Below are positions 1 through 53,580 of a DNA stretch of 53,580 bases, in pieces. The notes under the pieces are model-generated. The model saw only the letters and a list, made by a program, of their open reading frames with translations, did no database searches and had not been told where the DNA came from. Source of the DNA: Thermomicrobiales bacterium (lineage in GTDB: Bacteria; Chloroflexota; Chloroflexia; Thermomicrobiales; UBA6265); assembly GCA_020432165.1 (NCBI GenBank), contig JAGQGU010000018.1, forward strand, positions 1-53,580, written 5' to 3'. The translations under genes and the position numbers were made by a program. Position 1 is the stretch's first letter, and each line of letters opens with the position of its first letter.

Positions 1-249
1 GAGCAGGTCCTGAAGCAACTCGGCGTTCCGATGGCCACGGCGGTGGATATGTTCTTGCGGCAGATATCACTAACGGGTGGAATTCCGTTCGAGGTGTCTC
101 TACCCAAGGCCCCGATAGAGATCAATGCTGACCTGATGACGACTGAACAACTGCTAGATGCCCTCAAGGTGGGCTATCAGGATGTGCTTGATGGCAATGT
201 GCAAGACGCTACAACCGCTTTCGCAGCCCATCGAGCTCAACGGCGCTGA
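1..249 (+). CDS. RelB/DinJ-family antitoxin, C-terminal part (starts before the window)
   Basis: The reading frame is open from base 1, so the gene begins upstream of the window. The visible 82 residues carry the RelB/DinJ signature: a ribbon-helix-helix DNA-binding segment with the phrases LGVPMATAVDMFLRQI and TGGIPFEV, followed by a flexible C-terminal part that normally wraps the toxin. In the family such proteins neutralise a RelE/YafQ-type mRNA interferase and repress their own operon. The following toxin frame is only a remnant, so this antitoxin is probably an orphan. The family call is firm; the present function is inferred. Confidence 0.85.
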   Translation, partial: EQVLKQLGVPMATAVDMFLRQISLTGGIPFEVSLPKAPIEINADLMTTEQLLDALKVGYQDVLDGNVQDATTAFAAHRAQRR

Positions 250-384
250 AAGGGTGCAACTCTTCGACAGCTTTTGATAGACAATTACTCTGTCATCTAC
301 TACGTCGATGGCGACTCCGTATTCGTTATTCGAGTCCTGTACAGCGCCTCTGACATCTCCGCTCGCTTGCGAGGCAATAGATAG
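250..384 (+). pseudogene. C-terminal remnant of a RelE/ParE-type toxin
   Basis: Directly after the antitoxin stop (TGA, 247-249), in the same frame and without a start codon, about 44 codons run to TAG at 382-384. They read as the conserved end of a RelE/ParE toxin: an RQLLIDNYSVIYYV strand, a VDGDSVFVIRVL strand, then YSASD, matching the family pattern of a basic strand, NYxVxY, VxVLRVLHxxRD. The first half of a normal 85-100 residue toxin is missing, so a deletion has fused the antitoxin end to the toxin end. No function is expected. Confidence 0.7.
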
Positions 385-430
385 TCGAAGCCCTCACCTT
401 GGCTTACTTACCAAAAGACAAGGATCAACC

Positions 431-1531
431 ATGCCCCAAACGCTGACCAATAACAATGTCCGTGGTAACCCCTACCGCATTCGCGATCCTCATAACTCGT
501 CGCTCGTCGAGATATGGCTGGTATCCGCCGTGGTGACGGTTTTGGTCATTCGGTTCTATCTCTACCTAACCGGGTATCCGCAGGTGGGAGGTGACACGCT
601 CCACATCGCCCACATGCTATGGGGCGGTTTGGGTATGGTCATTGCCTTTGGATTCCTGCTCCTGTTTGCAAGCTCTATCTGGAAACCACTGGCAGCCCTG
701 GTCGGCGGCATCGGCTTTGGAACGTTTATCGACGAGTTGGGCAAGTTCATCACCAAGGACAACGATTACTTCTACCGTCCAACAATCGCGGTGATGTATG
801 GGGTATTTATCGTCCTCTACTTTGTGGCGCGATATTTCGATCGACGACGAGAGCCAACCGAGGCGGATCACCTCTATCTCGCCGCGCAGGGTGTCGCCTG
901 GCAGGCGATCGGGAAGCTAGACAAGAGACGGCAGGAGGAGGCGTTGGCAAGCCTGAACGCCAGCGGTAATTCTTCCGCTATCGCAACACATCTTCGCGAG
1001 CTGCTGGAAAACGCGGAGATCGTCGAGGAATCAGAGCAGTCACGCATCCTCTCCATTCGGGATAAGGCAGCAGCACTCTATTGGCGCGCGGTCCGACATC
1101 ATTGGCTTCTGCCGATCGTGGTTGGACTATTCATCATCCGTGCGCTGGAGATCATTGTCACACTGGTGATCGGTATCTTCGTGACTGGCGAGTACGACCT
1201 GGGCGATGGGATCTCCGTCTCCGAATTGCTCTCGTTCGCTGCCGGAGCTGTTACCGGTTTTCTGGCCGTGCTGGGACTGGTTATGATCATTCGTCGACAA
1301 CGGGTATTGGCGCTACAGGCATTCGCCGCATCCACTGTGGTGGCACTGCTATTTGGTCAGTTCTTTGCGTTTGCGACCGAGCAATTCGTCGCCATGATCG
1401 GTCTGGTGCTCAACCTCATCATTCTCGGAGTCCTTCGTCTGGCCTTATCAGTCGAGAACGATCGGTTCCTCGACGAGGGTGAAGCCGAAGAAGACCAGAA
1501 TCCACGGACCGGTCTCGGCAAGTTTCTCTAG
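431..1531 (+). CDS. Polytopic membrane protein of unknown function
   Basis: A protein of 366 residues if the ATG at 431 is used. The frame is open further upstream, to 308, but that stretch overlaps the toxin remnant and reads as non-membrane sequence of poor quality. I see about nine to ten hydrophobic segments: several in the first 150 residues, then a charged cytoplasmic stretch of about 90 residues rich in Arg and Glu, then a second membrane group. The conserved-looking phrases HIAHMLWGGL and GIGFGTFIDELGKFIT lie in the first half. I recognise a pattern seen in uncharacterised membrane proteins but no named family. It converges with the next gene, leaving a 29-base gap. Confidence 0.75.
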   Translation: MPQTLTNNNVRGNPYRIRDPHNSSLVEIWLVSAVVTVLVIRFYLYLTGYPQVGGDTLHIAHMLWGGLGMVIAFGFLLLFASSIWKPLAALVGGIGFGTFIDELGKFITKDNDYFYRPTIAVMYGVFIVLYFVARYFDRRREPTEADHLYLAAQGVAWQAIGKLDKRRQEEALASLNASGNSSAIATHLRELLENAEIVEESEQSRILSIRDKAAALYWRAVRHHWLLPIVVGLFIIRALEIIVTLVIGIFVTGEYDLGDGISVSELLSFAAGAVTGFLAVLGLVMIIRRQRVLALQAFAASTVVALLFGQFFAFATEQFVAMIGLVLNLIILGVLRLALSVENDRFLDEGEAEEDQNPRTGLGKFL

Positions 1532-1560
1532 CCCCTGGATTGATGCGCCCGCGAATCGTT

Positions 1561-2112
1561 CTAGTCGCCGGCAGTCTGACTCTCGGCAAAGATCGAGGTG
1601 ATATCGCGATCCAATTCGGAGGTTAGGGTGATGATCAATAACTCCTCCACCGCCGATATGGTGGCCAGGCAGCACACCGCAACCATGATCGGGACAGGAT
1701 CAAACACCAGCGCAAGGAATGGCACGGCGAGGATGATGGCACCGGCTATCTTGTTCGCATAGGTATGTAGAAACACCAACGCGTGAAAGCGGGCAAAGCC
1801 AACACCAACAGCGCCTAGCCGTATGACAACGATCACCGTGATCCAGGCGACGATCCACCCAGGCCACTCAAGATACGGAATCATCACCACCAGAAGCGCC
1901 AACACATAGAGCGTATCGGCAATGCTATCGAAGATGGCACCTTTGGTCGTTTGTAGTTGGTATTTGCGGGCAAGATAACCATCAGCAGCATCACTGACCG
2001 AGCCAAAGACATGGGTAATCAGAAATCCTGCAGACATGGGTTCGAACCGCAGCAGTAAAAGCGCGCAGAGTACCCTGAAGGCCGTGATGATATTCGGCAG
2101 ATACCTTGTCAA
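1561..2112 (-). CDS. CDP-alcohol phosphatidyltransferase family protein
   Basis: A membrane enzyme of 183 residues. Members of the family move a phospho-alcohol between CMP and an acceptor alcohol, as in phosphatidylglycerophosphate or phosphatidylinositol phosphate synthesis. The full family motif DGxxAR(x8)GxxxDxxxD is present: D44, G45, A48, R49, G58, D62 and D66, including the last Asp taken to be catalytic. Around it are about five to six membrane segments, usual for the family, and the length is typical of PgsA-like proteins. The acceptor alcohol cannot be read from the sequence. The gene is alone on its strand and divergent from the gene at 2326. Confidence 0.85.
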   Translation of the reverse strand: MTRYLPNIITAFRVLCALLLLRFEPMSAGFLITHVFGSVSDAADGYLARKYQLQTTKGAIFDSIADTLYVLALLVVMIPYLEWPGWIVAWITVIVVIRLGAVGVGFARFHALVFLHTYANKIAGAIILAVPFLALVFDPVPIMVAVCCLATISAVEELLIITLTSELDRDITSIFAESQTAGD

Positions 2113-2325
2113 GCTCTACGTACGCTTTCCATGACGAGAAAAATGATGCGGTGCGATATCCTCATAGGAAAAGAATGACAGATGGTGGGGAGCGATTCCA
2201 GATCGCCACGAGCTTACAGACTTGACCAACGCACCACTTCTCCTCCAGGTTGGCACGGGTAGATTCCACATCGCTTCCTGGCGATGCTCGCATCAGATTG
2301 ACTGGCATTCCGGAGTGAATTACCA

Positions 2326-3150
2326 ATGACGGAACAATGGGATAACGAGCGACTGGCATTCACTCGCGCATTTGCCGGAGCTGCGGTATTCGGAATCCCG
2401 CTGGTGTACACCATGGAAATGTGGTGGATTGGGAAGTCTCTACCGATTACACACCTGTTGGCAGTGTTTGCGTTGGGTTTGCTGGCGAATTTCGGATTGG
2501 CACATGTCGCGGGCTTCCGTAAGGAGAGCTCGCTGCTCATGTCGTTTGATCAGGCAGTAGATGCACTGGCGGTTGGCATCCTGCTGGCGGCATTCCTCTT
2601 GTTTGGTATGAATCAGTTGCGCCCAACCGACGGGCTGGTGCAAGGAGTTGGTACGGTAATCCTTCTGGCATTACCGTTGAGTCTGGGAGCATCTGCTGCT
2701 CGGGAGGTGTTCGAGGGCCGTGTTACCGATGAGGAAAAGAACGGTCACGTCCATTTACCTGTCTGGAAGCGAATGGTTGCCCACATCGGGGCCACAGCGA
2801 TCGGTGGCGTCTTCATTGGTCTTTCGATCGCGCCAACGGATGAAGTGACGATGGTTACCGCGGGTATCACCCGTTGGCATCTCTTCCTCATTATCGGACT
2901 GTCGCTCCTGCTTTCCTATTTGATTGTGTTTGCCTCCGGATTTGCCAGACACCAACCACCTGGACCACTTCACCATGCGATTTCGGAGACGGTGTTTTCG
3001 TATGCGATCTCGCTGCTGGTGGCGATCCTGCTCCTGATCATGCTGGAGCGCGTCAGACCAGGTGATCCATTGGCGGAAATGGTGCGCCAAACAATTGTGT
3101 TGGCGCTGCCTGTCTCTATAGGCGGAGCAGCCGGAAGGTTGGTGATATGA
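2326..3150 (+). CDS. TIGR02587-family integral membrane protein
   Basis: A protein of 274 residues with about seven hydrophobic segments and short charged loops. The sequence (FTRAFAGAAVFGIPLVYTME near the start, ALPLSLGASAAREVFEG mid-protein, LALPVSIGGAAGRLV at the end) matches the uncharacterised membrane family TIGR02587 (DUF2391-like). The internal similarity of the two ALPxSxGxxA phrases suggests an ancient duplication of two membrane halves. The stop overlaps the ATG of the next gene (ATGA), so the two are translationally coupled. Function is unknown in this family; the pairing with TIGR02588 is the strongest clue that they form one membrane complex. Confidence 0.8.
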   Translation: MTEQWDNERLAFTRAFAGAAVFGIPLVYTMEMWWIGKSLPITHLLAVFALGLLANFGLAHVAGFRKESSLLMSFDQAVDALAVGILLAAFLLFGMNQLRPTDGLVQGVGTVILLALPLSLGASAAREVFEGRVTDEEKNGHVHLPVWKRMVAHIGATAIGGVFIGLSIAPTDEVTMVTAGITRWHLFLIIGLSLLLSYLIVFASGFARHQPPGPLHHAISETVFSYAISLLVAILLLIMLERVRPGDPLAEMVRQTIVLALPVSIGGAAGRLVI

Positions 3151-3542
3151 GCACACGCTTGTCGGAACAAAACACAGCCGAACGGATTACGTTTATAGCA
3201 AGTCTGACGATTCTTGCTGTTATTGTCGGATTGGCCATTTGGGCTGATATCCGCACTGGCGATGCATCGCCCACCATCGAGATAGAGGTACACGAAGCCT
3301 CGATTCGCGAGACGGAGAACGGATTCTATGTGCCGATCTCGGTGACAAACACCGGTGGCAAAACCGCACAGGATGTGGTGGTGACAGGCGAATTGAAGCG
3401 AAGTAACGGCACGACGGAAACGGCGGAGGTAACCTTCGCCTTTCTTGCCGGAGCCGAAGAGGAACAGGCGGAACTTGTATTCTCATCCAATCCCGCTGAT
3501 GGTGAACTGACGGTACGACCAACCAGTTTTATCGTGCCGTAG
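3147..3542 (+). CDS. TIGR02588-family protein, partner of the upstream membrane protein
   Basis: A protein of 131 residues with one N-terminal membrane segment (residues about 15-32) and an outside beta-rich domain. The domain reads like a CARDB/DUF11-type fold: YVPISVTNTGGKTAQDVVV, then alternating strands. This matches the small TIGR02588 family, which is found next to TIGR02587. The start overlaps the upstream stop by four bases. It is probably anchored in the membrane with the beta domain outside, forming a unit with the upstream protein. Function is unknown. Confidence 0.75.
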   Translation: MSTRLSEQNTAERITFIASLTILAVIVGLAIWADIRTGDASPTIEIEVHEASIRETENGFYVPISVTNTGGKTAQDVVVTGELKRSNGTTETAEVTFAFLAGAEEEQAELVFSSNPADGELTVRPTSFIVP

Positions 3543-3589
3543 TCACCCTGATCTGGCCCGACACGAGACAGAGGGAGCTCAGGGTTGCC

Positions 3590-3835
3590 TTGGTCAGCCG
3601 AAACCCCGTATCATCAATGGCAGAACGCGGGAGTTTTCCCGACGTCCTGTTGGAGTACGCAGATGCATCCGAACGCGCATTTCAAGCGATCAACCTCACG
3701 GCGGTCACTCCTGACAACCGGGGTCATCTGCGCCTACATCCCTACCCCGGCCCCTACCAGCGCCTGATCGGTCCCGCCGGTGCGATCGATCCAGGCTCGC
3801 AATTCCTTGCGTCCGTTCGATTTCCACCACAGTAG
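3590..3835 (+). CDS. Possible small protein, or fragment of a beta-repeat protein
   Basis: The 305-base gap between the TIGR02588 gene and the aminotransferase contains this frame of 81 codons from a TTG. It reads AINLTAV, GHLRLHPYPG and IDPGSQFLASVRFP, which resembles one repeat of the 'NVTA...GxLxxYP' type found in large secreted actinobacterial and Chloroflexi proteins. It has no signal peptide. It could be a gene fragment or simply an open leader of the aminotransferase transcript. I found no riboswitch consensus (lysine, T-box, TPP, cobalamin, glycine) in this gap. Coding status is uncertain. Confidence 0.25.
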   Translation: MVSRNPVSSMAERGSFPDVLLEYADASERAFQAINLTAVTPDNRGHLRLHPYPGPYQRLIGPAGAIDPGSQFLASVRFPPQ

Positions 3836-3847
3836 GGATGTTTCACC

Positions 3848-5047
3848 ATGAGTCAGGTCGTTTCGCGCACACTTTCCGATCGCTTTGCTGATCGCACCAA
3901 CGTCTTCGGCAGCAGTATCTGGACCGATATTCTCACGCATAAGGAAAAGCATACCGATCCAGTCTATTTCGGCGATGGTGCCCCGGCACCGGAGATGCTG
4001 CCGATTCGACGCCTCGCCCAGTCCAATGCCCATGTTTGGGAAGATGCGACCGGCGCCCTCGCCTATGGCGATCAGCAGGGTTGGCTACCATTACGCGAGT
4101 GGATCGCCACCAATTTGCAAAACCGCAGTATCGATGCCACTGCCGCCAATATCATGACGACGGCCGGTTCAACACAGGCTCTGGATTTCGCGGCACGCGT
4201 CTTCCTGCAGCCAGGCGATGCTGTGATCGCGGAGAATCCAACATTTCTTGGCGCCATCGATATCTTCCATACGTATGAAGCCGAAGTTATCGGTGTCGAG
4301 TGCGATGCCGATGGCATGCTCATGGACAAGCTGGAAGAGACCATCCTCAACACACCGAACGCCAAAGTGATCTATACGATCCCGACCTTCCAGAATCCGG
4401 CCGGCACGAATATGCCCCTGGAGCGACGCCAGCGACTCGTTGAACTTGCACGCGAGCACAATCTGGCTATCTTCGAAGATGATCCGTACGGGGATCTGCA
4501 GTACAGCGGCGAGGTGATTCCACCGCTACGCGCGCTCGACGACCAGGTGATCTACTTCGGTACCTTCAGCAAAGTCATCGCACCAGGCCTACGCGTCGGC
4601 TATGTCGTCGCCCCGACCGAGGTGGCCGTGAAGCTGCTGGCCACGCGTGAGGTGGCGGATGTGAATAATGATCGCATCACCATGCGCACGGTTTACCACA
4701 CCATTCAGGATGATTTTCTGACAGGGCACATTGAGGAATGCCGCGATTTCTATCGCTCTCGTCGCGATGCCATGCTGGCTGCCCTGGAGCGTGAGATGCC
4801 GGAAGGTGTGAGCTGGAGCCGACCAGATGGCGGCTTCTTCGTCTGGATCACATTGCCAGACCATATCACCAGCGAACAGATTTTCGATGTCGCCGCCGAG
4901 TACGGTGTGGTGGCCTTCCCGGGTAAATGGTTTGATCCGCAGAAGCAACATGCGCATTCGATTCGGTTGAGCTTCAGCACTGTGCCGGAAGATCGTATTG
5001 CGCTCGGGATTGAGCGACTGGGAGCAGCGATTCGATCGGTGATGTAA
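3848..5047 (+). CDS. PLP-dependent aminotransferase, LysN (2-aminoadipate transaminase)-like
   Basis: A fold-type I class I/II aminotransferase of 399 residues, of normal length. It has the pyridoxal-phosphate lysine K242 in TFSKVIAPGLRVG, the ring-binding region FEDDPYGDL (210-217), N183 in FQNPAG and the C-terminal HSIRLSFS arginine that binds the substrate carboxylate. Closest in style are the LysN/KAT II/MocR-type enzymes, which turn 2-oxoadipate into 2-aminoadipate using glutamate. The lys genes at 42.6-53.1 kb need exactly this step, which supports a LysN role, but broad-specificity branched-chain or aromatic transaminases look alike. A clear hairpin follows the stop. Start ATG at 3848. 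Confidence 0.8.
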   Translation: MSQVVSRTLSDRFADRTNVFGSSIWTDILTHKEKHTDPVYFGDGAPAPEMLPIRRLAQSNAHVWEDATGALAYGDQQGWLPLREWIATNLQNRSIDATAANIMTTAGSTQALDFAARVFLQPGDAVIAENPTFLGAIDIFHTYEAEVIGVECDADGMLMDKLEETILNTPNAKVIYTIPTFQNPAGTNMPLERRQRLVELAREHNLAIFEDDPYGDLQYSGEVIPPLRALDDQVIYFGTFSKVIAPGLRVGYVVAPTEVAVKLLATREVADVNNDRITMRTVYHTIQDDFLTGHIEECRDFYRSRRDAMLAALEREMPEGVSWSRPDGGFFVWITLPDHITSEQIFDVAAEYGVVAFPGKWFDPQKQHAHSIRLSFSTVPEDRIALGIERLGAAIRSVM

Positions 5048-5068
5048 ACCGTGCGATGCGTTTGCGCC

Positions 5069-5094
5069 AAACCCGGGGAGTGATCCCCGGGTTT
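5069..5094 (+). terminator. Hairpin after the LysN-like gene (repeat-type palindrome)
   Basis: Perfect 11-base arms (AAACCCGGGGA / TCCCCGGGTTT) around GTGA lie 21 bases past the stop codon and are followed by ACGTTT. The position suits a transcription end, but there is no real T-run. The arms belong to the CCCGGGG palindrome family that is abundant later in the window. Confidence 0.5.
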
Positions 5095-5126
5095 ACGTTT
5101 GCCATTCGCGGTATGCTGTAAAGAGC

Positions 5127-5165
5127 GCGTGGGTACCTTTGTCCCTTTCTGATTCCCACCCACGC
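5127..5165 (+). promoter_or_regulatory. Inverted repeat abutting the start of the next gene
   Basis: Arms GCGTGGGT (5127-5134) and ACCCACGC (5158-5165) are separated by 23 bases and end one base before the ATG at 5167. If transcribed, the hairpin would cover the region where a ribosome binds for that ATG. Alternatively it is a protein-binding site. An ATG at 5185 with AGGA upstream would escape it. Confidence 0.4.
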
Positions 5166-5166
5166 A

Positions 5167-5715
5167 ATGAGCAGGATCGTTTGCATGTTTGATACCAGCC
5201 GCATCCCAACAGGTCCGTTTGATACCTGGTTGTGGTGGCTTCTGATTCTGGTGATCGTGGCGTTGCTCTTCTCGTTGCAGGCGTTAGAGACTGCAGTCGA
5301 GGGAGCGTGGCCGAACCAGCGTCGTGACAATGAGTACATCCCTGGTGCCAAGGGAGTGAAAGGTGCGTGGGCCTTCGCCGCTATCCTCATCATTCCGGCT
5401 GGTGTTGCACTCGCAGGCATCATCGCCGTGATCATCTGGCAGGATATCCCGTACCCCGATGGCTTCGCGCTGGGAGCGTGGCTGCTTACACTGGGATGGG
5501 TGCTCTTTCTCATCTTCGGGCTCAATCTGGCCGGAATGGGCAAAATCCTGGGCACACTGGGTATGTTGGGGCCGTTGGCGATCGCTTTCATTCTCATCGC
5601 TTCCAATGCCATCCTCATCATCACGCTACGTGATATTTTGCCCGCATGGGATGTTACCCGCGATGCAATTCAGAATGGCATTCATACACTGCTACCATTC
5701 ATCGATTTCGACTGA
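5167..5715 (+). CDS. Small polytopic membrane protein, unknown
   Basis: A protein of 182 residues with about four to five hydrophobic segments and an acidic C-terminal end. No family was recognised. The start is uncertain. The ATG at 5167 has no ribosome binding site and touches the inverted repeat, while the ATG at 5185 has AGGA eight bases upstream and gives 176 residues that begin MFDTSRIPTG. It lies 24 bases before an MFS gene on the same strand, so the two may be co-transcribed. Confidence 0.65.
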   Translation: MSRIVCMFDTSRIPTGPFDTWLWWLLILVIVALLFSLQALETAVEGAWPNQRRDNEYIPGAKGVKGAWAFAAILIIPAGVALAGIIAVIIWQDIPYPDGFALGAWLLTLGWVLFLIFGLNLAGMGKILGTLGMLGPLAIAFILIASNAILIITLRDILPAWDVTRDAIQNGIHTLLPFIDFD

Positions 5716-5739
5716 GTCCGCATAACGTGAGGGGGAGAG

Positions 5740-7311
5740 GTGACAGACAAACAACGCCGCTTCGCCCGCCTACGTCGGCCACGCGCCAGCGCACCTCAGT
5801 ACCGTACTCAACTGCGACCGCGCACAGATTCGCACGAAAGCAGTAGTCATCCCGAATGGGATGCCGATGGCGAACATCAGGGGCAGACGGTCGGTGTAGA
5901 GCTACGCCCGGTCTCCAGTCTCTTTGGTAATCAAGATGCAATCGAACTCACCGCACCCGCGGATGAGGTCACGCGCACATCACGACGCATCCGCCGGGGT
6001 AAGAAGGGCGACAAGCGGCCATCGCTGCTGACCGATCCGAACTTCAGGCTCCTGTGGCTTAGCCGACTCTGCTCGCAGACGGCGCAGGGGGCGTTGCTTT
6101 ATGCGCTCATGATTCTGGTGATTGATCTAAGCGAGCGCAGTTTCGCTGTCTCGCTTTTCGTAGCATGCTCAAATGTCGCCAGCATGAGTCTGGGTCTGCC
6201 CGCTGGCATCGTAGTGGATAGCATCAGCCGCCGGTTCATGCTGACCATGCTGAACGGCTTCCGCTTCCTCTTCATGCTGACGATGATAACGATCGAACCG
6301 AGTCTGGTGGCTGTCTTCGCCTGCACTATCGGCATCTGGATTATTCATCAGTTTTACTCGCCAGCCGAGGCATCATTGGTAGCGGATTTGGTACCGAAGG
6401 ATCGCTATACCGAGGCCCAGAGTCTGCATAATCTGGCGCTGACGGTGAGTCAGGGTGTGGGCCTGGCGATACTGGCGCCATTGGCACTGCTGTGGGGCGG
6501 TGCCGAACTCGTTTTTGTGCTGGCCGGGGCACTTTGGCTGTTGGCAGGATCCTTCACACTCCTGCTGCCATCGGTACCCGTCTATCAATCGACCAATAAA
6601 GGCAAACGTCGGCGTGGCTTTATGCAGACCCTCACCGCTGGACTGGATTTCATTCGTCGCGACTATCCGACGCGTGAAGCCGTGCTCCACGATGTATTGG
6701 TGAGCGTCGGCATGAGCAGCCTGGTCGTCATCATCCCCTTCTATCTGGAGCGCGTACTGGGCACAAGCAAGGAGAATACCGTCTTTGTCTTCGCACCGGC
6801 GGCAGTCGGGCTGGTACTCGGACTGAAGTTGGCACCCTGGCTGGCACGCGTGATCGGCGAGCGGATGGCGGCGTTCCTCTCCGTTATCGTCTTCGGATTC
6901 TGTATTTTCATGCTGGGATTCATCGCCCAAACATACTGGTTCCTGAACGATGCCCTGCACCTGCCTCTGGATCAGCTCAGCGATGCTCTCAAGATCTCAC
7001 CGATGGTGCTGCTCACCATGATCGTTTCCGTGCCAGCCGGCCTTGCCATGAGCGTCGTCAACGTGGCCGCTCGCTCGATTTTGCTGCAGCGCACACCAGG
7101 CTATGTCCGTGGTCAGGTGATTGCCAGTCAGGGGCTAATCGGGAACATTATCGGTCTCGTACCAACGCTGCTGGCCGGTCTCGCGACCGATCTCTTCGGC
7201 GTCGTGCCGGTGGCGGTGGGCATCGCGGTTTTGATCATTTCCGGCGGAATCTACGCACGCAATATCGGCGATCTGGATAGCGGGGAGAGTCCCGCTCTGG
7301 CACCAATCTGA
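5740..7311 (+). CDS. MFS transporter (MFS_3/EntS-like exporter type) with a long N-terminal tail
   Basis: A protein of 523 residues, predicted in the inner membrane. Residues 1 to about 95 form a very basic, hydrophilic tail (RFARLRRPRASAPQYRTQ and similar), probably cytoplasmic. They are followed by NFRLLWLSRLCSQTAQG, the usual opening of the MFS_3 efflux group, and about 10-12 membrane helices. The helix 2-3 loop phrase LPAGIVVDSISRRFML is the family's conserved basic loop. The phrase QFYSPAEASLVADLVP resembles the P-A-x-x-A-xxP segment of macrolide and enterobactin exporters. The substrate is unknown. Start GTG at 5740 with GGGGGAGAG just upstream. The next gene follows after 11 bases. Confidence 0.85.
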   Translation: MTDKQRRFARLRRPRASAPQYRTQLRPRTDSHESSSHPEWDADGEHQGQTVGVELRPVSSLFGNQDAIELTAPADEVTRTSRRIRRGKKGDKRPSLLTDPNFRLLWLSRLCSQTAQGALLYALMILVIDLSERSFAVSLFVACSNVASMSLGLPAGIVVDSISRRFMLTMLNGFRFLFMLTMITIEPSLVAVFACTIGIWIIHQFYSPAEASLVADLVPKDRYTEAQSLHNLALTVSQGVGLAILAPLALLWGGAELVFVLAGALWLLAGSFTLLLPSVPVYQSTNKGKRRRGFMQTLTAGLDFIRRDYPTREAVLHDVLVSVGMSSLVVIIPFYLERVLGTSKENTVFVFAPAAVGLVLGLKLAPWLARVIGERMAAFLSVIVFGFCIFMLGFIAQTYWFLNDALHLPLDQLSDALKISPMVLLTMIVSVPAGLAMSVVNVAARSILLQRTPGYVRGQVIASQGLIGNIIGLVPTLLAGLATDLFGVVPVAVGIAVLIISGGIYARNIGDLDSGESPALAPI

Positions 7312-7322
7312 GGAAAGACCAT

Positions 7323-7955
7323 ATGAGCTATGTTCCGAACCCTGAGTATGTCTTCAATACCGTAGATGCCCTGCGCGAAATTGTCGGTGTACCGTCGCCA
7401 CTGATCGCCGAGAAATCGACACCCTTCGTGACACCGCTGGTGCAGCAGTTCATCATGAGCTCTCCCTACTTTTTGGTGGCCACCGCTGCGGATGATGGTA
7501 CCTGCGATTGCACACCGCGTGGTGATCCGCCCGGGGCAGTCTATTTCCCGGATGCACGGACGCTGATCTTTGCTGATCGCAAAGGTAATCGCCGCGTGGA
7601 TTCGATGCAGAATATGATTCGCAATCCGCACGTGGGACTACTCTTTCTCATTCCGGGAACGGATGAGACTGTACGGGTAAATGGCAAGGCCACACTGAGT
7701 ACCGATCCGGAACTCTGCGAGCAACTAAGCCAGCAGGGCAAACCAGCCCAGATCGTGGTGATTGTGGAGATCGAAGAAGTCTTCACGCACTGCGCCCGCT
7801 CGATTCTGCGCAGCAAGCTGTGGCAGCCGGAAGCCTGGCCGGATACAGACACCATCCCTACCCTGATGGCGATGCTGAGCGAACAGAAAAATCTGGAAGC
7901 GCCGGATGAATCGCAGGGCAAGCGAAACGAGGAGTATCGGCAAGTGTTGTATTAG
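7323..7955 (+). CDS. FMN-binding pyridoxamine 5'-phosphate oxidase-family protein (DR2398 type)
   Basis: A protein of 210 residues with the split beta-barrel of PPOX-type flavoproteins: SSPYFLVATAADDGTCDCTP as the first strands, then RKGNRRVDSMQNM, IRNPHVGLLFLIPG and VNGKATLS. This pattern matches the MSMEG_1061/DR2398 subgroup (TIGR04025), whose members bind FMN but have no settled reaction. They are not the vitamin B6 enzyme. It starts 11 bases after the MFS gene, so the two probably form a transcription unit, hinting at an FMN- or F420-type redox step on something the MFS protein moves. That link is inference. Confidence 0.85.
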   Translation: MSYVPNPEYVFNTVDALREIVGVPSPLIAEKSTPFVTPLVQQFIMSSPYFLVATAADDGTCDCTPRGDPPGAVYFPDARTLIFADRKGNRRVDSMQNMIRNPHVGLLFLIPGTDETVRVNGKATLSTDPELCEQLSQQGKPAQIVVIVEIEEVFTHCARSILRSKLWQPEAWPDTDTIPTLMAMLSEQKNLEAPDESQGKRNEEYRQVLY

Positions 7956-7990
7956 GGGGATGCCGGATGTACTGACACACCCCCGGACTG

Positions 7991-8039
7991 GTAGCGGGGC
8001 AGTTTATCTGCCCCAAGGGGAGACAAGCTCCCCTGCTAC
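7991..8039. repeat. Compact two-hairpin palindromic element, copy 1
   Basis: Outer arms GTAGC (7991-7995) and GCTAC (8035-8039) enclose two perfect hairpins: GGGGCAG/CTGCCCC (7996-8014) and GGGGAG/CTCCCC (8017-8033). Together they fold as a small three-way junction. A second copy with a different second stem is at 53091. It lies between two converging genes. Confidence 0.7.
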
Positions 8040-8131
8040 CGATGTTATACATGACAACACATAGCAAATCCGCTGTAGGGGGGTGCCTCGACAAGCTCGG
8101 CATGACGGGTGAGATGGTCACATGCGGAACG

Positions 8132-8782
8132 CTACTCCACCAGAGCCTCTTCCCGAGGGCCAAAGACGAAGAGATGATCGAGCCAGGGCGATGGCTCCTG
8201 GCTCCATGTGTATGCGCGCACTTGCTCTGGTGAACGGCGTCCGCTCACAAGACGACCCAGTTCCCACCAGCCGACTTGGACTGACGCCTGCGGATCATCG
8301 CCTCCGATATCCAACGCCTTAGATTCCGTGACGATACGAAGCGGAGGGGTACCCTCTTCGCGCCAGACGTGATCCAACGCTTCCAGATAGAAGAGCGTCA
8401 CAGAACGTACAACCGGCAGGTCACGCGTCTGCGTGTTCCCCAGGGCACCGCGAATATCGAACTCGTGGGTAACGAGATCGGCCACGAGTACCGCTCCGTA
8501 GATCTCGAAGATACCCGGGGTTGTATTGGCACGATGGTGCCACTCCGCCATCAGATCACCGAGTGACCGACCCTGCACGCGCGCAATGTGACTGGCGCTC
8601 CACTCATCGCCATCGCCGAGACTCCGCGCCGATGCATCGACAAAAACACCCAACAGATGCGCGACGGTGTCCCGGATAGTCCAGCCAGGGCAGGCGGGAA
8701 CGGGCGTATCAGCGTTCTGTTTGTTCACCAATGTCTGAATACGACCAAGACTCTGTTGATAGAGCACACGATAGGCGGGCAT
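8132..8782 (-). CDS. DinB/maleylpyruvate isomerase-like (mycothiol-dependent type N-terminal domain) protein
   Basis: A protein of 216 residues. The N-terminal four-helix part has the family opening: a helix with a Gln-rich region, then VPACPGWTIRDTVAHLLG, the hallmark phrase of the mycothiol maleylpyruvate isomerase N-terminal domain. The metal-site His of HLLG and a later His in LVTHEFDIRGALG (family: HxxDxxxAL) are present. The C-terminal 70 residues resemble the small alpha/beta domain found in such proteins. Many relatives are annotated only as TIGR03083-type proteins, and Chloroflexota need not make mycothiol, so the thiol partner is open. Single gene, convergent with the flavoprotein gene. 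Confidence 0.75.
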   Translation of the reverse strand: MPAYRVLYQQSLGRIQTLVNKQNADTPVPACPGWTIRDTVAHLLGVFVDASARSLGDGDEWSASHIARVQGRSLGDLMAEWHHRANTTPGIFEIYGAVLVADLVTHEFDIRGALGNTQTRDLPVVRSVTLFYLEALDHVWREEGTPPLRIVTESKALDIGGDDPQASVQVGWWELGRLVSGRRSPEQVRAYTWSQEPSPWLDHLFVFGPREEALVE

Positions 8783-8966
8783 GAATATCTCCTCAATATC
8801 GAGGGAAGTATAGGCCGTGATCTATATCGTGATATCGTCTCTGCCCGCCAGCGGCACCAGATTCATCCGCGATGGGCGTACATCCATACGCTGGTGACGT
8901 ATAGTCACATATTCCACCCGGAACACTCCAGAATCCTTCCCAATCCATGAAGAACAAATGTTTGTC

Positions 8967-8995
8967 TTGCCATGATGTCACAGGATGGCTATAGT
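8967..8995 (+). promoter_or_regulatory. Sigma-70-type promoter of the LysM/C39 gene
   Basis: TTGCCA (8967-8972), a 17-base spacer and TATAGT (8990-8995). This is close to consensus with ideal spacing. Transcription would begin near 9002 and give a leader of about 38 bases to the ATG at 9040. That makes the longer open frame from 9001 unlikely to be the real start. Confidence 0.6.
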
Positions 8996-9039
8996 CATTC
9001 GTGTACGTACAGGTACGTGTAGGCATGGAGGAGAGAATC

Positions 9040-10590
9040 ATGACCATCGTTCTTGGGCGCCGTCCGGCAGCGACGCCGACTGCAACCCAGCAACGACGAG
9101 AGCAATGGGTGCAGCACTTTCGTGACGGTTCACCAGAACCCGAACAGGTGGTGATTCCAACCGTTCCGGTCATGACGAATGGCCTGGCACCGGTGCCAGT
9201 GGCCGAGATTCGGGGCAAGCATCGCGGAATCTACGCCAGCAACAAGCGGCGACGCGCCGCCGCACCCAACGGTGTGGTCGGACTTTACGCCAGTCGGCTG
9301 GACGCCCAGTCAGCGGGACGCCTCTCCACGATCTCCGCGCAGCCACGTATCGCCACAAACCAGATCGGACGTGGCTCCCGTGCGCACTATGAAACGCTGT
9401 ATCCATCAAAAAATCTGGAGTTGCGCATTCCCGAGCCATCGCTCCCGCTTCAGGCAAAAGTGCATGAAACACGAGGGAGCATCATCGCCAAGACCACAGC
9501 AATCATCGCTTGGCGGCCTCAAATCACCGTGCCGCACATTTCTTTCACGCAAGGGCATCGCCTCGCAAATTCCAAACGAGCACTCTATGCCTCCATGGCT
9601 GCCCTCGTGCTGATGGTGGGTATGGCAACCAGCACGCTGGCCGCAAGTCAGTATCGCTACGAGGTGCAGGAGGGCGATACGCTCGATTCGATTGCGGCGG
9701 AGTTCGGGGTTGATCCGGAAGCGATCTATCGCTCCAGCTACATGCCGTATGGATACGACGTTACCGCCGGTCAGATCATCGTGATTCCGGAGGAAGGTCA
9801 GTCGCCAGCAGATGCCGCCCAGATGGCGGCGGAGAACGAGGGCACCAGCCCATGGGCGGTCGGCGCCCACACCGTGGCATACGGTGATACCTTCGATAGT
9901 GTCGCGGCGGCATGGGGCGTACCCGTGGATCATCTGATCGCCTTCAATCCCGATCTCGATCCGCAGAATCTGATTGTCGGACAACACATCATCATTCCGT
10001 GGGAGCGCGATACCAATGTGGCACGCCCGCAGATCACGGCACAACCGATTGTGATGCTGGATGTGCCCAACTATGTGCAGACCCGCAATCTGAGCTGCGA
10101 GTATGCGGCTACCCATGCCGCTACTACCGCCTTCGGGACAGGAATCGATGAGCAGGTCTTTATCGATACCGTGCCATCTGCAGCCAATCCGCACTATGGC
10201 TATCGTGGCAATATCGATGGGTACTGGGGAAACACCGATGATTACGGTGTCTATGCGGAAGCGCTGGTACCGGTGCTGAATGCGCATGGCTATGTCGGCG
10301 AGGTCTTCTATTCCGAGGGCGATACCACCGAGCTGATTGCCCAGCTGGATGCCGGACATCCAGTGGTGACCTGGCTCGGATTCTGGGGCGATACCCGTGA
10401 GCGCCTTGATGATGATGGCACATATTCCGTCTTCTCCGGCATGCACGTAGTCACGGTAGTTGGCTACGACGAACTGGGTGTCTACGTGATGGATCCGGCC
10501 CACGGCGTGACCCAACATTACGATTGGGATACCTTCACCGCGATGTGGAGTGTGGTGGACGGCATGTCCATGGCTGTCTATCCGATGTAA
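9040..10590 (+). CDS. Membrane-anchored protein with two LysM domains and a C39-like cysteine peptidase domain
   Basis: A protein of 516 residues from the ATG at 9040, which has GGAGGAGA seven bases upstream. Order: a hydrophilic, basic N-terminal part of about 180 residues; one membrane segment at about 182-202 (LYASMAALVLMVGMATSTLA); LysM 1 at about 204-252 (YEVQEGDTLDSIAAEFGV); LysM 2 at about 276-322; and a C39_2-like peptidase domain from about 337. Its probable catalytic residues are C353 (LSCEYAATHA), H469 (SGMHVVTVVGYDE) and D485 (YVMDPAHG). LysM domains bind peptidoglycan, so the peptidase is likely held at the wall outside the cell. Substrate unknown. A strong promoter and a strong terminator make it a single-gene unit. 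Confidence 0.85.
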   Translation: MTIVLGRRPAATPTATQQRREQWVQHFRDGSPEPEQVVIPTVPVMTNGLAPVPVAEIRGKHRGIYASNKRRRAAAPNGVVGLYASRLDAQSAGRLSTISAQPRIATNQIGRGSRAHYETLYPSKNLELRIPEPSLPLQAKVHETRGSIIAKTTAIIAWRPQITVPHISFTQGHRLANSKRALYASMAALVLMVGMATSTLAASQYRYEVQEGDTLDSIAAEFGVDPEAIYRSSYMPYGYDVTAGQIIVIPEEGQSPADAAQMAAENEGTSPWAVGAHTVAYGDTFDSVAAAWGVPVDHLIAFNPDLDPQNLIVGQHIIIPWERDTNVARPQITAQPIVMLDVPNYVQTRNLSCEYAATHAATTAFGTGIDEQVFIDTVPSAANPHYGYRGNIDGYWGNTDDYGVYAEALVPVLNAHGYVGEVFYSEGDTTELIAQLDAGHPVVTWLGFWGDTRERLDDDGTYSVFSGMHVVTVVGYDELGVYVMDPAHGVTQHYDWDTFTAMWSVVDGMSMAVYPM

Positions 10591-10600
10591 ATCGATGTCG

Positions 10601-10638
10601 AAAGACCCTCGGACGGGCAATCCGCCGAGGGTCTTTTT
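10601..10638 (+). terminator. Rho-independent terminator of the LysM/C39 gene
   Basis: Arms AAAGACCCTCGG (10601-10612) and CCGAGGGTCTTT (10625-10636) form a perfect 12-base stem, and the 3' end runs into TTTTT. It lies 10 bases past the stop codon. Confidence 0.9.
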
Positions 10639-10721
10639 GTGTCTATCGAATTCCCCATGAGTGGCGTGCTACGATATCGCGGTAACGTCCGCTGTTTTCG
10701 CACGTTCTGAAAGCTGTTGCT

Positions 10722-11312
10722 ATGCCTGCTGCCTCTGTCACCTCGCGATCTGCCGGAATGGATACGTTGGGCGAACTCTTCTCCTCGCGCATCCGGGCAA
10801 GTGTGCTTGCCTATCTGGTCGCACGGGAGGAAGCTCGCTTCAGCCTGACGGAGCTCAGCCGGGCGCTTAATCTTTCTGTGAGTTCGGTGCAGCACGAATG
10901 CTACAAGCTGGAACGACTGGGTGTGCTCAAGGGCCGCCGTGAAGGAGCCAGCCGACGCTATTGGCTGGATCGCGAGCAGCCCTTCGTGCCGGTGCTGATG
11001 TGGCTGGTGATCACCGTGGTTGGGCAGAACCAGGTGTTGGGCTACGCGCTTCAGGATATCGAAGGCCTCACAGGTGCGGTATTGAGCACAGGTGGACTTA
11101 CCCTGGTGGGCGATCTTGGCCTGGATCAACTGGCCATCGTGCAGGAACGGGCCGAGAAAATCCTCGATACCGCCAATCTGAATGTGGCATTCTACGATCC
11201 GGCGACGTGGCAGACGTACGCCGCAGAGCATCACCACACGATTCGCGATCTGCAGTCGGCCTCCCCCGAGGTGCTGCTGGAAACCGGAAGTGTGTTCAAG
11301 GATCTGTTCTAG
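10722..11312 (+). CDS. ArsR-like winged-helix transcriptional regulator
   Basis: A protein of 196 residues. After a short tail, residues about 15-75 form a winged helix-turn-helix: ELFSSRIRASVLAYLV, FSLTELSRALNLSVSSVQHE, YKLERLGVLKGRREGASRRY. This matches the ArsR-like group in which the DNA-binding domain precedes a nucleotidyltransferase-like or unknown C-terminal part. The C-terminal half (GLTLVGDLGLDQL, LNVAFYDPATWQ) is of that kind but lacks the usual GSxxxG(x)SD nucleotidyltransferase motif. The ATG at 10758 (MDTLGELFSS) is an equally good start. The stop codon directly abuts the ATG of the phosphofructokinase gene, so it probably controls or is co-expressed with it. Confidence 0.7.
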   Translation: MPAASVTSRSAGMDTLGELFSSRIRASVLAYLVAREEARFSLTELSRALNLSVSSVQHECYKLERLGVLKGRREGASRRYWLDREQPFVPVLMWLVITVVGQNQVLGYALQDIEGLTGAVLSTGGLTLVGDLGLDQLAIVQERAEKILDTANLNVAFYDPATWQTYAAEHHHTIRDLQSASPEVLLETGSVFKDLF

Positions 11313-12902
11313 ATGAACCAATACCAACCAGCAACGCTTCTTGTCGGACAATCCGGTGGTGCCACCGCGGTTATCAATGCCAGTCTGGCAGGAATTGTGG
11401 CAGCGGCACAGGCAACGGGTTCGTGGCCCCGAATTCTTGGTCTCGCGCATGGTATCGAAGGGCTCTTCACCCGGCGCTTCCACGATCTCTCCGATATCTC
11501 TGCGGAGCAGCTACAGCTTCTCGCCAATACACCCTCGGCAGCGCTGGGCACTGGTCGCTACAAGCTGAAGGATGACGATCTCGCCCGTGTGGTCCACACC
11601 ATGCACGGCCTCGGCGTAACGGCCTTCGCCTATATAGGCGGCAATGATTCGGCGGACACAGCACATCGGATTGGGAGCTTCGCACGCAATATCGGCTACG
11701 ACCTGCAGGTTATGAGCGTACCCAAAACCATCGATAACGATCTGCCGGATACCGATTTCTGCCCTGGTTACCCAAGTATCGCCCGCTATCTGGGCACCGC
11801 CACTCGCGATGCGGTGTATGACACCGTCGCCAGTCCGCAAATCTACCCGGTCAAGTTCATGGAAGTGATGGGGCGGGATGCCGGCTGGGTGGCCGCCGCC
11901 TGTACGGCTGGCTTGAGTGCCGATGAACAGGATATGGCACCGTTGCTCATGCTGCCGGAGCGTGCTCCAGCCAATAGACAAGCCGTACTGGAAGCAATCG
12001 AAAAAGATATCGACCGACGCGGTTACTCCGTGGTGGTCGTGCCGGAAACAATGCGTGCTGCCGATGGCAGTCACTTTGGTGGTGATGAACCGGAATATGT
12101 CGACCCTTTCGGGCATCCCTATTACGCCAGCACCGGGGCCGCATTGACTCGCCTGGTGCAAACCGAACTGGGTCTGCGCGCACGCTATGAAAAGCCAGGT
12201 ACCAGCGCCCGCATGAGCATCTCACTCGCATCGAGTGTCGATCTGGAGATGGCATGGAAACTGGGTGCCGAAGCAATTCATGCTATTCAACGTGGTGAAT
12301 CGGGCAAGATGACGGCGCTCAAGCGCGTGCCCGACGGATTCGAGATCGTGCTGGTACCGCAAACGAATATTGCCAACCGCGTTCGTCACCTCGACGACGA
12401 CTTCATCGGTGCCGATGGCATGAGTGTGACACCGGCTTTTCACAGCTATCTGCAACCATTGTTGGGCGAGCATCCTTTCCCGACCTATATGCGTCTGCCC
12501 GATCCAGTTGCTTTTAGCGGTAGCGAACCTGCAACTCCCAGCGTATCTCCGGTGCAGATACCTGCTGATCAGGAAGCAACTGCCGATCTCGATCTGGCGG
12601 TTGGTGATGGTGAGGATGGGTATGGGATCGACGCCCATGGCGATCGCTTCGTGATCAAGATCGGTCAGGATGTGATCGGCTCCTGCGGAAACAAAATTGG
12701 CGAAGTGGTGGATGTGCGCGATGACTATCTTGTGGTGGAGAAGGGATTCTTCAATCCAGAAGATATCTATGTGCCCAAAGACACTATTCGCAGCTTCGAT
12801 GAGCACCATCTCAAGCTGAATGTCAGCCGCGATGCCTCATCGCACGCGGGTTGGGAAGATGATCCCGATGCATCCGGCGATGATCAGACTCCTGTTATGT
12901 AA
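11313..12902 (+). CDS. 6-phosphofructokinase, PPi-dependent type, fused to a C-terminal DUF2171-like domain
   Basis: A protein of 529 residues. Residues 1 to about 410 are a PfkA-fold enzyme that converts fructose 6-phosphate to fructose 1,6-bisphosphate. The active-site phrases are GGNDS (109-113), PKTIDND (137-143) and MEVMGRDAGW (183-192). The Asp after GGN and the Lys of PKTIDND are the marks of pyrophosphate-using enzymes (ATP enzymes have GGDGS and PGTIDND), so PPi is the likely phosphoryl donor and the reaction reversible. Residues about 440-500 add IGQDVIGSCGNKIGEVVDV...DDYLVVEKG...DIYVPKDTI, which matches the small PRC-barrel-like DUF2171 domain of stress-type proteins, followed by an acidic tail. 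The start abuts the upstream regulator's stop. Confidence 0.85.
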   Translation: MNQYQPATLLVGQSGGATAVINASLAGIVAAAQATGSWPRILGLAHGIEGLFTRRFHDLSDISAEQLQLLANTPSAALGTGRYKLKDDDLARVVHTMHGLGVTAFAYIGGNDSADTAHRIGSFARNIGYDLQVMSVPKTIDNDLPDTDFCPGYPSIARYLGTATRDAVYDTVASPQIYPVKFMEVMGRDAGWVAAACTAGLSADEQDMAPLLMLPERAPANRQAVLEAIEKDIDRRGYSVVVVPETMRAADGSHFGGDEPEYVDPFGHPYYASTGAALTRLVQTELGLRARYEKPGTSARMSISLASSVDLEMAWKLGAEAIHAIQRGESGKMTALKRVPDGFEIVLVPQTNIANRVRHLDDDFIGADGMSVTPAFHSYLQPLLGEHPFPTYMRLPDPVAFSGSEPATPSVSPVQIPADQEATADLDLAVGDGEDGYGIDAHGDRFVIKIGQDVIGSCGNKIGEVVDVRDDYLVVEKGFFNPEDIYVPKDTIRSFDEHHLKLNVSRDASSHAGWEDDPDASGDDQTPVM

Positions 12903-12970
12903 TATCGCGCTACCTCTATCCGCTCTGGTAGGCTGAACACAAGCAGAACGGCGGAAAGGAGCGAACGACC

Positions 12971-15130
12971 ATGCGCAATTTGCTGGGACGGCTGCATGCA
13001 CGCACCGACGAACAGCGCGTGGAAATCGCGAAGCTCTGGCGTGTCTCCGTTTTCGAGCGCGATAGCCGTCAGTACATCGGTCGCATCTATCAGGTGATGA
13101 CCGATATCCGTGCCATTCGCGATACATGGACACGCCTTGGCGAAACCGAACATCTCATCATCAATCAACTCTCCACAGAGAATGCCGTACCCCTGGCCTT
13201 TGCTGATCTCACCCGAGACCTGGAGGAGAAGGGTGGTACGCAGGCAGTCCAAAATCTCCTCGCCTGGGGGATCATCTCCGTCGATGGCGATCTCACTACC
13301 CTGCCACAGAACGATATCGGGCTCTTTATCCCGGGTGAGCTGATGTTGCTCTTTCGGCGCGTGATCGAAGAACAACAGGCCGGTGATATCAGTGACTATT
13401 CGATTCGGCGGCTCCTGGAAATGCGCGATGACGTCGAACTGGAGATCTCCGCAACCAAGTGGGGATTGCGGGCAATGCCAGGGCTCAAACGTCGCGCGGA
13501 TGTGATCGCGGAGATTCTGGATGCCATCCCCGCTCCGGGCCGCATGGATAGCGTCCTGAGTCATCTCAAGCAGCCGGCAGCATCGATTTGGCGAGCGATG
13601 CTGGCGGCTGAGGATGCCGATCCCCAACCCTACGACGCCATCATTGATCGCGCCGGCCTCACGGTAGCCGCTGCTCCGCTTGGGTTGGCGGTAGAACACG
13701 CTACCAGATTGCGAGGTGCACTCGAAGCGCTGGAGAACTCGCTGCTGGTGAATCACACCTGGCTGCCCGATGGCAGTCGGGGATTCTTCGTTCCGGAGGA
13801 GCTACGAAATCCGCAGTCGGTGCCGGTCAAGGTCCCGTTGAGTCCGATTCAGCCATTGCCAGAAGGCACGGTAACGGCATCGGAGGCAGAACATCCTTTC
13901 GCCCTGGCGTGGGATGTGATGACGGTGGTGCGCGAGATCGCCGCCAAGGGGCCGCCGGTGTGGATCCCCGGTCAGGAACTTCCTACCCATTGGTTGCGGC
14001 TCATCAATAGTCGCCTCTGGTTCCATGGTGAAAGCGAACCGCCGCCGGGCTACGCCGCTACCCTGCTCCATCTGGCGATGGGTGTAGGAGCACTGGAACC
14101 AGCACCGCGTACACCTGGTATGGAGAAGGCCGCAATCAAGCCCGTACCCGGCCGAAATGTCCGCTGGTGGCGTGGACTCGGCTTCGCTGAACAGACCGAG
14201 CGCCTGCGACAGCAGTGGCTCAGCACCGACTTCTGGGTGGAAGGTAGGGAGTCGGGCGAGATCGAGATACGCTCGGCAGACTGGATTCGCTTCCGGCATC
14301 GATTGCTGACCGCCATCGCCCGCTTCGATCCGGATGAGTGGGTGATGATTCACGATGCCAGTCTGCGACTCGCCGAGCAGGACCTGACGATTCTCGGCGA
14401 TACCTTTGAGGCTGTTGCCACGCGTCCCAGCCTGCGCTCGCGACGCAATGCCATCGGGGCAGCGATTGAGGTGGAGCTAACCACCGGCTTCCGTTGGTTT
14501 GGGTTTGTGGAAACCCAGCTGCTGGATGGCCAGGGAATAGCCATGCGCGTGACACCCGCTGCGGTTGCGGCCGCGCGGGATATCGCGGCAATGCCGGAGA
14601 GTACTGATCCCACATCGGGTCCCATTTTGACGGTGAATCACGAGGGCGTGATCGTGCTCAGGCGTCCGGCACCGGTGCATATCTGGAGTCTGACAGCGTT
14701 TGCTGAGAGCGAGGAACTCGCACCGAAAGCGATCTACCAACTACGAATGCAGAGTGTTGGGGCCGCGCTGGGTGCGGGATTTGATCTACAGCAGATCACG
14801 ACCTATCTGGAGAATCAGAGCGGCGCTCCCCTCCCCGATCCGCTGGAGACCAAGTTACGCGAGTGGACCGCAGGCTACAAGCGGGTGAAGCTCCGGCGCG
14901 CAGTGATGCTGGAACTGGATGTGCCCGTTGGATTGGCCGATCTGCGCAGCGTACTGGAAGGTGCCGGATTCGAAGTTGTGCCCTCGCCAGATAACGCCGT
15001 GATGGTGATGCTGCCGGATAGTGGTGACGATGGCGGCGAAGCGGAACGCAATCTGACCAAAGTGCTGCGCAAGGCCGGATATGTAGGACTGTGGGTGAAA
15101 GCCCAGCGTGATGCGCCGGACGCAGGATGA
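12971..15130 (+). CDS. Helicase-associated (XPB-like, Helicase_C_3) domain protein without a helicase core
   Basis: A protein of 719 residues. The N-terminal half is mostly helical, with winged-helix-like stretches (LGETEHLIINQLST, FADLTRDLEEKGGTQAVQNLLAWG). The C-terminal third, from about residue 540, carries the Helicase_C_3 pattern: LTVNHEGVIVLRRPAPVHI, IYQLRMQSVGAALGAGFDLQ, ITTYLENQSGAPLPDPLETK. This resembles the XPB/Ssl2-associated domain found in large actinobacterial and Chloroflexi proteins. No Walker A or DEAH box is present, so it is not itself a motor. A role in DNA repair or transcription is only an inference. It has its own GGAAAGGAG ribosome binding site upstream of the ATG. 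Confidence 0.7.
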   Translation: MRNLLGRLHARTDEQRVEIAKLWRVSVFERDSRQYIGRIYQVMTDIRAIRDTWTRLGETEHLIINQLSTENAVPLAFADLTRDLEEKGGTQAVQNLLAWGIISVDGDLTTLPQNDIGLFIPGELMLLFRRVIEEQQAGDISDYSIRRLLEMRDDVELEISATKWGLRAMPGLKRRADVIAEILDAIPAPGRMDSVLSHLKQPAASIWRAMLAAEDADPQPYDAIIDRAGLTVAAAPLGLAVEHATRLRGALEALENSLLVNHTWLPDGSRGFFVPEELRNPQSVPVKVPLSPIQPLPEGTVTASEAEHPFALAWDVMTVVREIAAKGPPVWIPGQELPTHWLRLINSRLWFHGESEPPPGYAATLLHLAMGVGALEPAPRTPGMEKAAIKPVPGRNVRWWRGLGFAEQTERLRQQWLSTDFWVEGRESGEIEIRSADWIRFRHRLLTAIARFDPDEWVMIHDASLRLAEQDLTILGDTFEAVATRPSLRSRRNAIGAAIEVELTTGFRWFGFVETQLLDGQGIAMRVTPAAVAAARDIAAMPESTDPTSGPILTVNHEGVIVLRRPAPVHIWSLTAFAESEELAPKAIYQLRMQSVGAALGAGFDLQQITTYLENQSGAPLPDPLETKLREWTAGYKRVKLRRAVMLELDVPVGLADLRSVLEGAGFEVVPSPDNAVMVMLPDSGDDGGEAERNLTKVLRKAGYVGLWVKAQRDAPDAG

Positions 15131-15232
15131 CACCGGACCGCAATATTCAAGAAGAGACATGTACTGCCACGGACGATACTCGTATCAGAGAAAATGGATA
15201 TCATCGCGCGGACTGCGCAAAGGAGGAACGTC

Positions 15233-16015
15233 ATGCCAGCAAACGACAAGGTGATCTACGGTGCCCCATGCTGGGTTGATCTGACCAATGGCAATCTGGA
15301 AGGAACCAAGGCCTTCTACCATGCCCTCTTTGGTTGGGAATTTGAGGACATGGGCGAAGACTTCGGCCACTACAATATCATTACCATCGGCGAGGATGCC
15401 GTTGGTGGGTGCATGCAGTATTCGCCCGAATTCATGGGTCCGGTGGAAATCAACGCCTGGTCAGTCTTTTTCTCCCAGCCAGATGCTGAGGCCGCGCTGC
15501 AGACTGCCGTTGCGCATGGTGGTTCGGTGGTCGCACCGGCCATGAAAGTGGCACAACAGGGCACGAACGCGGCCGCGGCGGATCCAACCGGTGCCGCCTA
15601 CGGTGTGTGGCAACCCGATCAGCGCGTAGGATTCGACCGCTGGGGTGAGCACGGTTTCCCGGGATGGTTTGAACTGCAGACGCGGGATTTCGATGCATCC
15701 ACCGCCTACTATTCTGCGGTTCTTCCGGCGGAACTCGGCGATGAACCTATGCCGGAAGGGATGCGCTACAAGACGCTCAATATCAATGGAATGCCGCATG
15801 CAGGGATCTACGACGCAACCACCGATCTTCCGGAAGGCGTGCCGAACTACTGGGCGGTCTACTTCATTGTGAACGATACGGATGCAGCGGTTGAAGCAGC
15901 GGTAGCGCAAGGCGGTACCGCCGGGCCAGCCACGGACTCTGCACATGGTCGCTTTGCCGCGATCACCGATCCCGCTGGGGCGTTCTTCTTTGTCATCAGC
16001 GGAGAAGAGAGCTAG
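15233..16015 (+). CDS. VOC (glyoxalase/bleomycin-resistance fold) protein with two tandem domains
   Basis: A protein of 260 residues, starting at the ATG at 15233 with AGGAGG six bases upstream; the longer frame from 15194 lacks such a site. Two VOC half-domains follow each other: residues about 8-125 (GAPCWVDLTNGNLEGTKAFY, LFGWEFEDMG, ADPTGAAYGVWQP) and about 135-260 (GWFELQTRDFDASTAYYSAV, AITDPAGAFFFVIS). Such tandem proteins of about 260 residues are common in actinobacteria and Chloroflexi and are often labelled CFP32-like hydroxylases or glyoxalases, without a known substrate. It converges with the next gene across the structured region. Confidence 0.85.
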   Translation: MPANDKVIYGAPCWVDLTNGNLEGTKAFYHALFGWEFEDMGEDFGHYNIITIGEDAVGGCMQYSPEFMGPVEINAWSVFFSQPDAEAALQTAVAHGGSVVAPAMKVAQQGTNAAAADPTGAAYGVWQPDQRVGFDRWGEHGFPGWFELQTRDFDASTAYYSAVLPAELGDEPMPEGMRYKTLNINGMPHAGIYDATTDLPEGVPNYWAVYFIVNDTDAAVEAAVAQGGTAGPATDSAHGRFAAITDPAGAFFFVISGEES

Positions 16016-16036
16016 TCCGTTGGTTACGGCGGAAGC

Positions 16037-16222
16037 GTAGACCTGGGCCTCGGAGTGCCGAAGGCACGGAGAGTTGCCCGGGTTCCCGTACTCGGTGGGT
16101 GTCAACTCCGCCACCTGTTCCAGGCTCTCAGGCTGGACGGCTACTTGAACCAGCCCCCTGCGGCTCCGCTCGAGATCGCAGGGTCGCCGCGACGTCCCGT
16201 CGCTGGCGAGGGACGAGTCTAC
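16037..16222. ncRNA. Candidate structured RNA or element in a convergent gap
   Basis: A 186-base segment whose ends pair (GTAGAC 16037-16042 with GTCTAC 16217-16222) and whose inside holds several good stems. On the minus strand, in order: CGTCCC/GGGACG with inner TCGC/GCGA; CCCTGCG/CGCAGGG; GGCTGG/CCAGCC; GGTGG/CCACC or the alternative GGAGTTG/CAACTC; and GTGCC-TTC-GGCAC. A TTGACA sits on the minus strand at 16249-16244, but the matching -10 is poor and the start would fall inside the closing stem. I could not fit it to SRP RNA, RNase P, tmRNA, 6S or a T-box consensus. Strand and identity are open. Confidence 0.3.
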
Positions 16223-16260
16223 TCTTGGCATGAGATGTCATTCTGTCAATACCGGTGGAG

Positions 16261-16452
16261 CTAATCCTTGCGTTTGTCGGGCAGGATATTGCCGAACTGC
16301 AGGGCGAGCAGAAAGATCAGATCGCTGACGGCAACAGCGATGAGAATGGCGCGGAGCGGCATGGCAACCTGACTGGCGATTACCAGCATGACCAGCACAC
16401 CCGCGCCAAGCGCGAATTTCACGATGGGATTAATCGGTTCGCCTGTGTTCAT
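16261..16452 (-). CDS. Small membrane protein, two hydrophobic segments
   Basis: A protein of 63 residues with two hydrophobic helices (about residues 10-28 and 31-52) joined by a tight turn, and a charged end (PDKRKD). It follows the terminator of rplY on the same strand and so should have its own promoter. No family was recognised. Real coding is supported by the clean hydrophobic pattern and by its fitting the gap; function is unknown. Confidence 0.6.
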   Translation of the reverse strand: MNTGEPINPIVKFALGAGVLVMLVIASQVAMPLRAILIAVAVSDLIFLLALQFGNILPDKRKD

Positions 16453-16475
16453 CGCATCTGACCCACATAAACAAC

Positions 16476-16504
16476 AAAAAGGCGGCGGAACATATTCCGC
16501 CGCC
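16476..16504 (-). terminator. Rho-independent terminator of rplY
   Basis: On the minus strand GGCGGCGGAA / TTCCGCCGCC arms around a 4-base loop are followed by TTTTT. They lie 38 bases beyond the rplY stop codon, between rplY and the small membrane gene. Confidence 0.9.
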
Positions 16505-16542
16505 TTCTGTTTACACCAACGAATGCAGTTGATGCCAGAGGA

Positions 16543-17181
16543 TTACTCCTCCTCAGCAGCCTCTTCAGCAACAGCCTCTGCGACCGCCTCAACGACTTCT
16601 TCCTCGCCCTCGGCAGCGGGCTCGGCCTCAACAGCCTCGGCCACGACGGAAGCGATGACCGTATCGGCATCGGTGATGAACGTCACCTTGTCGATCGCCG
16701 GCAGCTGACCAACCGTGATGGTATCGCCGATGTTCTCGAGACTGGAGGCATCGACAATGATTTCACTTGGGAGATCGGATGGCAGAGCCTCAACCTCGAT
16801 CTCGTTGACAGCATGCTGAAAAACACCACCGGTCACTTCCGGTGCATGCGAAACAACGACGGCCACAGCCTGTCGCAGCACGACCTTCATGTTCGGTGCG
16901 AAGAAATCGATGTGCAGAATATCCTGGCGCACCGGATCGCGCTGAACCTCACGGATCAACACCGGCTGGCTGCCGCCATCCCACTTAAGCGTGAAGATGG
17001 TGGAATGACCATGGGCCATGAAGAATCTGTTGAACTCGCGACCATTGACGGAAACCGATACGGTACCCTCAACGACCGGACCATAGACGACGCCTGGAAT
17101 GAGACCATCGCGACGCAGAACCTTGACCTTCTTGCCGTGAACATCCCGCGGCTCGGCCATCAGAATCAGCTCGTTTGCCAT
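16543..17181 (-). CDS. rplY: 50S ribosomal protein L25 (Ctc type)
   Basis: A protein of 212 residues of the long, two-domain CTC form of L25, which binds 5S rRNA in the large subunit. The 5S-binding domain has GLIPGVVYGP, the loop VQRDPVRQDILHIDFF and VLIREV. The second beta domain (VVVSHAPEVTGGVFQHAVNE, EALPSDLPSEIIVD) and a highly acidic, Glu/Ala-rich tail of about 40 residues complete it. The start is the ATG at 17181, with AGGAG upstream; the frame is open further up without a ribosome site. A strong terminator follows. Confidence 0.95.
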   Translation of the reverse strand: MANELILMAEPRDVHGKKVKVLRRDGLIPGVVYGPVVEGTVSVSVNGREFNRFFMAHGHSTIFTLKWDGGSQPVLIREVQRDPVRQDILHIDFFAPNMKVVLRQAVAVVVSHAPEVTGGVFQHAVNEIEVEALPSDLPSEIIVDASSLENIGDTITVGQLPAIDKVTFITDADTVIASVVAEAVEAEPAAEGEEEVVEAVAEAVAEEAAEEE

Positions 17182-17239
17182 TGCTGAACTCCTACTTCCT
17201 GAAACGCTTGCGGTTGGGGCCCACGTGAGAAGGCACACC

Positions 17240-17264
17240 AAAACCACCGCGCCACCATGGCGCG
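17240..17264 (-). terminator. Probable terminator of the nanE-kinase-M23 operon
   Basis: On the minus strand CGCGCCA-TGG-TGGCGCG (17264-17248) is followed by GTGGTTTT. It lies 28 bases past the M23 gene's stop and 67 bases before rplY starts. The T-run is short, so read-through into rplY is possible. Confidence 0.5.
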
Positions 17265-17291
17265 CAACGTGTGCGAGTGTACCACGCGAGG

Positions 17292-18167
17292 CTAGGAAAT
17301 TGCCGGAATCAACGCGAAAACGAAGGAGGTTGTCTGGCCATCGCTCTGGATCGCGTCCATGGTCGGATTAAGCGCCGGTACCCATGCAGGTGATTCCCGA
17401 TCCGGCAATCGAATCTGATACCAGATTGTGGTGGCATTGGCGCCAACGTTCGTTGTCGCTTCGTCACCCGCCCAGACCTCCAGCAACGGGAAGGTTGTAC
17501 CAACCGGATAGCTGACAGAGTCTACGTGGCTTCCGGCCTGCGGGGATTCAAAGATGAAGAGTGGATCCCGGATATTGGCTGGCACCATCACCTCGCCGCC
17601 ACCCATACGCCAGGTGATGACATGCAACGGATCACGCCAACCCATCGCACTCGGATGCTCCGGTGCGTTCATCGGCCAATAACCAGGTCCGGGAGGACAG
17701 TTGAAACCACAGTAGAAGTCATATCGCGGATTATCACCATTCACTTCGGGAGTTGTGTAGAAGGTACGTAACTCGAAGTGGAGATGACTGCGCATATCCT
17801 CACGCAACAGCACGGTGCCAATGAGGTAGCCTCGCTCCACATGTTGACCGACTTCGATATTCAGCTGGTAATCGAGATGACCGTATTGCGAATAGAGATC
17901 GTCCGCATGCTTGATCAGCACAACTGGCCCGGGATAATCGTAGCCAGCAAAGACGATCTCGCCAGCAGCCGTGGCATAGACAAGCGCACCAGCGGCATCG
18001 GCACCCTGCACATACCAGTTTTCGCCGGTGTGCCAAAGCCCAGGGTAGTAGATCGCGTTTTCACACGCGTAGCCGTGACGAATATAGCAACCATCGCCGG
18101 GCACACGATCCGGCAATCCCAATGGATACTGAAATAGCCAATCGTTTGCCTGTGCCAATCGAGCCAT
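17292..18167 (-). CDS. M23-family (LytM-fold) peptidase-like protein with an added C-terminal domain
   Basis: A protein of 291 residues from the ATG at 18167, chosen because CGGAGG lies five bases upstream; a start at 18188 would overlap the kinase stop (ATGA). Residues about 40-135 are a LytM fold: H46 in WHTGENW, YGHL with H97, and the H128-L-H130 pair. M23 enzymes normally bind zinc by HxxxD and HxH; here the Asp position is N50, so metal binding or activity may be altered. Residues about 200-291 form an unknown beta domain. No signal peptide is visible, which is odd for a wall hydrolase. It is the last gene of the amino-sugar operon. Confidence 0.75.
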   Translation of the reverse strand: MARLAQANDWLFQYPLGLPDRVPGDGCYIRHGYACENAIYYPGLWHTGENWYVQGADAAGALVYATAAGEIVFAGYDYPGPVVLIKHADDLYSQYGHLDYQLNIEVGQHVERGYLIGTVLLREDMRSHLHFELRTFYTTPEVNGDNPRYDFYCGFNCPPGPGYWPMNAPEHPSAMGWRDPLHVITWRMGGGEVMVPANIRDPLFIFESPQAGSHVDSVSYPVGTTFPLLEVWAGDEATTNVGANATTIWYQIRLPDRESPAWVPALNPTMDAIQSDGQTTSFVFALIPAIS

Positions 18168-18184
18168 AGACGCCTCCGTGGCCC

Positions 18185-19162
18185 TCATGGTAGCAGGTGA
18201 AGGCGCCCCAGACGTTCCGGTGTGATCTCAATGCCGCTGGCTTGCCAGATCCGGAGCAGCGCACCAAAGACAGGTTCGTATTGTGGTTGGCGGATGAGGA
18301 CACCTGGCCATTCGTCGAGCAGACGCTCGGCGAACGGCACGGTCAAAATATCGCCGCTACGAAAGACGCCTCCGGTCGGATAGACACTCACCTCATCCCC
18401 AGGCTCGTAGAGATGGTGGATCACCGCCAGGGCCGCATCGGCAAGCAGCACCCCGGCACGGCTCATGATTTCGGCGGCAATACCATCCGCATGCGCGAGC
18501 CGGGCGACATCTGGCACAAGCGCCGCTACCTGGTCGCGGGTGAAATCAGGGCCATAGAGTAGGCTAATGACGTGGCGAATAGTTGGGAAACCGAAGTGAT
18601 CCAGGACCATGGGTAAGAGTTCTGTGTGTGGCCCGCGGCCATCGGCGGCCTTTCCTGCTGCCTGTATAGCCTGAAGACCAATCCACCAACCACTTCCCTC
18701 GTCGCCCATGAGGTAGCCCATGCCACCGGCGCGCCACTCGGTACCAGTCGCATTGATGCCATAGGCGATACTGCCGCCGCCGGCAATCACTACAACTCCA
18801 GGCTCACCCGCGGCCGCACCGGCGAGATTGCCAGCAACATCGTGATCAATCCAGAGATACTCTGGCTGCAGGATCTCGCGGATGATGCCAGCGAAGACCA
18901 TCTCCGCCCCCAGCTCGGGAGCAGCACCGGTGATGGCCATACCGACACCAGCGATACGGGCTGGATCGATATGGGCTGCATCCATTACCGACTGCACTGC
19001 ACTATGTATGGCTGCCCGATTCCGCTCGATGCCGTGCACACCCTGGATGTGATCGCAGGGCGTACCGCTACCCAGCGCCAGGATATGACCATTCTCATCG
19101 GCCAATACCGATTTCGTGCTGGTTTGGCCACCATCAATGCCAATGTAGAGATCGCCGCTCAT
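18185..19162 (-). CDS. BadF/BadG/GlcNAc-kinase-type ATPase (N-acetylglucosamine or ManNAc kinase-like)
   Basis: A protein of 325 residues with the ASKHA kinase fold: phosphate-binding YIGIDGGQTSTKSVLADENG at the N-terminus, AGVGMAITG, the IDHDVAGNLAGA connection, VVVIAGGGSIAYG and a late YPTGGVFRSGD adenosine segment. GlcNAc kinases of this group phosphorylate free amino sugars at O6 with ATP in the cytoplasm. Its ATG overlaps the nanE stop by four bases, so the natural product is the 6-phosphate that NanE interconverts (ManNAc-6-P to GlcNAc-6-P). Whether it prefers GlcNAc, ManNAc or a muropeptide sugar is not visible. Confidence 0.8.
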   Translation of the reverse strand: MSGDLYIGIDGGQTSTKSVLADENGHILALGSGTPCDHIQGVHGIERNRAAIHSAVQSVMDAAHIDPARIAGVGMAITGAAPELGAEMVFAGIIREILQPEYLWIDHDVAGNLAGAAAGEPGVVVIAGGGSIAYGINATGTEWRAGGMGYLMGDEGSGWWIGLQAIQAAGKAADGRGPHTELLPMVLDHFGFPTIRHVISLLYGPDFTRDQVAALVPDVARLAHADGIAAEIMSRAGVLLADAALAVIHHLYEPGDEVSVYPTGGVFRSGDILTVPFAERLLDEWPGVLIRQPQYEPVFGALLRIWQASGIEITPERLGRLHLLP

Positions 19163-19869
19163 GGCTGCCGGGCCCTTTCGGATTCGCGAATGAAGTACTC
19201 GGTAATCTTCCAGGGATTGGTGATGGCGGTACCGACACAGACACAGTGCGCGCCCATATCCAGTGCCCGGGCCACCTGTTCCGGTGTCCAGAAGCGACCC
19301 TCGGCGTAGACCGGTACCGGAGAATGCCGGACAAACCAGGCGAGCGTGGCAAAGTCCGGCTCGGTCGATTCAGAAAGCGTCTCCTCGGTGTAGCCAGCGA
19401 GCGTGGTACCGATGGCATCGCAACCGGCAGCGATAGCACCCGCCAAATCCTCCGGGCGGGCGCAATCGCCGAATGCGAGAGAACCAGCGGTATGAATGGC
19501 GGAAACAGAATCGGCCAACAGTTCGCCATGAGGGCGCGGACGATCGGTAGCATCGAGCGCGATCATCTGTGCGCCGGTGGTGAGCAATGCCTGTGTATCA
19601 GCCAGAGTAGGTGTGATACGCACCTCGCTATCCGGATAATCGACCTTGTAAAGTGCCAGAACGGGCAGGTTCACGGCCGTCATCACCGCACGAGTATCGC
19701 CGGGTGCGTTCACCCGAATGGCGGCAGCGCCACCGAGTTCGGCTGCCCGGGCCATGGCTGCCATATACCCGGCACCGTGTAACGGATTGTCCTCGCGCGC
19801 CTGGCAGGAGACGATAAGCTTGCCGCGAAGCTGCTCAAATAACGACGCCCCTGTTGGTGATGACCGCAT
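19159..19869 (-). CDS. nanE: Putative N-acetylmannosamine-6-phosphate 2-epimerase
   Basis: A (beta/alpha)8-barrel protein of 236 residues. Family phrases are LIVSCQAREDNPLHG at the start of strand 1, AAAIRVNAPGD, VLALYKVDY, MIALDATDRPRPHG (catalytic Lys and Asp region) and PVYAEGRFWTPEQVARALDMG near the end. The last is the phosphate-binding strand 7-8 region. It interconverts ManNAc-6-P and GlcNAc-6-P in sialic acid and amino-sugar catabolism. The start is taken as the ATG at 19869, preceded by GGAGGGG; upstream in-frame codons give a doubtful extension. First gene of a three-gene operon. No sialic acid lyase or NagA/NagB is in the window. Confidence 0.9.
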   Translation of the reverse strand: MRSSPTGASLFEQLRGKLIVSCQAREDNPLHGAGYMAAMARAAELGGAAAIRVNAPGDTRAVMTAVNLPVLALYKVDYPDSEVRITPTLADTQALLTTGAQMIALDATDRPRPHGELLADSVSAIHTAGSLAFGDCARPEDLAGAIAAGCDAIGTTLAGYTEETLSESTEPDFATLAWFVRHSPVPVYAEGRFWTPEQVARALDMGAHCVCVGTAITNPWKITEYFIRESERARQP

Positions 19870-19951
19870 AAACCCCTCCATTTGACTACCGATATGATGA
19901 ATGATCGATGAATGTTCTGGTAGAAATGCCCAAATTGTCCAACACATACAT

Positions 19952-19981
19952 GCCCGTACAAACTTGACGAAAGGTACGGGC
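19952..19981. promoter_or_regulatory. Inverted repeat upstream of nanE, candidate operator
   Basis: Perfect 8-base arms GCCCGTAC and GTACGGGC around 14 bases, 83 bases upstream of the nanE ATG in the divergent gap 19870-20186. It could be an operator shared by the nanE operon and the ABC transporter genes. Apart from the second repeat at 20053 I see nothing else definite in this 317-base gap. Confidence 0.35.
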
Positions 19982-20052
19982 GGCTCCTACCATGAAGCAA
20001 TCCGAAACAGAGGCAACGACGCCTCCCGGGAGTTACGATTCCGCGACAGTGT

Positions 20053-20073
20053 TTACCTGGGCTGGCCAGGTAA
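20053..20073. promoter_or_regulatory. Inverted repeat in the nanE/ABC divergent gap, candidate operator
   Basis: Arms TTACCTGG (20053-20060) and CCAGGTAA (20066-20073), perfect over 8 bases with a 5-base centre, 114 bases upstream of the permease start. The size and spacing suit a dimeric repressor site. No regulator gene for this locus is in the window. Confidence 0.4.
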
Positions 20074-20186
20074 CGTGCCCACTCCAATCACGTCGTTTGG
20101 AGCGCTGGGGTTTTGTCGTTCGTGATTCGACCTGACAGACGCTCGCCTCGGGGGGAGGCGGTGGTCAACAAACGGAGGAGCCTTCT

Positions 20187-21134
20187 GTGGGCCGATATCT
20201 TATTCGCCGGTTGCTGATCTCGGTGGTCACGCTACTGGCAATCAGCTTCATCATCTATGCTGTGCTGTTCCTGGCACCTGGCGATCCGCTGGGTGAACTG
20301 GCCGCAAACCCGAATGTCTCCCCGGAAGTGCGTCAGCGCATCCGCGAGAGCTATGGCCTGGACGATCCACTTTACATCCAGTATTTCAAATGGGCCAAGG
20401 CATACTTCATTGATCTGGACTGGGGTACGAGCTTTGTCAGCCGTGTGCCGGTCATGGACTACGTGCTACCGCGCGTCTGGACATCGCTGAAGATCGGCGG
20501 TACCGCCTTCATCATCGGTATCCTTATTGCGGTCCCGATTGGTGTTTTCTCGGCACTCAAGCAGTACAGCCTTTTCGACAATGTGGCCACCACCTTTGCC
20601 TTCATCGGTTTCTCGGTGCCCACCTTCTTCTCCGGCTTGCTCCTCATCCTGCTCTTCAGTGTGAAGCTGGGATGGTTGCCGTTTATCTATAACTCGAATC
20701 CAGGCTCGTGGCAGGTAGCCATAAAACAGAGCATCATGCCGGTGATCGTGCTGGCGCTCTTCACATCGGCGCAATTAACGCGCTATGTAAGATCCTCCAT
20801 GTTGGAAACGATTAATCAGGACTACGTCCGTACCGCCCGGGCGAAAGGTCTCAAAGAGAGCGCGGTCGTGGTGGCGCATGCAATGCGCAATGCCATGATT
20901 CCGGTCATCACCATCATCGCCCTGCAGGTGCCGGGTCTTGTGGGTGGTGCCGTGATTACGGAACAAGTCTTCCTCATTCCGGGCGCAGGTTCTGCGTTGA
21001 TCAGTGCGATCAAGGCGAAGGATATCCCGGTGGTTATGGCCATTACGTTTGGCGTGGCGATTCTGGTGGTGATCTTCAATGTTCTCGCCGATATCATCTA
21101 CGCCTTCCTCGATCCACGCATCAAGCTGAAGTAG
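20187..21134 (+). CDS. ABC transporter permease, DppB/OppB type
   Basis: An inner-membrane permease of 315 residues with six predicted helices. It shows the type-1 peptide-permease opening (RYLIRRLLISVVTLLAIS), the periplasmic loop with SPEVRQRIRESYGLDDPLYI, and the ATPase-contacting EAA-like loop DYVRTARAKGLKESAVVVAHAMRNA. GTG start at 20187 with GGAGGAG upstream. It is followed 40 bases on by the partner permease. No ATPase genes (DppD/F type) are found nearby. Confidence 0.9.
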   Translation: MGRYLIRRLLISVVTLLAISFIIYAVLFLAPGDPLGELAANPNVSPEVRQRIRESYGLDDPLYIQYFKWAKAYFIDLDWGTSFVSRVPVMDYVLPRVWTSLKIGGTAFIIGILIAVPIGVFSALKQYSLFDNVATTFAFIGFSVPTFFSGLLLILLFSVKLGWLPFIYNSNPGSWQVAIKQSIMPVIVLALFTSAQLTRYVRSSMLETINQDYVRTARAKGLKESAVVVAHAMRNAMIPVITIIALQVPGLVGGAVITEQVFLIPGAGSALISAIKAKDIPVVMAITFGVAILVVIFNVLADIIYAFLDPRIKLK

Positions 21135-21174
21135 CAGACGCTGCCGACTGCACATCCTTCTGGAGGAAAATCTT

Positions 21175-22188
21175 ATGGCACAAACCACTGCCGAACCGAA
21201 TGCACCGCAGAGTCTGGCCAGCGCCGCCGACCCGTTGCGCAATGTAAAGAAGCAGCGCTCATTATGGGGTGATGCCTGGCGTCAGTTCCGTCGCCACAAG
21301 CCGGCGATGGTCGGTCTCTCCATTCTGATCTTCTTCGTGCTCCTGTGCTACGTAGGTATCTACATCTGGACGCTCCCACACAATTCGCCGTATGTGTACG
21401 AGTCGAACGTGGCGATCGGTGGTACATCCACCTATATGGATCTGACCACTTTTGAGGACAAGACGCAGTTCCACCCGCTCGGTACAGATGAGATGGGACA
21501 GGATATGCTGGCGCGCATCATCTTTGGCGGCCGCATCTCGCTCTCCGTCGGTATCATGGCAGCGCTCATCTCCATTGCCTTCGGAACGGCAATCGGTGCC
21601 GCTGCCGGATTCTATGGTGGATTTGTCGATAGTCTGCTCATGCGCATTACCGACCTCTTCATCAGTCTGCCAACGCTACCGCTCTTGCTCCTGATCACCT
21701 TCCTCTTCAAGAACAGCGTGAATAGCTGGGCAGACGATGTCTTTGGCTCTCCCTATGTCGGTACATTCCTGCTGATTGTGGGTGTGATCTCGATGTTGGC
21801 GTGGATGCCAACGGCACGACTCGTGCGCGCCAGCTTCATGTCCACCAAAGAGAAAGAGTTCGTGGAAGCGGCAAAGTCGATTGGTTCCAACGAGTTGAGC
21901 CTGATCGTGAAGCAGATCCTGCCGAACGTGCTCAGCCCAATTATTGTGGCGGCGACGCTGCAGGTTGGTAGCTCGATCATTACGGAATCGTCGCTCTCCT
22001 TCCTCGGTCTCGGCTTCCCGTACGATGTGCCGACCTGGGGCGCCATGCTCTTCAATGCCAAGGATCAGATGCAGTTCAATCCGAAACTGGCGTTGCTGCC
22101 GGGCACGATGATCTTCCTGACGGTGTTGGCGATCAACTTCATCGGTGATGGTCTGCGCGACGCACTCGATCCGCGCAAAACGCACTAG
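21175..22188 (+). CDS. ABC transporter permease, DppC/OppC type
   Basis: An inner-membrane permease of 337 residues. The cytoplasmic N-terminal tail has WGDAWRQFRRHKPAMVGLSI, the OppC_N opening. Then follow FHPLGTDEMGQDMLARIIFG and GGRISLSVGIMAALIS of the family, the EAA-like loop EFVEAAKSIGSNELSLIVK, and the end phrase FIGDGLRDALDPRKTH that closes nearly all DppC proteins. It pairs with the upstream DppB-type subunit. GGAGG lies upstream of the ATG and a strong terminator follows the stop, so the binding-protein gene beyond it may be transcribed mainly on its own. Confidence 0.92.
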   Translation: MAQTTAEPNAPQSLASAADPLRNVKKQRSLWGDAWRQFRRHKPAMVGLSILIFFVLLCYVGIYIWTLPHNSPYVYESNVAIGGTSTYMDLTTFEDKTQFHPLGTDEMGQDMLARIIFGGRISLSVGIMAALISIAFGTAIGAAAGFYGGFVDSLLMRITDLFISLPTLPLLLLITFLFKNSVNSWADDVFGSPYVGTFLLIVGVISMLAWMPTARLVRASFMSTKEKEFVEAAKSIGSNELSLIVKQILPNVLSPIIVAATLQVGSSIITESSLSFLGLGFPYDVPTWGAMLFNAKDQMQFNPKLALLPGTMIFLTVLAINFIGDGLRDALDPRKTH

Positions 22189-22219
22189 GGGTATAGCCTC
22201 TTTACAACGAGATGTGATG

Positions 22220-22254
22220 AAGAAGGGCCAGCGTGAATTGCGCTGGCCCTTCTT
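22220..22254 (+). terminator. Rho-independent terminator after the permease genes
   Basis: Arms AAGAAGGGCCAGCG and CGCTGGCCCTTCTT around a 7-base loop form a 14-base stem; the descending arm ends in TTCTT. It sits 31 bases past the permease stop and 62 bases before the binding-protein start. Confidence 0.8.
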
Positions 22255-22315
22255 CCAATTCAGGGTATCCTTTGGGAAGTATTGATTTGGAGTGCACAGG
22301 AGGACCTGCACGACC

Positions 22316-23896
22316 GTGGATAACTCAACGCTTCATCCCATCTTCGAACACCTTCTCACCCGACGCGCAGCTGTGCTCGGTGGCGCGGCTGCCATTGCGA
22401 CGCTGCAGAGTCGGGCATTTGCCCAGGCAACACCCGAACCCGCCAATCCGGATGCTGTGCGTGGGGGTACTCTCCGACTTGGCGTACAGGGAGATCCGGT
22501 TGAACTCGATCCTGGCCTGGTGTTGCTGGATGCAGCCGGCTTGGTGATCGAGTTCGTGTATGAGAGCCTGGTACACGAGGGTCCTGACCTGAAACCGGAA
22601 CCACGCCTGGCGACGCACTGGGAGATCAGCGAGGATGGTCTCACCTATACCTTCCATCTTCGCGATGGTGTGACCTTCCACAATGGGCGGTCATTAATAG
22701 CCGCCGATGTGAAATACACGATTGATCGCATCATGAACCCGGATACGGCCTCGCCGTGGATCGGCGATACCGCCAGTATCGCCAGTGTGGATGCACCGGA
22801 TGATGCCACGGTGGTACTCAATCTCAATCGACCCGATGCCAGTATCCTCAGCGCCCTCACCCGGCGGGGATTCGGCGTGGTGCCGCAGGAAGAAGTGGAA
22901 GTGAATGGCGATCTTCGCCAGATGATGGTTGGTACTGGACCATTCCGCTTCGTCGAGTTCATTCCCAACTCGCACCTGACCCTAACCCGTAATGAGAACT
23001 ACTGGCTTGAGGGTCGCCCCTACCTTGATGGACTCGAGGTCATGGTGATTCCGGATGATACCGCCCGCATCACCGCACTGGTGAGTGGCACGTTGGATAT
23101 GATCGAGGCGACGCCAGCGCGCAGTTACGAGACAGTGGATGCCGATGAGGCGCTCACACGCATTGGTGGCGATAGCACCAATCTGCGCTGGATTGTTTTC
23201 AATCAGCGCCGTGAACCGTGGGATCGCGTGGAGGTACGCCAGGCGATTGCCCGTGGCATTGTGCGCCAGCAGATCATTGATGCAGCGGTATTGGGGCACG
23301 GGCAGCCACTGGTGGGTGTCTATCCGGCAAGATTCTGGGCGGGTTGGCCTGATCCCGCCCCGGAAGGCGATATCGAGGCGGCGAAGGCCGATCTGGCAGC
23401 GCTGGAGCTTCCGTCCGATCTCAAGCCGGGAATCCTGAGTTGGGCGGAGTACGACTTTCTGCTCAATACCAGCATTGTGGTGCAGGAACAACTGAAGCAA
23501 ATGGGGATCGAAAGCGAGATTGAAGCAGAAGAGAACGCGACCTATCTGGAGCGACACTTCGGTGGCGATTACGATATCGCGGTGATGGGCGCCGGTGGCT
23601 ATCGTGACCCGAACGATTTCATCTTCCAGAGCTTCTCCACCGATGGCAGCACCAATGCCGCAGGATATAGCAATCCGAAGATGGACGAATTGTTGCTGGC
23701 GGCCATCGCGGAGAGCGATATCGAGAAGCGACGGGAGCTCTATCTAGAGATTCAGGCACTGCAGATTGAGGAGTTGCCGTGGCTGATGCTCTATACATCC
23801 GCGAACTACACCTCCATGAATGCGAAGGTGCAGGGGTTCGAGCATTACCTTAGCGGCAGTTTCGATAGCATCCGCGAGATTTGGATCAGCGAGTAG
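22316..23896 (+). CDS. ABC transporter substrate-binding protein, family 5 (DppA/OppA type), Tat-type signal
   Basis: A secreted protein of 526 residues. The N-terminus has a twin-arginine-like signal (LTRRAAVLGGAAAIATLQ, cut after AFA-QA). The mature part has the SBP_bac_5 order: GGTLRLGVQGDPVELDP, LATHWEISEDGLTYTFHLR, VTFHNGRSLIAADVKYTID and GTGPFRFVEF. Start is uncertain: GTG at 22316 is 12 bases from AGGAGG, while GTG at 22292 lies just ahead of it; I prefer 22316. Partner permeases are directly upstream. Peptide-type systems in this group often carry oligosaccharides or muropeptides, which would suit the neighbouring amino-sugar and GH130 genes. Confidence 0.88.
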   Translation: MDNSTLHPIFEHLLTRRAAVLGGAAAIATLQSRAFAQATPEPANPDAVRGGTLRLGVQGDPVELDPGLVLLDAAGLVIEFVYESLVHEGPDLKPEPRLATHWEISEDGLTYTFHLRDGVTFHNGRSLIAADVKYTIDRIMNPDTASPWIGDTASIASVDAPDDATVVLNLNRPDASILSALTRRGFGVVPQEEVEVNGDLRQMMVGTGPFRFVEFIPNSHLTLTRNENYWLEGRPYLDGLEVMVIPDDTARITALVSGTLDMIEATPARSYETVDADEALTRIGGDSTNLRWIVFNQRREPWDRVEVRQAIARGIVRQQIIDAAVLGHGQPLVGVYPARFWAGWPDPAPEGDIEAAKADLAALELPSDLKPGILSWAEYDFLLNTSIVVQEQLKQMGIESEIEAEENATYLERHFGGDYDIAVMGAGGYRDPNDFIFQSFSTDGSTNAAGYSNPKMDELLLAAIAESDIEKRRELYLEIQALQIEELPWLMLYTSANYTSMNAKVQGFEHYLSGSFDSIREIWISE

Positions 23897-23919
23897 ATAC
23901 GAGATGAGCGTATTGCGTT

Positions 23920-24107
23920 GTAGCCCCGGGATTTAGCCCCGGGGTCAAACGCACAATTCCGCCATCCGAGAGCATCCAGGAAAAAGCCCGGGGATTAACC
24001 CCGGGCCCACGCATACTCCCCTTCCCTCACTTTATCGGCGGCATAGCCGCCGATGCGGGCGGATATTCTACGCCTTCGGCTTCGAGATCCGCCCCTACGT
24101 GACCTCA
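23920..24107. repeat. Cluster of GC-rich palindromes between convergent genes
   Basis: Three palindrome types in 190 bases: TAGCCCCGGG-ATTTA-GCCCCGGGG (23920-23944), GCCCGGGGATTAACCCCGGG (23986-24006) and a double unit with CGGCGGC/GCCGCCG followed by GGGCGGAT...ATCCGCCC CTACG (24041-24101). No reading frame of quality lies here. Such units recur at 34.4, 37.0, 45.1, 47.5, 48.9, 50.9 and 53.1 kb. Confidence 0.8.
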
Positions 24108-24146
24108 CCGGCATGGCCCCGGGGTCGAAATACTCGGCGTTATCAA

Positions 24147-25127
24147 TCACACCATATTGTGCTTCCAGATGTAGTCCAGCGTGGAATCGACATCCGTGAA
24201 CGCAATACCCACGACGGTATCGGCACCACCGTAATAGATGGCGATGCGACCGCTGGGACCATCGGTGATGACGCCACAGGGGAAGAAGACGTTCGGCACA
24301 TCACCGGTGCGTTCGTAGTCCTCTTCCGGTCCAATCAGATAGTGGCTACCGCGCGCAATTACCTTCCACGGCTCCTCGATATCCAGCAAAGCAGCGCCCA
24401 TGCGATAGACAAAGCCATTACAGGTGGTGATCACGCCGTGATAGAAGAGCAGCCACCCTTCATCGGTTTCCAGCGGGCATGGTCCCGGTCCGATCTTGGT
24501 ACTTTGCCACGCACCATCCGTACCCATAACAAAGCGATGCTTGCCCCAATAGGTGAGATCGGGGCTCTCGGAGTAGTAGATATCGCCGAATGGTGTATGG
24601 CCGTTATCGCTGGGACGACTCAGCACCGCGTAGTTCTCCCCGATTTTGCGGGGGAAGAGCACACCGTTCCGATTGAACGGGATGAACATATTCTCCAGCT
24701 GATAGAAGGTCTTGAAATCGAAGGTGTACCCCAGTCCAATGGTGGGGCCATGATAGCCATTGCACCAGCTGATGTAGTAGCGATCCTCGATGTAGACCAC
24801 ACGAGGATCGTATCGATACTCCTTCTTCGTAATCGCGCCCTCTACTCCCTCGAATTTGATGGGATCGCTGCCAATCTCCCAGTTGATACCGTCATCGCTA
24901 AAACCAACAAAGATATCCATTTGTAGCGCGCGATTGTCGCAACGAAAAACACCCGCGTAGCCATCACCAAAGGGCGTAACTGCACTATTGAAAACGCTGT
25001 TCGCAAACGGCACATCGGCCGGTGTGAGAATGGGGTTGGCATCGTAACGCCAAATCGGTCTGGTGCAATCCGCGGGTCGATCCTGCCACGGCATCGTCGG
25101 TTGGGGTGGGGTAAGTAGATTCGCCAT
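24147..25127 (-). CDS. Glycoside hydrolase family 130 protein (beta-mannoside phosphorylase type)
   Basis: A five-bladed beta-propeller protein of 326 residues. Family phrases are [27 protein letters not shown], the Asp-containing [58 protein letters not shown] and [12 protein letters not shown]130 enzymes split beta-mannosidic bonds using phosphate and release alpha-mannose 1-phosphate, acting inside the cell on imported di- or oligosaccharides. The acid/base Asp corresponds to the Asp of YDPRV. The exact substrate (Man-Glc, Man-GlcNAc or mannobiose) cannot be told. Start ATG at 25127 with AGGAG upstream. It is divergent from the amidohydrolase operon. Confidence 0.88.
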
Positions 25128-25381
25128 GGTGTCAACTCCTGAGGATACGAATAAACGTTACTTCTATTCTCGGAAGCGGGCCGCCTGGAATGCAACCACT
25201 TCTTTCGTCAGCTTGTGCAGCGAAACCGCGACCATTGAGCGAGAATTGAACTGGTCACCACAACCAGCCGATTTTCCCCCACACAGACATCGATCCTGTG
25301 TCCGATTTCGCGGCAGAGCCAGGTACCCGGATGTAGACTCTAGAGACATCTTCATCGCTCTCTGTTGGGAAAGGAATCATC

Positions 25382-26593
25382 GTGCTCACCATCACCAATG
25401 CTCGCCTTCATACCGGCTATCACACCGATGCCGCTGGCGTTGTCACGACCATGACGGATCTCTTCACGATCAAGACCAGTGAGGGTAAGATCGTCGCCAT
25501 CGATCACCAGACAGACGAGCTTGAAGGAGATATATGGGATGCCAATGGTTTGCTGGCCATTCCCACGACCCGAGACTTGCATATCCATCTGGACAAAGGG
25601 CACTTCGGCGGACCATGGCACGCGGTGGTTCCCACCAATGGCGTTCCTGGACGAATCCGGGAGGAAGAGGAGTTTCTGCCCGCATTTCTGGAGTTCCTGC
25701 CAGAACGTGCAACCGCGCTGTTGCGACATGTGAGTGCCACGGGTACCACGCATCTACGCGTCCAGGTAAATGTCGATCCCGTCATCGGTTTGCAGAACTA
25801 CGAAATCGTTCGCGATGTATTGGTTGACCACGCACATTTGGTCACCAGCGAGCTGGTAGCGTTTCCTCAGCATGGCACACTCCACACCGAACAGAATGGC
25901 TGGCTGACCAAAGCGATGGAAGCCGGAGCACCGATACTTGGCGGCCTGGATCCCTTCTGGATTGATGGCGATCTGGAACGCTCTCTGCGCACAACCTTCG
26001 ATATCGCGGCGAAGTATGGACGCGAGGTGGACTTCCACCTTCACACCAGTGGCAATCTGGGCCTCTTCGAGATTCAACGGATTCTGGACTACACCCGTGA
26101 TTACGACATGGTCGGGAAAGTCGCGCTCAGCCATGCCCTGGCGCTGGGCGATGCCTCAGCTGGGCAGTTGGACGAGTTAGCCGATCAGATCGCCACATTG
26201 CAGGTCTCTGTTTTTACCACCCAACCCATCAGCTATGCCTCGGGCGGTGGCACATCCTCGGTGCCGTGGCCGACATTGATGGCCCATGGAGTGCGAGTAC
26301 GGGTGATTAACGACAACATCAATGATCACTGGAGTCCGTTTGGAACCGGTGACCTGCTGGAGAGGGCGAGCCGCTCCGCTGAGATCTGGCGTCAGAGCGA
26401 TGAGAAATCACTGGCCGCGGCGTATGCCCTGGTATCGGATGGTGTTTTACCGCTGAGTGATAGCGGCGAACGACTCTGGCCCAACGTGGGTGATGAAGCC
26501 ACCTTCCTCTTCACCAATGCCAGTTGTCTCTCGGAAGTAGTTGCCCGGGTGCCACGTCAGCGCGAGTTGATCGTTCGAGGTGTCAGGATCTAG
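25382..26593 (+). CDS. Amidohydrolase, cytosine-deaminase (CodA)-like, copy 1
   Basis: A protein of 403 residues. Metal-dependent amidohydrolase fold with H67 and H69 in LHIHLDKGHFGG, a third His in VDFHLHTSG, HxH-following ALSHALALGD (zinc-bound His) and the late Asp of NDNINDHWSPFG. These positions follow CodA, where the enzyme deaminates cytosine or a related base. The flanking strands (LTITNARLHTGY at the start, LIVRGVRI at the end) make the small beta domain. The substrate is probably a cyclic amide or amidine but is unproven. GTG start with AAGGA upstream. First gene of a four-gene operon. Confidence 0.85.
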   Translation: MLTITNARLHTGYHTDAAGVVTTMTDLFTIKTSEGKIVAIDHQTDELEGDIWDANGLLAIPTTRDLHIHLDKGHFGGPWHAVVPTNGVPGRIREEEEFLPAFLEFLPERATALLRHVSATGTTHLRVQVNVDPVIGLQNYEIVRDVLVDHAHLVTSELVAFPQHGTLHTEQNGWLTKAMEAGAPILGGLDPFWIDGDLERSLRTTFDIAAKYGREVDFHLHTSGNLGLFEIQRILDYTRDYDMVGKVALSHALALGDASAGQLDELADQIATLQVSVFTTQPISYASGGGTSSVPWPTLMAHGVRVRVINDNINDHWSPFGTGDLLERASRSAEIWRQSDEKSLAAAYALVSDGVLPLSDSGERLWPNVGDEATFLFTNASCLSEVVARVPRQRELIVRGVRI

Positions 26594-26627
26594 CCCAAAT
26601 TCGTCGCCACAACAGGGAGAGGGCCAT

Positions 26628-27914
26628 ATGACCGTCATCCGCAATATTCTCCTGGAAACTGGATATACCTGGCACGATTCTGGCCAGGTATCCACCGATA
26701 CCTCCCTGTTCACGATTACATCAGAGAATGACCTCATCATCGCGATCACGCCGCAGGAGGGTATGGTTGCGGCAACGCAAGATGAGCAGGATGGTCGTGG
26801 CCTGTTGGCGATACCGCCCACCGCCGAGTATCACGTACATCTGGACAAGGGACACTTCGGCGGCCCGTGGGAAGCCGTGGTGCCGGTTGCCGGCGGCACT
26901 CAGGGCCGCATCGCCGAAGAGCAAGGATTTCTGGAAGAGTATCTGGAGTATCTGCCCGATCGCGCGGCTGCATTAATGGAATACATGGGATCGTTCGGTA
27001 CGACCTTTATGCGCATTCAGGTCAATGTTGACCCAGTTATTGGCTTGCAAAACTATGAGATCGTCAATGAGGTACTGCACGCCCACGCATCGAGGATGAG
27101 CGGCGAACTGGTAGCATTCCCGCAACACGGAACACTCGCAACCGAATCTCAGGGTTTGCTGACACAGGCACTGGAAGCTGGCGCTCCCATTCTCGGCGCG
27201 CTCGATCCGGCGTCGATTGATGGCGATATCGAAGCATCCTTGACGACGACGTTCAATCTGGCCAGCTCGTTTGATCGCGAGATTGATATCCATCTCCACG
27301 ATGGCGGGGAGACCGGTATCTATACGATCCAGCGCATCATTGACTACACGTGTGATTATGAGATGCGAGGCCGCGTGGCAATAAGTCACGCGTTCGCTCT
27401 GGGTCAAACCGATGATCAAACGGTGGCAAGCCTGGCCGCGGGTCTGGCCGAACAGGACATCCCAATTTTCACAACGCAACCCTTGTGGCACGCCGCATCA
27501 ATGGGTGCCCGGGCAGTACCGTGGAGGATACTGGCCGATGCGGGAGTACGGGTGCAGGTAACGACCGATACCATCAACGATCACTGGAGTCCCTTCGGGT
27601 CTGGCGATCTCCTGAAGCACGCCAGTAGAACGGCGGAGATTTGGTGGCAAGTTGATGAAATCAGTCTAGCCACGACCTATCAGATGGTCAGCAATGGTGT
27701 GCTGCCGCTATCTTCCTCCGGCGAGATGCTTTGGCCAATGATCGGCGATGAGGCTACCATGATTCTCACCGATGCAAGCTGCCTCAGCGAGGCGGTGGCA
27801 CGTGTACCGAAAGAACGAACGATGATTATTCGAGGCCAGATGGACAGCGCGCCATTGGCTCGTCGTCCGCTTAATAGCAGTGGCAAGATACGGGCGATGA
27901 GATTGCCTGTCTAG
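26628..27914 (+). CDS. Amidohydrolase, cytosine-deaminase (CodA)-like, copy 2
   Basis: A protein of 428 residues from the ATG at 26628, with AGGGAGAGGG upstream; the longer frame from 26580 overlaps copy 1. It is a clear paralogue of the gene just upstream along its whole length: YHVHLDKGHFGGPWEAVVP, MRIQVNVDPVIGLQNYEIV, VAFPQHGTL, IDIHLHDGGE, ISHAFALG and TINDHWSPFGSGDLL. All metal ligands are kept, so both copies should be active. A C-terminal tail of about 25 residues (SAPLARRPLNSSGK) is unique to this copy. Spacing to copy 1 is 34 bases and to the next gene 15. Confidence 0.85.
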   Translation: MTVIRNILLETGYTWHDSGQVSTDTSLFTITSENDLIIAITPQEGMVAATQDEQDGRGLLAIPPTAEYHVHLDKGHFGGPWEAVVPVAGGTQGRIAEEQGFLEEYLEYLPDRAAALMEYMGSFGTTFMRIQVNVDPVIGLQNYEIVNEVLHAHASRMSGELVAFPQHGTLATESQGLLTQALEAGAPILGALDPASIDGDIEASLTTTFNLASSFDREIDIHLHDGGETGIYTIQRIIDYTCDYEMRGRVAISHAFALGQTDDQTVASLAAGLAEQDIPIFTTQPLWHAASMGARAVPWRILADAGVRVQVTTDTINDHWSPFGSGDLLKHASRTAEIWWQVDEISLATTYQMVSNGVLPLSSSGEMLWPMIGDEATMILTDASCLSEAVARVPKERTMIIRGQMDSAPLARRPLNSSGKIRAMRLPV

Positions 27915-27929
27915 AAAGAGGAATGAATC

Positions 27930-28646
27930 GTGACTCAATTTATCGTCGAAGAATCGTTCTGGCAGCTTTTCCCTACGGCGCGTCTGGGAGTGGTGGTACT
28001 GCGCGGAATCGACAATACACCCAAAGACGATGCTGCTATTGCTGCCGCACTGGCCGAAGCACACACGGCTGCACTCAGCAATGTTCCACATGAGACATGG
28101 ACGGATAACGATGTTGTTAGTCGGTGGCGAAATGCATTCCAGCAGTTCAAGACGAAGAAAGGTGCGCGTTCATCGATTGAGGCACTGCTCAAGCGAGTGA
28201 GCAATGGTAACCAGATCGGCAGCATCAATCCGCTCGTGGATATCTACAACACGGTCTCGCTCACCTATGGCGTGCCCGTGGGTGGCGAGGATCTCGCTGC
28301 CGTACAGGGCGATGTGCGCTTGACGATTGCTGCGGGTGGCGAGTCCTTCCTGCCACTAGGTGCTGAGGCGGATGAGCCTGCTCTGGCTGGTGAGGTCGCG
28401 TATCTGGACGATGCCGGTGCTATCTGCCGATGCTGGAACTGGCGCGAAGCCGTGCGGACCATGCTGACTGAGCAGACAACCGATGCCATCATGGTGCTGG
28501 AAGCGGTCGATGATAGTACCGATGACCAATTTTGGGCAGCGGTGGATGCGTTGGCCACCGCGATTCCACAACACCTCGGCGGCACAGTGGAGGTGCATCG
28601 GATCACGCGAGATGCACCGAGCTTCACCCTCCCCGAGATTGGTTGA
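27930..28646 (+). CDS. B3/B4 tRNA-binding-domain protein (PheT editing-domain-like, free-standing)
   Basis: A protein of 238 residues with the B3_4 domain pattern: FPTARLGVVVLRGIDN, VSRWRNAFQQFKTKKGARSS, IEALLKRVSNGNQIGSINPL, VDIYNTVSLTYGVPVGGEDL, LGAEADEPALAGEVAYLDD and CRCWNWREAVRTMLTEQT. In phenylalanyl-tRNA synthetase this domain hydrolyses mischarged Tyr-tRNA(Phe). Free-standing versions are common but little studied and may clear mischarged or D-aminoacyl tRNAs. GTG start at 27930 with AGAGGAA upstream, 15 bases after the amidohydrolase and 8 bases before the kinase gene. Confidence 0.85.
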   Translation: MTQFIVEESFWQLFPTARLGVVVLRGIDNTPKDDAAIAAALAEAHTAALSNVPHETWTDNDVVSRWRNAFQQFKTKKGARSSIEALLKRVSNGNQIGSINPLVDIYNTVSLTYGVPVGGEDLAAVQGDVRLTIAAGGESFLPLGAEADEPALAGEVAYLDDAGAICRCWNWREAVRTMLTEQTTDAIMVLEAVDDSTDDQFWAAVDALATAIPQHLGGTVEVHRITRDAPSFTLPEIG

Positions 28647-28654
28647 TACGAATC

Positions 28655-29482
28655 ATGGTCACGCAGTCGCTTGATGGGATCGAATTTACACTGGCCGAAT
28701 CGACTGATCTTGAGTTCATCCGCCAGTATGGTCGCGTTTTCCGCGTTTTCGATGATCATGATTCCGGCAATATCTCCTTCGGAATCGATGCCGGTGACCA
28801 AAAACTGTTTATCAAGCTCGCTGGGATTGCTACGACAGAGGCGGTCGTTTCCGCAGAAGCGGCAATAGCCAATCTCCGCGCAGCCGAGGCCGTCTACCGT
28901 GATCTGAAGCATCCGCACATCGTGGAGTTGCTCGATGTTATCGAGCACGATCCCTGGTTCGGTCTGATCTTCGCCTGGAACGAGGGCACACTGCTGCGGC
29001 GAGTCAATCAGGAAGACTTTGCTCGCTTCCGGGCACTTCCCTTGATTCAACGCCTGGATGCCTTGAGCCAGGTTATCGAGGTGATGCAACACATTCACAA
29101 TAGTGGCTACGTTGCGATCGATATCTACGATGCCAGTTTTCTCTATGACTTTGAGCAGGGTGTGTTGACTGTCTGCGATCTCGATGTCTGTGCTCGTCAG
29201 CCGTTCATTAACACCATGGGACGCTTGTGGGGGAGTTCGCGCTTCATGTCACCCGAGGAATACGAACTCGGGGCAACGATTGATGAGGTGACGAATGTCT
29301 TCACACTTGGAGCTGTGGCACATCTCTTCCTTGGGGACGAACGCACAAAGCTAAAGGATGATTGGGAAGCAGGTCCGGCCCTGTTTGAGGTAGCAACTAT
29401 TGCGACATCACCCGAGCGAGCGGATCGCTACCCGACCATCGCGGCGTTCGCTGCTGCCTGGTCTCAGGCTTCGACCAGATAG
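28655..29482 (+). CDS. Divergent Ser/Thr protein kinase-like protein (possible pseudokinase)
   Basis: A protein of 275 residues from the ATG at 28655. The N-lobe has the ATP-binding lysine in KLFIKLAG and the helix C region LRAAEAVYRDLKHPHIVELL. In the C-lobe the catalytic-loop HRDxKxxN is replaced by AIDIYDAS: the Asp is kept, the Lys is Tyr and the Asn is Ser. DFG becomes DLD (CDLDVC). The activation segment ends in FMSPEEYELG, like the APE motif. There is no membrane segment or sensor domain. It is the last gene of the amidohydrolase operon. Its 3' end overlaps the EamA gene by 19 bases on the opposite strand. Confidence 0.75.
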   Translation: MVTQSLDGIEFTLAESTDLEFIRQYGRVFRVFDDHDSGNISFGIDAGDQKLFIKLAGIATTEAVVSAEAAIANLRAAEAVYRDLKHPHIVELLDVIEHDPWFGLIFAWNEGTLLRRVNQEDFARFRALPLIQRLDALSQVIEVMQHIHNSGYVAIDIYDASFLYDFEQGVLTVCDLDVCARQPFINTMGRLWGSSRFMSPEEYELGATIDEVTNVFTLGAVAHLFLGDERTKLKDDWEAGPALFEVATIATSPERADRYPTIAAFAAAWSQASTR

Positions 29483-30399
29483 GGTTCCTTGGTCGCTCGA
29501 GGCAAGACATGCTCTACGGGTGGTATCAGCGCCAGCATCACCATCACGGCTGCGATCATGGCCAGACCAATCCAGCCGATAGCTGACAGACGTTCGCCAA
29601 CGATGACAACCGCGAGAATGGCCGCGACTGCTGGCTCAGAAAGCGTCAAGGTTGTCGCCATACTGGCACTGACGCGTGCCAGTCCCATACCGAAGAGCAC
29701 GTATCCCAGAAACATTGGGATCAGTGCCAGGTACGCCGCCACCCGAAAGTTGGTGGCGGTGGCGAGTAGTGGAGCACCAGTAAGCAACAGCACCGGCATC
29801 AGCATGATGCCTCCACCACCAAAGACCGAGCCCATCGCAGCTGCCCGAGGGATACCCCGCTGCATCAAGGCATGCGCAGCCCAGGAATAGACGGCGTAAC
29901 AAGCACCTCCAACAAGCCCGAGGACAATGCCAAAGATCGTTGGCCATAGTTCCCCGGTCTCGCTCCCAAGGCGGGAGAAGCAGAGCAGAATCGACCCCGT
30001 AGCACCGATCACCGCGGCCAGTACCCACCACCGACTCAGCGTGAACCCGTCGACAACTTTCTCCAACACACCAGAGGCCAGAGGAGCTGATCCCAGCGTG
30101 ACAACGGTGCCGATCGCAACTCCAGAGAGATGCATGGAGGTATAGAAGGCCAGCGGATAGAGTGTGACAGCGATAGAGCCAACAGCCACAATGCGGGAGT
30201 ATGCCCGCAGATTTGGTATGGCCGCCCGCATACCAGGAATAGCAATGAGCGCCTGCAGTAATCCACCAATGCCGAGGGCAGCCGCGCCGATAGCCAATGG
30301 GCTGACGTTCTCGGCAAAACTGGCAGCAGTGCCCGTTGAACCCCAGAGCAGTGACGCCAGGCTGATGACCACAATGCCCGTCAGACGTTGGTCTCTCAC
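29464..30399 (-). CDS. EamA/DMT-superfamily exporter
   Basis: A protein of 311 residues with ten predicted helices in two EamA repeats: SLASLLWGSTGTAASFAENV opens the first, and FGIVLGLVGGACYAVYSWAA opens the second at about residue 160. These are typical of drug/metabolite or amino-acid exporters of the inner membrane. It follows a TetR regulator with a four-base ATGA overlap, so it is almost certainly that regulator's target. Substrate unknown. The stop lies inside the convergent kinase gene. Confidence 0.88.
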   Translation of the reverse strand: MRDQRLTGIVVISLASLLWGSTGTAASFAENVSPLAIGAAALGIGGLLQALIAIPGMRAAIPNLRAYSRIVAVGSIAVTLYPLAFYTSMHLSGVAIGTVVTLGSAPLASGVLEKVVDGFTLSRWWVLAAVIGATGSILLCFSRLGSETGELWPTIFGIVLGLVGGACYAVYSWAAHALMQRGIPRAAAMGSVFGGGGIMLMPVLLLTGAPLLATATNFRVAAYLALIPMFLGYVLFGMGLARVSASMATTLTLSEPAVAAILAVVIVGERLSAIGWIGLAMIAAVMVMLALIPPVEHVLPRATKEPYLVEA

Positions 30400-30968
30400 A
30401 GTGCCCGCACCATCGACTCTGCCAAATTGCGCGCACGTTGCAGGCGTGCCGGTTGTCCCTCCAGCCCTGCCCGACTCATCGAACCCTCAAGCAAGAAGGA
30501 GATATGTTCTGCCAGACAACCAGCCTGGTCAACTGAGGTTATTTCCAGTAATTGATCGCGCAGAATGCTTTCGACCCCTGCCTTGTGACGAGCAACTGCT
30601 TCACGGCCAGGGGCTCCGACCGGAAGCTCGGCAGCAGCATTGAGCAAACCACAACCGCGGAAACCGTGATCGTAGGCAAGTTCGGCATGATCGATATAGG
30701 CATCGAAGACGGCGAGTATGCGATCGACAGGAGTGAAACAATCTGCCAGACGGGCTGCGTAGAGATGCAACCACTCCTCGTGGCGAGCCTCGATATAGGC
30801 CAGCACCAGCTCATCCTTGGAGGTGAAGTTGTTGTAGAGACTCATTTTGGCGACGCCGGCCTCGGCAATGATGGCATCAATGCCAGTGGCACCGATCCCT
30901 CGGTCATAGAAGAGACGCGAGGCAGCAGCGAGGAGCTTGTCGCGAGCGGGAGTACGAGCATCGGTCAT
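30396..30968 (-). CDS. TetR/AcrR-family transcriptional regulator
   Basis: A protein of 190 residues from the ATG at 30968. N-terminal helix-turn-helix: RDKLLAAASRLFYDRGIGAT, GIDAIIAEAGVAKMSLYNNF, TSKDELVLAYIEAR, the standard TetR pattern. The C-terminal ligand domain (GCGLLNAAAELPVGAPGREA) is like the C-terminal part of the YjdC/TetR_C_37-type regulators of exporters. A palindrome sits 17 bases upstream of the start. It is the first gene of a two-gene operon with the EamA exporter, implying drug- or metabolite-induced expression. Confidence 0.92.
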   Translation of the reverse strand: MTDARTPARDKLLAAASRLFYDRGIGATGIDAIIAEAGVAKMSLYNNFTSKDELVLAYIEARHEEWLHLYAARLADCFTPVDRILAVFDAYIDHAELAYDHGFRGCGLLNAAAELPVGAPGREAVARHKAGVESILRDQLLEITSVDQAGCLAEHISFLLEGSMSRAGLEGQPARLQRARNLAESMVRAL

Positions 30969-30984
30969 GGCACTACCAATCAAA

Positions 30985-31000
30985 TAGACAGGTCGGTCTA
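30985..31000. promoter_or_regulatory. TetR operator palindrome
   Basis: TAGAC-AGGTCG-GTCTA, perfect 5-base arms in a 16-base site, 17 bases upstream of the regulator ATG. It resembles the TAGACNNNCNGTCTA operators of AcrR/QacR-type repressors and very likely mediates autoregulation of the regulator-exporter operon. Confidence 0.7.
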
Positions 31001-31054
31001 CCTAACTACAGAATGATACGCCATGATGCCCTCGAGCGGTAGGTGTGCCCGTTA

Positions 31055-31909
31055 TCAGGATCGCCGCCAGACGCTCAGCTCACTCTCTGGCCACTCGCGT
31101 TGGAGCGTGGCGAGATCGACAATCCGCACCGGATTGAACATCGACTGTCCATTCTTGTTGAGAAAGCGATCAGCCCCGAGAGCATAGGCGGCGTGAATGA
31201 TACCCATCTCGGTTGCGAAGGTGAGAATATCTCCGGCGACGATGTCCGACGACTCCCGTTCACCGAATCCATTACCTGAAAGCGCAGTCTGGAAATCCTC
31301 GGTGACCAGCCATTGGTGCAAGAGTGACTCGCGCTGCGTCGCCGCATAGATAGCAATTGCAAAGCAATTCACACCCTCAGTGGGCAGGAATCGATTGGTA
31401 ACCCCGCGGATGTGGGTCGGTGCACCATCAGGAATGGGAAGTGTGATCGGCTCGTCCCAATCGATCAGCTGATTCTGGATGACGGTTCGTTGTTCGTCAT
31501 CCGACATACTCTCCCAGAGTCTCTGGTCGAACACGAGGCGGCCATCGGTCTCCTCACGCTGCAACCGTGGTACCCATTCGCCGGGAAAGCAGAGTCCACG
31601 ACCCAGGCGTATCTGTTGCGCACGAGCGTCTGCCAGTTGGATTGACGTAAGAGAGGCACGCCAGGAGCCGTCGTCGATGATTACCTGTTGGGTTTCCTTC
31701 GAGATCGCCCAGAGAATGAATGCGTTGGACATCGCTACTGGTGAGGTCAGCGGATGGCTGCGAAGTTCTCTGCTCGGGATGACGATTGCCGCAGCGGAAG
31801 ATGGTATCGGCGCATCATCCCATAGCCAAAGAACCTGCGATGGCACCAAGTGCGACCTCCACCAGGCGAAATCATCGGCAGTTGGGTGAAGAGGAATCCA
31901 TTCGCTCAA
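31055..31909 (-). CDS. Uncharacterised protein with an NlpC/P60-like C-terminal pattern
   Basis: A soluble protein of 284 residues with no signal peptide. The N-terminal 150 residues are of unknown fold (WLWDDAPIPSSAAAIVIPSR, LGRGLCFPGEW). In the C-terminal part, C182 in VNCFAIAIYAAT begins a helix, GDILTFATEMGIIHAAYAL places H239 on the next strand, and N251/N253 follow (LNKNGQSM). This Cys-His-polar order is that of NlpC/P60-type cysteine peptidases or amidases. Remote similarity only; catalysis is not proven. The gene stands alone between the TetR unit and the aldo-keto reductase. Confidence 0.6.
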   Translation of the reverse strand: MSEWIPLHPTADDFAWWRSHLVPSQVLWLWDDAPIPSSAAAIVIPSRELRSHPLTSPVAMSNAFILWAISKETQQVIIDDGSWRASLTSIQLADARAQQIRLGRGLCFPGEWVPRLQREETDGRLVFDQRLWESMSDDEQRTVIQNQLIDWDEPITLPIPDGAPTHIRGVTNRFLPTEGVNCFAIAIYAATQRESLLHQWLVTEDFQTALSGNGFGERESSDIVAGDILTFATEMGIIHAAYALGADRFLNKNGQSMFNPVRIVDLATLQREWPESELSVWRRS

Positions 31910-32012
31910 TCTGGGGGATCCATTCTGTAAGCACCGGCACTTTCCCCAAGATACCTCATAATCCCGAGTACAATTGTGGCACGCCTGGCCGGCAAATCAG
32001 GAGGTACCTTTC

Positions 32013-32858
32013 ATGAACTCCCTCACCACCACCTACACCCTCGCCAACGGCGTCGAGATTCCGATCATCGGGTTTGGTACCTGGCAGAATATCGAACAAG
32101 CGGAATCCGCCACGCTAGCAGCGATCAAAGCAGGCTATCGTCACATCGATACCGCTGCGATCTACGAGAACGAAGAACCAGTGGGAAATGCGATCCACGC
32201 CAGCGGTGTTGATCGCAAGGATCTCTTTATCACGACCAAGCTCTGGAATGCCGAGCGCGGCTATGAGACCACGCTGGCTGCATTCGATGAATCGCTACGG
32301 AAGCTGCGGCTGGACTATCTCGATCTCTATCTTGTCCACTGGCCAGCCCATGCCCTTGTGAGCGAGAACTGGGCAGCGATCAACGCGCAAACCTGGCTCG
32401 CTTTTGAGGAAATCTACAACTCGGGTCGCGTCCGAGCGATTGGGATCAGCAATTTTTCTGTTCCCTATCTCACCGAACTCATGAAGACCGCGCGCATCAC
32501 CCCTATGGTGAACCAGGTGGAATTCCATCCGGGATACATGCAGCCAGAGACCGTGCAGATGAGCAAGGACCTCGGCATGGTGGTTGAAGCGTGGAGCCCA
32601 TTGGGAAGTGGTGCAATGCTGCACGATCCAACGCTGGTGGAAATTGCGGATGCGTATGGCGTCTCCGTCGCGCAATTGTGCGTACGCTGGTGTCTACAGC
32701 ACCAGACACTACCAATGCCGAAATCAGTTTCGCCGGAGCGCATCGTCCAGAATGCTGATGTCTTCGGATTCGAGATTTCTGCTGAAGATATGGCAAAGAT
32801 TGATGCCTTGCCAGAGAGCGGCTTCAGTGGTTTGCATCCGGATCGAAACCCCTTCTAG
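32013..32858 (+). CDS. Aldo/keto reductase (2,5-diketo-D-gluconate reductase group)
   Basis: A TIM-barrel NADPH-dependent oxidoreductase of 281 residues, cytoplasmic. The catalytic tetrad is complete: D46 and Y51 (HIDTAAIYENE), K76 (FITTKLWN) and H109 (YLVHWPAH). The cofactor end has MPKSVSPERIVQNADVFGFE. Of the subgroups it resembles the bacterial AKR5 type (DkgA/YtbE), which reduces a wide range of aldehydes and ketones. The ATG at 32013 follows AGGAGG by seven bases; the upstream extension to 31974 is not supported. Confidence 0.9.
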   Translation: MNSLTTTYTLANGVEIPIIGFGTWQNIEQAESATLAAIKAGYRHIDTAAIYENEEPVGNAIHASGVDRKDLFITTKLWNAERGYETTLAAFDESLRKLRLDYLDLYLVHWPAHALVSENWAAINAQTWLAFEEIYNSGRVRAIGISNFSVPYLTELMKTARITPMVNQVEFHPGYMQPETVQMSKDLGMVVEAWSPLGSGAMLHDPTLVEIADAYGVSVAQLCVRWCLQHQTLPMPKSVSPERIVQNADVFGFEISAEDMAKIDALPESGFSGLHPDRNPF

Positions 32859-33017
32859 GAGGTTTCCGTAACAGCCATCGGGAGCAGCTTTCGCCAATCA
32901 GCCCAGCCATGAGTATGAATAGGGTGGATTTCTGGCGTAGAAACACCACATTCGTTCCTTCGGTGCATTATTGTGTGCATAGTTGGTCAACACGAATGAG
33001 ATTGGGGAGCCAAAACG

Positions 33018-33617
33018 ATGAGCGGTACAGAGTTTTTATGGGGTCTCGTGGTTATCGCGGCGGGCGTATTCATCTGCGTCTACGGCTTGATGCTCTTCAA
33101 GTTCGCCCTGGCGGCAATGGGCTTCGGCGCAGGCTTCGTAGGTGCCTGGTGGTTGCTCTCCAGTCAATCGGATAGTATGCGCCTCCTGATCTCGCTGGTT
33201 GCCGGCGCCATTGGCGCGTTCGTGCTCTTCTCGCTGGTTCGCTTCGGTGTCTATGTGGCCGGAGCAATCCTCGGTCTGGTTATCGCGCTGGTTGCTGGCG
33301 GACTGATCACAATCATTGGTCCAAATGTGAACGATACCGTGATGATCATTCTGGCCGGAGCCGGTCTGATCGGCGGTGGGGTCTTCGGGCAACGAATCGG
33401 TCAACTGGTCGTTTTGCTTGCCACCGCAGGTATGGGTGCGTTCCTGGTTGTGGATGGGCTCCGCGTCTGGTTTGACACGAAACTCTCGGGTGCGGGTGAT
33501 GATCCACACACGCTTCTGGGCAACTCGTTCGCGATGATGCTCTTCGTCACGATCTTCGCCATCAGTGCGCTCAGCCAGTACAACGCTCGCGGTCTGATGC
33601 GCAGGGTCGTCAACTAA
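33018..33617 (+). CDS. DUF4203/TMEM198-like membrane protein
   Basis: A protein of 199 residues that is almost all membrane: about seven helices rich in Gly and Ala with short loops, including VYGLMLFKFALAAMGFGAG and GLVIALVAGGLITI. The pattern fits the DUF4203 family. Function unknown. GGGGAG lies upstream of the ATG. The glycerophosphodiesterase gene follows after 27 bases and may share the transcript. Confidence 0.7.
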   Translation: MSGTEFLWGLVVIAAGVFICVYGLMLFKFALAAMGFGAGFVGAWWLLSSQSDSMRLLISLVAGAIGAFVLFSLVRFGVYVAGAILGLVIALVAGGLITIIGPNVNDTVMIILAGAGLIGGGVFGQRIGQLVVLLATAGMGAFLVVDGLRVWFDTKLSGAGDDPHTLLGNSFAMMLFVTIFAISALSQYNARGLMRRVVN

Positions 33618-33644
33618 CGGCCCAGTCATTCTGGGAGGTGACGT

Positions 33645-34400
33645 ATGAATAGCAAACCGGAAGTGGTGAGTCATCGCGGTGCCCGGTTTGAGATGCCGGA
33701 GAATACCATCGAAGGCTTCCAGTATGCGCTGGCACTGGGGATGACGAGTGTCGAGTTTGATGTCCATATAACTGCCGATGACACATTGGTGGTGATTCAT
33801 GATGCCACGGTCGATCGCACCACCAACGGCAGCGGTGCCGTGAACGAGATGACGCTGGAGGAGATTCAGCAACTGGATGCGCGTTCCATACATCAACTCT
33901 TTCCGTATCCGGTGAGCATACCGACGCTGCGCGAAGTGATAAACACGCTCTCCGAGATGAAGCATCTGGAGATCGAGATCAAACGCGATTCCCCAGAGAA
34001 TATGCAGAAGGTGGTCACCGGAATCCTGACAACGCTGGAATACCTTGGTCGGCGCGGGGGAGTCACACTCACCTCATTCGAACCACTGGCTCTGGAGATG
34101 GCTATGCATGCCAGCCCGGATACGCCACGCGGTCTGATCGGCGACTGGTCGCAGCCGGAAATGTTCATGGAGGCCACGCGGTTGCAGGTGAGTCGCGCCT
34201 GCATGCGGCAAACAACCGCGACCCCGGAACTGGTGGCAGCCGCCAAAGTCGCCGGGTATTACACGGTCGGCTGGCCATGCAACGATGAGGATGCCGTGCG
34301 CAAGGTACTGGCCTGCGGATTCGATGCTGTCTGCACCGATGCCCCAAGCGTATTCGGACCGTTGCTGGGTCGAGAGGTGAATGACGTAAAGGCGTATTGA
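33645..34400 (+). CDS. Glycerophosphodiester phosphodiesterase family protein
   Basis: A TIM-barrel phosphodiesterase of 251 residues with the full GDPD pattern: SHRGARFEMPENTIEGF, VEFDVHITADDTLVVIHDAT and VDRTTNGSG. The first His, the Glu-Asp metal pair and the second His are all intact. It splits glycerophosphodiesters to sn-glycerol 3-phosphate and an alcohol. No signal peptide, so it acts in the cytoplasm. The later conserved Glu-Lys pair is in LEIEIKRD and the end TVGWPCNDEDAVRK is family-typical. GGGAGGTG ribosome site upstream of the ATG. Confidence 0.93.
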   Translation: MNSKPEVVSHRGARFEMPENTIEGFQYALALGMTSVEFDVHITADDTLVVIHDATVDRTTNGSGAVNEMTLEEIQQLDARSIHQLFPYPVSIPTLREVINTLSEMKHLEIEIKRDSPENMQKVVTGILTTLEYLGRRGGVTLTSFEPLALEMAMHASPDTPRGLIGDWSQPEMFMEATRLQVSRACMRQTTATPELVAAAKVAGYYTVGWPCNDEDAVRKVLACGFDAVCTDAPSVFGPLLGREVNDVKAY

Positions 34401-34451
34401 TAGGCCGCCGACAATATGCACGACGATGGTCGACCCCCATGGCGTCGACAC

Positions 34452-34490
34452 GGGAGGATACCTTCGCTCTGCTCAGGATCCTCCCCTACG
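34452..34490. repeat. Palindrome unit with CTACG flank
   Basis: GGGAGGAT (34452-34459) and ATCCTCCC (34478-34485) around 18 bases, ending in CTACG. It has the same design as the GGGCGGAT...ATCCGCCC units elsewhere but with one base pair changed on both sides. Confidence 0.6.
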
Positions 34491-34522
34491 TGGGTCAGAG
34501 CAGCACAACGTCATGACGCCAG

Positions 34523-35956
34523 TTACTGCCGGTCGATCATGCGGGTAGCGATGGCGCGGGCGGTATCGACATCATCGGACGCGAGTTCACCATCGATCAC
34601 CAGTTCACGCAAGTGATCCTTGATCTCGGCAATCCAGCGACCCGGCGGCCGATCGAACATCTGCATTAGAGCGGTCCCATCCAACGGACTCTGCAGTTCG
34701 TCGAGAGCCTGTTCGGCTTCCAGGCGGGCAATATGCGCGCGCAGTTGCTCAACCCGCTCCCGGGCGATCCGCTGCTTGTGCGCCTTGCCGCTGGTGACAT
34801 CGGCGGCAGCCAAATCGACCAGGTCGGTCAGGGTATCACCAGCCTCAAGTGCCAACCTGCGCACGGCAGAATCGGTCCAGGTTGCGGCATCGTAGACACC
34901 AGGGCGCTGATGCAACTCGACCAATCGGCTCACATGCTTTTCGGTGCGCTTGTCCGCTTTCAGATTGCGCAAGAGACGTCCGGCCAAACGCGCACCAGCG
35001 AGTTCGTGGCCATAGAAGTGCACTTCACCACGATCATCTACCGAGCGCGTAAGCGGCTTGGCGGCATCGTGCAGGAGCGCTGCCCAGCGCACTGTCGCAC
35101 GCGGCACACTCTGAGCGACCACCCGCTTCGTATGCTCCCACAGGTCCTTCTCACGATGGATACCTGGTGAAGAAAGCGCTTCATCCGCCAACGGACGCAA
35201 CTCCGGCATGGCCTCCGTGAGGAGCCCGGTATCGAGCAAGACCTGTAATCCCTCGGCCGGATAGCTGCCGACGAGAAGCTTGGTAAGCTCGGCGTAGATG
35301 CGTTCCTTGCTAATGTGCTCCAGCTGCGGGGCCTGGCGAATCATGGCGGCGAAGGTCTCGCCCTCAATCGTGAAACCCAGCTGACTGACAAAGCGCGCGA
35401 CTCGTAATAGTCGTAATGGATCCTCAGCAAAACGATCATCCGCGTTACCGACTGCCCGGAGCGTCGCTATCTCGATATCAGCCCGACCATAGAAGGGATC
35501 AATGATCTCGCCAGTAGCAACATTGATAGCAATGGCATTAACGGTGACATCGCGGCGACTCAAATCGACATCGAGACGGTCGCCAAACTGCACATCCGGA
35601 TGGCGATCTCCCCGGAGATATTGCTCGCTGCGATAGGTGGTGATTTCCACTGGAATGGCGTGATCGCCGACGGGCACAACCACACCGATCGTACCGAACT
35701 GCTCACCGATATCAAAGATACTGGTACCGGGAATACCCTCAGCAATCGCACGCGTTTCCGATGGAAGCGCATTGGTGGTGAAATCAAGATCCGTTGGTTC
35801 CTGACCGAGGAGTAGATCGCGCACCGGTCCGCCGACGAGGAAGAGATCCTTGCCAGCGGCTGCAAAAGCCAGCGACAGCTGGTTCACCAAGGCTCCCTGA
35901 TCGGGACTGAGTTGGATCAGGAGTTGTTTCCCATTTGCAATGGATCGGTGGGACAT
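34523..35956 (-). CDS. CCA-adding/poly(A) polymerase-family nucleotidyltransferase with HD domain
   Basis: A protein of 477 residues. The class II nucleotidyltransferase head has GGPVRDLLLGQEPTDLDFTT (metal-binding DxD), then VEITTYRSEQY and DLSRRDVTVNAIAIN. The RxxxD-like base-selecting neck and body contain FAEDPLRLLRVARFVSQLGF. The C-terminal HD phosphohydrolase part has WAALLHDAAKP and HFYGHELAGARLAGR. It adds or repairs the 3' CCA of tRNAs in the cytoplasm. Its length matches CCA enzymes with HD tails. The ATG at 35956 is preferred because AGAGGTG lies just upstream. It is the third gene of a MarR-membrane protein-CCA cluster on the minus strand. Confidence 0.92.
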   Translation of the reverse strand: MSHRSIANGKQLLIQLSPDQGALVNQLSLAFAAAGKDLFLVGGPVRDLLLGQEPTDLDFTTNALPSETRAIAEGIPGTSIFDIGEQFGTIGVVVPVGDHAIPVEITTYRSEQYLRGDRHPDVQFGDRLDVDLSRRDVTVNAIAINVATGEIIDPFYGRADIEIATLRAVGNADDRFAEDPLRLLRVARFVSQLGFTIEGETFAAMIRQAPQLEHISKERIYAELTKLLVGSYPAEGLQVLLDTGLLTEAMPELRPLADEALSSPGIHREKDLWEHTKRVVAQSVPRATVRWAALLHDAAKPLTRSVDDRGEVHFYGHELAGARLAGRLLRNLKADKRTEKHVSRLVELHQRPGVYDAATWTDSAVRRLALEAGDTLTDLVDLAAADVTSGKAHKQRIARERVEQLRAHIARLEAEQALDELQSPLDGTALMQMFDRPPGRWIAEIKDHLRELVIDGELASDDVDTARAIATRMIDRQ

Positions 35957-35966
35957 AGAACACCTC

Positions 35967-36461
35967 TTACGAATCACGCGCCGATTCGGCAGAAAGTGTA
36001 AACCCTCGCGCCTCCAACTCCGCGATTATGGTCTGGAGATCACTGAATGTGATGGTGTAGCGCCGATCATCGAAGGTCTCGAATCTGAGTCCGGTATTCG
36101 GTACCCCACCAAGCAGGATACCCCTCCGCGATCGCGCGCTCCCCTTGAGACCGGTACCACCGAACTCTCGAAACGGATGGATGGTAACCACCGAGATATC
36201 GTGTACCTCCGGCAGCGGCAGTGTCATCCAATAGAGCGGGAAGAATCCCATTCGGATACGACCCGCTTCGATGCGCAGCCAGTTGTGCATAACCATGAGA
36301 AAGAGCCAGGTGACGATGATAAGCAGACCGCCAACGATGCGATCGGCATCCGACGAGGAATCATCGACCCAGGTAAGGATCAGAATCCCCAGAAAGAGCA
36401 CCGACATGCCGACGAACAACCACTTCTGCTTGCCAGCCCAGGCTGTTTGCCGCCAGGTCAT
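35967..36461 (-). CDS. Membrane protein of unknown function (PH-like)
   Basis: A protein of 164 residues with two hydrophobic N-terminal helices (about 12-30 and 40-60), then a soluble beta-rich part: IRMGFFPLYWMTLPLPEVHD, TIHPFREFGGTGLKGS, LRFETFDDRRYTITFSDLQT. This layout looks like small bacterial PH-domain-like membrane proteins. It overlaps the MarR gene stop by four bases and ends ten bases before the CCA-enzyme start, so the three form one operon. Confidence 0.7.
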   Translation of the reverse strand: MTWRQTAWAGKQKWLFVGMSVLFLGILILTWVDDSSSDADRIVGGLLIIVTWLFLMVMHNWLRIEAGRIRMGFFPLYWMTLPLPEVHDISVVTIHPFREFGGTGLKGSARSRRGILLGGVPNTGLRFETFDDRRYTITFSDLQTIIAELEARGFTLSAESARDS

Positions 36462-36910
36462 GGGGTATCTCGCTCGATGAGGCGGTTGATGAGTCGGGCA
36501 AGCACCACGCGGTCGGCATCGGCAAGTGGTGCAAGAACCGTTTGCGCAGTCTGGTTAAGTTCGGATTGCAGTTGTGGGAGCAGTGCACTCCCCTGCTCGG
36601 TGAGCAGTAGCTGAAATGCGCGTCGATCGGTGGAATCTACCTCACGAGCCAGGAGTCCCTGCTTCTCCAGAGAGTCGACCATCGTGGTGAGTGTACGCCC
36701 GGTGACGCCGAGATCGAGCGCGATATCGACCATGCGGGCGGAGGTGCCATCAGCATGAGCAGCGGCAACAGCGAGCAGGAGGTTCGCACGCGCGTAGCTC
36801 ATGCCAGCCGGGAGGGAGGCTTGTGCAAAGCGGATATTGGCGAAACGCTCGACAAGATGGGCTAGCCATGTGACCGAGGTGGTGAGATCAAGGCTATCGC
36901 GGTCGGTCAT
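36458..36910 (-). CDS. MarR-family transcriptional regulator
   Basis: A protein of 150 residues with a winged helix in the middle: SARMVDIALDLGVTGRTLTT, MVDSLEKQGLLAREVDSTD, RRAFQLLLTEQGSALLPQL. This last segment, with a D-x-R-R wing and a LTxxG following, is diagnostic of MarR. Flanking helices make the dimer interface. Such regulators respond to phenolic or oxidative signals. The ATG at 36910 is chosen; an inverted repeat lies 18 bases upstream. First gene of the three-gene unit with the membrane protein and the CCA enzyme. Confidence 0.9.
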   Translation of the reverse strand: MTDRDSLDLTTSVTWLAHLVERFANIRFAQASLPAGMSYARANLLLAVAAAHADGTSARMVDIALDLGVTGRTLTTMVDSLEKQGLLAREVDSTDRRAFQLLLTEQGSALLPQLQSELNQTAQTVLAPLADADRVVLARLINRLIERDTP

Positions 36911-36928
36911 GACGGACTCCATATCGTG

Positions 36929-36966
36929 AATAAGCGGATCATCCTGTTACGGAGTATCCGCTTATT
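36929..36966. promoter_or_regulatory. Inverted repeat upstream of the MarR gene, probable operator
   Basis: Perfect 11-base arms AATAAGCGGAT and ATCCGCTTATT separated by 16 bases, centred about 37 bases upstream of the regulator's ATG. AT-rich ends and wide arms suggest two half-sites for a MarR dimer or two dimers, consistent with autoregulation. Confidence 0.65.
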
Positions 36967-37001
36967 CTGACATATTGTCAACGATTTGGCGGACCGTGAA
37001 C

Positions 37002-37027
37002 GCCCGCATGTAAAATGCGGGCCTACG
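37002..37027. repeat. Palindrome unit at the 3' end of the mutarotase gene
   Basis: GCCCGCAT (37002-37009), GTAAA, ATGCGGGC (37015-37022), then CTACG. The CTA of the flank is the TAG stop codon of the mutarotase gene on the minus strand, and the stem then follows directly after that stop. It may double as its transcription end. Confidence 0.75.
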
Positions 37028-38126
37028 CGTGCCGGCTGCGATGAGCACCGTGCCCGAACTGGTAAATGGTGGTGCTGGTGAAGGTTTCGCCTGGCCGAAG
37101 AACACTACTGGGGAATTCGGAATGATTCGGGGCATCCGGGAACTGCTGCGTCTCAAAGCAAATGGCATCGGTTTGGCGATAGAGCCGACCGCTGTAGCCG
37201 AGCAATGATCCATCCAGTCCATTACCGGTATAGACCTGCACACCGGGCATGGTGGTAAGCACCTTCATGGTACGGCCACTGACGGGATCGCTGATATCGG
37301 CAGCTTCCGTAAGTTCGTTACTATCGAGCTCGCGACGAATAATGAAATTGTGATCGATACCGCGACCAATGCGTATTTGAGGATCGCCACCATTCCGGAT
37401 AGCATCGCCAACTGCGTGCGCGGATGTGTAGTCGAGCGCCGTTCCCGCGACTGCCGCGATCTCTCCGGTTGGCACCTGATCCTTCCCAGTTGGGGTGAAA
37501 CGATCGGCGTGAATCTGCATGACATGGTCTTCGATGGTGCCGGTCCCTTCACCACCGAGATGAAAATAGGCATGATTGGTGAGGTTATGCACCGTCGGCG
37601 CGGTGGTGGAAGCCGTGTAGTCGAGTCGCAGACCATTCTCCGGGGTCAGGCTGTACGTCACCGTGGCAGTGAACTCACCCGGGAAACCTTCATCACCATC
37701 GGGGCTGATGTGGGTCATCTTCACGCCGGGTCCGAATTCAGTTTCCACCTGTTCCGAGTGCCAAACATAAACATCAAAAGGATTGGCACCACCGTGTGCA
37801 GTAAAGGTGATCTTGTTCGGGGTGAGATTGTAGGTGGTGCCATCCAGCTGGAAACTGCTGCCACCAATACGATTGGCAAAGCGCCCCAGCACCGTGCCGA
37901 AATGTGGATGCTTGTGAAGATACTGGTGCACATTGCTGAAACCAAGCACCACGTTGGCTTCGTTACCCGCAGCATCGGGCACCCACAGTTCCTGAATAGT
38001 CGCGCCATAGTTGAGCAGCGCGACCCGAAGCCCGCCGGGTATGGCGAGTTCGTACCGAATGAGATCCGCACCATTGTGCGTACCAACGTGGCTGGAAGAG
38101 ATAGTGGGTTGATGGGAAGCAGTCAT
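37023..38126 (-). CDS. galM: Aldose 1-epimerase (galactose mutarotase)
   Basis: A protein of 367 residues with the GalM beta-sandwich: GATIQELWVPDAAGNEANVV, HFGTVLGRFANRIGGSSF, the catalytic His of NLTNHAYFHLGGEG, YTGNGLDG, and the catalytic Glu in CFETQQFPDAPNH. It interconverts alpha and beta anomers of galactose or glucose in the cytoplasm. The ATG at 38126 has AAGGAGCC upstream; the open frame continues 85 codons further but with repetitive, non-family sequence. The stop codon lies in a palindrome repeat. It stands alone, without other gal genes. Confidence 0.93.
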   Translation of the reverse strand: MTASHQPTISSSHVGTHNGADLIRYELAIPGGLRVALLNYGATIQELWVPDAAGNEANVVLGFSNVHQYLHKHPHFGTVLGRFANRIGGSSFQLDGTTYNLTPNKITFTAHGGANPFDVYVWHSEQVETEFGPGVKMTHISPDGDEGFPGEFTATVTYSLTPENGLRLDYTASTTAPTVHNLTNHAYFHLGGEGTGTIEDHVMQIHADRFTPTGKDQVPTGEIAAVAGTALDYTSAHAVGDAIRNGGDPQIRIGRGIDHNFIIRRELDSNELTEAADISDPVSGRTMKVLTTMPGVQVYTGNGLDGSLLGYSGRLYRQTDAICFETQQFPDAPNHSEFPSSVLRPGETFTSTTIYQFGHGAHRSRHA

Positions 38127-38190
38127 GATGGGCTCCTTCGATGAGTCGTTCTGGAATGATTGTATCGCTCCGGCCACGGGAATTGGGTGA

Positions 38191-40239
38191 TTAACGACGC
38201 GACCGAGGCCCCGCAGCCATTGCCCAGTGACCATCCGGGCGAAGATCCCGGCTACTATTGCGATGCGGTGGACGTTGCTCGTTCGCCTTGTAGGTAACCA
38301 CGCGCTCCAAAGCCACGCGTTCCCGACGCTTCTCCAGATCGGCCTCAACAAGGAAGTTACTGGGATCACCGGAGCCGCCACCGACGCGATCCTGACTCCA
38401 GCTCATCAGCAGATGCTCGCTGGCGCGCGTCATGGAGACATAGAAGAGCTTACGCTCCGCCTCCAGATGCTCGGCTTCCTGACTTCGTGCGTCCGGGAAG
38501 ACACCCTGATTACAGTGCGGAATGCAGACAATCTGCCACTCCCGGCCTTTGGCACCGTGACAGGTAAGCAGTTCAACGGCCGCACCACCCCTACTCCAAT
38601 GTTGCCGGTGTGGTTCAAGAAGCTTGTCGATATAGGCTGCAAAGGCTTTGGCACTCTCCTGGCGGAAGCGGGCGAGATCTTCCAGCGAACTCAGGCGACT
38701 CGTTTCCCGATCACCCCGATTGCGCTTAAGCTCATTTCCGCCATCCATGTATGTGCGTAATTCCGTATTGAGGAATGGATCCAGCTTGCTGATACGATCG
38801 GCAACGCTCATTTCGCCGATGAGAGCCTGCAATCCATTCGTCAGATCAACGCGTTCACGGTCATGCAGCTGTTGCTGCAGCTCCAGACCAGGGAAAGCGC
38901 GATCATCCAGCAGAGCCAGCCGCACCAACGTCGCTTCACGGCGCTGATCCATCGCCCGGGCGCGACAGAAGATCGTGATAATCTCGCGTCGTACCTCTTC
39001 TTCCGGCACAGCACCCATAGTGAGCGGTGCCACCAGCAAGGCCCGACGGGCGAGGCTCCAGCTAATGCGCAGATCCTCCTTCGCGTCGACCCGATACGGC
39101 GTGCCGGCGCGGATAAGCGCCGCCTGAATCGCGGGCATCTGCGAACGCCGCCGAACAAGAATCGCAGCAGAGCGCTCGCCCTTCTCCAAAAGCACCTTCA
39201 TCCTCCGGGCGATCGCCCGAGTTTCGGCTTCGAGATCGCTTTCGGCAATGATCTGCACTTCTCCCGGGATCTGTTTGGAGGAACGTGGATTTTTGGCGAT
39301 ACGCTGCTCGTTATAGTTGATCAGCGTGCCCGCCCGCTGCAGAATCCGCGGTGGGCACCGGTAGTTGATGGAAAGCTCAAAGCTCTCGAATTCGCGCCCA
39401 AACATCGCTTCCGGTTTGATCAGGAATCCTGCCGTCGCACCGCGAAAACCGTAAATCGCCTGATCGTCGTCACCAGTGATAAGCAGTCTGGCCTTGCCCG
39501 CAATCTGATCGATCAACAGGGCATCGAGGCGATTAATATCCTGAAACTCGTCTACAATGACCTCGTCGAACTGATTCTGCAGCCAATCGAGTGTGGAACT
39601 ATCGGCATTGAGACGAAGGAAGGGGCGCAATTTCTGATCGTCAAAATCGATCCCGTTCCGACTCTCGAGAAAACGCTCGTAAGCGATCATCTCGCCGGAT
39701 ATCTCGCGACCAAACTGGCGATCGGTGAGATCGGCGAGGATAGGATCGTCCTCCAGGTTACGCAGCAGATGATCGCGATGTTTGCTGCACCAACGACTGA
39801 GTTCGTTGCGATCCATCTCGCGGGTATCGAAGGCCTCGTTCTTGATCTTGCTGAGCATCTCCGTGAAGACAGAATGCCCATATTCCTCCGCCAGCTTCTT
39901 CAATGCCGGTGACTGCGGGAAGAAGACATCGCGAACGATACGATTCCGTTCATCACGAAAACGTTCCCGCAGCAACTGATAACCAAAGGCGTTGAGGGTG
40001 CTCACACGTACTGCCTGCGGCGCACCCAATGCCTGAAGTTTGGCGGCAACAGAATCACGCGAGTTCGTATCGAACGTCAGTAGCAGGATCCGCTGGGGTG
40101 CCACACCATCGCGTACACGCGCCAGCACACGATGTGCCAGCGTCTCGGTTTTGCCACTGCCTGCCGGTGCCACCATGCGGATTGCATCGGCCGTGGAATT
40201 GACCACGCGTTGCTGGTATTGATCGAGCACAGGAGACAT
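38191..40239 (-). CDS. UvrD/PcrA-type superfamily 1 DNA helicase
   Basis: A protein of 682 residues with SF1A motifs in order: Walker A APAGSGKTETL (K30), Ia LLLTFDTNSRDSV, Walker B VIVDEFQDI, III ITGDDDQAIYGFRG, IV FELSINYRC, V LLTCHGAKGREW and VI FYVSMTRASEHLL. It unwinds DNA 3' to 5' with ATP. The 2B-domain region is shorter than in PcrA, and a basic C-terminal tail of about 40 residues ends it. It could serve repair, or be a specialised relative of the kind often found in Chloroflexota. It lies next to a gene on the same strand only at long distance. Confidence 0.92.
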   Translation of the reverse strand: MSPVLDQYQQRVVNSTADAIRMVAPAGSGKTETLAHRVLARVRDGVAPQRILLLTFDTNSRDSVAAKLQALGAPQAVRVSTLNAFGYQLLRERFRDERNRIVRDVFFPQSPALKKLAEEYGHSVFTEMLSKIKNEAFDTREMDRNELSRWCSKHRDHLLRNLEDDPILADLTDRQFGREISGEMIAYERFLESRNGIDFDDQKLRPFLRLNADSSTLDWLQNQFDEVIVDEFQDINRLDALLIDQIAGKARLLITGDDDQAIYGFRGATAGFLIKPEAMFGREFESFELSINYRCPPRILQRAGTLINYNEQRIAKNPRSSKQIPGEVQIIAESDLEAETRAIARRMKVLLEKGERSAAILVRRRSQMPAIQAALIRAGTPYRVDAKEDLRISWSLARRALLVAPLTMGAVPEEEVRREIITIFCRARAMDQRREATLVRLALLDDRAFPGLELQQQLHDRERVDLTNGLQALIGEMSVADRISKLDPFLNTELRTYMDGGNELKRNRGDRETSRLSSLEDLARFRQESAKAFAAYIDKLLEPHRQHWSRGGAAVELLTCHGAKGREWQIVCIPHCNQGVFPDARSQEAEHLEAERKLFYVSMTRASEHLLMSWSQDRVGGGSGDPSNFLVEADLEKRRERVALERVVTYKANEQRPPHRNSSRDLRPDGHWAMAAGPRSRR

Positions 40240-40287
40240 AGAGTCATTTTCCCAATAGAGAACAAATGTTCCATATCATAGTAAACC

Positions 40288-40325
40288 AAAACGCGCCCAC
40301 CGATACAGATGACCGGTGGACGCGT
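40288..40325 (-). terminator. Terminator of the cyclophilin gene
   Basis: On the minus strand CGCG-T-CCACCG and CGGTGGGCGCG arms around 11 bases are followed by TTTTGG. It lies about 15 bases past the stop codon. Confidence 0.75.
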
Positions 40326-40339
40326 GATGGATGAAAAGA

Positions 40340-41047
40340 TTACTTCGCGGTGATGGTGATATTCAGAATCGTCATCGTGGCCGCAGGAACGCTCTGCTCG
40401 CCATCCGAGTTGAAGCCCACTGGCACCTCGGAGATGAGTTGCACGACATCCATGCCCTCAACAACCGTGCCAAAGATGGTGTAGTTCTTGCCCAGTTGAC
40501 CAGCGTTGTTCACGGTGTTAATGAAGAACTGGCTGCCGTTGGTGTTGGCGCCGGCATTGGCCATGGCCACTGTGCCCTGCAGATAGTTCATATCACCGCC
40601 CGGCAACTCATCGTTGATCTGATAGCCCGGTCCACCACGGCCGGTCCCGGTAGGATCGCCAGTCTGGATCATGAAATCGCGAATGACACGATGGAAAATG
40701 ACACCATCGTAGTAGTCGTTTGTGGCAAGGCAGACAAAGTTGTTGACGGTGTTGGGGGCGACGTTCGCGTAGAGCTCGATCACAAAGGTGCCACGATTGG
40801 TTTCAATGGTGGCGTAATAGGTCTTGCTGGTATCGATCTTCATCTCCGGTGCACCGGCCCACTGCGGATAGCCAGCAACGGACGAATCGGGCGCATCGCT
40901 CCAGCAATCAAGCGCAGAAACTGGTGTACCAAGATCGGTGGCTGGGGTAGCGGCCGGTGTGGCATCCTGCGCAAGCACACCAAATACGGTGCTGAGCGAG
41001 ATGGTGGCAGCGAGGATGGCCGTGGGGATACGGAACGGTGTCTTCAC
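40340..41047 (-). CDS. Secreted cyclophilin-type peptidyl-prolyl cis-trans isomerase
   Basis: A protein of 235 residues from the GTG at 41047 with GGAGG seven bases upstream; the frame further up has no ribosome site. A signal peptide covers residues about 1-26 (KTPFRIPTAILAATISLS, cut after VLA). The mature part begins with a Thr/Pro-rich linker, then the cyclophilin fold: GTFVIELYANVAPNTVNNFV, the active-site GVIFHRVIRDFMIQTGDP, GYQINDELPGG, GTVAMANAGANTNGSQFFI and NYTIFGTVVEGMDVV. It assists folding of exported proteins. A terminator follows. Confidence 0.93.
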   Translation of the reverse strand: MKTPFRIPTAILAATISLSTVFGVLAQDATPAATPATDLGTPVSALDCWSDAPDSSVAGYPQWAGAPEMKIDTSKTYYATIETNRGTFVIELYANVAPNTVNNFVCLATNDYYDGVIFHRVIRDFMIQTGDPTGTGRGGPGYQINDELPGGDMNYLQGTVAMANAGANTNGSQFFINTVNNAGQLGKNYTIFGTVVEGMDVVQLISEVPVGFNSDGEQSVPAATMTILNITITAK

Positions 41048-41115
41048 AAATAAACCTCCAGTTAGTGCAATCAGCGACGATATTCGCTGCACATGCTGGA
41101 GCAATAGTGCCACAA

Positions 41116-42597
41116 TCAGCCCTGATCTGTGGGAAGCAATGTCATCATGCCACGGCTGGTTGCGGGAGGCAGAGCACTGTACCCAGGGTAACGCGTGCTC
41201 ACCGCATCCCACACATATGGGCGGAAGAGCGGGATAACCGGAACATCACGCCGAACGAGTTGCTCCAGGCGGGTGTAACGACCACGACGAAACGCATCAT
41301 CATCCAGAAGAACTGCCGCTCGTAGCAGCGTATCGATCTCGGCACTAGAGAATCCGCTCCAGTTATCGACGCCGTGAGACGACAACAAAGGCCAAACCAA
41401 CTCATGCGGATCGCGCCACGGTTCGGAGTAACTAACGAGTAAATCGTAGTCACCATTGGCAACGGCATCCGCAAGTTCAGCTCCATCCAGCAAGGTAATG
41501 CTGAGCGAGATGCCACAATTCGCGAACTGATCCTGCAACACTACCGCGGTATTGGCCAGCGTGGCATCAGCATTGTCCGTTAACAGATGCAAGCGAATAT
41601 CGGTCGGCAACCCAAGATCGCGGAACTCCTCGCGCACACTATCAGCGGAGATCGTGGCGAGCCCATCGATTTCCTCAGTCCATCCATCTGGAGGAAAGAG
41701 GGTTGTGGCTATCTCCGCCTGGTTAGCGGTCGCGATGGAGATGAGCGCAGCACGATCAATGGCCCCCGAGAGAATCTGACGCACTCGAGTGTTGTTGAGC
41801 GGTGCCATCTCCATCCGCAACTGCAGGTGACAGAGTCGATTACTGGCGCCGCCAACGAGATAGATCGTCGGCTCGGCGGCAAGCATGGGTACATCCAACA
41901 ACGGCACATTCGGAAGCAGATCAAGTTCGCCAGTGGCCATAGCGGTACTGCGTTGGACATCGTCTGCTATCGCGATCACTTGCAGCTCATCGATATGCGG
42001 TCGCTCGATTTGCCAAAAGAGCGGATTCCGGCCGTAAGGAGCTTGCGCACGCGTAGCGATGCCGCGTTGAAACGGTCCCGTACCAACCCGGTTCACAGAA
42101 ACAGCCATCGACGGGTGGGCCAGGGTGGCCTGAAGCGAGAGGTCCTGCCGATCGCAAACGATCCAAAGCGTGTCGTCGGCGACGTAGGTATCGATGACAT
42201 GCGCCAACCGCCAGGAATCGGGTGATGACTGCAACCGTATAAGTGCCTGCAGGAAATGCTGAGGCGTGACGACCGTGCCATCCTGAGCCAGAGTGCCCAA
42301 CCGGACGCGTAGGCCCAATCGGGTCGTGCTCTCCCCCGAGGCTCTCGTGGCGATCCCAGGGAGAATATCGCCGGAAGAGTTCCAGTAGAAGGGTGAATCA
42401 TGCGTCAGGGAGTTGAGCCACATCGCCTCCATGCTGGAGGGATTCGTCAACGAAGAAACTCCGACCCGCAATGACGGTATGCGGCTGAGCACTGGCGACG
42501 GCGTGGCGACGGGTGTCTGCGCACCTGCCACACCCGTCAGGCCAAGGCCGCCGAGCCCGGTCATAAGAGCCCGGCGGGTAAACCGATAATTAGTCAC
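41116..42597 (-). CDS. ABC substrate-binding protein, family 5, with a Tat-like signal, in the lysJ operon
   Basis: A protein of 493 residues starting at the GTG at 42597, eight bases inside the end of lysJ. The signal has RFTRRALMTGLGGLGLTGVA, a twin-arginine-like opening, cut near GAQTP. The mature protein has the SBP_bac_5 layout (LRVGVSSL, LTHDSPFYWNS, GTGPFQRGIA, NNTRVRQILSGAIDRAALIS, ALPPATSRG) but is shorter and more divergent than DppA. No permease or ATPase is nearby. The position suggests a link with an amino acid or peptide, but the ligand is unknown. An upstream start (TTG/ATG within lysJ) is possible. Confidence 0.8.
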   Translation of the reverse strand: MTNYRFTRRALMTGLGGLGLTGVAGAQTPVATPSPVLSRIPSLRVGVSSLTNPSSMEAMWLNSLTHDSPFYWNSSGDILPGIATRASGESTTRLGLRVRLGTLAQDGTVVTPQHFLQALIRLQSSPDSWRLAHVIDTYVADDTLWIVCDRQDLSLQATLAHPSMAVSVNRVGTGPFQRGIATRAQAPYGRNPLFWQIERPHIDELQVIAIADDVQRSTAMATGELDLLPNVPLLDVPMLAAEPTIYLVGGASNRLCHLQLRMEMAPLNNTRVRQILSGAIDRAALISIATANQAEIATTLFPPDGWTEEIDGLATISADSVREEFRDLGLPTDIRLHLLTDNADATLANTAVVLQDQFANCGISLSITLLDGAELADAVANGDYDLLVSYSEPWRDPHELVWPLLSSHGVDNWSGFSSAEIDTLLRAAVLLDDDAFRRGRYTRLEQLVRRDVPVIPLFRPYVWDAVSTRYPGYSALPPATSRGMMTLLPTDQG

Positions 42598-43759
42598 CGA
42601 GAATATCAGCAAGCACGGCCACAAGTTCATCGGCCTGCTGCTCTGTCCAGGTCATGGGTGGCAGGAAACGAATAACGAGGGTCCCCGCCATGAGCGCGAG
42701 TACTCCATGCTCCTGCAATGCCTTGAGTACGCCGCCAGCCTTCACCTTGAGCTCGATCCCGAACATGAGGCCGGTGCCACGCACGGCGCGAATCTTGCTG
42801 GAGCCGAGTTCCTCGATCTTTGCAATTACGTAACTACCAACCCGGGTTGCGTTCGCATAGAGATCGTCTTCACGCATGATACGGAGTGTTTCCGCGCCGC
42901 CGCGAGAGATGAGCGGATTACCGCCAAAGGTGCTGCCATGGGCACCACCCGGGACCTGCTCTGCGATAGCATCGGTCACAAGTGTGACACCGACAGGGAG
43001 TCCGTTCGCGATCGCCTTGGCGGTGACGATGATATCTGGCACCACACCATTGGCGACACCAAAGAAGGGAGCACCGGTGCGAAAACCGCTCTGCACCTCA
43101 TCGAAAATGAGAATGCTGCCGTAGGTTTGGGCGAGATCGGCAGCACGTTGCAGCCAGGCAGCATCGCCAACATGAATGCCCCCTTCACCCTGCACCGGCT
43201 CAAGCACAATCGCTGCCGTCTCATCGCTGACAGCAGCTTCCAGTGCCTCAAGATCGTTGAAAGCAACATGGGTGGCAGCCTGCCCCAAAATGCCCTCGAA
43301 AGGTTCCCGATATTTCTTTTCAGCAGTGGCGCTGAGCGCACCGAGCGTACGACCGTGATACCCCCGCTTGGCGGCAACGATGCCGCTGCGTCCGGTGGCG
43401 ATGCGAGCGAACTTGAGCGCGGCTTCCACCGCCTCCGTCCCCGAGTTGCTCAGAAAAGAGCGGCCTACGCCCTCGGGCGCGATAAGCGCGATCTCTTCCA
43501 GAAAAGCGCTACGGGCATCGTTGTAGAAGCTCTGATGCGCGGTGGTGAGTTTGCCGAGCTGATCCACGAGAGCGGCCGTGAAGGCCGGATGTGCGTGACC
43601 GAGGCTGGCGACACCGTAATTGCTCATCGCATCGAGATAGCGCTTGCCATCGGTATCGAAGAGATAATTCCCCTCTCCGCGTACCAGAGCGATATCCCGC
43701 TTGGCGTAGAGTGGAATCTGGGCTGCATCGGCTGCAATGATCTGATTGAGCGCGGTCAT
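42590..43759 (-). CDS. lysJ: Class III aminotransferase, LysW-aminoadipate semialdehyde (or acetylornithine) aminotransferase
   Basis: A PLP enzyme of 389 residues and normal ArgD/LysJ length. The phosphate-binding SNSGTEAVEAALKFAR, GYHGRTLGALS, EPVQGEGGIHV, the cofactor-ring D220 in FDEVQSGFRTG and the Schiff-base K248 in IIVTAKAIANGLPVG are all present. In the LysW pathway LysJ aminates LysW-gamma-aminoadipate semialdehyde to LysW-gamma-lysine with glutamate; ArgD does the same with acetylglutamate semialdehyde. Its placement with lysX, lysY, lysZ and lysK points to LysJ, perhaps serving both lysine and arginine. It overlaps the upstream hydrolase by four bases and the downstream binding protein by eight. 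Confidence 0.88.
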   Translation of the reverse strand: MTALNQIIAADAAQIPLYAKRDIALVRGEGNYLFDTDGKRYLDAMSNYGVASLGHAHPAFTAALVDQLGKLTTAHQSFYNDARSAFLEEIALIAPEGVGRSFLSNSGTEAVEAALKFARIATGRSGIVAAKRGYHGRTLGALSATAEKKYREPFEGILGQAATHVAFNDLEALEAAVSDETAAIVLEPVQGEGGIHVGDAAWLQRAADLAQTYGSILIFDEVQSGFRTGAPFFGVANGVVPDIIVTAKAIANGLPVGVTLVTDAIAEQVPGGAHGSTFGGNPLISRGGAETLRIMREDDLYANATRVGSYVIAKIEELGSSKIRAVRGTGLMFGIELKVKAGGVLKALQEHGVLALMAGTLVIRFLPPMTWTEQQADELVAVLADILGD

Positions 43760-44418
43760 ACGGTTACCTCATCTACATGCTGGGTGAGCCACTGATCCAA
43801 TTCGTACATAGCCTGGGCAAGTCCGGCAATACTCTGGGGGACATCGCCCGGAATATCCATGCCATGATCGGCACCAGGCACAACAATCATCTTCACGCCG
43901 CCCTGGACCAACGCCCCAAGATCGGTATTCTGAACCGCGTAATCGGCGTCGCCAAAGAGGGCAACGGAGGGTGTGTGTGATTTCACCGCATCGTATACCG
44001 GCTTACTCCCCAACAGGGGCGTGAGCCAAACATATGCGATATTGCCGCTGAAACCATTGTTGATGAGGCTGGTCATCACGCTGGTACCAATCGATTTACC
44101 CGCCAGTACGACCTTCTTGTAGCCACCGCGAGAAATGGCAGCTTTGAGCATCGGTTCAACATCCGCGATAAAACGGGCGCTCCATTCCGCGGATGTCGTC
44201 TCTCGGGGAACGGCCCGATAGTCGTAGTCCACCTCCAGCAAATCCCAATTACGGGATGTCGCGAGTTCACGCACGTAGTACATCAAAGGCATCTGGTTCG
44301 TGTAGCCAAGGCCAGGCAGCATCACCAGCAAGGTATCGCTACCGCAGAACCAGTAGGTGTTCGGTACCTTTCCCTCGTAGCCATCGGTGGTGATATAGGT
44401 GGCTCCGTATCTATCCAT
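43756..44418 (-). CDS. Alpha/beta-hydrolase-fold protein
   Basis: A protein of 220 residues. Nucleophile elbow VVLAGKSIGTSVMT (Ser in G-K-S-I-G), oxyanion region LLVMLPGLGYTNQMP, a late Asp in VALFGDADYA and a His in VVPGADHGMDIPG: a complete Ser-Asp-His triad of the dienelactone hydrolase or serine aminopeptidase type. Substrate unknown. The ATG at 44418 overlaps the HAD gene's last bases. It sits in the order HAD, hydrolase, lysJ, binding protein, all with overlapping ends, so it is part of the lysJ operon. Confidence 0.8.
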   Translation of the reverse strand: MDRYGATYITTDGYEGKVPNTYWFCGSDTLLVMLPGLGYTNQMPLMYYVRELATSRNWDLLEVDYDYRAVPRETTSAEWSARFIADVEPMLKAAISRGGYKKVVLAGKSIGTSVMTSLINNGFSGNIAYVWLTPLLGSKPVYDAVKSHTPSVALFGDADYAVQNTDLGALVQGGVKMIVVPGADHGMDIPGDVPQSIAGLAQAMYELDQWLTQHVDEVTV

Positions 44419-45055
44419 CCTGGTTCGACTCCTCGATTTGCTTGATGATCTGCGGGATCTGACCGAGATCGGTGATCTGGTATTTGACGTTCGCCATCTC
44501 CGACCAGGTGCTGTGGAGGTATCCCCACGGACCCCGGCGAATGAAAACCGCATGCATGCCGATTGCCTCGGCGGGGAAATAGTCGTTATCCAGGCGATCA
44601 CCAATGTAGAGAATCTGCTGCGGCTCGAGATCGAGTTCGGAGGCAATGCGGTGGAAGAAGGCAGGATCGGGCTTGGAAAGTCCCCAACCAGCGGAGGTGG
44701 CGTTCAGCACACTCGGGAGCTCAAGCGATTCCATTTCACCGGAAACATTTGCACTCTGATTGCCAGCAGTCGCAATGATGTAACCATCGTGCTTCAACCG
44801 CGTGAGAGTACGGATGACATCCGGATAGAGATCGCGTTGCTCGATCTGATAACCGATGATGCCGGGATCGACCGATTCGATCTGCATGATATTGAAGACA
44901 CTACGGTGACTCTCGCGTCGCTCGATAAGTCCGCCGAGCACACCATAGAGCGTGAACTCCGGAACGCCAGCATAGGCTGCTACAGATGCCCAGAAGCGGG
45001 TTTCATTGATGAGTGTTTCGCCCTGATCAAAAACCACGGCCTTGATTGCGGTCAT
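44411..45055 (-). CDS. HAD-superfamily hydrolase (subfamily IA-like)
   Basis: A protein of 214 residues. The nucleophile D10 is in VVFDQGETLI; the usual second Asp (D-x-D) is replaced by Gly, as in the DxGET subgroup. Motif II is AGNQSAN, and motifs III/IV follow as WGLSKPDPAFF and ILYIGDRLDNDYFPAEAIGM. So the protein should form a phospho- or haloacid-type aspartyl intermediate; substrates of this group are small sugar phosphates or haloacids. First gene of the lysJ operon. GAGGAAAT lies upstream of the ATG, and a leader element with a G-rich bulge (45090-45112) lies 35 bases ahead. Confidence 0.85.
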   Translation of the reverse strand: MTAIKAVVFDQGETLINETRFWASVAAYAGVPEFTLYGVLGGLIERRESHRSVFNIMQIESVDPGIIGYQIEQRDLYPDVIRTLTRLKHDGYIIATAGNQSANVSGEMESLELPSVLNATSAGWGLSKPDPAFFHRIASELDLEPQQILYIGDRLDNDYFPAEAIGMHAVFIRRGPWGYLHSTWSEMANVKYQITDLGQIPQIIKQIEESNQDG

Positions 45056-45089
45056 ATTTCCTCAATTCCGAGGACCCCTCGGGTCCGAA

Positions 45090-45112
45090 GAACCTCCCGG
45101 CGCGGCCGGTTC
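45090..45112 (-). promoter_or_regulatory. Leader element copy 1, upstream of the HAD gene
   Basis: On the minus strand GAACC (outer arm), GGC-cgc-GCC (inner stem), GGGA bulge, GGTTC (outer arm), then TTCGGA. It is preceded by GATTTT. The outer arm ends 35 bases before the ATG. A further GGACCC/GGGTCC stem (45072-45086) lies between it and the start. Confidence 0.5.
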
Positions 45113-45136
45113 AAAATCCATCTCCACGACCGGTCC

Positions 45137-45296
45137 GCATCACCCGGGGTAAACCCCGGGCCTACGCATCATCACGTAGGTCTGCATCACCCGGGGGTAA
45201 ACCCCGGACCTATGCATCATCACCTGGGTCCGCATCACCCGGGGATAAACCCCGGGCCTACGTATCATCACGTACGCCCGCGCTTTACGCGCGGGT
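45137..45296. repeat. Tandem array of CCCGGGG palindromes with a GCGCGGG unit at its end
   Basis: Three units begin at 45137, 45184 and 45232 (GCATCACCCGGGG, a GTAAA- or ATAAA-type loop, CCCCGGG, CCTACG), period 47-48 bases. A fourth, different stem CCCGCGC-TTTA-GCGCGGG ends at the lysZ stop codon (45297). The stems differ, the flanks are the same. Confidence 0.85.
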
Positions 45297-46103
45297 CTAC
45301 GCGATCACGGTCCCCTTGCCCGCCAGGGCAGCCGTAATGGGTGCGTCGATGCGGGCATCGGCGAAGATGACCTGTTGTACGCCTGCCTCAACTGCTTTCA
45401 CCGCCTGCTCCACTTTCACCACCATACGATCGGCGGCAGCGGAGAGGGCTGCCTCTGGATTACTCGCATCCACATGAGTGATCAATGTGCTTTCGTCATA
45501 GCGATCGGCCAGCAATCCCGGAGTGTCGCTGAAGAAGAGCAACGCCTCGGCGCCCATTGCTTCGGCGAGCCCCAACGCCAGCTTGTCGCCATCGAAGTTG
45601 ATAGGCACACCACCTTCGGAATAGCCTGGCGGCGAGACGAGTACCACATAGCCAGCATCCATCAGCGTATTGATCACCGCTGGATTGAACTCCTTAACGG
45701 ATCCCGCATGGTCATCGCGTAGCACTTTCATCTTGCCATCGGTATCGGTGCCACGAATCTCAGCCTTGCGCATCCCTTCCGCGATACCGCCATCGATTGC
45801 GCTAAGACCAACCGCGTTAACACCCTCGGCACGAAAAGCCGCCACCGCCCGCTTGTTCACCTTGCCACAATAGGCCATGAGCATGGCGTCCATGGTTTCG
45901 GCATCGGTGTAGCGGGTCACGCGTCCGCTCTTGCTGGTGATCTTGCGCACGGGAAGACCAAGCTGCTCACAGAGCGTGCTGAACTCGGCATTCCCGCCGT
46001 GAACGACCACAACGGACTGATTGAGGGTAGCAATATCCCTGGCGAAGCGAGTGTAGACATCTGCACCGATACCGGCACCGCCACCGATTTTGACAACGAT
46101 CAT
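45297..46103 (-). CDS. lysZ: LysW-aminoadipate (or acetylglutamate) kinase
   Basis: An amino-acid-kinase-fold protein of 268 residues: IVVKIGGGAGIGAD (phosphate loop), VVVVHGGNAEFSTL, NKRAVAAFRAEGVNAVGLSA, INFDGDKLALGLAEAMGAE and LLFFSDTPGLLAD. LysZ phosphorylates the carboxylate of LysW-gamma-aminoadipate; ArgB does this with acetylglutamate. The VTRYTDAETMDAM stretch and the short length are typical of LysZ-like enzymes of Thermus and archaea. It starts at the ATG at 46103, 42 bases after the end of the MFS gene. The TAG stop lies in the CGTAG end of a palindrome repeat. Confidence 0.88.
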   Translation of the reverse strand: MIVVKIGGGAGIGADVYTRFARDIATLNQSVVVVHGGNAEFSTLCEQLGLPVRKITSKSGRVTRYTDAETMDAMLMAYCGKVNKRAVAAFRAEGVNAVGLSAIDGGIAEGMRKAEIRGTDTDGKMKVLRDDHAGSVKEFNPAVINTLMDAGYVVLVSPPGYSEGGVPINFDGDKLALGLAEAMGAEALLFFSDTPGLLADRYDESTLITHVDASNPEAALSAAADRMVVKVEQAVKAVEAGVQQVIFADARIDAPITAALAGKGTVIA

Positions 46104-46145
46104 GGGCAATCTCCTGGCGCTGCGCACCAATGACTCTTTCTACGA

Positions 46146-47432
46146 TTATCGTGCATCCACCATTGCTGGTGTCGGAATGCTGCGGGTAGAGACAAGGACA
46201 ATAGCGGATATCAATGCGATCAACGCATAGACGCTGAAAACCAGCGCGTAGCCGTGGAACCATTCCACCGCAATTCCAGTAACGACAGGCGCCGATGCCA
46301 GAGCAATAGTGAGAATGGCCGCAAGCGAGCCATTGACGGCGCCGAACTCGCGCACATCGTAGTGGTCGAGCAGAATGGTTGGCCGCAACAGCGTCAGCGC
46401 CCCCCGCCCGAAACCGAGCAGAATCGCCGCAATCACCATCGTCATTCCCGTCGGCCAGATCACCAATATCACCACTGCCACCGCCTGGAGGGCAAACATC
46501 GCCGCCGCCAGCATCGTTTCGTTAGCCGCACGCCCAAAAACGGTCACGACCACACGGGCACCAGTCTGGGCAGCGCCGATGATACCGGCAGTAAGTGCAG
46601 CGGTAGTTGGCGAAACTCCCTGATCGACCAGGTACGCGATCATATAGACCGCGACGGCATTACTCACGAATGACTGCAGGAAGAATGCCAATGAAAAGCG
46701 GCGAAACCAGGCAGTTTGAATGAGTTGCCGAAATGAGGCGATGATGCTGGGTCGATCGCGATGGGCATGTCCCTCAGGCGGAGCACGCAAGACCATAGCA
46801 TGCGGCAGAATAGTTGTGACGGCGAGAAAAATCATGAGATAGACCAGCGCATCCCGCCAGCCAAAGCGATGCTCCAGCCAACCGGTCGCAGGGAGAAAGA
46901 CGGTCGATGCGAGACCGCCGAGAAAGGTGATGATGAGCATGGCCTTGCCCCGATTGGCGCGGTACCAGGGAGCAATAGCGGCGAACGCGGGATCGTAGAG
47001 CGTACAGGCCATGGCGATACCCATGCCGATCCAGACGAGATAAAAGTGCGGGATCGATTCCGTGCGCGACCAGGCCAAGAGCATGATGGCGCCGAGTATG
47101 GAGCCGAAGGTCATTAACCAACGGGCACCGCGGGCATCGATCCAACGACCGACCATAGGTGCGAGCAGTCCGGAAACGAGTGTTGAGAGCGAATAGGCGC
47201 CGGTGATGGTCGCCTTGGACCAGCCAAGCTCGTCCTGCATCGGCACAAGGAGTGCAGAGAAGGCGTAGTAGAGAATGCCCCAGCTGATGAGTTCGGTCCA
47301 GCCGAGGGTCCAGGCGAGCGGCCATAGTGCGTGATCCTGCGAATCGCGGCGAAAGTCCTGCGAGTCGCGAAGCGATTCCGAAGGACCCCCCGGTGGTGCA
47401 GACGCACCACCGGTCCAAAATCTCCTCACCAC
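46146..47432 (-). CDS. MFS transporter between lysY and lysZ, with a repeat-encoded N-terminus
   Basis: An inner-membrane MFS protein of 428 residues with 12 predicted helices. It includes APMVGRWIDARGARWLMTFG, the loop between helices 2 and 3, and WYRANRGKAMLII. Oxalate/formate antiporter or MCT-like in style. The first 33 residues (GGASAPPGGPSESLRDSQDF and so on) come from a copy of the leader/repeat element, and no canonical start codon lies between that and the first helix (LAWTLGWTELISWGILYYAF), so the only in-frame starts are GTG at 47432 or 47429. Possible substrates are dicarboxylates or an amino acid; lysine export is only a guess. 42 bases separate it from lysZ. Confidence 0.8.
   Translation of the reverse strand: MVRRFWTGGASAPPGGPSESLRDSQDFRRDSQDHALWPLAWTLGWTELISWGILYYAFSALLVPMQDELGWSKATITGAYSLSTLVSGLLAPMVGRWIDARGARWLMTFGSILGAIMLLAWSRTESIPHFYLVWIGMGIAMACTLYDPAFAAIAPWYRANRGKAMLIITFLGGLASTVFLPATGWLEHRFGWRDALVYLMIFLAVTTILPHAMVLRAPPEGHAHRDRPSIIASFRQLIQTAWFRRFSLAFFLQSFVSNAVAVYMIAYLVDQGVSPTTAALTAGIIGAAQTGARVVVTVFGRAANETMLAAAMFALQAVAVVILVIWPTGMTMVIAAILLGFGRGALTLLRPTILLDHYDVREFGAVNGSLAAILTIALASAPVVTGIAVEWFHGYALVFSVYALIALISAIVLVSTRSIPTPAMVDAR
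47383..47416 (-). promoter_or_regulatory. Leader element copy 2, inside the MFS 5' end
   Basis: On the minus strand GGACC, inner stem GGTGGTGC-gtct-GCACCACC, GGGG bulge, GGTCC, then TTCGGA. The inner stem is 8 bases. It is preceded by GGAGATTTT. It lies just inside the open frame of the MFS gene rather than ahead of it. Confidence 0.55.
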
Positions 47433-47488
47433 ACCACTCCGCCTACTCTCTATCGCTCACTGTCCGCTCGTATTTCTCCCAATTGTTA

Positions 47489-47636
47489 TCGACGGCGATG
47501 CCGCCGATTCGGGTGGATATTCCTACGGAAATCCACCCCTACGATACGTGAACAGCCAAGGCCAAATCACATCCCCTCCACGCGTAGGCCCGCGCTTTAC
47601 GCGCGGGTGCCCGTGGATAAACCACGGGCCTACGTT
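47489..47636. repeat. Palindrome cluster between lysY and the MFS gene
   Basis: Units in order: CGGCG-ATG-CCGCCG (47485-47500 region), GGGTGGAT...ATCCACCC followed by CTACG, a CGTAGG-CCCGCGC-TTTA-GCGCGGG unit, and CCCGTGG-ATAAA-CCACGGG CCTACG. Each has a different stem but the same kind of loop and flank. Confidence 0.8.
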
Positions 47637-47666
47637 TGCCATGGAACGTTCCGCATCGACGGGAGG

Positions 47667-47695
47667 TCCTGCGAGCCATTATGTGGCTCGCAGGA
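47667..47695 (-). terminator. Stable hairpin downstream of lysY
   Basis: On the minus strand TCCTGCGAGCC and GGCTCGCAGGA arms (11 base pairs, 7-base loop) lie 25 bases past the lysY stop. A second small stem TTTGCC-GAA-GGCAAA lies closer to the stop. No T-run follows, so it may instead protect the 3' end. Confidence 0.4.
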
Positions 47696-47719
47696 TATCT
47701 GATTTTGCCTTCGGCAAAC

Positions 47720-48772
47720 TCAGATTGGGTGAAGCCCCGGGAACTCGAGGCCAGTGCGCTCGGAAATACCCAGGCGGATGTTCATCGCCTGCACAGCCTG
47801 GCCAGCAGCGCCCTTCATCAGATTGTCCGTAGCAGCCATCACGACCACGCGGCGGCTGTGGGGATCGCGCTCGAAGCCAACATCGCACCAATTGCTGCCG
47901 CTAAGCAGCTTCGGTTCCGGATAGCGATGCACACCGACATTCTCTTTCACAAGTCGCATAAAGGGCTCATCCTTGTAGGCCTCACGATAGATCTTGCGCA
48001 GGGCTTTATCGTCCAGATCCTCGTTCAGGAAGACATGACTGGTGGCGAGAATGCCACGGACAGCCTCGATACTGGTGGCGCTGAAGCTGATCTGGGGGGC
48101 ATTGCCATTGAAGGTAAGCTCCTGAATCACTTCGGCAGTGTGGCGATGTCCGGTTGGTTTGAACGAGCGAATCACGCCGCTGCGCTCGGAGTGGTGACTG
48201 GCCAGGCTCGGCGAGCCACCGGAGCCGGAACTACCGGTCTTCGCCTCGACGACGGCTGGCATGGTGAGATCGACCACACCCGCCTGATAGAGCGGATAGA
48301 GACCAAGAATCGAGGTCGTGCTCATGCAGCCAGGTGAGGCGATCCAGTCGGCTTCGCGAATCTCATCGCGATGCAGCTCTGGCATGCCATAGACAAATTT
48401 GCCGAGCGCAGCCAGATCGGTGTGTTCATGGCTATACCAGGTAACATAATCGCCCGGATTGCTCAGGCGGAAGTCGCTGCTGAGATCGATGACGATGGGC
48501 GCGAGATCGCGAACGGCTGGCAGCTTCTCCATACTCACGCCATGTGGCAATGCCAGAAAGAGGAGATCGCTCGGCTTGAGATCGGCGCTGGCGATGAACT
48601 TCAGGTTGGTGACCTCGCGCAGATTGGGATGCGTCGATTTCACGAACTTGCCAGCCTGGCGTTCGCTGGTAACCTGCGTCAGCTCGATATTTGGGTGCTG
48701 CAGAAGCAGGCGCACCAGCTCACCCCCCGCATAGCCCGATCCGCCAATGATAGATGCTGTCAGCTTTTCCAT
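47720..48772 (-). CDS. lysY: LysW-aminoadipyl phosphate (or N-acetyl-gamma-glutamyl-phosphate) reductase
   Basis: A protein of 350 residues with the ArgC/LysY semialdehyde-dehydrogenase fold: TASIIGGSGYAGGELVRLLL (NADP-binding), LPHGVSM, DLSSDFRLSNP, the active-site Cys of WIASPGCMSTTSI, and GSSGSGGSPSLASHHSERSG, plus FKPTGHRHTAEV with the catalytic His. It reduces the acyl phosphate made by LysZ to the semialdehyde using NADPH. Thermus LysY and archaeal relatives share the SSGSG segment. Start is the ATG at 48772 with AGGAGGAG five bases upstream; the longer frame is repeat sequence. The SD overlaps a hairpin (see 48782-48829). Confidence 0.92.
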   Translation of the reverse strand: MEKLTASIIGGSGYAGGELVRLLLQHPNIELTQVTSERQAGKFVKSTHPNLREVTNLKFIASADLKPSDLLFLALPHGVSMEKLPAVRDLAPIVIDLSSDFRLSNPGDYVTWYSHEHTDLAALGKFVYGMPELHRDEIREADWIASPGCMSTTSILGLYPLYQAGVVDLTMPAVVEAKTGSSGSGGSPSLASHHSERSGVIRSFKPTGHRHTAEVIQELTFNGNAPQISFSATSIEAVRGILATSHVFLNEDLDDKALRKIYREAYKDEPFMRLVKENVGVHRYPEPKLLSGSNWCDVGFERDPHSRRVVVMAATDNLMKGAAGQAVQAMNIRLGISERTGLEFPGLHPI

Positions 48773-48781
48773 AATGTCTCC

Positions 48782-48830
48782 TCCTGCGACATGCAAAGAA
48801 TGTCCGCAGGACCCCCGGCACAGCCGGCCC
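48782..48830 (-). promoter_or_regulatory. lysY: Leader element copy 3 plus Shine-Dalgarno hairpin, upstream of lysY
   Basis: Two mutually exclusive stems on the minus strand. Stem 1 (48830-48809): GGGCC, GGC-tgt-GCC, GGG bulge, GGTCC, with one G-T (G-U in RNA) pair in the outer arm. Stem 2: TCCTGC (48811-48806) with GCAGGA (48787-48782), continued by GACAT/ATGTC. The two share three bases (TCC). Stem 2's 3' arm contains AGGA of the AGGAGGAG ribosome site. Stem 1 would free the site and stem 2 would hide part of it. Confidence 0.5.
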
Positions 48831-48897
48831 AAAATCTCCGCAGCCAACGATTTGGCCGCGCATCCTGTCACTTTCGAGCCCTTTGTGGGCATTTTCT

Positions 48898-49091
48898 CGG
48901 GCGGATCCTGAAAGGTATCCGCCCCTGTTCCCCCGGGGATAAGGGCAGCGGACTGCCACCTGCGGTACCTCGGGGCTACGTCTTTGTCAGCGTACGCCCG
49001 CACTTTAGGTGCGGGTCATTGGGTTTCCCCCGGGGATGCAACCCCGGGGCTACGTCTTTGTCAGTCTCTCCCCGGGGATAAACCCCCGGGG
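48898..49091. repeat. Palindrome cluster between lysX and lysY
   Basis: The 319-base gap 48773-49091 holds no gene. After the leader element it contains GGGCGGAT...ATCCGCCC (48898-48924), a CCCCGGGG unit whose loop carries an inserted GGGCAGC... segment, CCCGCAC-TTTA-GGTGCGGG, and two CCCCGGGG units at the end, the last of which supplies the lysX stop region. Confidence 0.8.
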
Positions 49092-49952
49092 CTACGAATT
49101 GCCTTCTCCCAGCCGGATCACGTAATCCACAATTCGGGCGGGAATGTTCACCCCGGTGGTGTGGATGCTGTTCCGGAACTCCATCGTGTAATTCACTTCG
49201 TTCACCATGATGCCACGGTCGGTCTCGAAGAGATCGATAGCAACCACTCCACCACCTACAGCCTCTGCCGCACGACGACTGAGGTCATCGAGTTCGGGCG
49301 TAATCGGGCAGTTGCTCGCCTTCGCACCACGGGCGGTGTTCGTGATCCAGTGATCGCTGGTGCGATAGATACCGCAGATCGTCTCGCCATCGACGACAAA
49401 GGTACGGATATCGCGCCCCTTCTTCTCTATGAATTCCTGGATATAGAAGGCTCCATGGTGAAATGAGCCGAGTGTGAGCTTGTGCTCCAGCAAGGCCTCG
49501 GCGGCGTCACGATCGTTGACACGGCTGAGCAGTCGCCCCCAACTACCCACTGCGGGCTTGAGCACCACCGGGTAGCCCATCTCCTCGATCGCGCGAATCC
49601 CACTCTCCTCGGTATAGGCGATCATCGTCCGTGGCGTGGGCACGCCAGCGCGGATGAGGGCAGAGGTGGTCAGCATTTTGTCGCCGCAAACTTCGGCAAC
49701 CTCATACCTGTTGACCGTGGGAATGCCCCAGTCATTGAGAACGCGCAAGGTATAGAGCGCCCGGAGGTGATTGATACAGCGCTCCAAAATAACATTGCAC
49801 GATGTGAAGGCGGGATCCGGTGCAGCGAGATCGAGGGTGAACTCGCGGTCATCGAAGCGCACCAGCTCCACCCCACGCGCCACCAACTCCTCGGCGAGCA
49901 GTTTCTCCTCGACACGTACCCGACTCTGGAGCATACCAACCCGAATCGTCAT
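49092..49952 (-). CDS. lysX: LysX, ATP-grasp ligase joining alpha-aminoadipate (or glutamate) to LysW
   Basis: An ATP-grasp enzyme of 286 residues. N-terminal substrate region [23 protein letters not shown]-binding K132 in [40 protein letters not shown]; magnesium-binding N-E-V-N (251-254) in [15 protein letters not shown]. LysX makes an isopeptide bond between the C-terminal Glu of the carrier LysW and the alpha-amino group of 2-aminoadipate, protecting it through the pathway. The [18 protein letters not shown] ending is what Thermus LysX has, so this is the likely aminoadipate enzyme. It overlaps the paralogue upstream by four bases (ATGA). Confidence 0.92.
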
Positions 49953-50863
49953 ACGTGCACCCCTACTCCATCCTGATAAACACGAAACGCTTCTTCCACG
50001 ATCTCACCGGCGATATCGCGATCGGTCGTGGTCATGAGTCCCTTGAACTCGCCACCAGTGTTGACCTCAATCACCTTCAAGCCTTCGTTCGTCTCGATCA
50101 GATCGACACCTGCCAGGCGAGCACCCACCGCTTCGCAGGCACGCAGCGCCAAATCGTGAATCTCGGGTGTGATCGGGCATGGCACACTCACCGCACCGCG
50201 GGCGGCATTTGTAATCCAGTGCTCACTGGTGCGATAGCTGGCGGCCACGATGTCCCCACCAACGACATAAGCCCGGATATCGCGACCAGGTTTCTCGATA
50301 AATTCCTGGATGTAGAAGATCTCGTGCATCACCGAACCGTGCTCGGATTTCTGGGCAATGATGGCACGCGCCTGTTCTGGTCCATTGACGCGGCTGATGA
50401 GGCGGCCCCAGCTACCCGCAACCGGTTTCATCACGGCCGGATACCCGAGCTGCTCACAGGCAGCGATGGCGGATTCGACCGAGTAAGCGACAAATGTTTT
50501 CGGGCTCGGGATGCCGGCAGCTTCCAGCACCATGCTGGCACGAGCCTTGTCATCACAGACGCTCACCGATTCGGCGGTGTTTAGCGTGGGGATTCCCCAG
50601 CGCTGCATCGCCCAGAGGGTGTAACCGGCTCGACTGTGCGCCACCGAGCGATCGAGCAGGACATCGATATCGATACCGGATTCCGCAGCCGTAGGTGCAG
50701 AGAGATTGAGCGTGAGATTACGATCGAAGATGGGAGTCACTTCCATCCCGCGCGCCCGTGCCGCTGAGAGAATGAGTTTTTCCTCCTGCCGCAGCCAGGA
50801 GACGAGGACACCGAGACGGAGTCCTGATTTGTCGCTGATTGGTGCCAAAACAGATCCTGACAT
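49949..50863 (-). CDS. Second LysX-family ATP-grasp ligase (possible ArgX)
   Basis: A protein of 304 residues, paralogue of lysX, all key residues kept: [46 protein letters not shown] and [19 protein letters not shown]. The final loop reads [12 protein letters not shown] rather than [13 protein letters not shown], so the side chain of the amino acid bound is probably different. In archaea an ArgX acts on glutamate for arginine synthesis, so this could be its counterpart, though no direct evidence says so. ATG at 50863 has no ribosome site; TTG at 50848 has AGGA six bases upstream, is 35 bases past a leader element, and may be the real start. Confidence 0.85.
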
Positions 50864-50882
50864 TGAGTGAAACGAAATGGAA

Positions 50883-50905
50883 GGACCCCCGCGCGCAGCG
50901 CGTCC
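50883..50905 (-). promoter_or_regulatory. Leader element copy 4, upstream of the second lysX
   Basis: On the minus strand GGAC, inner stem GCGC-tgc-GCGC, GGGG bulge, GTCC, then TTCC. It is preceded by GACTCTG. The outer arm ends 20 bases before the ATG at 50863 or 35 bases before the TTG at 50848, the same distance seen for copies 1 and 3. Confidence 0.5.
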
Positions 50906-50929
50906 AGAGTCTCAACCGACTACCTAAAC

Positions 50930-51124
50930 CGGGCTGCCCGTGCATAAAGCACGGGCCTCCGTATCGCTCCCGAGAGACAATGCCACCCGTGTCCAGCGTA
51001 GGCCCGGAGTTTAGCCCCGGGCTTCGGACCGGGATAACGGCGGCAGAGCCGCCGTTGCGGGCGGATACTCTTCGAGATCCGCCCCTACGTAACCCATCCC
51101 CGGGTATGAAACCCGGGGCTACGT
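50930..51124. repeat. Palindrome cluster between lysK and the second lysX
   Basis: Units: GCCCGTGC-ATAA-AGCACGGGC CTCCG, a CGTAGGCCCGGAG-TTTA-GCCCCGGGC type, GGCGGC-AGA-GCCGCC, GGGCGGAT...ATCCGCCC CTACG and CCCCGGG-TATGA-AACCCGGGG CTACG. The last ends next to the lysK stop at 51125. Confidence 0.8.
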
Positions 51125-52225
51125 CTACAAGTCGCCCACAAGGGGCGACACTACCGAGCCTCCGAAGCTCCTCAGGACTTGTGTCAGCACCCTCACGGCC
51201 TGCAGATACTCTGCCAACTCGATCCGCTCATCCGGGGTGTGATCCAGACTGGAGTCGCCAGGGCCATAGGCCACAATCGGGCAACCCCACGCCGGACCAA
51301 CCACGTTCATATCGGATGTCCCCAGCTTCAACGTGAACCCCGGCTTCCCACCCTCCTGGCGGATACTGCGCAGGAATGGTGGCACCAGTTTGCTTTGCTT
51401 GGTGGTGCGATACCCCTCCTGCAAGCCATCGATATGCAAGTTCGCGTCGCCAGCGAGCTTGTAGAGTCTCTGGGTAAGCTTCGCGACATCCAGATCCGGG
51501 GGCAACCGCAATCCGATGGAAAGCTCGGCAACATCTTCAAGTCCATTACTGGTGGTATTGAAGCTGCGCAGGCTGGGACCAATGCTCCAGAAATTCCCCT
51601 TGGCATCGGCGTTCCAGGAAGCAATCTCATCCTGCAAAGCGTTCCAGAATGTGACCGCCTCCTGTGCGACCGATTCGCCAGGACCGGCGGTGTGGCGACT
51701 ACTGCGCTTCAATGTGTAGATCAGCGAGTACGAGCCACGATAGCCGAGGCAGAGCGCATCCCACCCACTCGGCTCGCCGATGATGCAATAGGCCGGTGCT
51801 GGCCAGGTGGCGATTTCGTTGGCCCCGGGCGATCCAATGACTTCCTCACCCGTAGCACCGACAACCGTCACCGTACAGTTAAGATCGGAAGCTGCCCGGC
51901 TTGCCGCCGCCACAAAGGTGGCAAGCGGACCCTTGGCATCGACGGCTCCGCGTCCCCAGAGCACACCATCCACAATCTCAACCGGGATGTGCCCTGGTAC
52001 GGTATCGATATGACCAAGCAGCACGATATGCATATCGCCGGAACCAATCCGACCAATGGCGCTACCCGAGGTAGACTCGATCAGCTCGAAGCCGCGACTG
52101 GCCATAACACCGCGCAGATACTGCACGGCATCGCGTTCCTGATGCGAAAGGCTGGGAATGGCAACAAGCGAGCGCAAGAGCTCGATATCGAGCTGATCCT
52201 GATGCTGCTCAGGTGAGAGCGACAT
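51125..52225 (-). CDS. lysK: LysK, M20-family hydrolase releasing lysine (or ornithine) from LysW
   Basis: A metallopeptidase of 366 residues, M20/ArgE-DapE group: VLLGHIDTVPGHIPVEIVDG (metal His and D), the bridging Asp in GRGAVDAKGPLATFV, catalytic E-E in VVGATGEEVIGSPGA, CIIGEPSGWDALCLGYRGS and, at the end, the metal His in GDSSLDHTPDERIE. LysK cleaves LysW-gamma-lysine to lysine plus free LysW, and in some organisms also LysW-ornithine. Length and motif order match Thermus LysK. The ATG at 52225 lies 17 bases inside the upstream LysX-like gene, so the two are translationally coupled. Confidence 0.92.
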   Translation of the reverse strand: MSLSPEQHQDQLDIELLRSLVAIPSLSHQERDAVQYLRGVMASRGFELIESTSGSAIGRIGSGDMHIVLLGHIDTVPGHIPVEIVDGVLWGRGAVDAKGPLATFVAAASRAASDLNCTVTVVGATGEEVIGSPGANEIATWPAPAYCIIGEPSGWDALCLGYRGSYSLIYTLKRSSRHTAGPGESVAQEAVTFWNALQDEIASWNADAKGNFWSIGPSLRSFNTTSNGLEDVAELSIGLRLPPDLDVAKLTQRLYKLAGDANLHIDGLQEGYRTTKQSKLVPPFLRSIRQEGGKPGFTLKLGTSDMNVVGPAWGCPIVAYGPGDSSLDHTPDERIELAEYLQAVRVLTQVLRSFGGSVVSPLVGDL

Positions 52226-53072
52226 TGCGCACCTCCTTCTCCCGCGCCATAAGTTTGCGCAAGGCATGGGCAGCAATCGCATCTTCCACGGTTGTCTCGC
52301 CAAGGAGGGTCGCTTTGCGAAAATCCGCCAGTGGCACGGCATCCCACGCTACCCATTCGCCATGTTGCAGTGCCACATCCACGGCAATACTACCCGCGTC
52401 AATCGATTTGGCAGCAAATTCGGCCACCGCCAGCGCCTCGGCCGGGGGGATTCGCTCACCATCGACCGCAACCGCTGTGAAACCAGCCACGTGGAGGCGA
52501 TACCATTCGGTGTCACCGATGGTTGCACCGGCCTGCAAGATCACAATCTCTTCTTCATCCGTACCGAGCACCACGCGATGCTCAATAACGGCATCGGCGG
52601 TATCAGCATCAGCCAACGAAACCGGCGCGCTGCTGTGAATGGTTGGAAACATCGTGGCTGGATAGCCAAGCTGATTGGCCGCGATGATCGCTGTGCTTTC
52701 GCTAAAAGCCGCCAGCGTGGCCGGTCGCGGCACACCAGCCGCATCCCAAACCGTAGCCACCTGGAGACGGTTGCGGCGACTGGCGACACCACCATCGATA
52801 ATCGTCACACCGGCCTGCCGGAGCAGGCGATTGATGATGCGACCAACAGCGCGGTTACTGATGCGATCGATCATCACCAGCGGGATAGCATCGTCGTTAC
52901 CGGATGCAGCCGCGACGAAGCGCTGAACATCGTGGAGGGTAGGACCGGGAGGCAAGGGCATGGCCGCGGGAGGGATGGGCATGGTGCAAACACCCGCGCG
53001 CTCAAGCGCGGCGATGACCAATTTTTCCTCAACGCGGACGCGTGCAGTGAGCACGCCAATTGCCGTTGCCAT
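52209..53072 (-). CDS. Third LysX-family protein with lost ATP-grasp residues (pseudoenzyme)
   Basis: A protein of 287 residues. Homology to LysX is clear at the start ([20 protein letters not shown] against [20 protein letters not shown]) and in AAGVPRPATLAAFSES...NQLGYP. But the ATP lysine is F142 (GYPATMFP for GYPVVLKP), the Gly-rich GSWGRL loop is HSSAPV, GRDIR is TEWYR, and the magnesium site N-E-V-N is AWDAV. An extra segment (residues about 30-62, Pro-rich) is present. So ATP ligase chemistry seems lost while the fold is kept. Coupled to lysK (17-base overlap). It could bind LysW or aminoadipate as a regulator, or be a subunit of LysX. Confidence 0.75.
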   Translation of the reverse strand: MATAIGVLTARVRVEEKLVIAALERAGVCTMPIPPAAMPLPPGPTLHDVQRFVAAASGNDDAIPLVMIDRISNRAVGRIINRLLRQAGVTIIDGGVASRRNRLQVATVWDAAGVPRPATLAAFSESTAIIAANQLGYPATMFPTIHSSAPVSLADADTADAVIEHRVVLGTDEEEIVILQAGATIGDTEWYRLHVAGFTAVAVDGERIPPAEALAVAEFAAKSIDAGSIAVDVALQHGEWVAWDAVPLADFRKATLLGETTVEDAIAAHALRKLMAREKEVRNVALT

Positions 53073-53090
53073 AGTTACCTCACCAAGCAG

Positions 53091-53138
53091 GTAGTGGGGC
53101 AGCTTGTCTGCCCCTGATGGGCGGAGATCGTCTCCGCC
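53091..53138. repeat. Compact two-hairpin palindromic element, copy 2
   Basis: GTAG-T, then GGGGCAG-cttgt-CTGCCCC (53096-53114) and GGCGGAGA-tcg-TCTCCGCC (53120-53138), followed by AGCG. The first stem equals that of the 7991 copy. The second has a different sequence but is still paired. It sits 19 bases upstream of the third LysX-like gene's start. Confidence 0.7.
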
Positions 53139-53152
53139 AGCGTATGTAGGCC

Positions 53153-53580
53153 CTCAACCCCGGGTATAAAACCCGGGGCTACGTTGAGCGGCGTGGCCCC
53201 CGGGTTGGAGGGTCGTCTCCCGAAGCCCGGGGATCAACCCCGGGCCTACGTCTGGGCGCGAGGCCCCCGGTTGAGTCCAGATTCCCAGGTAGGCCCGCGC
53301 TTTATGCGCGGGTTCGAGAGTCGGTCTCTCAACCCCGGGTATAAAACCCGGGGCTACGTTGAGCGGCGTGGCTCCCGGGTTTAGCCCGGGGGTTTCAGAG
53401 TCGTCTCCCAAACCCCGGGTATAAGGGCTCGCTCCGCTGCTCGTGGTTCGCTTTGCTCACCACTCGGCCGCCTTCGGCACCCCGGGGCTACGTCTGGGCT
53501 CGAGGCCTCCGGTTGAGCCCAGATACCCAGGTAGGCCCGCGCTTTACGCGCGGGCTCGAGAGTCGGTCTCTCAACCCCGG
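53153..53580. repeat. Large compound repeat array running off the window end
   Basis: The last 508 bases (53073-53580) contain no gene. A composite unit starts with CTCAACCCCGGG at 53153, again at 53328, and a third begins at 53570. The first unit is 175 bases, the second 242. Each holds, in order, a CCCCGGG palindrome, a CTCCCGGG-type unit, a TCTGGGC...GCCCAGA stem (9-base arms in unit 2), and CCCGCGC-TTTA-GCGCGGG. Unit 2 has a longer loop insertion of about 67 bases in its second palindrome. LysW was not found in this stretch. Confidence 0.85.

Follow-up and report, generated by a model that had tools for sequence, protein, structure and literature searches.

The LysX-like protein encoded between lysW and lysK in the bacterial order Thermomicrobiales, labelled PSX here (gene and protein alike), is with high confidence a conserved and functional pseudoenzyme that is non-catalytic in families f1–f3, and it almost certainly does another job than ligase catalysis. 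Its gene lies in a 53,580-nucleotide stretch of DNA (the window, contig positions 1–53,580) from a genome of family f1, the families of the order being numbered f1–f5. To our knowledge, little has been established about how bacteria regulate the LysW pathway, and pseudoenzymes have rarely been reported among ATP-grasp ligases.

The PSX locus and its conservation

Genes at the locus follow the order lysW - PSX - lysK - argX - lysX - lysY - MFS - lysZ. The overlap of PSX with lysK described in an earlier note on this DNA was found again, with lysK starting at the ATG at 52225 and its protein beginning MSLSPE. Matches to homocitrate synthase, sought as a marker of the AAA route, were all below cut-off. 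A GC-rich intergenic repeat with the core CCCGGGGCTACGT occurs at window positions 45251–45263, 48969–49097, 51112–51124 and 53172–53493 (9 copies vs 0.09 expected at ≤1 mismatch, all on one strand); several copies sit between lysW and PSX and others between operon genes. The lysW–PSX gap in the nearest genome is only ~134 bp.

Table 1 Coordinates of PSX and of the surrounding genes
Feature	Position	Strand	Remarks
PSX (LysX-like pseudoenzyme)	52209..53072	-	287 aa + stop, TGA 52209-52211
PSX/lysK overlap	52209..52225	-	17 nt, PSX 3' end on lysK 5' end; read directly
GGAGGT of lysK	52231-52236		within PSX codons, just upstream of lysK start
lysK ([LysW]-lysine/ornithine hydrolase, M20)	51125..52225	-	366 aa; NF003367 390.5 bits, cut-off 363
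argX-type ligase	49949..50863	-	signature NTGGEF, catalytic motifs all intact; TIGR02144 296.6 bits + motif table
lysX-type ligase	49092..49952	-	signature NYTMEF, catalytic motifs all intact; TIGR02144 336.6 bits + motif table
lysY/argC-like reductase	47720..48781	-	start inferred at MEKLTAS
lysZ/argB-like kinase	45297..46130	-	
MFS transporter gene	46146-47432	-	between lysY and lysZ; closest NCBIfam models are ArsK / monocarboxylate, none reaching its cut-off
lysW	contig 53674-53829		94 bp beyond window end

Among 61 Thermomicrobiales genomes searched (five families), lysW was found in 41, and in every one of these PSX lies directly downstream of lysW, followed by lysK and then argX wherever the contig extends. 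Many of the genomes are fragmented MAGs, and the 20 in which lysW was not detected, through real loss or a gap, are uninformative on PSX retention. One genome of the same genus (G003, 91% complete) has no lysW and no match to PSX or LysX paralogues; it is either an auxotroph, a user of another pathway or an assembly with a missing contig. The overlap of PSX with lysK measures about 17–23 nt in several f1 genomes, and in f3 the two genes abut or are spaced. The lysX-type copy moves, residing on other contigs in f3 and at a different location in f4, while PSX keeps its place beside lysW-lysK-argX. In genome G021 (locus L049, 6379–7750, minus strand) a lysX-type gene is apparently split into two overlapping frames, by an assembly frameshift or in reality.

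Searching 41 near genomes at the protein level recovered orthologues at 37–76% identity across the family. The window PSX and its counterpart in the closest genome share 76% identity (E=5.7e-135) with a dN/dS of 0.16, and PSX is therefore a real coding sequence. Over 13 genome pairs, pairwise Nei-Gojobori dN/dS values were 0.10–0.36 for PSX, 0.03–0.39 for lysK and 0.02–0.19 for argX; the several dS values above 1 are rough. Constraint on PSX is clear, though in most pairs weaker than on its lysK and argX neighbours, and these ratios indicate that it is under purifying selection. The homologue search that the earlier note had proposed for conserved degenerate copies yielded 42 distinct copies forming one clade; no complete copy contains an internal stop, and the copy of G021 is split by a contig break. 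Thus, the proposal that a LysX-like pseudoenzyme is kept by selection beside lysK is borne out by the retention and the dN/dS values, and the two outcomes named as evidence against selection, copies broken by stops and the lack of homologues with the same substitutions, were looked for and not encountered.

In the tree all PSX proteins form a single clade with support of 100/97, from which f5 and then f4 branch first. PSX groups with the argX side there (support 98/96, long branches being flagged), whereas in the sister order (f8; loci L212–L214 and L216) an intact lysX occupies the PSX slot in the order lysW - lysX - lysK - argX - lysY - lysZ, so that slot position favours a lysX ancestry and the tree an argX ancestry. 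To look outside Thermomicrobiales, 84,980 species were scanned with the f1 profile and 301 genomes at phylum level with an f2/f3 profile; the loci checked gave only normal LysX with GSWGR, the motif checks being limited to loci fetched from the scans. Two out-of-order ATP-grasp matches, L257 and L261, were rejected as PSX although both are without GSWGR. L261 (2704–3552, minus strand; genome G062 of family f7, same class) is a second LysX-like paralogue that keeps most ATP residues, with GDKGS in place of GSWGR and SGDKN in place of NTARG; it is perhaps an independent early step resembling f5. In family f11 of the same class (G078, G084, G088, G089, G094, G098, G102 and G128), lysW is tandemly duplicated or triplicated, with copies ~200 bp apart.

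Lost, retained and newly fixed residues

The earlier note had described catalytic residues replaced within an intact frame, and this is what the window PSX contains: residue 142 is Phe at the second ATP lysine of LysX, residues 243–246 are W-D-A-V at the metal-site N-E-V-N, and GSWGR, GRDxR and NTARG are absent. With respect to the ATP lysines, K89 is replaced by Arg and K129 by Phe; of the metal ligands D237 is kept, E249 is Asp and N251 is lost. In a Pfam search no RimK domain was found, and the protein matches the first 29 positions of LysX_preATP_grasp only (26.9 bits, cut-off 27). Against the NCBIfam model LysX_arch TIGR02144 (cut-off 275.6 bits) the window PSX scores 43 bits, two f3 copies 109–115 and f5/f4 copies 247–251. 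Because these LysX models miss PSX or score it far below cut-off, automatic annotation would probably call the window PSX hypothetical.

Degeneration is graded across the families, from f5 through f4 and f3/f2 to f1. In f5, K89, K129, GRDLR, D237, E249 and N251 are all retained, and from this set f4 has lost only N251. K89, E249 and N251 are gone in f3, which retains K129, and f1 has lost K129 as well; E249 is kept in no f1–f3 copy, and K129 survives in 19 of the 42 PSX. The description of a loss of all catalytic parts is thus nearly accurate for f1, but not for f5 and f4, which keep most ATP/Mg residues. Since living families (f5, f4, f3/f2, f1) preserve the stages of this process, the transition from enzyme to pseudoenzyme could be replayed stepwise.

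Common to all copies are the losses of NTARG and GSWGR. The latter motif is kept in none of the 42 distinct PSX copies and deleted in 21/21 f1 copies, as against at least 137 of 138 active LysX/ArgX in which it is kept, the remaining row being truncated or misaligned. GSWGR recognises the LysW tail EDWGE (PMC10433800), and therefore the shared loss includes carrier reading. Loss of GSWGR is apparently the shared and earliest loss in the PSX clade, and binding of the LysW tail by PSX in the usual mode is unlikely. PSX is moreover acidic (mean pI about 5.0–5.2 in f1–f3), as is LysW (net charge −16 in the window genome). This apparently first and universal loss of GSWGR and the shared acidity make the suggestion that PSX binds LysW or its loaded form less convincing.

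Other features have been preserved. The earlier observation that the N-terminal RVRVEEKL region is close to LysX is upheld, the PSX N-terminus with RVRVEEK matching that of the neighbouring LysX-type ligase, and the window PSX retains the AxAVIEHRxVLG helix. R10, E13 and R55 are present in every PSX copy covering those positions. Within the helix, E153-H154 are invariant in 42/42 PSX (119/138 and 116/138 in active LysX/ArgX), and R257 is likewise invariant among PSX. There are also new residues: Arg at position 89 in all 39 copies of f1–f3 (39 of 42 overall), W-D for N248-E249 in 21/21 f1 copies and Pro for W135 in 16/16 f3 copies. Residues newly fixed in a dead active site are a sign of new use rather than of drift.

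Predicted fold and relation to 5I47

AlphaFold models have a full LysX-like fold, with pLDDT values of 79.9 for the window PSX and 88.0 for an f3 member. The best PDB matches in Foldseek were 3VPD, 3VPB and 5I47, of which 3VPD and 3VPB were the top ones for the window model (E=4e-16, prob 1.00). The models thus place PSX in the ATP-grasp superfamily with a predicted LysX/RimK fold (pre-ATP-grasp + ATP-grasp). PSX has in common with LysX/ArgX (T. thermophilus LysX, 3VPD; S. tokodaii ArgX, 3VPB; T. kodakarensis LysX, 5K2M) the fold, the N-terminal RxRxEEK, the AEAxxEH helix and the operon, and the slot that it fills in Thermomicrobiales holds LysX in the sister order. Unlike these enzymes, all PSX have lost GSWGR and NTARG, and those of f1–f3 also K89 and the E/N metal ligands.

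PDB entry 5I47 from Sphaerobacter thermophilus, released on 2016-03-16, was deposited under the generic name 'RimK domain protein ATP-grasp'. The PSX of an f3 genome (G038) matches it full length over all 274 residues with 565 bits, whereas the window f1 protein scores 45 bits; judging by this full-length match, 5I47 is a PSX family member with a solved crystal structure. It represents an f3 member with K129 kept, and the window PSX is further degraded. The clade, or 5I47 family, is defined by the slot lysW-PSX-lysK, monophyly, GSWGR loss and the invariant EH helix, all of which the window PSX has. In our search of the non-subscription literature, we found no paper mentioning 5I47 and no functional description of PSX. 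The earlier remark that no description of such a protein was known agrees with this as to function, but an orthologue structure has been public since 2016. This orphan structure can now be assigned to a pathway and a genome context, with partners open to testing.

Possible functions of PSX

Fold, slot, N-terminal motif and EH helix are common to all PSX, while carrier reading and catalysis are not, which speaks for a role near LysW-LysK-ArgX that is structural or regulatory. Our best explanation, held tentatively and at a little short of even confidence, is that PSX may be a regulatory or scaffold subunit of the LysW pathway. PSX would keep the ligase fold and assemble with an active ligase and/or LysK; the ligase partner would most likely be the argX-type enzyme, which is favoured because PSX always travels with argX. 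It would tune the activity or the feedback inhibition of its partner, perhaps by binding an end product (Lys, Arg or Orn) in a refitted pocket. The closest working analogy would be the effect on HisG of HisZ, an inactive histidyl-tRNA synthetase paralogue; like PSX, HisZ descends from an enzyme, has lost catalysis and has been retained in a pathway of amino-acid biosynthesis. As the regulatory paralogue in HisG-short ATP phosphoribosyltransferase, HisZ stimulates HisG and conveys inhibition by histidine (PMC9734150). That role was established experimentally, whereas ours for PSX is inferred, and the two proteins share no sequence relation. Counting against a subunit, pathways with the same genes in the sister order work without PSX, and its faster evolution relative to lysK and argX in most pairs fits a peripheral role no less well than that of an obligate subunit. 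A stronger version is possible, though rather less than probable: PSX could be an obligate regulatory 'prozyme' of LysW-mediated Lys/Arg synthesis throughout Thermomicrobiales that senses end products in its reconstructed active site, with Arg in place of K89 and Trp-Asp where the metal site was, and would then be the first pseudoenzyme of the carrier-protein amino-acid pathway.

PSX might instead bind the LysW body (the zinc ribbon) or loaded LysW and protect it or deliver it to LysK, leaving the tail unread. Its place in every genome, flanked by lysW and lysK, the gene overlap suggesting coupled synthesis with lysK and the retained N-terminal pre-ATP-grasp residues speak for this, but the reader of EDWGE is gone in all copies and both proteins are acidic, so that we regard it as unlikely. 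The new invariant W-D at the old metal site suggests a refitted pocket, and control of the operon is unexplained, no Rfam family having reached threshold and no riboswitch having matched in five operon loci; PSX could thus be an amino-acid sensor outside the ligase complex, acting for instance on transcription or transport. We consider that distinctly improbable, for PSX has no added DNA-binding or membrane part and is tied to enzyme genes in every genome. PSX could also have remained an enzyme and altered its reaction, in agreement with the intact ATP-grasp fold and with the residues that f5 and f4 retain; this is very unlikely given that f1–f3 are without the Mg ligands E249/N251, and f1 without both ATP lysines, yet remain constrained.

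Two further readings give the PSX protein no role of its own. As a translated leader kept only for coupling lysK translation, PSX would account for the overlaps in the window and in several f1 genomes, but its amino-acid sequence is constrained over the full length and the f3 genes do not overlap, which makes this highly improbable. Loss of catalytic residues and a dN/dS above that of most neighbours would also be expected of a decaying duplicate; this reading, to which we give almost no credence, was rejected on the single ancient origin, the retention in 41/41 genomes with intact frames, dN/dS well under 1 and the new invariant residues.
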